From: a virus
DNA: 30,080 bases
Strand: one strand, 5' to 3'
IMG/VR virus record: IMGVR_UViG_3300017757_000078
Coordinates: 1-30,080 of that record
Shown: positions 1-30,080 of the stretch, in pieces
Layout: each line of letters begins with the position of its first letter
Position numbering within the stretch: the first letter of the stretch is position 1
Position numbers and translations under genes: made by a program
The notes under the pieces: generated by a model
Told to the model about the DNA's origin: nothing
Databases searched by the model: none
The model's input: only the letters and a program-made list of their open reading frames with translations

Positions 1-447
1 AAGAATTCAGTTTATAAACCCTGGCTTGAATGGATGAAAGACGAAAGAGCTGAAGACTATAAAAAAATTATGACACCTAAAGAAGGTGTGAATGGTCCTC
101 CTACTGGAGTTAAACAAACATTGATTTCATATATGTTTAAAGAATTAGGAATTGTTAAATCACATTACAATCATGGATTCAAACGAGGAGTTTACTTTAG
201 TTCTTTCTATGAGAATGGTAGAGACTTTTTAAGAAATGAAATTAATGCTGATGAATTAGTTATGAGACCAAAGTTTGCTCAAGGTTCTGAATATATAAAC
301 AAGTGGTGGAAAAGAAAAGCAATTAAAAGATATACCAAGTTACATACAGAAAATAGATTAAAGCCCGAGATGTTATATTACTCGGATATATTAGGTATGA
401 CTTGGGAACAATGTAAAGAAAAATACTTAGGAGAAGTGGGAAGATGA
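1..447 (+). CDS. Hypothetical protein, 5' end cut by window start
   Basis: The reading frame is open from base 1, so the ATG at 34 is probably internal and the true start lies upstream; 148 residues are visible. The product is basic and aromatic-rich, with a dense region around GVYFSSFYENGRDFLR (about residues 63-78 of the visible part) and a WWKRKAIKRY stretch after it. There is no signal peptide or membrane segment. The stop overlaps the next start (ATGA at 444-447), so it is translationally coupled to the glycosyltransferase gene. I do not recognise the family. The clustered basic and aromatic residues would suit a nucleic-acid-binding protein, but that is a guess. Confidence 0.75.
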   Translation, partial: KNSVYKPWLEWMKDERAEDYKKIMTPKEGVNGPPTGVKQTLISYMFKELGIVKSHYNHGFKRGVYFSSFYENGRDFLRNEINADELVMRPKFAQGSEYINKWWKRKAIKRYTKLHTENRLKPEMLYYSDILGMTWEQCKEKYLGEVGR

Positions 448-1808
448 TAAAAGATGTAAGTGATTATTTTGTAGATAAAAACAAAAGTACTCAATATGAT
501 TATAAAATATTACTTTATGGTAATTACACATATAGAGATAATTTAGAAGCAGATAGTTTGGTTGAAGTGTTGAGGCATGTGATACCATTTATGAGTAAAA
601 AATGGAAAGTCCATTTTACTTTATTGATACCTGAATTTGTTCAATCATTGGATTTTCCAAATGTTGATCAAAGAATATATGAGTTACCAACTTATATTAA
701 TACAATGAGACAACACTTTAATACAAAACAATTTATGAAGCATGTTGATTGGAAGAGAAATGATTTTGATATTGTTTATACCCATTTACCTGAACATACT
801 TTACAGATAGCGAATTGTCTAAACAATAATTCAAACCTATCACCAAAGTTCATTGGTTACTCACATTGGTTTGAAGTTCCACAAAATGCTCCTTATGGGG
901 ATAGAGGTGGAATACATAAAGATGACCCAGCAAGAGCATTATACTTGAGTGTCGCTGGTTTATTAATGCAAGATGAGTGTGGAGTGAATAGTGATTGGTT
1001 GAAACAATTAACAATCAAAGAAGCTAGTAAACATTGGAATCAGGGAGTGTTAGATAGATTACAAAAAATAATTCAACCACATTATCTTGGAGTTGATAGA
1101 ATTAATGTTAGAGAAGATTATAAAGATAAGACAGTAGTATTTAATCACAGAGGTGCTGGTTATACTGGATGGGAATGGTTTGTAAAAATATGTGATGAAA
1201 TATGGGAACAAAGACAAGACTTTAAAGTATACACTACACTAACAAAAGTTGATAGGCCATGGAATAAAAAAGTTAAGTGTGAAAGTCGTGATGAATATAT
1301 GGATTTCTTATCCACTATGAAGTTTGGAGTTGGAACATTTCAAACATATTCTGCTTGGAGTATTTCAACAACTGATGGGTTCTCTGTTGGTGTTCCTTAT
1401 CTTTTACCAAATAAACTTTGTTATCCTGAAATGACAAGTGTAGCTAAAGACCCATATCCATATTTATATGATAATAGAGCTGACTTTATAAAAAGATTTA
1501 ATGAAATGTTGGACAACCCTATTACATATGACACTACCAATTTAGCAGAAAATATGATTTGGGAAGAAAGAATATCTAATTGGTTTGATGGTTGGAAAAA
1601 TGTTTTTGAATTAGATTCAGTAAAAGAAACGGAAAGTGTTTTAAAGATAAAAGACTTTATTAGAGATAAAGGATTTGTAAACAAAAAAGATATATTGGAA
1701 TATCTTGGATGGGGTGTTAGAATTAAATTTAGCCCCTATAGAAATGCTTTGAGGAAATATAAAGAAATTAAATTTACCAAATATGGTTATGAATGGATAG
1801 GAGAATAA
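444..1808 (+). CDS. GT-B-type glycosyltransferase with C-terminal winged-helix-like domain
   Basis: The 454-residue product has the layout of a GT-B (GT4-like) glycosyltransferase. An N-terminal Rossmann-like half begins around KILLYGNYTYRDNLEADSLV. A second half opens with VVFNHRGAGYTGWEWF (about 231-246), resembling the strand and loop that start the donor-binding domain. STTDGFSVGVPYL (about 308-320) occupies the place of the usual acidic/glycine donor-sugar motif. Residues 398-454 form an extra domain with three predicted helices and a terminal beta wing (KDILEYLGWG, then YRNALRKYKEIKF), which looks like a winged helix. A phage enzyme with this layout could glucosylate modified DNA bases, as T4 glucosyltransferases do, or act on surface glycans; the DNA-binding-like tail favours DNA, by inference only. 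It overlaps both neighbours (ATGA upstream, TAATG downstream). Confidence 0.75.
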   Translation: MIKDVSDYFVDKNKSTQYDYKILLYGNYTYRDNLEADSLVEVLRHVIPFMSKKWKVHFTLLIPEFVQSLDFPNVDQRIYELPTYINTMRQHFNTKQFMKHVDWKRNDFDIVYTHLPEHTLQIANCLNNNSNLSPKFIGYSHWFEVPQNAPYGDRGGIHKDDPARALYLSVAGLLMQDECGVNSDWLKQLTIKEASKHWNQGVLDRLQKIIQPHYLGVDRINVREDYKDKTVVFNHRGAGYTGWEWFVKICDEIWEQRQDFKVYTTLTKVDRPWNKKVKCESRDEYMDFLSTMKFGVGTFQTYSAWSISTTDGFSVGVPYLLPNKLCYPEMTSVAKDPYPYLYDNRADFIKRFNEMLDNPITYDTTNLAENMIWEERISNWFDGWKNVFELDSVKETESVLKIKDFIRDKGFVNKKDILEYLGWGVRIKFSPYRNALRKYKEIKFTKYGYEWIGE

Positions 1809-2554
1809 TGAAAAAATTATCAGCAGAACAAATACAAATGAATTGGGAAACACTAATGGATGTTATTAATAAACACATTGGTGATGATAGAAAAGAAAAC
1901 CTTATGAAGTTTTATGATGACTTCAAAGAGAGAATGATGTTTGCACCAGCTAGTGCTAAAGGACATTTTCACAACGCAATGCCGGGTGGATATGTTGAAC
2001 ATGTACTTCACATTGTAAAACATTCTTTACAATTAAAAGAGTTGTGGGAAAGTAATGGAGCTACAATAAACTTTACAGATGAGGAGTTAGTCTTTGCTGC
2101 TTTACATCACGACTTAGGTAAGGTTGGTGATTTGGAACATGACTATTACATTCCACAAACATCGGATTGGCATAGAAAAAATCGTAATGAGATTTATACA
2201 CACAATCCAGAACTTCAGTATATGAAAGTTCCTGATAGAGCTTTATGGTTACTTCAACATTATAATGTTAAGGTTACGGATAAGGAATACATTGGAATTA
2301 AATTAACAGATGGAATGTATGATGAAGCTAACAAAGCTTATTTAATGTCTTACAATCCTGACTTTGGACTTCGTTCTAATATGTCCCACATCTTACATCA
2401 AGCTGATATGATGTCAACATATATTGAATCGGATGAGTGGAAACGGGGTAGTGAAGTTGATGAGCCTGTAAATACAAAAGTTCCAAAAACAAAAGATGAA
2501 CAAAAACAAGTAGACAACCTCAAAAAAAGTTTTGATGAGTTGTTTGCTAATTAG
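1808..2554 (+). CDS. HD-domain metal-dependent phosphohydrolase
   Basis: This 248-residue protein has HD-superfamily hallmarks: HFHNAMPGGYVEHVLHI (residues 53-69, with the first metal histidine near H65), AALHHDLGK (97-105, the H-D pair), a histidine in WLLQHYN near 151, and HQADMM with D200 as the likely last metal ligand. Family members hydrolyse phosphate esters such as (d)NTPs, cyclic nucleotides or RNA ends; the substrate cannot be read from the sequence. In a phage, nucleotide-pool or signalling roles are plausible. I chose the ATG at 1808 over the in-frame ATG at 1793 because AGGAGA (1799-1804) lies just upstream of 1808 and the stop/start overlap TAATG matches other junctions here. 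The charged C-terminus (about 215-248) looks disordered. Confidence 0.85.
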   Translation: MKKLSAEQIQMNWETLMDVINKHIGDDRKENLMKFYDDFKERMMFAPASAKGHFHNAMPGGYVEHVLHIVKHSLQLKELWESNGATINFTDEELVFAALHHDLGKVGDLEHDYYIPQTSDWHRKNRNEIYTHNPELQYMKVPDRALWLLQHYNVKVTDKEYIGIKLTDGMYDEANKAYLMSYNPDFGLRSNMSHILHQADMMSTYIESDEWKRGSEVDEPVNTKVPKTKDEQKQVDNLKKSFDELFAN

Positions 2555-2562
2555 GAGATAAT

Positions 2563-2841
2563 ATGTGGTGGTTATTAACAATATTATTTTTTTTAATAAG
2601 TGTCTTTACATCTTTATTGGTGTATTACTCTTTACGAAGAATAACGCAATACGAGGAATTGATTTTAGAAATTCAACAAGTGATAAAATTCTCAACAGAT
2701 AAAATGAAACTTGTAGATTCTAAAGGACATTATGAATCAGACGATGAGACTGGTTTTTTCTTTCAACAATTAAAACAAATTCAATTATCCTTAGATGGAA
2801 TATTTGAAGAGGAGACACAAGATGCCAAAAAAGAAAACTAA
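2563..2841 (+). CDS. Small single-pass membrane protein
   Basis: The 92-residue product starts with one strongly hydrophobic segment (residues 2-22, WWLLTILFFLISVFTSLLVY), followed by a basic SLRR and a charged, helical, probably cytoplasmic tail. This suggests an N-terminally anchored inner-membrane protein. A clear AGGAGA (2553-2558) overlaps the stop of the upstream gene and sits 4 bases before the ATG. Its 3' end overlaps the sigma-factor gene by 20 bases in another frame, so the two are probably co-translated. I do not recognise a family and assign no function. Confidence 0.75.
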   Translation: MWWLLTILFFLISVFTSLLVYYSLRRITQYEELILEIQQVIKFSTDKMKLVDSKGHYESDDETGFFFQQLKQIQLSLDGIFEEETQDAKKEN

Positions 2842-3574
2842 AGAAGTTAATGATGTAAAAGCAGAGATTAAAAAAATAACAAAAAAGAAAAAGCGTAAAG
2901 TTTATTTTGGTCAAGAGGTTCAAGATGCTGTGGTGGAATATAATTCATCGGTTAATCCCAGTGAAAGAAATGTCATATATGGGAAGAGAATACATGCAGC
3001 TTTTGATAAGTTAGCTGAAAATATAATAAACACATTTAAGTTTACTTATTTTGATTATGGGTTTGAGGATATAAAACATGAGGTAGTAGCCTTTATGGTA
3101 ATGAATATGCATAAATATGACCACACAAAAGGTTCAAAGGCATTTAGTTATTTTTCAGTAGTGGCTAAAAACTATTTGATTCTTCACAATAATAACAATT
3201 ATAAAAAATTAAAAACTCATGATAAAATGGATGTATTGGATAGGCATAGAAGTAGTGATATTTCAACCGAATCTGATATGATAACATTAACGAATGAAAT
3301 TATAGAATATTTTGATTCGAATATGAACACTATATTTAAAAAAGATAGAGATTTACGAATAGGATATGCTATTGTTGATTTGATGAAACAAAGAGATGAT
3401 ATTGAAAACTTTAATAAAAAAGCTATTTATATCTTAATCAGAGAAATGACAGATGTTGAAACAGCTCATATAACATCAGTTGTTAATGTATTGAAGAAAC
3501 ACTATAAAAAACTTCAAAATATTTATCATAAACAAGGTTCAATAGTCCACAATTTTTCAGGTTCATTCTTTTAA
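2822..3574 (+). CDS. 55: Late transcription sigma factor, T4 gp55-like
   Basis: The 250-residue protein resembles the T4 gp55 family, the phage sigma factor that directs host RNA polymerase to late promoters. After a lysine-rich leader (1-27), residues 55-130 look like sigma region 2: FEDIKHEVVAFMVMNMHKYD, then KAFSYFSVVAKNYLI and a basic NNNNYKKLK stretch. T4 gp55 is about 185 residues; the excess here is in the N-terminus and in a longer helical C-terminus. The protein ends NFSGSFF, a hydrophobic tip reminiscent of the sliding-clamp-binding C-termini of T4 late transcription proteins. The start at 2822 is supported by AGAGGAGA (2808-2815); the longer in-frame ATG at 2795 lacks such a site. 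It is the last gene of its unit, with a terminator 5 bases past the stop. Confidence 0.85.
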   Translation: MPKKKTKEVNDVKAEIKKITKKKKRKVYFGQEVQDAVVEYNSSVNPSERNVIYGKRIHAAFDKLAENIINTFKFTYFDYGFEDIKHEVVAFMVMNMHKYDHTKGSKAFSYFSVVAKNYLILHNNNNYKKLKTHDKMDVLDRHRSSDISTESDMITLTNEIIEYFDSNMNTIFKKDRDLRIGYAIVDLMKQRDDIENFNKKAIYILIREMTDVETAHITSVVNVLKKHYKKLQNIYHKQGSIVHNFSGSFF

Positions 3575-3579
3575 ATACT

Positions 3580-3608
3580 AAACCCACTTAAATGTGGGTT
3601 TTTTATTT
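3580..3608 (+). terminator. Intrinsic terminator after the sigma-factor gene
   Basis: A perfect 8-bp stem, AAACCCAC (3580-3587) with GTGGGTTT (3594-3601), encloses a 6-base loop and runs into a T-rich tail (TTTTTTATTT from 3599). It lies between the sigma-factor stop and the promoter-like element at 3631, so it separates the two transcription units. Confidence 0.85.
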
Positions 3609-3630
3609 CAGACAATTTCTCACAAATTTT

Positions 3631-3645
3631 ATATTTATATATGAA
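3631..3645 (+). promoter_or_regulatory. Putative late promoter, copy 1
   Basis: ATATTTATATATGAA lies 24 bases before the start at 3670 and downstream of a terminator. The same 15 bases occur at 26667-26681 before the other virion transcription unit. A single -10-like box without an obvious -35 fits T4-type late promoters. The reverse complement contains TATAAATA, the exact T4 late consensus, so orientation is not certain; position argues for plus-strand use. A GGGAGA ribosome binding site follows at 3660-3665. Confidence 0.6.
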
Positions 3646-3669
3646 CAAGTCTATCTATAGGGAGATTGT

Positions 3670-4074
3670 ATGTCAGACGAAAAAGAAATATTTGAGGGTA
3701 AAACCTTTCAAGATTTAACAAAAGATATTTACGAAAACACTACAAAGCGTAAAGTTCAAATAGATTTACTAATATCGGAGATACATGGATTCATAACAAC
3801 CATTGATGATGTGGTATTGGTTGCACCTATTATAAAGGAATATATGGATACTGCTGTTAGAAACGATGAACATCTCGTTAAATTGGCTGGTGTACTACAG
3901 AGAATTATAAGTAAATCAAGTGGTGAATCTGATGAATCAATGTTATTATCGGATGCAGAAAAGGAAGAACTTATGGGAACACTTCAAGATACTGTAGATG
4001 ATTTACAGAAAGAAAGTCATAGACTTGAAACCATAAAAGATAAAACAATATCAAAAGGATTTTCGGAGAGTTAA
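3670..4074 (+). CDS. Hypothetical helical protein, first gene of baseplate operon
   Basis: The 134-residue product is acidic and almost entirely helical by composition, with likely coiled-coil stretches near residues 85-125. It has no signal peptide, membrane segment or cysteine. It is the first gene after the putative late promoter and is directly adjacent to the spike gene (TAA immediately followed by ATG), so a role in baseplate or tail assembly is plausible from context. I considered a gp33-like late co-activator because of the nearby sigma gene. However, the C-terminus (KGFSES) lacks the hydrophobic clamp-binding tip expected of gp33, so I leave it unassigned. Confidence 0.8.
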   Translation: MSDEKEIFEGKTFQDLTKDIYENTTKRKVQIDLLISEIHGFITTIDDVVLVAPIIKEYMDTAVRNDEHLVKLAGVLQRIISKSSGESDESMLLSDAEKEELMGTLQDTVDDLQKESHRLETIKDKTISKGFSES

Positions 4075-5448
4075 ATGGGTTCATTCTTTACTAAAATACC
4101 TGGAAGAACAATAAAAGGATTTGCTGGAAATGATTATCCTTTGGAATTTTACATACAATTTGTTCCTGGTATTGTAGTAGATGTAGTTTATTCATCTACA
4201 AGTTTAAGATATGCAGGTGAGAATACTATTAATACAATTATCGCTAAACCACATATAACAGATAAACCATATGTTAGAAATAGTAATTTGGGTGAAGACA
4301 ACAGATATTATCCACTACTTAGAGGTATGACTGAAGTTCCAGTAAAAGGAGATCCTGTCATACTTTGCACTATGGGTAAGATAAATTATTATTTGGGTCC
4401 TGTAAATTCAAATTCAAATAATCCTACTTGGAATGATGATATGTTAAATAGACAGGAAATAGATTTACTACAAGAGTCAGTTGAAATACCTATTAGTGAT
4501 TTAGATCCTACCAGTGATAATTTTAATAAAGATGTTTTATATAAAAGATTATCAAAAATGAGTTCAGCTGAATTAGATTTTGGTCCTCCCAACTTCGAGA
4601 CAACAGGTGATTATATAATTGAAGGTAGACATGGAAATAGTATTCGTGTTGGTAGTAGAAGTGATAACCCATATATTTATTTATCAAATGAGAGAGGACC
4701 TGATAATATATATGAATCTATTACAGATGGTAGTTTAATTGGGATAACTTCACATGGTACTTTACAACATCATTTTGGGGGTGAATTAGTTCCTGAAAAT
4801 GAAAGTTTAGCTGCTGGAGAATCTAGACCTGACGGCCGTTCACTTGAATATGAAGCTGAAATAAAACCAGGATTCATTTTATCATCGGATACTTTACAGG
4901 AACCAAATAGATTTATGGGTACATTAGTTTCAAATGTTAATAATAATCAAGATGTACAAGATTTGATTTATTTATATGGTTCTAAAAAAGAAGAAGAATT
5001 ATCTTCAGAAGTTGATCCTGATGCATTTAAAATTAAAAAAGGTGAAAACGCAAATCAAATTTTAATAAACTCTGATAGGATTACAATTAATACAAAAATT
5101 GATGATATTTATTTATCATCCATTAAAGATATACATATTGGAACTGGTAGACATTTAACAATCTCTACGAATCAAGATTTAATAATAAGTTCTGAAAGAA
5201 CATTTATTGGTAATCCAACGGATAGAGAAGATACAATGGAATCAATGGTTTTAGGAACAACATTGTTGGAGTTACTAAAAGAAACACTAGCGGTTATAAA
5301 ATCATCACAAGGTATGTGTCAAGGTGCACCAATTCCATTAGCTGATGAAACTGGAGCTCCTGGTGGAGTAAATACCAAGATAACACAAATAGAACAAAAG
5401 ATAGACCAAATTTTAAGTACAAAACATTTTATAGAACCAAATGCATAA
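4075..5448 (+). CDS. 5: Baseplate central spike/hub protein, gp5-like, without lysozyme domain
   Basis: The 457-residue protein resembles the gp5/VgrG-type spike at the tip of the tail tube. Residues 25-115 look like the OB-fold domain, with YYPLLRGMTEVPVKGDPVIL around 79-98. Residues 180-230 carry a DYIIEGRHGNSIRVGSRSD stretch seen in spike proteins of environmental T4-like phages. Residues 330-380 are short alternating beta repeats (IYLSSIKDIHIGTGRHLTI) consistent with a triple-stranded beta-helix. The tail LSTKHFIEPN ends the protein. T4 gp5 carries a lysozyme domain between OB fold and helix; no lysozyme catalytic pattern is visible here. GGAGAG at 4065-4070 serves as ribosome binding site inside the end of the upstream gene. 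Confidence 0.8.
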   Translation: MGSFFTKIPGRTIKGFAGNDYPLEFYIQFVPGIVVDVVYSSTSLRYAGENTINTIIAKPHITDKPYVRNSNLGEDNRYYPLLRGMTEVPVKGDPVILCTMGKINYYLGPVNSNSNNPTWNDDMLNRQEIDLLQESVEIPISDLDPTSDNFNKDVLYKRLSKMSSAELDFGPPNFETTGDYIIEGRHGNSIRVGSRSDNPYIYLSNERGPDNIYESITDGSLIGITSHGTLQHHFGGELVPENESLAAGESRPDGRSLEYEAEIKPGFILSSDTLQEPNRFMGTLVSNVNNNQDVQDLIYLYGSKKEEELSSEVDPDAFKIKKGENANQILINSDRITINTKIDDIYLSSIKDIHIGTGRHLTISTNQDLIISSERTFIGNPTDREDTMESMVLGTTLLELLKETLAVIKSSQGMCQGAPIPLADETGAPGGVNTKITQIEQKIDQILSTKHFIEPNA

Positions 5449-5458
5449 AGAGGTAATT

Positions 5459-5860
5459 ATGAAGAAGAAAAAACCAAATATTAAAACTGTAATAAGACAA
5501 ATCGTTAGAGAAGAAGTTGCGATGGCTATCAAAGAAGTGATAACTGAATTGAAACAACCAATTGAATCTCAACCACAACCTAAAAAAATAGTTGAGAAAA
5601 AATCATATACAGATAATTCAGTATTAAATGATGTATTGAATGAAACAGCTCAAGATGGTGATTGGAAAACAATGGGTGGAGGTGAGTACACTTCTGATAG
5701 AATGAATGAATTGGTTGGCAGACAATATGGTGATACGATGAGTGGAGCATCACCACAGGTTGTTCCTTCAAGTGACCCAATGGCTCAATTTGTTAATAAA
5801 GATTATAGTGAGGTATTGGAAAAATCAAAAGAAAAATCTCAAAATAAGGGTGGAAGATAA
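5459..5860 (+). CDS. Hypothetical protein in baseplate operon
   Basis: This 133-residue product has a lysine-rich start, a helix (VIRQIVREEVAMAIKEVITEL, with one Q/E-rich face), a proline/glutamine linker, and then a polar, glycine-rich, probably disordered half containing VLNDVLNETA and DWKTMGGG. The ATG at 5459 is preferred over the one at 5441: AAAGAGG (5447-5453) is well placed for it, and 5441 would overlap the spike stop without a ribosome binding site. Similar short proteins sit beside spike genes in T4-like environmental phages, to my knowledge without assigned function. A scaffold, chaperone or minor virion part is possible. Confidence 0.75.
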   Translation: MKKKKPNIKTVIRQIVREEVAMAIKEVITELKQPIESQPQPKKIVEKKSYTDNSVLNDVLNETAQDGDWKTMGGGEYTSDRMNELVGRQYGDTMSGASPQVVPSSDPMAQFVNKDYSEVLEKSKEKSQNKGGR

Positions 5861-5862
5861 TA

Positions 5863-6363
5863 ATGGGATTAAAACAAGACTTAATTGATGCTAAAGTTGA
5901 GGGGTTGAAACTTTCCGGAGCTAATGATGAGGCTATACAACAAGCTCAAGAAACATTGGAGACTCAAGTACAACTTGAAGTTGATGCTATTGTAAACTTT
6001 TTAACAAAGTGTCAGTTTAGAATTACTGGATTAGCTGCTAATGTTATATTGGAAGATTTCAAAATACCACCACAACAAGGTGATATTCAACCAACAGTGA
6101 CTAGTACTGATATTCCCTTTCCCGGTGGTATTAGTAGCCCACCAATACAAGTTCCACTTAATAATGGGACTAATGGAATCTTAACAAAAGATATAGATGT
6201 CGCTACAGATGGTGGAACTACAGGTATTTTACAATCAACTGGATATGCGTTTATTGGTGGAGATCCTGATTCCCAAGATGGGTTTGATGTATCAGATATA
6301 GATGGTGTTAGAAGCTTTACATCCGTTGAATTATTTAGAGAAGACATCGAGGACTTATTATAA
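5863..6363 (+). CDS. Hypothetical protein, probable minor tail/baseplate protein
   Basis: The 166-residue product has a helical N-terminal third (about 1-60, ending in AIVNFLTKCQFRITGLAANV) and a glycine/threonine/proline-rich remainder with short beta-prone stretches, acidic at the end. No known domain is recognised. It sits between the spike-associated gene and the gp25-like wedge gene, with a TAATG overlap into the latter, so a baseplate role is likely from context only. It is not obviously a PAAR tip protein, since there is no PAAR motif or metal-binding Cys/His set. Confidence 0.75.
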   Translation: MGLKQDLIDAKVEGLKLSGANDEAIQQAQETLETQVQLEVDAIVNFLTKCQFRITGLAANVILEDFKIPPQQGDIQPTVTSTDIPFPGGISSPPIQVPLNNGTNGILTKDIDVATDGGTTGILQSTGYAFIGGDPDSQDGFDVSDIDGVRSFTSVELFREDIEDLL

Positions 6364-6827
6364 TGGCTATAAAAGATACATCAAGAAAACCTTTTATTGA
6401 AGATAATGATACTAAAGTTAAAATTGGTATTGATTTACCAATTCGTAGAGATGATGGGTTAGATGGATTTTTTGCAACCACTTCAACAACCATTGAAGCT
6501 GTGAAAAACAACATAAGAAATTTATTACAAACCAATGAGGGTGAAAGATTTTTTCAACCAAACTTAGGTTTAGATTTAAGAAGGTTATTGTTTGAAAATA
6601 TTACAGAAGAAAATTTATTAAATATTCAAGATTCTATATTAGACAAATTTGAATTTTGGCTACCTTTTGTTGAGGTAAGAGATATACAAATTTTAAGTAG
6701 TAACGATACAACAGATATTGGAACTAATGAAATACGAGTTAAAATATTATTTAACATTAAACAAGATCCAAATACTTTGGGTTCGGTTATGGTAGATTTT
6801 TCAAGTGATATAAATGATGAAAATTAA
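6363..6827 (+). CDS. 25: Baseplate wedge protein, gp25-like
   Basis: The 154-residue product matches the T4 gp25 / P2 gpW-like family in length and motifs. The hallmark NEGERFFQPNLGLDLRRLLF is at residues 58-77, followed by the helical segment before PFVEVRDIQI (101-110) and paired C-terminal strands. In T4, gp25 sits in the inner baseplate and initiates sheath polymerisation. Its position just before the gp6-like gene is as in many contractile-tail gene clusters. The start overlaps the upstream stop (TAATG). Confidence 0.92.
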   Translation: MAIKDTSRKPFIEDNDTKVKIGIDLPIRRDDGLDGFFATTSTTIEAVKNNIRNLLQTNEGERFFQPNLGLDLRRLLFENITEENLLNIQDSILDKFEFWLPFVEVRDIQILSSNDTTDIGTNEIRVKILFNIKQDPNTLGSVMVDFSSDINDEN

Positions 6828-6841
6828 TACGGAGATGAAAT

Positions 6842-9160
6842 ATGCCAACATATGGTAATGAAAATTTTAAAGAATCAAATGTAAATTATTTAAATAAAGA
6901 TTTTGCATCATTAAAAGAATCTTTGATGAATTATGCAAAATCTTATTTTCCAGATACATATCGTGATTTTAATGAAACATCACCTGGTATGATGTTGTTG
7001 GAAATGAATGCTTATGTGGGTGATGTTTTATCATTTTATATAGACCAGCAATATAAAGAAATGATGTTCCCTTTAGCTGAAGAGAGAAGAAACATAATCA
7101 CTATGGCTAAGATGTTTGGATATAAAGTAAAACCTATTGTACCGGCTTATGTTGATTTAACATTCTCATCGGATGTTAATGCTTCAAGTGGTGATGTATC
7201 AAAAGTAGATTACTCACATGCTGGTGTTTTCAATTCTGGTATTGAAATAACTGCTGATTCTAATTCGGAAACTATTTTTACAACATTAGAACCAATTGAT
7301 TTTAGAATTACAGGTTCTAATGATACTGAAACAATTGCTGCAGTTGATGCTAATGGTTTAGCTACATCTTATACATTATCGAGGACTGTAAAGGCTGTAA
7401 GTGCGACTCAAAAAACACTTTCATTTCAAATTGGAGTTCCTGAGAAATTTAAAACCATTACTATACCTGATACAGATGTAATTGATATTATTTCTGTTAT
7501 TGATACGAATGGAAATAATTGGTATGAAGTTGATTTCTTAGCACAGGATAAAGTTCCAGTTGCAACTCATTATACCGATGATGTTAATAGAGATTCAGCA
7601 TATGCCGATGACACTGGCTTATCTGTTCCAGAGGCTGTTCCTTTTTCATTATCATATATCAAAACATCAAAAAGATTTACTCGTGAAACAAATCAAGATA
7701 ACAGCACATCATTACTTTTTGGTAATGGAGTTTTACAAGATGGAAATTTAATTGATGGGAGTTTCATTGATATGGAACAAGTTGGGATTATAGTACCTGG
7801 TCAAACAAATGATTTAAATGATTCAATCAATCCATTATTGGGTGATGAGTATTCAACATTAGGTGAAACACCAAACAACACAACTTTGACAGTAACATAT
7901 CGTGTAGGTGGTGGTATTAATTCAAATGTATCAAGTAATGATTTAACAAATGTACCAACTACATCACCTTCATTAGGAACAGCAACTTTAACAAAAGTTA
8001 CAAACAACAATCCAGCTCGTGGTGGTAAAGATGAAGAGGATACAATTGAAATAAAAGAAAAAGCCAAAGCATTTTTCTCAACACAAAACAGATGTGTAAC
8101 AAAAGAAGATTACGAAGCTAGAGTGTTAAACATACCAGCTAAGTTCGGAAATATAGCAAAAGCATATGTGACACGAGAAGCTCCTATTATTCCAGGTAGT
8201 ACTAATTTAACTGCATTCCAAAATTATTTGAATGCAGTTAGTCCTAATTATAGGAAGGCAATTCAGACACTTAGGGATTTAATGAATTATATTGGTGGTC
8301 TTAACTCCAATGATCAATTTTATCAAGATGTACGAGTAAATCCACCACATGATAGAATGTTGACAATTTTTGATTCAATAGCTAGTCTCGTTACGAGTAA
8401 TTGGTCTGGAACTCCCAATTTCAGTACTATGTTAGAAATTCTACCAGAAACACCAGATATATCTAATTTAACTAGAGAATTAGAATTGGGAACAATAAAC
8501 ATTTATGTATTAGGATATAATAATACAAAACAATTGGTTGGTAATCCAAATACAATAACAACTTTAACGAATGATAATTTACCATTGACTTTAATGTCAA
8601 ACATAAAAAAATATTTAGAAAACTTTAAATTAATGACGGATGTTGTTACATTGAATGATGGGTATATTGTAAACTTTGGTGTAATGTTTGATGTGATTGC
8701 TGAAAAATATGCAAACAAGCAAGAAGTAAAATTAAAATGTATTCAAAAAATAAAAGATTATTTTAATATAAATAAAATGCAATTTAATCAACCAATTTTT
8801 AAAAGTCAATTAGAATATGAATTAATGGGTGTTGAAGGTGTTCGTTCAATTGGTCATGTCACCATTACTCAAGATTATGATTATTTCTATCCACAAGATA
8901 GTGGTGATGGTGAATCATTAACTTCACCAACATATACTTATTCTTTTACACAAGATACTGGAATTGATACAGATGGAGATGATAATCCTAATTCTGGATA
9001 CATTGTTGCAAGTGGTGGAACTACAGGTTATGGTTATAAGTATGATTTTGCAACATCTGTTTCAGATGATAAGACAATCATATTACCACCACAATCATCG
9101 ACACCAACGGTTTTTGAATTAAAGAATCCAAATCAAAATATACAAGGGAGGGTTAGATAA
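6842..9160 (+). CDS. 6: Baseplate wedge protein, gp6/gpJ-like
   Basis: The 772-residue protein matches the T4 gp6 / P2 gpJ baseplate wedge family. SPGMMLLEMNAYVGDVLSFY (47-66) and EERRNIITMAKMFGYKV (80-96) form the conserved N-terminal region. A CVTKEDYEARVLNIP stretch (about 419-433) is typical of the central baseplate-J domain. FNQPIFKSQLEYELMGVEGV (about 650-670) lies in the C-terminal dimerisation-type domain. T4 gp6 is 660 residues; the excess is in a beta-rich insert (about 105-390) and a glycine/serine-rich C-terminal tail. In contractile tails this protein forms the ring that links wedges. CGGAGATG at 6831-6838 is the ribosome binding site. Confidence 0.92.
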   Translation: MPTYGNENFKESNVNYLNKDFASLKESLMNYAKSYFPDTYRDFNETSPGMMLLEMNAYVGDVLSFYIDQQYKEMMFPLAEERRNIITMAKMFGYKVKPIVPAYVDLTFSSDVNASSGDVSKVDYSHAGVFNSGIEITADSNSETIFTTLEPIDFRITGSNDTETIAAVDANGLATSYTLSRTVKAVSATQKTLSFQIGVPEKFKTITIPDTDVIDIISVIDTNGNNWYEVDFLAQDKVPVATHYTDDVNRDSAYADDTGLSVPEAVPFSLSYIKTSKRFTRETNQDNSTSLLFGNGVLQDGNLIDGSFIDMEQVGIIVPGQTNDLNDSINPLLGDEYSTLGETPNNTTLTVTYRVGGGINSNVSSNDLTNVPTTSPSLGTATLTKVTNNNPARGGKDEEDTIEIKEKAKAFFSTQNRCVTKEDYEARVLNIPAKFGNIAKAYVTREAPIIPGSTNLTAFQNYLNAVSPNYRKAIQTLRDLMNYIGGLNSNDQFYQDVRVNPPHDRMLTIFDSIASLVTSNWSGTPNFSTMLEILPETPDISNLTRELELGTINIYVLGYNNTKQLVGNPNTITTLTNDNLPLTLMSNIKKYLENFKLMTDVVTLNDGYIVNFGVMFDVIAEKYANKQEVKLKCIQKIKDYFNINKMQFNQPIFKSQLEYELMGVEGVRSIGHVTITQDYDYFYPQDSGDGESLTSPTYTYSFTQDTGIDTDGDDNPNSGYIVASGGTTGYGYKYDFATSVSDDKTIILPPQSSTPTVFELKNPNQNIQGRVR

Positions 9161-10269
9161 TGCATCATTTTATTTTTCCAACAGCAGACACTTGGATATC
9201 GAGTGGCTCATCAAATGTAACAGGTGAATCTTTTAAAGACCAAAACTTTGGGAGAGACCAAATACTTGAAGTTAAAAAAGAATTTTTTAATAGTACATTC
9301 GACTATCAAACTAGAGCATTAGTTAATTTTAGTGGAACGGATTTTACAGAGTTATCTAAATCAGTTTCGGATGGAACTATAGCTTCAGATGCTAAATATT
9401 ATTTACGACTTTATGAAGCTGAAGGTAATGCTGAGTTTTCAGATTCACAATATATTTTATCAGCTCAAGCAGTATCGAGATCATGGTCAGAAGGTATCGG
9501 TAGGTTTGGAGATAATCCAAAAAATACAAATGGTTGTAGTTGGGAAAATTATGCATTCCCTCGTGGTGGTGGTGCGAGTAATTGGACAGCTACTGGTGGA
9601 GATGTGTTAACTGTAAGTGCTTCAGCCCAATCCTTTACAAGTGAATCACCTGATGTTAATATGGATGTAACTGATATGGTGAATATGTGGTTAAAGGGAC
9701 AATACTCTAATCATGGTATGTTACTGAGATTTAGTGGTAGTCACGAAACAGACTCAATTCGTTTTGGTCATTTAAAATTCTTTTCAAGAAACACTCATAC
9801 AATTTTTTCACCGAGATTAGAAGTTCGTTGGGATGATCATTTACCTTGTACTGGTTCAAACACAGGTTCATTAAATGAATTAACAATGAGTGGGTTGGCT
9901 GATAACTATCTTTATATGAGAGGACTACAAGAAGAATATAAAGTAGGTGAGAGAGTTAAGTTTAGAGTTGGTGCTAGAAAAAGATACATACAAAAAACAT
10001 TTTCTAATTCTGTACAAACTGTAACTGGTTCATTTATAACTGAAGGTAAAGGATCCTATGCAATTAAAGATGTTGCTACTGATGAGTTTATTGTTCCATT
10101 TAGTTCTTATACTTCGATGAGCTGTGATACTGGTGGTATGTATTTTAATCAATGGATGGATGGATTTTATCCTGATAGAGTATATAAGTTTCAATTAAAA
10201 TTAAAATATACAGATGGTCAGGAACAAGTATTTGATGATGATTTTGAATTTGTAGTGAAAAGGAAATAA
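9160..10269 (+). CDS. Tail/baseplate protein with DNRLRE-like domain
   Basis: The 369-residue product opens with FPTADTWISSGS and FKDQNFGRDQILEV, and later has MDVTDMVNMWLKGQYSNHGM (168-187). This order, a strand with NFG and then V..MV..WL.G...N.G, is that of DNRLRE-type beta-sandwich domains, often found in secreted or carbohydrate-related proteins. The C-terminal 150 residues (EYKVGERVKFRVGARKRYIQ onward) look like a second beta domain. It takes the position that gp7/gp8 genes hold in T4, but I see no direct likeness to gp8. An AGGGAGG ribosome binding site (9145-9151) lies inside the end of the gp6-like gene, and the start overlaps its stop. Confidence 0.7.
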   Translation: MHHFIFPTADTWISSGSSNVTGESFKDQNFGRDQILEVKKEFFNSTFDYQTRALVNFSGTDFTELSKSVSDGTIASDAKYYLRLYEAEGNAEFSDSQYILSAQAVSRSWSEGIGRFGDNPKNTNGCSWENYAFPRGGGASNWTATGGDVLTVSASAQSFTSESPDVNMDVTDMVNMWLKGQYSNHGMLLRFSGSHETDSIRFGHLKFFSRNTHTIFSPRLEVRWDDHLPCTGSNTGSLNELTMSGLADNYLYMRGLQEEYKVGERVKFRVGARKRYIQKTFSNSVQTVTGSFITEGKGSYAIKDVATDEFIVPFSSYTSMSCDTGGMYFNQWMDGFYPDRVYKFQLKLKYTDGQEQVFDDDFEFVVKRK

Positions 10270-10271
10270 AT

Positions 10272-11918
10272 ATGACACCAGAAGAAAAATTAGAACAACT
10301 ATTAGATTTAATAGCTGAAGCATTAATACAAAGTGACATACCTGAACTTAAAAACAGAGTAAATGACTCTCAAAAGTTTATTAGAGATGGGATAATTCAA
10401 CAAGGTGCTGGTAAAGGTCGTTTGGCACTTTATCAAAAAGATATTAAAGCAAATCAAGAAGATTTAAATTTATCTATAACAATAAATCCTAATACAGATG
10501 AAGAAGAAACACTACCTGAATTGCAACACTTGGCAAATATAGTTGATTTCGGTTTACTAAATATATCATCTTCTTTGGGTGTTGATGACACTGTAAGTGT
10601 TTATATGGTTGGTGGAGGACTTGCTGGTGGTGGACAAGATATTACAAGTTTAGTCATCGGTGAAGGTAATCCTTTAAATGTTAGTCAATTTGTTCCATTG
10701 GAACAAAAGCAATCCATTGTGGATGTTGAAAGGGCTGAAGAATATTTAGATACAAATATTTTTGAATTACTTCCAAGTGGTGATACTCGACAATCAAGAA
10801 TTATTAGATTCTTTCAAGAATTAAATGCTTTACTTCCACCAGATACTCCTCAATTTGATTTAGATGGTATACCTGGTGTTGATAGATTACCAGATGGAAC
10901 TTGGAGTGGTTCTGTTGAATATAGTAAAGATAATAGTATTTCATATGCTCAAGAAAACTCAGATGGAAACATTGATGAAGAAGAAGCATTTATTCATAGA
11001 TTAAAAAATACAGCTAATAGTATAAATTCATCAAGAACCATCGAAGATATTTATAATACAATACTTCCTTATTTAACAGATATTATGCCTGATGATAATC
11101 AACCAGAAGACGAAAGAGTAGAATATAAAAATCAATCAAGTGGATATTTAAAATTTAGAAATCCAAATCAAGGTATCATAATTCGTAACACAAATGAAGA
11201 TTTTATTCAAGGATTAGACCCAAGTAATCCAACTTGGTTAAGGGATGTAGATGGTGGTTATGGAACTGGGTTTACTATAACTATGTGGGTTAGATTTTTA
11301 GATAAAGTATCTGAGGGTACTTTGTTTAATTATGGAAATCCAAATAGATTACAAGACCCATTTGGGTTTAGATTAGAAACATTTGTGATTGATAATGAAG
11401 AAAATAAATTAATTGAAGATAATGTAGATAGTGGGTATTCTTCTGTAATTGGAGAAGATAATCCAAATGGTGCTTTGTTTCAAAATACCGATACTGAAAG
11501 ATTTGTTAGATTAATGGTATATGATGATTCATTTGGAAAAGTAAGAGACTCACATACTGCTAACCCACATTTAAGTAAAAGACCATTTTTACCAAATTTA
11601 AACAATCCATCTCGACCAGATGGTAGTCATAACCAATTTGATAAATTAGCATTATTTAACTATATGAAAATACCACAAGATTTTAATGAGTGGTATTTTA
11701 TATGTGCTTCCTTTAATCCTTCTATTGATGAGGATAGTGATTTTGATTTACCATCACAACCAGCTGCTGAAAATCCTATAAAAATGCACAACTTTTGGAT
11801 GAATCATGTTTTATCTGATGGTCAAACATATACCGATTTTTCAGGAGTAGGAAATCAATGTAAAGTAGAAATCATTTCAAGAACAGACTTACTACGAGCT
11901 CGTGGTTTTAAGGTGTAG
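10272..11918 (+). CDS. Tail/baseplate protein with C-terminal LamG-like domain
   Basis: The 548-residue protein has a helical, acidic N-terminus (1-75), a middle part with a glycine-rich VYMVGGGLAGGGQ stretch near 113-125, and a C-terminal region (about 285-548) resembling a LamG/concanavalin-like jelly roll. That region shows YLKFRNPNQGIII, GFTITMWVRF (about 331-340) and FNEWYFICASFNP near 475-487, the spacing of the sandwich's core strands. It ends with KVEIISRTDLLRARGFKV. Such domains usually bind glycans or mediate protein contacts. In a baseplate operon they suggest a peripheral adhesin or fibre-anchoring part. The central region is unrecognised. Confidence 0.65.
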   Translation: MTPEEKLEQLLDLIAEALIQSDIPELKNRVNDSQKFIRDGIIQQGAGKGRLALYQKDIKANQEDLNLSITINPNTDEEETLPELQHLANIVDFGLLNISSSLGVDDTVSVYMVGGGLAGGGQDITSLVIGEGNPLNVSQFVPLEQKQSIVDVERAEEYLDTNIFELLPSGDTRQSRIIRFFQELNALLPPDTPQFDLDGIPGVDRLPDGTWSGSVEYSKDNSISYAQENSDGNIDEEEAFIHRLKNTANSINSSRTIEDIYNTILPYLTDIMPDDNQPEDERVEYKNQSSGYLKFRNPNQGIIIRNTNEDFIQGLDPSNPTWLRDVDGGYGTGFTITMWVRFLDKVSEGTLFNYGNPNRLQDPFGFRLETFVIDNEENKLIEDNVDSGYSSVIGEDNPNGALFQNTDTERFVRLMVYDDSFGKVRDSHTANPHLSKRPFLPNLNNPSRPDGSHNQFDKLALFNYMKIPQDFNEWYFICASFNPSIDEDSDFDLPSQPAAENPIKMHNFWMNHVLSDGQTYTDFSGVGNQCKVEIISRTDLLRARGFKV

Positions 11919-11922
11919 TTAA

Positions 11923-14900
11923 ATGCCTCATAACGATAATCATAATCCCTTTTCAATTGATAAATTAGACAAGATCGGTACAGATACAGGTCCGAATACA
12001 GTATATACAACAAATCTTACCTTGAGAGCAGAAGAAGCTGCAGGTAGTGAGGGTTTTTGGGCAACTGGTGATGGAGCTGACATACACACATTTTTAAGAT
12101 TAAAATTTGGATTTGCAAAATTTAATCTTTCACTTGAAAAATATTATGATTATATAGAGTTCGAATCTGATTTTGATGACTTAGAAATTAATGATAATAA
12201 TAAAATTACTTTTGGAGTTCAAGTTGGATCTAATGTTACTGACTTGGGGTATACTGAAGGATCTCATGCGACAAGACCTATCCAAATCCCAACTGTTACA
12301 GAGATAATGACATATTATAATCATGATGAATCAGAAACAGAGGGTTATTCGTTAGTGCAGTGTGAAATTCTTGATATTTATTGTCAGGGAAATTTTAATG
12401 AAGCTAGAGTAAAGTGGACATTTCCAAGCTCTCCAGGTAGCAGTTATCCTAGCTCAGGTGCAGTGGAAGGTTCATCGGGTGGTTACAAAGAACGATACCA
12501 TTGGATTAACTGGCCAAATGGGTATCGAAATCGTGAAAATTTACCAATTACTGCTGGCCAGCATATTTCTACAAATAGTGCTACCAATCAGAATTTCCTC
12601 CGTGAGTTTAATACATCAAACTTGTATGTAGAAGAAGTTGAACTTTTAGATGATGAAACATTAGAAGGTGAACTTCTCCACTCATCAACTTTGATACCAA
12701 GAATTGGTATGGGTGTAGGTGACTTATCCTCTTGGGGTTTAGGTTTAAATAACATAGATGATGATAATAAATTAATGGTACATGTAAATCAAGATAAAGA
12801 CTGGCCGATGTCTTGGTTAGGACAACAATGGTTAAATTCTGATTTCTTTGATAATCACCCGGATGTTGTATCAATAGTAGAATACCCATGGTATGTTTAT
12901 CCATTTAATAATTGGTATTTAAAATTATCTTCAGAACAAGTAGATGATGAGTGGGTAAAAATTAAGAGTGTAGAAACAAAAACTATTAATATGTTTGATC
13001 TTGCGGATAATCCAACTTATAGTGTTGGAGATTATTTTTATACAGAACTACATTTTGATAGAGCACAATTTGGAACGGATGTTGTTAATTGGGATGGTAT
13101 TGTTGTAGATGGGGGAACTGTTAATGTAGAAATTTGGGATTTACCTACTACTGATGCAGGTAATAATATACCTTTTAATACTACTGATGAAGGTATTTCA
13201 GTAGGTTTTGGTGTGCCAGGAGTTGCAGTTGAACAAACACTTAGAAATGCAATTGATGGGTATAGTGGTATTTATATGGAAAATGGAATGACTTTCATTA
13301 ATAATAAAGAGTTGTATTTAAATAACAATAATCAAGATAAAAGAGTTCCACTTGGAATGTTTTTCTTCAATGAAGATAATACAAATACTTTAAATTTGCC
13401 AATTAAATTTTCGGAAGAAAAATTTAATCAAATAAGTAATATTAATTTAATTCAAAATGGAGATGCTAAAAGAATTGACAAAAAATATACTAGTAATGGT
13501 GGTGAAAATACAATTGCTTTTAAGCCTGATGGTGGATGGCACTTTCTACCTTTACAGGGTGTAGCTTTTGAAATTCGTGATTGGGGTGATGACGGTAATC
13601 AAAATTATATTTGGAAAATTAATTCGGATGATACTCTCTATACAGAGAGGGAGGAACTTAGTCAATATTTTGAACAATCTGGAAATTTTATTGGTATGAA
13701 TGCGCAGAAACAATATGGTTATGGTGGATATTATCCATATGCTCGTTTATATACAAATATGGCCGTAAAGTATTTTAATAAACTTTCAAATTCATCTGAT
13801 CTCAGGGATGTATTTTTTGACGCTTATAAATTCACTTCTGGAATGGCAACAAGTGGTGGTTCAAATCAGAGCGCTCCTGAGATTGCAACTTGGGTAGATT
13901 TTTCTACAGCTGACGAAGATTTAGCTTATTCAAATAAAAAGTGTTTAGTTTTAAGTGGGTTAAGCGAATATTCATCTCAAAGTACTTTGGCTAAATACTG
14001 GAATCTTTTTAAATCTTTAGATCCAAACTCTGATGATGCTCTTTTACCATGGATACTTCCAGACGGAAACCCTGATAATGATCCACTTTTTATTGAAGAA
14101 AATAAATACAGAGTATTGAATCAAACTCAAAAAATTTATGATGCAACTGATGGGACACTTCATCCTTATAGTGCATTAAAAGTAAAATTTAAAATGAAAA
14201 CTACAAGAAAGAATGATGATGATAATAGTTATCCACCTGTTGAAGTAGGTATACTTAGCTGTGATATATGGGATTCGGGTAGCCCTATGGCCACACCGGT
14301 AAGAGACAAGTATGCAGAATCTAGGGGTAGTTTTAATTCATACACATATCCAAATACAAGTTATGTTAATCAAAAAAATTATGATTTTGGAGGAATGAAT
14401 AGAGTTGAAAATACTGAAATGGGTGTATGGCAAGATTTTGAATTTGATTTTACATTAACTGATAGGCATATAACTATGGGACAAGTTAAGACTCTTAATT
14501 TCTTTGTACAATCAAGTGGACCTATTTTCACAGGACAAGTTATGTTAGATGATTTTGAAGTATATGAATCATATGATTTTTATCCAGATTGTGATGTTAG
14601 AATGAAAAAAGGAGCTAATGAATATGGGGTAGGGGATTTAACAAAATACTATGATCCAACAATACCTAATCAACTTGAAGCTTACAATGATACAGTTGCT
14701 CCAATGGAAACTCAGTTTTATTTTTATCCAAGATATCCATCAAATCAAATATTGGGTGTTGATAGAACTATTCAATACGAAGCATTTAAAAGGGGTTTGT
14801 TTTACATTTATGATATAGATTGGGGAGATGGTTCTTCAAAAGAATTTACAACTGAACCTGAAAAAATTGATGAGGAAAAAGCTCTTTACCATACATATAA

Positions 14901-16893
14901 AGAAAGTGGTGTTTATGAAATAACAGGATATATGTTAAGATTGAAAGAAGATAAAGATGGAAATCAGATTGGATTAATTAACAATAAAAAATTTAAATTA
15001 AGAATAAATATTAATGAAGGTTTGGATGAAGATTTTACCTTCCTATCTTCGGATGGGTTTTCATTCATCCCCTACAAAAATACTTTACCAATAGTTGGGG
15101 GACACTCTAAGCAAAGTAGTTATTATAAAACCATAAAAAGAATGTTAGGTTTTTTAGAAGATAACACTCGTACAAATATTAAATATAAAAATATTAGCAC
15201 TAAACTAAAATTAGAAAGAGCTTTGTTAAAAATGGATGAAAGTTATAAACCACTTTTAGATTCAAATTCTATGGGGGGAATTTTACCATATTTTAATAGT
15301 TACAATAATGTTTTATTAACTGAGGGAGACTTATCTGCGATTGTGGACAAAGAAAATTATTATATAAATAGTTTAGGTTTAGTATCAGGAATATTGGATA
15401 TTCGAAATGATACAGTTCAATTTTCATATTACACTGGTGAAGAGCAGGGTGAATGGTGGAAGTTTGAACTAACACAGCAATCAGCTCAAGCTTTTGAATA
15501 TTTAACTGGTACTGATGGTGAAGATCAGAGGCAGGGGTGGTTATCAGAGTTAAATTCAAATTTTACAGATGAGTATAAGGCAGTACATATAATTGATGCA
15601 GGAAGTACTAATGTAGATACGGGTTGGTCATCTGGATATTTCGGTGGTGTTTACCAAACAGAACGAAGTAACAATACCTATACTAAAGGCCTTTACAAAC
15701 AATTTGATGGAACATCATATACTTTATATGTTGCTCCAGCAGGTTTCCAATCATCTCAAAATTTTCCAGATGTTACAGTTGAAGTTGATAATTCAGCTGA
15801 ACCAAAACTCTACTTTACTCCATACTTTGAATCTGAAGAACTTTCTGAAGATAACAACGAGGAGCCGCCTGATTTCGTTAATCATGATGTTTTTAATGAT
15901 GATTCAAACATTCACGGTATGTCACTTGCAAGTTTTAATGTATTATCTGATGATGCCCAAGCGGAATATATGGACAAGTTAGGAACACTACCATTTCCAA
16001 GATATTTTCAAGAATTTGATTTTTTTGGAAATAGTGGAATCACTCAAGATGGCTCATCATATGCATGGGACGATTTGTTTGCAAACATACCAAGATGGGA
16101 AGAATTGGGTAGATTTGATATATCTTTTTATTTAACAATTATGGAATCATTTCAATCTATGGTAGATGATATTACAAATGAACAATTAATTGACTTGGTT
16201 TATGAGTGGGCTAATAGTGAATATAATAATTTACCGCAGAACTGGTTATACAATGCATTAAATAATGAATTTCCACCTAATAATTTATTTACTTCTTCAG
16301 AAGTTCCTGTAAATAATGGTTTGAATCCTTTACTTGGTGAATTAGGAAATTCTTTAAATACTGTAGATTTAACAAGTGTAAAGTATTACAATAAGCCTAA
16401 GTCTATTTTTGAATTAATTGGATTTCAATCTTATGATTTTAACCAAGTTGGAAATCCTAATAATGAAAGATATTGGAAAAATATTATACCAGAGGATTAT
16501 GATATATTAGATAGGGAAGGTCTTCCCTTGCAAGAAGGTGAGGGAAGTATAGATACTTATTCACAACAAGATTGGATGGGTGGTTACTATTATCCTGTAT
16601 TACCAAGATATGGGAGTGATGGTAAATTTATTGAAGGGGATTTCCCGAATAATAAAATACCATTTCCAGTGCAAGGTAATATAACTAATGAACAGGAAAC
16701 TAAAGATAATTTACTAATAAATATAACAAGTGAAGTTGTTGAAAATAATGTGTTTAATGATTTAAGTGGCAATGGAAATTTAGGATTTTCAATATCAGAT
16801 TATAAACCATCTTTTGATAATAAAACTTTAAAGCCAACAAAAAGAAAAACATTTCAAAGAACTAAAAAATCAAAATCGAATGGGGCATTCTAA
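11923..16893 (+). CDS. Giant virion protein with PKD-like and jelly-roll-like domains
   Basis: The 1656-residue protein is modular. Residues 745-885 look like a carbohydrate-binding jelly roll ending GQVMLDDFEVYES. Residues 945-1032 form a PKD-like Ig fold with DIDWGDGSSKEF (W967) and HTYKESGVYEITG (from H990). Residues 1054-1075 (LPIVGGHSKQSSYYKTIKRM) begin a block also present in the next protein. Residues 1345-1413 hold a LPFPRYFQEFD ... GRFDI module shared with two copies in the next protein. The C-terminus ends SNGAF. It is most likely a baseplate-peripheral or fibre-like protein. Its start is preceded by AAGGTG at 11909-11914. The gene is intact; no frameshift is seen. Confidence 0.65.
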   Translation: MPHNDNHNPFSIDKLDKIGTDTGPNTVYTTNLTLRAEEAAGSEGFWATGDGADIHTFLRLKFGFAKFNLSLEKYYDYIEFESDFDDLEINDNNKITFGVQVGSNVTDLGYTEGSHATRPIQIPTVTEIMTYYNHDESETEGYSLVQCEILDIYCQGNFNEARVKWTFPSSPGSSYPSSGAVEGSSGGYKERYHWINWPNGYRNRENLPITAGQHISTNSATNQNFLREFNTSNLYVEEVELLDDETLEGELLHSSTLIPRIGMGVGDLSSWGLGLNNIDDDNKLMVHVNQDKDWPMSWLGQQWLNSDFFDNHPDVVSIVEYPWYVYPFNNWYLKLSSEQVDDEWVKIKSVETKTINMFDLADNPTYSVGDYFYTELHFDRAQFGTDVVNWDGIVVDGGTVNVEIWDLPTTDAGNNIPFNTTDEGISVGFGVPGVAVEQTLRNAIDGYSGIYMENGMTFINNKELYLNNNNQDKRVPLGMFFFNEDNTNTLNLPIKFSEEKFNQISNINLIQNGDAKRIDKKYTSNGGENTIAFKPDGGWHFLPLQGVAFEIRDWGDDGNQNYIWKINSDDTLYTEREELSQYFEQSGNFIGMNAQKQYGYGGYYPYARLYTNMAVKYFNKLSNSSDLRDVFFDAYKFTSGMATSGGSNQSAPEIATWVDFSTADEDLAYSNKKCLVLSGLSEYSSQSTLAKYWNLFKSLDPNSDDALLPWILPDGNPDNDPLFIEENKYRVLNQTQKIYDATDGTLHPYSALKVKFKMKTTRKNDDDNSYPPVEVGILSCDIWDSGSPMATPVRDKYAESRGSFNSYTYPNTSYVNQKNYDFGGMNRVENTEMGVWQDFEFDFTLTDRHITMGQVKTLNFFVQSSGPIFTGQVMLDDFEVYESYDFYPDCDVRMKKGANEYGVGDLTKYYDPTIPNQLEAYNDTVAPMETQFYFYPRYPSNQILGVDRTIQYEAFKRGLFYIYDIDWGDGSSKEFTTEPEKIDEEKALYHTYKESGVYEITGYMLRLKEDKDGNQIGLINNKKFKLRININEGLDEDFTFLSSDGFSFIPYKNTLPIVGGHSKQSSYYKTIKRMLGFLEDNTRTNIKYKNISTKLKLERALLKMDESYKPLLDSNSMGGILPYFNSYNNVLLTEGDLSAIVDKENYYINSLGLVSGILDIRNDTVQFSYYTGEEQGEWWKFELTQQSAQAFEYLTGTDGEDQRQGWLSELNSNFTDEYKAVHIIDAGSTNVDTGWSSGYFGGVYQTERSNNTYTKGLYKQFDGTSYTLYVAPAGFQSSQNFPDVTVEVDNSAEPKLYFTPYFESEELSEDNNEEPPDFVNHDVFNDDSNIHGMSLASFNVLSDDAQAEYMDKLGTLPFPRYFQEFDFFGNSGITQDGSSYAWDDLFANIPRWEELGRFDISFYLTIMESFQSMVDDITNEQLIDLVYEWANSEYNNLPQNWLYNALNNEFPPNNLFTSSEVPVNNGLNPLLGELGNSLNTVDLTSVKYYNKPKSIFELIGFQSYDFNQVGNPNNERYWKNIIPEDYDILDREGLPLQEGEGSIDTYSQQDWMGGYYYPVLPRYGSDGKFIEGDFPNNKIPFPVQGNITNEQETKDNLLINITSEVVENNVFNDLSGNGNLGFSISDYKPSFDNKTLKPTKRKTFQRTKKSKSNGAF
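15955..16160 (+). repeat. GRxDI module, copy 1 (diverged protein-level repeat)
   Basis: Encodes LPFPRYFQEFDFFGNSGITQ, then a serine/tryptophan spacer and ELGRFDISFYL. Compared with the two copies in the following gene it keeps the (F/Y)P(R/K)Y..E(F/L) opening and the GR.DI closing, with a longer middle. The likeness is at protein level only. Confidence 0.6.
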
Positions 16894-16895
16894 TG
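16879..16895 (+). promoter_or_regulatory. Stop/start junction doubling as translation start region, copy 1
   Basis: AATGGGGCATTCTAATG encodes the end of the SNGAF C-terminus and contains the G-rich stretch that can serve as ribosome binding site, with the next ATG overlapping the stop (TAATG). It matches the junction at 20913-20929 in 15 of 17 bases. Confidence 0.6.
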
Positions 16896-19800
16896 GCTAA
16901 TTTATTAGGAACAACAACTACCAATGAAAATATGCAGACCCAAGAAATCAATAACCATTGGAGGTTTGATGATGCTGAAACTGAACAATTTATGTATCAT
17001 AAGACTATTCCAAACAGTTCTCTTAATATATTTACTGATTATTCGTCACTAAACCCAACTACTACTACAGCTACAGGATATTATATGATAATTGATAGTG
17101 AGGTAATTGAGATAACAAATGTTGCACCACATCCGAACGCACCAGATTTATATCAGATTTTTACTACAAATAGAGGAGTATTGGGTTCAACATCTGTTGG
17201 TCATGGGGTGGATGAACAAGTACAAATTTGGGATGGTGTACCTGATGGGTATAGTTCATATGAAGAACCTTCAGAGACTGAATCTCAGGAGAGTCCTCAG
17301 GAAGGTACTACGATTAAAGCTTTAATATTAGATCAACCTAAACTTGGTGATGTGAGTCATTATAATTTTAAAGAAAGTGAAACAGATTTTAGTTATGTAA
17401 ATTCTATTGGTTTACCAGAAAATATTGATAAGTTTGATAATAAAGATTTACATACAACATCAATGGGTTCGGAAATAAATGAAGTTATACTTCAATCTAA
17501 TATGAAATTTTCAGGTTCTTCTTATATTAGAATTGATAATATAAGAATTGATAATGCTGGTGTAAATTACAAAACAAAAAACATTCGTATTAAAGCTTTT
17601 ATATTTTCAGAACAAGCCTTTCTTAATGATGCTAATAATAATGGCTATACTCTACCATTAGATTCTGATTTTTATAAACTTCATAATGTGTTAAATGGCA
17701 GTGGTGATAAGTTTTGTTTTTACAATAAAGCTTTTAGTAGAAAGAGTGATAAACAGGGATTAGGAAATATAAGTGATATGGAAGGTGTAAACATTGTCTC
17801 CAATCTAGCAGCTGATGCTAGTAGTGATATTGAAGTGGGGGATTTTCCTGGTAATGATAGTTTTAATACTGGGACAGGAGATACCGACACATTTGCTGTA
17901 ACTGATAATTCGCAGGAGATTGTAGAAATTATTGATAATTTACAAGAAAATCCATTGTATGTAGCAGTATGGATGCGTGGTAATGCAAGAAGGTGGTGGG
18001 GAACGGATAAAAGAAAAAAAAGATTCCAAGTTTATAAAATTAACAATTTAGATTTGTTTCTGGATGGAACAGCTGGAAAAGTAACTACATTAAATTGGGA
18101 CGGAGGTGCAGCTGACAATACTAAAACTGGAGCAGGAGGTGGTGCAGGAGTTGAAGCAGCCGCTTTTAAAATAACACAATTTAAAATGACTATCAATACA
18201 TTGTCAGGGGAATCTAATGATAATCTTAGTCAGGCACTGGTAGATGAATGGGTTGGCGATGTTTTACCACCTTTAGATTTTTATCCAACTGATATTAATA
18301 AGAATTTATTTTTACAAATTTCACCATTTCAACAATTAAATAATTCTGACGATGATGGATATGATTATTCTCAATTTGTATTTCCAGAATATTTTCCATT
18401 TACAACTTTTGGTATTATAGGATCTGATGGTGGGATGGATTCAGAATATTCTGATTTACAAAGTTATTATCCATTCCAATCACGACAATCTTTTAGGGCA
18501 TCAGCTCCAGCAACAATTACATTTAATATAGAATATAGAGATCCAGAAAATATTGAAGATTTATATAGTCAAGATGATTTTATTCATTTTGTTATTGATT
18601 GGGACGATAAAGATGATGAAATAAAAACAATAGATGATTTTTTAAATGAACGGCCTGAGAATATGCTAGATTTACAGGAATTACAAAGTCAAGGTTTATA
18701 TACTACAGATGTTTCTAAAATGAGACATACTTATTTAAAACCTGGTATTAAAACAATAAAATTAATTACAATTAGTTATGATGATTCTAAAAATGCATTA
18801 GGAAGATGGAAACTTGTTACTTCAAGATTTTTTTTAGATATACCCATTTCTGAATATCCTGATTTTGGTGAAGTTGGTGGTGATGATTATAAAACAATAC
18901 CATGGCCATTTACAACAGTAATTATTGGTGGTATTGATGAAAATTCAAAATATAAAACAAGTATTAGGAATACACTAGCTAGTGGTAAAATTGGTTCTAC
19001 GGATATTATTGATGAGAAGTTCTTAACTTATGCTGATGAAAACGATGAATTAGGAAAATCAATTGAAAATTTAGATTTAGAACAGTTAAGATATTTTAAT
19101 CAAAGTTATAATATGAATAACTTGTTAAAAATAGAACCTATGATTGTTGGGGAGCAGCAATATGAAGATGATTATATTTCAAATGTAAATCTGTTTCACA
19201 ATCCTATGGCTGATGATTCTGATTTTTCAGACTTTTATGGTGAAGATTATGCTACATCACAAGAGTGGTTATCATCATTACAATTTCCTAAATATAGAGA
19301 AGAACTCGACCAATCCGATGGTGGAGAGGGTGATGGTGGTTTTAGTATTGAAGATGTAATTTATTGGAGTGGTAAAAACAGACCTGATATATCTTTATTA
19401 ATAAATCACATTTTAAATCCTTCACCTACAACTGAAGCTGCAATTAGTGAATACATATATCCTGATTATGTTAATTCTTGGATTACTACAGATGATATAC
19501 CAAGTGCTATTATTCCAATGGGTATAAACTATTTTAGACCATATAATTATACGATAGATTCTCCAAATGATATTGAAGATCCATCATTTTTTAATATTAA
19601 TCATAATAACTATAATATTTCAGAAGTGTGGTATGGTCAAAAAGCAGGTGCGGTTGGTGGTGATGTAGATAGAATAGGAACAGATTTATATGAACAAAAA
19701 AAATATGATGATGATTCGCAGGGTATTCGTATACGACACACTGCTACTAATGTTGTTGAAGATGAGTGGACATTCTTTAAATATCAGAGAAAAGATTTAA

Positions 19801-20927
19801 ATGTAAATTTAAAACCAAAAAGTCAAGGTGGTACTCATTATATATTTAAGTGTGAAATAAAATTCAATGAATATTCAGTAAATGCTCCAAGATTCTACAC
19901 ATTTAGACCAGCTAATCGAGATAATGATTACGGAACACCATTTTACAATAATGGTGAATATGATAATGATTATATCAGATTTTATCGTGGAGATGATGGT
20001 GTTTATTCAAATTCGAGTTTAACTAATAAAATTGCTGATTATGGTCAATGGATATATATTCAAAAAGAGCGTAGATTAATTTCAGACTATTCTTCTTATA
20101 GAAGTGGTGGTGAATTAGAATCTGTTGATGGTTTTCCAAATATGGAATTTTTAACAGATAATTGGTTTGATGCATTTGATACATTTATCCAAGATGCAAA
20201 TACAGATCCTGAATTTTTAAGTACTTTACCATATCCAAGATATTGGGAGGAGTTTAATATTAGTGGTGGTGGTTTTACACAAACAGATTTAGAACAATGG
20301 ATTGGTGTTGGTAGACCAGATATTGCTGTACTTATTTATTATTTAGCTAGTAATTCAACAGAAGCTGAAGGTTTAGATTATTATGAATACATGTATCCAG
20401 AATATATACAAAACTTTATAGCTAACGCGGTGGAACATGGTTTTGGATATGAATTTCTATCTGACGATAGTTTAATTATTCCACTTGCAGAAGATTTTAA
20501 TGATACACCACAATCATCTTTACACTTTCATAATATTTCAGGTTATCCAGAAGCTGTAGTGGATTTGGAAATTCGTAATCCAATTATGATGGAAAGTAGT
20601 ATTTTTAATCAAATAACTGATACATCTATATTAAATGAAGATAAATTTTATTGGAATGGAGAAACAAATAAATTTCCAGAGGAAACTTCTGTCGGACAGA
20701 TATTTATAAATGACAACATAGATTTAGATTTAAAACAAAGTTGTAAATTAGAAATAAACACGGGTGAGTTAACTGATAAACAAATTTATGATTCAAGTGG
20801 TAATTCAAACTCAGGATTGTTAATTGGTGATTATAAAGTTAAAAAGAATAGAAAAGGTCAACCTATGAGAAGAGATTCATATATTAAAGTTCCTAAAAAA
20901 ACAAATAATAGTAATGGAGCATTGTAA
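16893..20927 (+). CDS. Giant virion protein, paralogue of the preceding one
   Basis: The 1344-residue protein carries near the start a IIDSEVIEITNV ... NRGVLGSTSVGHGVDEQV module (about 69-112), a pattern seen in phage tail-associated proteins. Residues 540-633 are a PKD-like fold, with DWDDKDDE (W570) in place of the usual WGDG and RHTYLKPGIKTIKL near 611-624. VIIGGIDENSKYKTSIRNTL (about 677-696) matches the GG..S.YKTI block of the preceding protein. Two GRPDI modules follow (about 789-865 and 1106-1177). The C-terminus, DSSGNSNSGLLIGDYK to SNGAL, aligns with that of the preceding protein. Its function is probably a baseplate-peripheral or adhesin role. The start overlaps the upstream stop (TAATG). 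Confidence 0.65.
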   Translation: MANLLGTTTTNENMQTQEINNHWRFDDAETEQFMYHKTIPNSSLNIFTDYSSLNPTTTTATGYYMIIDSEVIEITNVAPHPNAPDLYQIFTTNRGVLGSTSVGHGVDEQVQIWDGVPDGYSSYEEPSETESQESPQEGTTIKALILDQPKLGDVSHYNFKESETDFSYVNSIGLPENIDKFDNKDLHTTSMGSEINEVILQSNMKFSGSSYIRIDNIRIDNAGVNYKTKNIRIKAFIFSEQAFLNDANNNGYTLPLDSDFYKLHNVLNGSGDKFCFYNKAFSRKSDKQGLGNISDMEGVNIVSNLAADASSDIEVGDFPGNDSFNTGTGDTDTFAVTDNSQEIVEIIDNLQENPLYVAVWMRGNARRWWGTDKRKKRFQVYKINNLDLFLDGTAGKVTTLNWDGGAADNTKTGAGGGAGVEAAAFKITQFKMTINTLSGESNDNLSQALVDEWVGDVLPPLDFYPTDINKNLFLQISPFQQLNNSDDDGYDYSQFVFPEYFPFTTFGIIGSDGGMDSEYSDLQSYYPFQSRQSFRASAPATITFNIEYRDPENIEDLYSQDDFIHFVIDWDDKDDEIKTIDDFLNERPENMLDLQELQSQGLYTTDVSKMRHTYLKPGIKTIKLITISYDDSKNALGRWKLVTSRFFLDIPISEYPDFGEVGGDDYKTIPWPFTTVIIGGIDENSKYKTSIRNTLASGKIGSTDIIDEKFLTYADENDELGKSIENLDLEQLRYFNQSYNMNNLLKIEPMIVGEQQYEDDYISNVNLFHNPMADDSDFSDFYGEDYATSQEWLSSLQFPKYREELDQSDGGEGDGGFSIEDVIYWSGKNRPDISLLINHILNPSPTTEAAISEYIYPDYVNSWITTDDIPSAIIPMGINYFRPYNYTIDSPNDIEDPSFFNINHNNYNISEVWYGQKAGAVGGDVDRIGTDLYEQKKYDDDSQGIRIRHTATNVVEDEWTFFKYQRKDLNVNLKPKSQGGTHYIFKCEIKFNEYSVNAPRFYTFRPANRDNDYGTPFYNNGEYDNDYIRFYRGDDGVYSNSSLTNKIADYGQWIYIQKERRLISDYSSYRSGGELESVDGFPNMEFLTDNWFDAFDTFIQDANTDPEFLSTLPYPRYWEEFNISGGGFTQTDLEQWIGVGRPDIAVLIYYLASNSTEAEGLDYYEYMYPEYIQNFIANAVEHGFGYEFLSDDSLIIPLAEDFNDTPQSSLHFHNISGYPEAVVDLEIRNPIMMESSIFNQITDTSILNEDKFYWNGETNKFPEETSVGQIFINDNIDLDLKQSCKLEINTGELTDKQIYDSSGNSNSGLLIGDYKVKKNRKGQPMRRDSYIKVPKKTNNSNGAL
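19258..19490 (+). repeat. GRxDI module, copy 2
   Basis: Encodes WLSSLQFPKYREELDQSDGG, then GGFSIEDVIYWSGKNRPDIS and, after a spacer, EYIYPDYVNSWI. The order of an acidic/glycine loop, a short helix with tryptophan, then RPDI resembles a dockerin or EF-hand-like segment. It pairs with the copy at 20209-20424 in the same gene. Confidence 0.7.
20209..20424 (+). repeat. GRxDI module, copy 3
   Basis: Encodes FLSTLPYPRYWEEFNISGGG, then FTQTDLEQWIGVGRPDIAVL and EYMYPEYIQNFI. It keeps every landmark of the copy at 19258-19490: L..LP(F/Y)P.Y..E, the glycine loop, the helix with W, RPDI, and EY.YP(D/E)Y. Confidence 0.7.
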
Positions 20928-20929
20928 TG
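20913..20929 (+). promoter_or_regulatory. Stop/start junction doubling as translation start region, copy 2
   Basis: AATGGAGCATTGTAATG encodes the end of SNGAL plus stop, offers GGAG as ribosome binding site, and overlaps the next ATG. It is the near twin of the junction at 16879-16895. Confidence 0.6.
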
Positions 20930-23900
20930 CCAGATTTTGAATTTGAATTTAATCAACAAGATAGAGATATAATTTTAAGTCAAGATGTTGGAACATTTGG
21001 TAATTCTGGTGATTACATTCGTTTAACCATTTATCCAACTGAAGCGATTAGTAATGTTGTTGATTTACCTGATGATACAAAGGGTATTGATGGTAAAGCT
21101 GTATTCTTTTCTACTCTCAACGAATCACTTAAAATTAATGTATCACCATTTACTGATGATGAGCGATATTTTGAATATTTTATCGGTGGTGCAGATAATA
21201 ATTTTAAAATATATCAAAATGGTGATGATGTATATATTAAACCAAATGAAATATTTAATGATTTTGAATTACCTCAAGGTAATTATAGAATACAAATTGA
21301 TTTTTTAAATCAACTTAATCCTCCAATTGCAGGTTCAACGGGTGATGATGACAATCAAGTAGAAGATGATGCTGAAGTAGCTCAGAAACCATATCAATTT
21401 ATTTTAAGGCAGATATCAACTTCAAGGAAAGAGGTTCGTCTTAAATTATTAGATAAAAATATTGAAAACAATTCATTAGAAATTTTTGATATAACAAATG
21501 AATTTAATAATTTTGAATCTGAATTTATAGATGATGGTGATGGTAATCAAATACCAAATCCAAATTATAAATATCAATTCAAACATGTATTAAATATTGG
21601 AACTGGTGACCACATTCCAATTATGAATTATCAATTTGATAAAATTACAGGTGGAAGTGATAATCAATCTATAATCTTAAAACTATATCAATCATTACCA
21701 ACTAATATTGCAAATCTATCAATGGTTACAATTGAGAAAGAAGTTTTAACAACACAAATTCAATCAACATTTTATTTTTCTGATGTACCTGCTGTATTTT
21801 TTGGTGATGGTTTACAAACTGATTATAGTTATAATTTATTAAATCCCAACGATGATGACTTTGGATATCAGAGTATAGATGAATTGGCTTATTCAGCTTC
21901 TATTGGTGAAGTTGAAACCGATACTATAATATCATCAAGTCAATATGGTTATCCAAATTTAAATACAGACTTTAATGAATTTGAAAATCATACATTCTTT
22001 GGTTCTGCTAAAAAGAAATTAGAAAATTTTAAAACAAAAGTTACAACTATACAAGGATATTATTCTGAAATCTCAGGTACATTGAATGTTTCAAGTTCAA
22101 TTGGGGGTGATTCAACTTTTATTATACAAAAAAGAAAAGATTTATTTAATAAAATAAACGAGGAATTTAAAAACTTTACACCATATGAGAGATTTTTATA
22201 TTATGATGGTCAAAGTGAATCAACATCATCATCACCAAGTTTAGTAAATTATGCAGAGCCAACACCTGTACAATTAGGTGGTAATTCGGTTGAGGGTATT
22301 GAGTTAAATCAACACAATGGATTTAATGTTGTATATAAACATACATCAGAAAAAGTATCTGGTACTCACAATAAATATATAGATTTATTTACAGATAAAT
22401 ATTCTGTAGAGAATAAACCATTTTTTAATTACAGTAGTTCAATTTATTTATCATTTTTAATGCAAGGTGATAGTGGTAGTTCATTGACTTGGCAAGATTT
22501 TAATGTACAAAACAATCCTCCACTACCTAGTGATACTTTATACCAAAACAATGTTTTAAATCCTGATATGACAGGAAGTGCATATCAAAGATATATATTT
22601 CAGGCCTCTATGTCTTACTTTGTACCAAACACAACAAACAATGATTTAGCTGATTTAAGTGTTGCTGCTGGTGATTTTAATGCTGGTTCTTCAAAAATTA
22701 CAATTTTAAGTGGTAGTATTAAAACAGGTTCAAGTCGAATAAAAGATTCAACTAATTTATATCCAATGAATGTTGTAACTCAAAGTGGTGTTCCATTCAA
22801 GGGTTCGGTACTGCCGAGTGGTGAATTATTTAGGATTTATAATCAAAACACTTTATCATCAAGTTTAAGTGGTAGTTGGAATGTAGATTCCCAAACCTCA
22901 GGTGCTTCTGTTACAAACGCGATGTTAACTGACTTTAGTGGTAGAGGAAATACTGGTTCAATTGATGAAGGAACACCAAAAATATCAGATGGTGTTACTG
23001 TACATGGTAGACAATATGGAAAATCAATGTTGTTTTTAAGTGAGTCAAATGATTCCATAAGATATTTTTCCGATGATGATTTTAACTTTAATAGAGATGA
23101 TAATTTTTCATTATCCATATGGGTAAAAAGATTTCATCCAAATACAGGTTCAGCTGACCCAACAAAACCTTCAAGTGCAAATACACAGGCTATTTTTACA
23201 AGGGGGCAGACGGGTAACTCTTATGGTATTGATTATGACTTTACTAATAACTTAGTTAGGGGTGGTGTAAGGGGTACAGGTGCACAAGAACAGATTACAA
23301 CTACTGCGACAGATGATTTATTAAATTGGAATCATATTGCTTTTACATTTGAAAGTGGTTCAGCTACTGGTATGAAACTTTATCTTAATGGTAAACTAAA
23401 AGGTACTCATACAACAACTGGAGCTGGTTATTCGATAACTGGTTCAAGTCATTTTTCGGCATCGGTTCATAATATATCTGGTTCAGGTGATGCGTTAAGT
23501 ATAGCTGGTAATGACATAATAGGTGGTACAAATGGTCACTTTAATGGATTTTTACAATACCCAAGAGTTTATGGTAGAACTATAACACCATCTGAAGTTA
23601 ATCAATTATATTTAAAACCAGATGGTAATACTGAAACAAAAATTACAGATGTAAAAGTAACATTAAAAGACCCAACTAAAGCTTATCCATTTGATAATAT
23701 GTTTAAAACAACTTCAACTGAATGGACTGATTGGTACAATGGAATGATTACTTCAGCTTCAGCTTTTGATACTGATAACATACATTCATTTGAAAACAAT
23801 TTACCTCTTTATATTCAAGATAGTTCTGATTATGGTGAAATGAAAGATTTTTTAAATTTACAAGGTGAACAATATGATTTAATTAGAAACCATATTGATT

Positions 23901-26635
23901 CGATGGGAACATTACATAAAAGGGGATATACTGAAAAGGATTCAGCTCCTAATAATACTTTACCAATGTTATTATCTAATATGGGTTGGGAGGCTATAAA
24001 TCCATTTAGTGGTAGTTTAACCGATACATTAGGAAGTTATTTAAGTGGTATAACATCAATCGATGATATAAAAAATAATACTTGGAGAAAAACTCTAAAC
24101 AATTTATTATACATTTATAAATCAAAAGGAACAAAAAATTCAGTTAGGGCATTGTTGAACACATATGGTTATCCACCTGATGTATTGGAGTTTGAGGAAT
24201 TTGGTGGCGCTACTTCAGAGGGAAATCAAGATCAAATAGTTGATGATACGCCACCTGAAATATACAGTGTAACATCACCTCGTATAGATTTAGATTTAGA
24301 TTTACATTCTGGAAGTTTTTCATTTGAAACTTCTCAACAAAAAATGTATAGATATTTATTTAACGGAAAACGAGATAGGATTTTAAATCTTGATTGGTGG
24401 ATGGATAATGCAAATATAAATACATTTGAGTTTGTATATAAACATACTCAAACAACTCAGGCTCAAACAATTTTAAAATCAAGTGGTAGTGGTACAGAAA
24501 CACTTTGGGATTTAAGACTAATACCAAGTTCTACTGGGGATAGTTCATCATTTCAATTTAGATTAAATAATTCCCAAGTTGCAGATACAGCTATTGGTTC
24601 TAGAGGATTTTCAATGTCTTCGGCCTTTTTTAAAATGACTGATGGTGAATTGTATAATGTAATGATACAGAGAATGACTGGTTCATCGGGTGGTCCGGGA
24701 ACTATTCAATATAAACTACATGCTGCTTTTCAAAACGAACGCCAAATAGAAAAATATAGTATGGTTTCTATGTCTATAAGTGGTGCGATGGCTGGTGGTA
24801 CTACTTTAGGTGGTAAAGGATTCTTTGCTAATCAAAATTGGCAATCAAGTGGTTCAAGGGGTCCAACAACTTCTTCTAATTTATTTGTAGGGGAAGTTCT
24901 TAGTGGTTCTTTAGCTGAAATAAGAGGTTGGTCTACTGCATTAAGTACATCTAAATTTAGACAGCATGTATTAAATAAGTTTTCTATTGTTGGTAATTCA
25001 ATATCTTCTCATTGTAGTGATTTAACTTATCATTTTAAACTAAATGAAAATTATTCAAGCGCTTCAATTTCATCATCATCTCAAACTTTAAAAATTATTG
25101 ATTCAGCTCATGAAGTTGGAGACTATTCTATTACAAAACCTTCGTCATTTTTTAGTGGTTCATTTATTTATGGTTTTGATAATATTACTACTGTCGGAAT
25201 ACATTCAATAGAGAATAGAGATTATATAAATGATAATACAATTATAATAAATCCAAAAACAAATATTGTTGGTGATTTAAGTTACAATCATTCAGCTACT
25301 GATTTATTAACAGGAGCAAACCACAAAAAACCACAATTTAGAACATCACCTAAATTGGAAATATATCGTTCTGCACAATCATTTCTTGATAAATATATTT
25401 TAGAAAAATTAGGTAGTTTTAATTTAGAAAAAAAATATGGTAGTCCAACAAATTATTATTCGGAATCATATCATGAACTCATTACATTTAAAAATAAATT
25501 TTTTGATTGTTATCCAATAGAAATTAATGTAAATACATTTATCAGAGCTCATGAAGATATGTTTAACGATTCAATATCTGATGGACTAAAATCATTAGTT
25601 CCAGCTCGTTCAACATTCGATGGTGGTGCAACTGGGGTGGAAATTAAACCTACGATATTAGAGAAACAAAAATATAGAAATAGAAAAAATAGTCTTGAAA
25701 CAAATCCAAATACAGCTACTGGTAGTCATTCAGTTAATATAAATTTATCTGAAACAATTTATGATTCGGTAAAAGAGGGAACAGCACAAGGAGCTCCAAC
25801 GACTAGTGGTTCATCAATTATTTTACCATATTCACAATCAATTAGTTTAGGTAACAATTATCAAACTTCAAGTATGGGAGGTGATGTTAATTATAGGGAT
25901 AATCAGTATATAACTCCTAATTTTTTACAACCAGATGGTTATGTTACCACGATTATAAATCCATATAGCGCTTCAATATCACCATTACCAACTTATGATG
26001 GTACGGGTATTGAAACATCAAAAGACGGGACAATTAATTATTCTTCAGATGCAAATAAATCATATGTAGATGTTCATAAAAATTGGGGAACAAGTTCAAC
26101 AGATGTTCATCATATTAATTTTGCTGCTGGAACTGGTTCATATGGAAATTATAATACTTATGCTATAGATACAAGATTTCATTTTTATGCTGTAGGTGAC
26201 AGTGAATACTATTCATCTTCACTTGATTCTGGTGGTGCTTCTGATTTTTCAGATTCTAATAGATTTTTTAATAGGTTATTAATAGATAATGATTTTCATA
26301 TTGATTCAACATATGAATCATTTATTAATACTGGTTCAGGTGAACAATCAGGAAGAATGATGGGTAAAACAAGATATTTTTCTTCATCAATAGCAGCAGA
26401 TGGAACAACAACAGATTTTTATCCAAGAAATCATGTAACTAAATTTAATAATCCTTTTACACATACAATGTATAATGGTTCAAGAAATACTGATCCAGGT
26501 TTATTAAATGTTAGATATGAAGATTATTCAACATCATCATTTTATAGAGTTACTGTAACTGGTGGTGAAAATCAAGTTTATGTTAGGAGTGGTAATCCAA
26601 CAAAGGATCCAGCTGATGATAGGATTATCTATTAA
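20927..26635 (+). CDS. Giant baseplate wedge-type protein with two LamG-like domains around a gp7/P2-I-like core
   Basis: This is the largest protein in the window (1902 residues). The N-terminal part includes YIKPNEIFNDFELPQGNYRI (about 104-123). Residues 698-900 form a LamG-like domain: FSLSIWVKR, WNHIAFTFESGSATGMKLYL and GFLQYPRVYGRTITPSEVNQ. Residues 985-1090 resemble the phage tail protein I / T4 gp7 wedge domain: NTWRKTLNNLLYIYKSKGTK followed by ALLNTYGYP. Residues 1163-1355 are a second, diverged LamG-like domain ending SLAEIRGWSTALSTSKFRQH. LVPARSTFDGG ... IKPTILEKQKY (about 1555-1580) begins a serine/glycine-rich C-terminus. I infer a wedge core protein with sugar-binding decorations. 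It is the last gene of the long operon. Confidence 0.7.
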   Translation: MPDFEFEFNQQDRDIILSQDVGTFGNSGDYIRLTIYPTEAISNVVDLPDDTKGIDGKAVFFSTLNESLKINVSPFTDDERYFEYFIGGADNNFKIYQNGDDVYIKPNEIFNDFELPQGNYRIQIDFLNQLNPPIAGSTGDDDNQVEDDAEVAQKPYQFILRQISTSRKEVRLKLLDKNIENNSLEIFDITNEFNNFESEFIDDGDGNQIPNPNYKYQFKHVLNIGTGDHIPIMNYQFDKITGGSDNQSIILKLYQSLPTNIANLSMVTIEKEVLTTQIQSTFYFSDVPAVFFGDGLQTDYSYNLLNPNDDDFGYQSIDELAYSASIGEVETDTIISSSQYGYPNLNTDFNEFENHTFFGSAKKKLENFKTKVTTIQGYYSEISGTLNVSSSIGGDSTFIIQKRKDLFNKINEEFKNFTPYERFLYYDGQSESTSSSPSLVNYAEPTPVQLGGNSVEGIELNQHNGFNVVYKHTSEKVSGTHNKYIDLFTDKYSVENKPFFNYSSSIYLSFLMQGDSGSSLTWQDFNVQNNPPLPSDTLYQNNVLNPDMTGSAYQRYIFQASMSYFVPNTTNNDLADLSVAAGDFNAGSSKITILSGSIKTGSSRIKDSTNLYPMNVVTQSGVPFKGSVLPSGELFRIYNQNTLSSSLSGSWNVDSQTSGASVTNAMLTDFSGRGNTGSIDEGTPKISDGVTVHGRQYGKSMLFLSESNDSIRYFSDDDFNFNRDDNFSLSIWVKRFHPNTGSADPTKPSSANTQAIFTRGQTGNSYGIDYDFTNNLVRGGVRGTGAQEQITTTATDDLLNWNHIAFTFESGSATGMKLYLNGKLKGTHTTTGAGYSITGSSHFSASVHNISGSGDALSIAGNDIIGGTNGHFNGFLQYPRVYGRTITPSEVNQLYLKPDGNTETKITDVKVTLKDPTKAYPFDNMFKTTSTEWTDWYNGMITSASAFDTDNIHSFENNLPLYIQDSSDYGEMKDFLNLQGEQYDLIRNHIDSMGTLHKRGYTEKDSAPNNTLPMLLSNMGWEAINPFSGSLTDTLGSYLSGITSIDDIKNNTWRKTLNNLLYIYKSKGTKNSVRALLNTYGYPPDVLEFEEFGGATSEGNQDQIVDDTPPEIYSVTSPRIDLDLDLHSGSFSFETSQQKMYRYLFNGKRDRILNLDWWMDNANINTFEFVYKHTQTTQAQTILKSSGSGTETLWDLRLIPSSTGDSSSFQFRLNNSQVADTAIGSRGFSMSSAFFKMTDGELYNVMIQRMTGSSGGPGTIQYKLHAAFQNERQIEKYSMVSMSISGAMAGGTTLGGKGFFANQNWQSSGSRGPTTSSNLFVGEVLSGSLAEIRGWSTALSTSKFRQHVLNKFSIVGNSISSHCSDLTYHFKLNENYSSASISSSSQTLKIIDSAHEVGDYSITKPSSFFSGSFIYGFDNITTVGIHSIENRDYINDNTIIINPKTNIVGDLSYNHSATDLLTGANHKKPQFRTSPKLEIYRSAQSFLDKYILEKLGSFNLEKKYGSPTNYYSESYHELITFKNKFFDCYPIEINVNTFIRAHEDMFNDSISDGLKSLVPARSTFDGGATGVEIKPTILEKQKYRNRKNSLETNPNTATGSHSVNINLSETIYDSVKEGTAQGAPTTSGSSIILPYSQSISLGNNYQTSSMGGDVNYRDNQYITPNFLQPDGYVTTIINPYSASISPLPTYDGTGIETSKDGTINYSSDANKSYVDVHKNWGTSSTDVHHINFAAGTGSYGNYNTYAIDTRFHFYAVGDSEYYSSSLDSGGASDFSDSNRFFNRLLIDNDFHIDSTYESFINTGSGEQSGRMMGKTRYFSSSIAADGTTTDFYPRNHVTKFNNPFTHTMYNGSRNTDPGLLNVRYEDYSTSSFYRVTVTGGENQVYVRSGNPTKDPADDRIIY

Positions 26636-26637
26636 TT

Positions 26638-26656
26638 AAAAAATAGTGTATTTTTT
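26638..26656 (+). terminator. Possible weak terminator (A/T-only hairpin)
   Basis: AAAAAATA (26638-26645) and TATTTTTT (26649-26656) pair perfectly around a 3-base GTG loop just after the stop at 26635. The stem has no G-C pair, so it may be weak or fortuitous; its position before a promoter-like element supports a role. Confidence 0.4.
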
Positions 26657-26666
26657 CATTTTATTT

Positions 26667-26681
26667 ATATTTATATATGAA
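26667..26681 (+). promoter_or_regulatory. Putative late promoter, copy 2
   Basis: ATATTTATATATGAA is identical to 3631-3645 and lies 29 bases before the start at 26711, with AGGAGA (26700-26705) between. It opens the second virion transcription unit. Confidence 0.6.
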
Positions 26682-26710
26682 TTAAAGTATTTCTACAATA
26701 GGAGAAAACA

Positions 26711-27412
26711 ATGGGATATTTAGACAATTCATCAATTACGGTTGATGCAGTATTGACAAAAAAAGGAAGAGAAATTTTAAAGGATGGTGGAGATTTAAGA
26801 ATTTCCTCATTCACACTTTCAGATACAGGTGTAGATTATACACTTTGGAATGCAGATCATGTAAGTGGTTCGACACATTATGGTGAGGCAATTGAAAACT
26901 TACCAATGTTAGAAGCTAATGTTCACGCTGAATATAATCTACGAAATAGATTAATAAGTTTAAATCAAAAAACAATAGCTGTTCCTGCTGTGGTGTTGGG
27001 TGGTATGGATACATCAGGTGGAACACTTTTAACATTTAATGAAGGTGACGAAAATAAAGGTAAAATTAATGTTGAATTAGTTGGATTTACAAGTACAGGT
27101 TTGACTAATCTAACATATCAATATTATTTCGTGATTCAAGACCCATCAGTTATTTCAACAAATGCAGCAAATATGGGTGGATTAAGTGGAACAAGTAGAA
27201 TGTTTTTACAAGAGCAAGATATCCCACATGCTCAACAATATGGATTTAATGGTAACACATTTCAAATAAACCCACTTCAACAAGATTCAACTGGTAGACA
27301 AACAAATATTTATGTAGTACATGTTGAAACTGGTGCTTATCATTCATTTACTGTAACGAATAATATTACTAAAAACCAAAGAGCAATACTGTCAACAGTT
27401 CGTTCATCATAA
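26711..27412 (+). CDS. Virion structural protein
   Basis: The 233-residue product begins MGYLDNSSITVDAVLTKKGR and continues with a beta-rich body (RISSFTLSDTGVDYTLWN, then YGEAIENLPMLEAN around 56-70). I recognise this N-terminal pattern from structural proteins of environmental T4-like phages; its exact place in the virion is not known to me. As first gene after the second late-promoter copy, with a good ribosome binding site, it may be made in quantity. It has no signal peptide or membrane segment. Confidence 0.7.
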   Translation: MGYLDNSSITVDAVLTKKGREILKDGGDLRISSFTLSDTGVDYTLWNADHVSGSTHYGEAIENLPMLEANVHAEYNLRNRLISLNQKTIAVPAVVLGGMDTSGGTLLTFNEGDENKGKINVELVGFTSTGLTNLTYQYYFVIQDPSVISTNAANMGGLSGTSRMFLQEQDIPHAQQYGFNGNTFQINPLQQDSTGRQTNIYVVHVETGAYHSFTVTNNITKNQRAILSTVRSS

Positions 27413-27428
27413 ATTAGGAGATAAATAA

Positions 27429-28511
27429 ATGGCTATAGCTGGAGGAAACATAAAATTAGATTCAACGGAAGGAATGGATAAAATCACCGCAACGGAAAAG
27501 GTGACAAGTCCTTATTTTTCAGATGGATCAACGACTCTCTCATCAGGCAGTATGAGGTCATCATCTTTAACAGATACTAATGAAAAATATTTTTTTGGTA
27601 TTTCCAAAAGTACAACATTAACAACGGAAGAGTTCAATGTTACATTTGGTAGTACAAATGGATATGGTGCTAGTGTTGAAACAGGTACTAAATCAGAAAC
27701 AGAGGCTATCTATAAACAATATGCTGGATTACTTTTGGCTCCTACAGAAGTAACTGGTGGGTTTAATATTTCAAATCAAGGTTTAGCTGGACAAAGAGCA
27801 TTGGCTACAAGAGATACAGAAATATTTGTTATGAGCGCAAGGCGTTCTAATATGAAAGATAGAATCAATAAAGGAACTTGGACAATTGAATTTAGTGGTT
27901 CAAGTATACCAAATAGTGGTAGTAAATTAAAATTAACTGATGATAGTAAAACCATAAAAGCAACAGCTACACCAGCTGGTGATAGATATAATATTGTAAG
28001 TGGTACTGCTGGAACTGTCGCAAGTGCTTCTACTCAAAGAACATTTGGTCACTTTTATCCTGATATGGGAGTTATGGTATTTAGTGCAGCTGAATTATCT
28101 GCTTCACTGCCTGGCAAGAACGACCAAAGTTTAACAGTATTTAATTCAGGTTCTCAAATGGGATTTCATTTTAGAAAAACAACAAATCAAGATTCAAAAC
28201 CAGCTCTTAGACTTGTAAATTCTTTAATGAAAGGTTCAATGACATTCAGAGATGAAGAAGATCAAGTAAGTGCTCAATATTTTTGTAGAGTTAAAAGTGG
28301 ACAAATGAACTTCTCAAATAATCCAACATTTATAAGTGGTAGTAAAAATGAATTAAGACATACTACAATGAAAGATAATCCAACAACATTTATATCATCA
28401 GTTCAATTATATAATAATGCTGGAGAGATGGTTGCTGTTGGTAATTTATCAACACCATTAAAGAAAAACTTTAGTTCAGAAGCTACAATCAAAGTTAAAC
28501 TAAACTATTAA
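27429..28511 (+). CDS. Virion structural protein, member of adjacent paralogue pair
   Basis: The 360-residue product is rich in Ser, Thr and Gly. Landmarks are TFGHFYPDMGVMVFSAAEL (about 205-223), AQYFCRVKSGQMNFSNNPTF (about 280-299) and a C-terminal FISSVQLYNNAGEMVAVGNL leading to KVKLNY. These three landmarks recur in the same order in the next protein and in structural proteins of marine T4-like phages. An AGGAGA site (27416-27421) precedes the ATG. The role is probably tail- or fibre-associated; the precise function is unknown. Confidence 0.7.
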   Translation: MAIAGGNIKLDSTEGMDKITATEKVTSPYFSDGSTTLSSGSMRSSSLTDTNEKYFFGISKSTTLTTEEFNVTFGSTNGYGASVETGTKSETEAIYKQYAGLLLAPTEVTGGFNISNQGLAGQRALATRDTEIFVMSARRSNMKDRINKGTWTIEFSGSSIPNSGSKLKLTDDSKTIKATATPAGDRYNIVSGTAGTVASASTQRTFGHFYPDMGVMVFSAAELSASLPGKNDQSLTVFNSGSQMGFHFRKTTNQDSKPALRLVNSLMKGSMTFRDEEDQVSAQYFCRVKSGQMNFSNNPTFISGSKNELRHTTMKDNPTTFISSVQLYNNAGEMVAVGNLSTPLKKNFSSEATIKVKLNY

Positions 28512-28522
28512 GATGGGTTGCT

Positions 28523-29413
28523 ATGTATGTATTCGGAGAGATTGATAAATCATCAACTATAATTGAAAGTAATATTGTAAATTATACTCAAAACCTTACA
28601 ACTGCTTCCAATGGTATCCAATCAGTAAAAGTACTTTCAGGTTCAACTAATAATAATTATTGGAGTTCTTTAAATACATTATTTTATTCAAGTGGATCAC
28701 CTGTTTATGGAAACGAACTTAAATTTACTGCACCAACGGCTAACTTTTCTTTAAATCCGACACGGGGAACTCAATACTTAACAAAATATCATGGTTATAC
28801 AACCAGCTCTGTAGTTACAATACCATCTCAATATTATGGTGAAAAAATAAAAGAAGGAAGTTTTCAATTTACAGATTTAACTAAATCAGATAAAACAGGA
28901 ACAATAAATCCAATAATTAAAGATGATGGTAAGGGTAATTTGTATTCAACAAATGCATATCATTCACAAAGTAATACAGCAGCTTCATCATCTGATAATT
29001 ATGTAGGAAATATATTTTATGATAAAGGTCTGGTTGTAATTACTGAAACAGGTTCGTGGAGTGGTAGCGTAGATTACTCTGATTTAGCTGAGGCTAATTA
29101 TAAATTAAAATTTGATTCTTCTAATACAATTACAACTCATGAATATAGTGTTACATTGTTACCTAATGAATATAATTTAACTACAAATTATTCTATTAGA
29201 AATGTTTTAACTACAAATTCAGAACCATTAACATTATCAACATCAACTTTAGCTAGGGAATTTACAGGAAGCGCCTTTCAACCATACATTACAACAATAA
29301 ATTTATATCAACAAGGTGATTATGATACACCTGTGATTCAAGCTACTTTACCAAGACCAATAAGGAAGAGTGATAAAATAAATACAAGGTTTAAAATAAA
29401 ATTAGATATTTAA
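28523..29413 (+). CDS. Virion structural protein, paralogue of the upstream gene
   Basis: The 296-residue product shares with its neighbour VGNIFYDKGLVVITETGSW (about 161-179), HEYSVTLLPNEYNLTTNYSI (about 206-225) and a C-terminal YITTINLYQQGDYDTPVIQA ... FKIKLDI. The N-termini differ. No strong ribosome binding site is seen before the ATG (only GGGTTG), and the start lies 12 bases past the upstream stop, so translational coupling is likely. Confidence 0.7.
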   Translation: MYVFGEIDKSSTIIESNIVNYTQNLTTASNGIQSVKVLSGSTNNNYWSSLNTLFYSSGSPVYGNELKFTAPTANFSLNPTRGTQYLTKYHGYTTSSVVTIPSQYYGEKIKEGSFQFTDLTKSDKTGTINPIIKDDGKGNLYSTNAYHSQSNTAASSSDNYVGNIFYDKGLVVITETGSWSGSVDYSDLAEANYKLKFDSSNTITTHEYSVTLLPNEYNLTTNYSIRNVLTTNSEPLTLSTSTLAREFTGSAFQPYITTINLYQQGDYDTPVIQATLPRPIRKSDKINTRFKIKLDI

Positions 29414-29417
29414 TAAT

Positions 29418-29903
29418 ATGAGTGTAATTAAAGGTCCATTAAAAATAAGTTCAGGTGGTAAATTTAAAATTTCAAGTGGTAAACTTGCTGTAGAACCAGC
29501 TGGATTAACAATTTCAGTAGAAATACTACAAAATCTACCTGCAGGATTTTATCAAGGTCTTGAGTGTAAATATGCAATAGGTTTAGGTACAAATGTTACA
29601 TATGATGCTAATTATTTAGCTAGAGTTGATGGAACAGTTAATGAAGATGGTAGTGAAACATTTGATATGACTAATATTTTTATCCCAAATGCTGTATTAG
29701 ATGATGGAACTATTGATTTATATTTATATGCCAATGATGATTTGGAAGTTGGTAGTCCTGTCTTTTTGGGATGGAATAATGGAGCTCAATCAGGTGGGAC
29801 TGGTCCAACACCAACAACTGTAGGTGACCATGGATTGAGAGTTGAATTAAAAATGGGTGGTAGTAATCCCGATTCAGTAGAAACGGAATTTGATTGGGAA
29901 TAA
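29418..29903 (+). CDS. Hypothetical small virion-type protein
   Basis: The 161-residue product opens with a short internal repeat, LKISSGGKFKISSGKLAV, followed by a beta-rich, acidic, cysteine-poor domain (YLARVDGTVNEDGSETFDMT, then DLYLYANDD) and a glycine/proline linker near 123-135. It lies 4 bases behind the paralogue pair with no clear ribosome binding site. I do not recognise the family; a small decoration or fibre-tip protein would suit the context. Confidence 0.65.
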   Translation: MSVIKGPLKISSGGKFKISSGKLAVEPAGLTISVEILQNLPAGFYQGLECKYAIGLGTNVTYDANYLARVDGTVNEDGSETFDMTNIFIPNAVLDDGTIDLYLYANDDLEVGSPVFLGWNNGAQSGGTGPTPTTVGDHGLRVELKMGGSNPDSVETEFDWE

Positions 29904-29915
29904 TAGGAGATTAAA

Positions 29916-30080
29916 ATGGTTACATTAGGATTAGATGCATCAACGACTTGTGTCGGATATGCATTCACACAAGATAAGAAGATTCTCGATATGGGATTCA
30001 TCGACATCAAAAAAGAAAAAACACCCAAAGATAAAGTTCAGAAAGTTCTTGAATTTCTCAATAATATTTCGTATATTGAT
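29916..30080 (+). CDS. RuvC-like (RNase H fold) resolvase, 3' end cut by window end
   Basis: The 55 visible codons begin MVTLGLDASTTCVGYAF. This is the first strand of a RuvC-type RNase H fold, with D7 in the place of the first catalytic aspartate and a G-Y pair after the turn; MGFIDIKK follows as the next strand. RuvC-like enzymes cleave Holliday junctions; in phages they resolve replication and recombination intermediates before packaging. AGGAGA (29905-29910) precedes the ATG by 5 bases. The remaining acidic residues lie outside the window, so activity cannot be judged. Confidence 0.75.
   Translation, partial: MVTLGLDASTTCVGYAFTQDKKILDMGFIDIKKEKTPKDKVQKVLEFLNNISYID

Follow-up and report, generated by a model that had tools for sequence, protein, structure and literature searches.

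A candidate mobile EF-hand-like module in adjacent tail proteins of an uncultivated phage lineage

What kind of element recurs three times in two long proteins encoded side by side in a viral genome fragment, and what might it do there? The question is raised by a 30-kb IMG/VR virus fragment (the window, i.e., the whole stretch of DNA analysed), which carries a T4-type baseplate block consisting of gp25 and gp6 followed by genes A-B-C-D-E (Table 1). The original prediction described three similar protein segments, one in protein C and two in protein D, and considered them a possible calcium-loop or dockerin half acting as a docking module in virion proteins.

Three module copies downstream of gp25 and gp6

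Proteins C, D and E are assigned as putative tail proteins by synteny, given their position downstream of gp25 and gp6. Over 162 columns, hhalign identifies C and D as paralogs (probability 97.6%, E = 3.5e-12), whereas no homology between E and either C or D was detectable by profile comparison of the hhalign type. Protein C contains a PKD-like segment (DWGDGS; weak Pfam PKD match, E = 0.14, and NCBIfam PamR segment, E = 0.001). The CBM96-like segment of protein A scored above the Pfam cut-off (E = 2e-7), which suggests that the baseplate role of A involves carbohydrate binding or is related to the fold. No Rfam match was found over positions 15000-21000 of the window.

Table 1. Genes, module copies and insert regions of the window
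Feature	Position	Strand	Remarks
gp25-like baseplate wedge protein	6363..6827	+	Pfam GPW_gp25, E 1.9e-11; context
gp6-like baseplate wedge protein	6842..9160	+	PHROG 219, E 1.2e-22; context, bait for relatives
Protein A, 369 aa	9160-10269		Directly 3' of gp6; CBM96-like segment
Protein B, 548 aa			Between A and C
Protein C, 1656 aa, tail protein (by synteny)	11923..16893	+	ORF; carries module copy 1
Protein D, 1344 aa, paralog of C	16893..20927	+	ORF; carries module copies 2 and 3
Protein E, 1902 aa	20927..26635	+	Pfam Laminin_G_3, E 1.6e-12
Module copy 1	15961..16188	+	C residues 1347-1422; LPFPRYFQEFD, expanded loop, PRW, GRFDI
Module copy 2	19251..19466	+	In D; LQFPKYREELD, loop DQSDGGEGDGGFSIED, YW, NRPDI, then EYIYPDYVNSWITTDDIPSA
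Module copy 3	20199..20402	+	In D; LPYPRYWEEF, 11-residue loop NISGGGFTQTD, W, GRPDI helix, EYMYPEY
Variable insert region of C	15295..16308	+	338 aa vs 103 aa in module-less homolog L205 (HSP boundaries)
Insert in D, main insertion site, ~470 aa	19224..20642	+	Short loop in module-less homologs (reference residues 643-673)
Cargo of D insert, lying between copies 2 and 3	19530..20190	+	Without Pfam match

The three related segments proved real and lie in long open frames, in the proposed distribution between the two proteins. Their common order of motifs also held overall, but copy 2 reads LQFPKY and NRPDI instead of LPFP and GRPDI, and copy 1 has GRFDI together with a long loop insertion; the EY.YP(D/E)Y signature was confined to copies 2 and 3, as described originally. 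A hidden Markov model constructed from 65 copies, all from other contigs, recovered copy 1 (E = 3.2e-10), copy 2 (E = 7.1e-13) and copy 3 (E = 2.8e-19), the best E-value among 600 shuffles of the window C, D and E proteins being 0.15, and a search of the window with copy 3 alone returned exactly these three places. The profile proposed earlier as a check thus retrieves the window copies from independent sequences, and the same approach finds copies in related phages. The motif is short, the proteins are acidic and the genome is AT-rich, all of which might favor a chance or compositional resemblance, but the E-values of the window-free model and the shuffled controls oppose such an explanation, which we regard as refuted, with a negligible residual probability. 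Membership of copies 1 and 2 rests on the profile, and that of copy 3 on the profile and an AlphaFold2 model (see below).

A module family in the tail genes of related phages

Relatives were collected by a search with gp6, which yielded 80 related loci, followed by iterated profiles, DNA patterns and whole-contig searches. In the related IMG/VR contigs, which are fragments, we identified 74 module copies, distributed over 40 of 44 contigs, or 68 copies once near-identical ones were removed; the claim of a module recurring in tail proteins was thereby borne out, with the tail assignment based on synteny. The module is ~65 residues long, with the consensus [ND]TsxEYLxTLPFPxYFEEFDIxgDGxLxxxDxxxWxxxGRPDIAxxI, and reaches up to ~95 residues with a YPDY...W...DIPS tail; this longer subset, in which the sequence continues as YxYPDYVxxWxxxxDIPSA, includes window copies 2 and 3. 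Across 53 copies, the near-invariant residues are P, L, the D at the end of the loop, W, R, D and I.

All but three copies reside in homologs of C, D or E, the adjacent tail genes downstream of gp25/gp6. The exceptions are a copy in contig L169, in a short ORF that immediately precedes C, and the copies in two other ORFs of contig L198. One L198 protein (ORF at 14246), with a module at residues 435-495, displays a second dockerin-like loop, DVNNDGSITLSD, at residue ~1208, outside the detected modules. Three C proteins (L172, residues 1464-1531; L186, 1443-1516; L174, 1463-1506) also contain, ahead of the main copy, a diverged and weaker module relative (TYVESFDLKHDGTIDSLDITFW). Homology to gp6 or E alone retrieved 22 complete C-D-E sets, of which 20 contain at least one module, with one to three in each. 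The two complete sets devoid of modules are those of L176 and L205, and thus a module is not indispensable in the C, D and E genes.

An IMG/VR scan for D...W...GRPDI returned strong profile matches exclusively from within the C-D-E gene cluster; the remaining matches look like chance. When C, D and the module were compared by tblastn with 50,697 phage records, nothing was found other than a weak EF-hand-like match of the module to Aeromonas phage RIIA. This similarity to the module consensus is seen in the RIIA genes (e.g., JN377905.1, 18204-18287); the match is weak and carries no evidence of homology, so that we read it as convergence and did not include it in the family. The plasmids searched contained no member, with a single weak and unrelated match. 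The pattern D...W...GRPDIA matched GTDB genomes 8 times, never with a strong profile score, and the six matches read in context look like chance; a scan for DxDxDG...W without GRPDI detected no family member. Thus, within the collections searched (IMG/VR, named phages, plasmids and GTDB), the module is apparently confined to the tail genes of one phage lineage, a little-known, uncultivated group of contractile-tailed phages. We found no description of it in the open-licence papers searched, and it apparently represents an undescribed, compact EF-hand-like domain family.

Calcium loop and predicted structure

In 37 of the 68 non-redundant copies, EEF and xxxW are separated by exactly 12 residues. 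These 37 loops have D/N at position 1 in every case, D or N at position 5 in 32, G at position 6 in 29, I/L/V at position 8 in 36 and D at position 12 in 34. The strict EF-hand loop (DxNxDGxxxxxD) is present in 27 of the 68 copies (~40%), including L164:7526-7840 (in D) and L199:8817-9119 (in E), and its density, 27 in 5,310 aa of module versus 1 in the other 91,350 aa of these proteins, is 460-fold higher inside the module. A profile-to-PDB search gave Calcium-binding protein 1 as the top match (E = 2.5e-4), with its EF-hand loop aligned. The Pfam models EF-hand_1 and EF-hand_6 matched single copies with E-values of 0.0005 and 0.0003 at best, below the gathering scores wherever those were shown.

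The calcium-loop idea therefore fares well for the family, with its strict loops and EF-hand-like models, but less well for the window itself, where all three loops are degenerate. Copy 1 has a large insert, copy 2 a longer Gly/Asp loop and copy 3 a loop of 11 residues, and the full ligand set is lost from each. Judging by sequence, then, the family possesses the EF-hand loop (ligands at positions 1, 3, 5 and 12, and Gly at 6), whereas the three window copies do not. Given that all three are non-canonical, Ca2+ is not essential to every copy.

The structure of copy 3 was predicted with AlphaFold2 from an alignment of 53 copies, all AlphaFold runs having used small custom alignments. The model has a mean pLDDT of 76.9, with ten-residue blocks at 89-94 from residue 11 to residue 50, and contains helices at 22-25, 34-42 and 46-56. 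For the canonical L199 copy, modelled in its E context, most of the module has block values of 84-91, and the module is flanked by beta strands, one before and one after. Here, a one-turn helix (168-171) leads into the predicted loop (residues 172-183), and the exit helix begins at residue 181, loop position 10. The predicted order is one-turn helix, loop, exit helix and W...GRPDI helix, with an equivalent arrangement in copy 3. Structure prediction, put forward with the original idea as a search for a metal-binding loop, thus yielded EF-hand-like geometry in both models. Foldseek searches against PDB and BFVD (viral) returned no significant match, a single EF-hand being short for such a test.

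The geometry of the modelled L199 E copy and of window copy 3 is predicted to be EF-hand-like, a term we prefer to EF-hand because the entering helix comprises only one turn. The module shares with the EF-hand superfamily (PF00036, PF13405) the 12-residue loop with D1, N/D3, D/N5, G6, a hydrophobic residue at 8 and D12, and, in the models, an exit helix that begins at loop position 10. It differs from the superfamily in its one-turn entering helix, in having a single loop per module and weak curated matches, in the additional LPFP cap and W...GRPDI helix, and in the erosion of the loop in more than half of the copies. An EF-hand-like Ca2+ site has been described in a phage lysin, in the CHAP domain of LysGH15 (PMC4022735); both are EF-hand-like Ca2+ loops in phage proteins, but the LysGH15 site lies inside a catalytic domain, whereas the module is a separate, apparently mobile unit in tail structural proteins.

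Insertion sites, movement and possible roles

Insertion sites were mapped using the module-less set L205 as reference. In C, they fall at the N-terminus and at residues 853-958, 994-999 and 1024-1032; in D, at the N-terminus, at 476-495 (a loop of the PKD-like region) and at 643-660; and in E, at 152-177, an N-terminal beta-strand loop that is occupied in relatives and empty in the window E. In empty E orthologs, this loop has between a few and ~30 residues, between QIDFLNQ and FIIKQISTSRKE. The module is absent from many orthologs of each single gene, and module-less D homologs are 733-763 aa long. At the main D site, inserts range from ~71 aa (the module alone, in L178) to more than 700 aa. 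The module of most long inserts starts no more than ~10 residues from the conserved scaffold boundary, ahead of the variable part; in L168, exceptionally, it lies near the far end of a long D insert.

As E has no detectable homology to C or D, paralogy alone cannot explain the E copies. At the DNA level, cross-protein similarity is confined to the module (72% over 243 bp between L164 D and L170 C). The highest cross-protein identity, 83% over 197 bp, connects L196:9310-9594 (C) with L198:15530-15826, which lies in another protein, on a more divergent contig, and is consistent with recent module transfer. A tree of 66 copies (66 columns) contains clusters of copies from the same site along with supported cross-protein pairs, most forks being unresolved, and implies 24 site changes versus 34 after shuffling; this clustering by site shows that some vertical descent took place besides movement. 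The 5' LPFP part has a mild synonymous-codon excess (Leu TTA in 55 of 60), too mild for us to retain a DNA-level constraint on this segment. In Flavobacterium phage immuto and Microcystis phage Mel-JY01, homologs of gp6, A, E, F and G occur in order, with an H homolog in immuto; C, D and the module were not found in the 42 kb examined. C and D lie between B and E, and these two phages have the flanking gene order without C and D.

These computations establish the homology of the copies, their discrete loop sites, their presence or absence and their shuffling among unrelated proteins. Residing in non-homologous hosts (C/D versus E) that have module-less orthologs, the module can, from such comparisons, be classed as a mobile domain. 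Domain shuffling is documented in phage receptor-binding and baseplate proteins (PMC10684548). Shuffled domains, such as the Ig-like ones (PMC10684548), likewise occur in non-homologous structural proteins with variable presence, but those are beta-sandwiches, whereas the module is predicted to be all-helical and EF-hand-like, and it is apparently restricted to one phage lineage.

The proposed kinship with a dockerin half did not survive. A genuine dockerin, with its cohesin partner either on the host or in the virion, is suggested by the loop sequence DxNGDGxxxxxD, by the appearance of the dockerin-bearing Cellulosomal scaffolding protein A in the PDB profile search (E = 0.14), by partial-profile Dockerin_1 matches in 14 of 36 records and by tandem copies in L178 and L186. 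However, the partial matches cover about half of the profile or less, and Dockerin_1 (PF00404) never rose above the cut-off (0 of 36 records). Each module has one loop, and two ~22-residue loop-helix repeats in one domain were not encountered; tandems of whole modules occur only in L178 and L186, and when these are aligned with single copies, the latter fall on one half. There was no fold match, and the cohesin-like partner envisaged originally did not appear: Cohesin (PF00963) is absent from the 36 records, which are fragments, so that absence from the genomes is not implied; no alternative candidate partner came up either. Because the tandem loops, an above-cut-off Dockerin_1 match and a cohesin partner are all lacking, we conclude that the module is not a dockerin, and a genuine dockerin is very improbable. 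As far as the account of the type I dockerin in PMC4022735 goes (PF00404; Lytle et al. 2001, 1DAQ), the common features are the loop sequence, a near-absent entering helix (loop-F pattern) and the extracellular-type modular insert, and the differences are the module's lack of a tandem loop pair, its partial, below-cut-off profile match and the absence of a detected cohesin. Even module numbers per genome were considered as a sign of pairing, an idea that was dropped because many complete sets have 1 or 3. Separately, the long D inserts of L191 (9702-11132), L199 (9821-11911) and L200 (8263-10407), contigs that each carry modules in C, D and E, share a beta-rich-looking domain (VLYN...GFQF...CGTL). 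We take this domain to resemble cohesin-like marine domains, but did not use it as a partner, since it has no Pfam or PDB support and occurs in only three genomes.

Two further explanations concern what the module does, if anything. It might be a Ca2+-stabilised decoration touching a cell-surface protein or glycan, with its scatter over loops reflecting selection on adsorption, similar to the Ig-like or carbohydrate-binding inserts of phage virions. The loops belong to distal tail proteins, neighboring domains are of the Laminin_G_3 and CBM96-like types, presence/absence variation is strong and shuffling is on record for receptor-binding and baseplate proteins (PMC10684548). However, the P/W/RxDI core is more constant than expected for a receptor surface in an arms race with the host, and the position of the module close to the scaffold boundary in most long D inserts suggests an anchor rather than a tip; direct host contact is possible, if doubtful. 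Alternatively, a neutral or selfish in-frame insert, prone to recombination and without function in the particle, would account for the many loop sites, the restriction of cross-protein DNA homology to the module, the mild codon excess and the frequency of module-less orthologs of each single gene. Against this stand the maintenance of Ca2+-loop and core residues in far-diverged copies, the retention of at least one copy somewhere in nearly all complete sets, and the fact that no mobility gene or repeat was noticed at the sites. Near-universal presence combined with free choice of site speaks for a function independent of exact position, and such a function fits attachment or host contact better than neutral insertion, which we consider distinctly unlikely.

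We tentatively favor, at somewhat less than even confidence, a mini-domain that is mobile and EF-hand-like and serves as an attachment knob stabilised by calcium, i.e., a docking or attachment module that is not a dockerin. The mini-domain occupies surface loops of C, of the paralogous D and of the unrelated E, which are neighboring, baseplate-distal tail proteins. In canonical copies, the loop would bind Ca2+ and thereby lock the short helix-loop-helix onto the W/GRPDI helices, creating a rigid knob. This knob would hold other tail or adhesin subunits, or neighboring inserted domains, in place, with the attachment point at the root of the insert or between subunits. In degenerate copies, including the three in the window, the conserved P/W/RxDI core may keep the fold without a full Ca2+ site. 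A more far-reaching version, which we consider speculative and rather unlikely, is a phage-encoded, calcium-dependent docking system in which the single-loop module, placed at several loops of the three tail proteins, recruits adhesin or fibre subunits that are interchangeable, as a convergent counterpart of the dockerin-cohesin plug-and-socket.

For the baseplate-to-fibre zone of uncultivated phages, the module is a tangible example of domain mobility, with fixed loop sites in unrelated tail proteins. If it docks partners, it would be a small, swappable attachment unit and would allow a direct test of adhesin exchange among such phages; if it binds Ca2+, it would help to explain the calcium dependence of adsorption.
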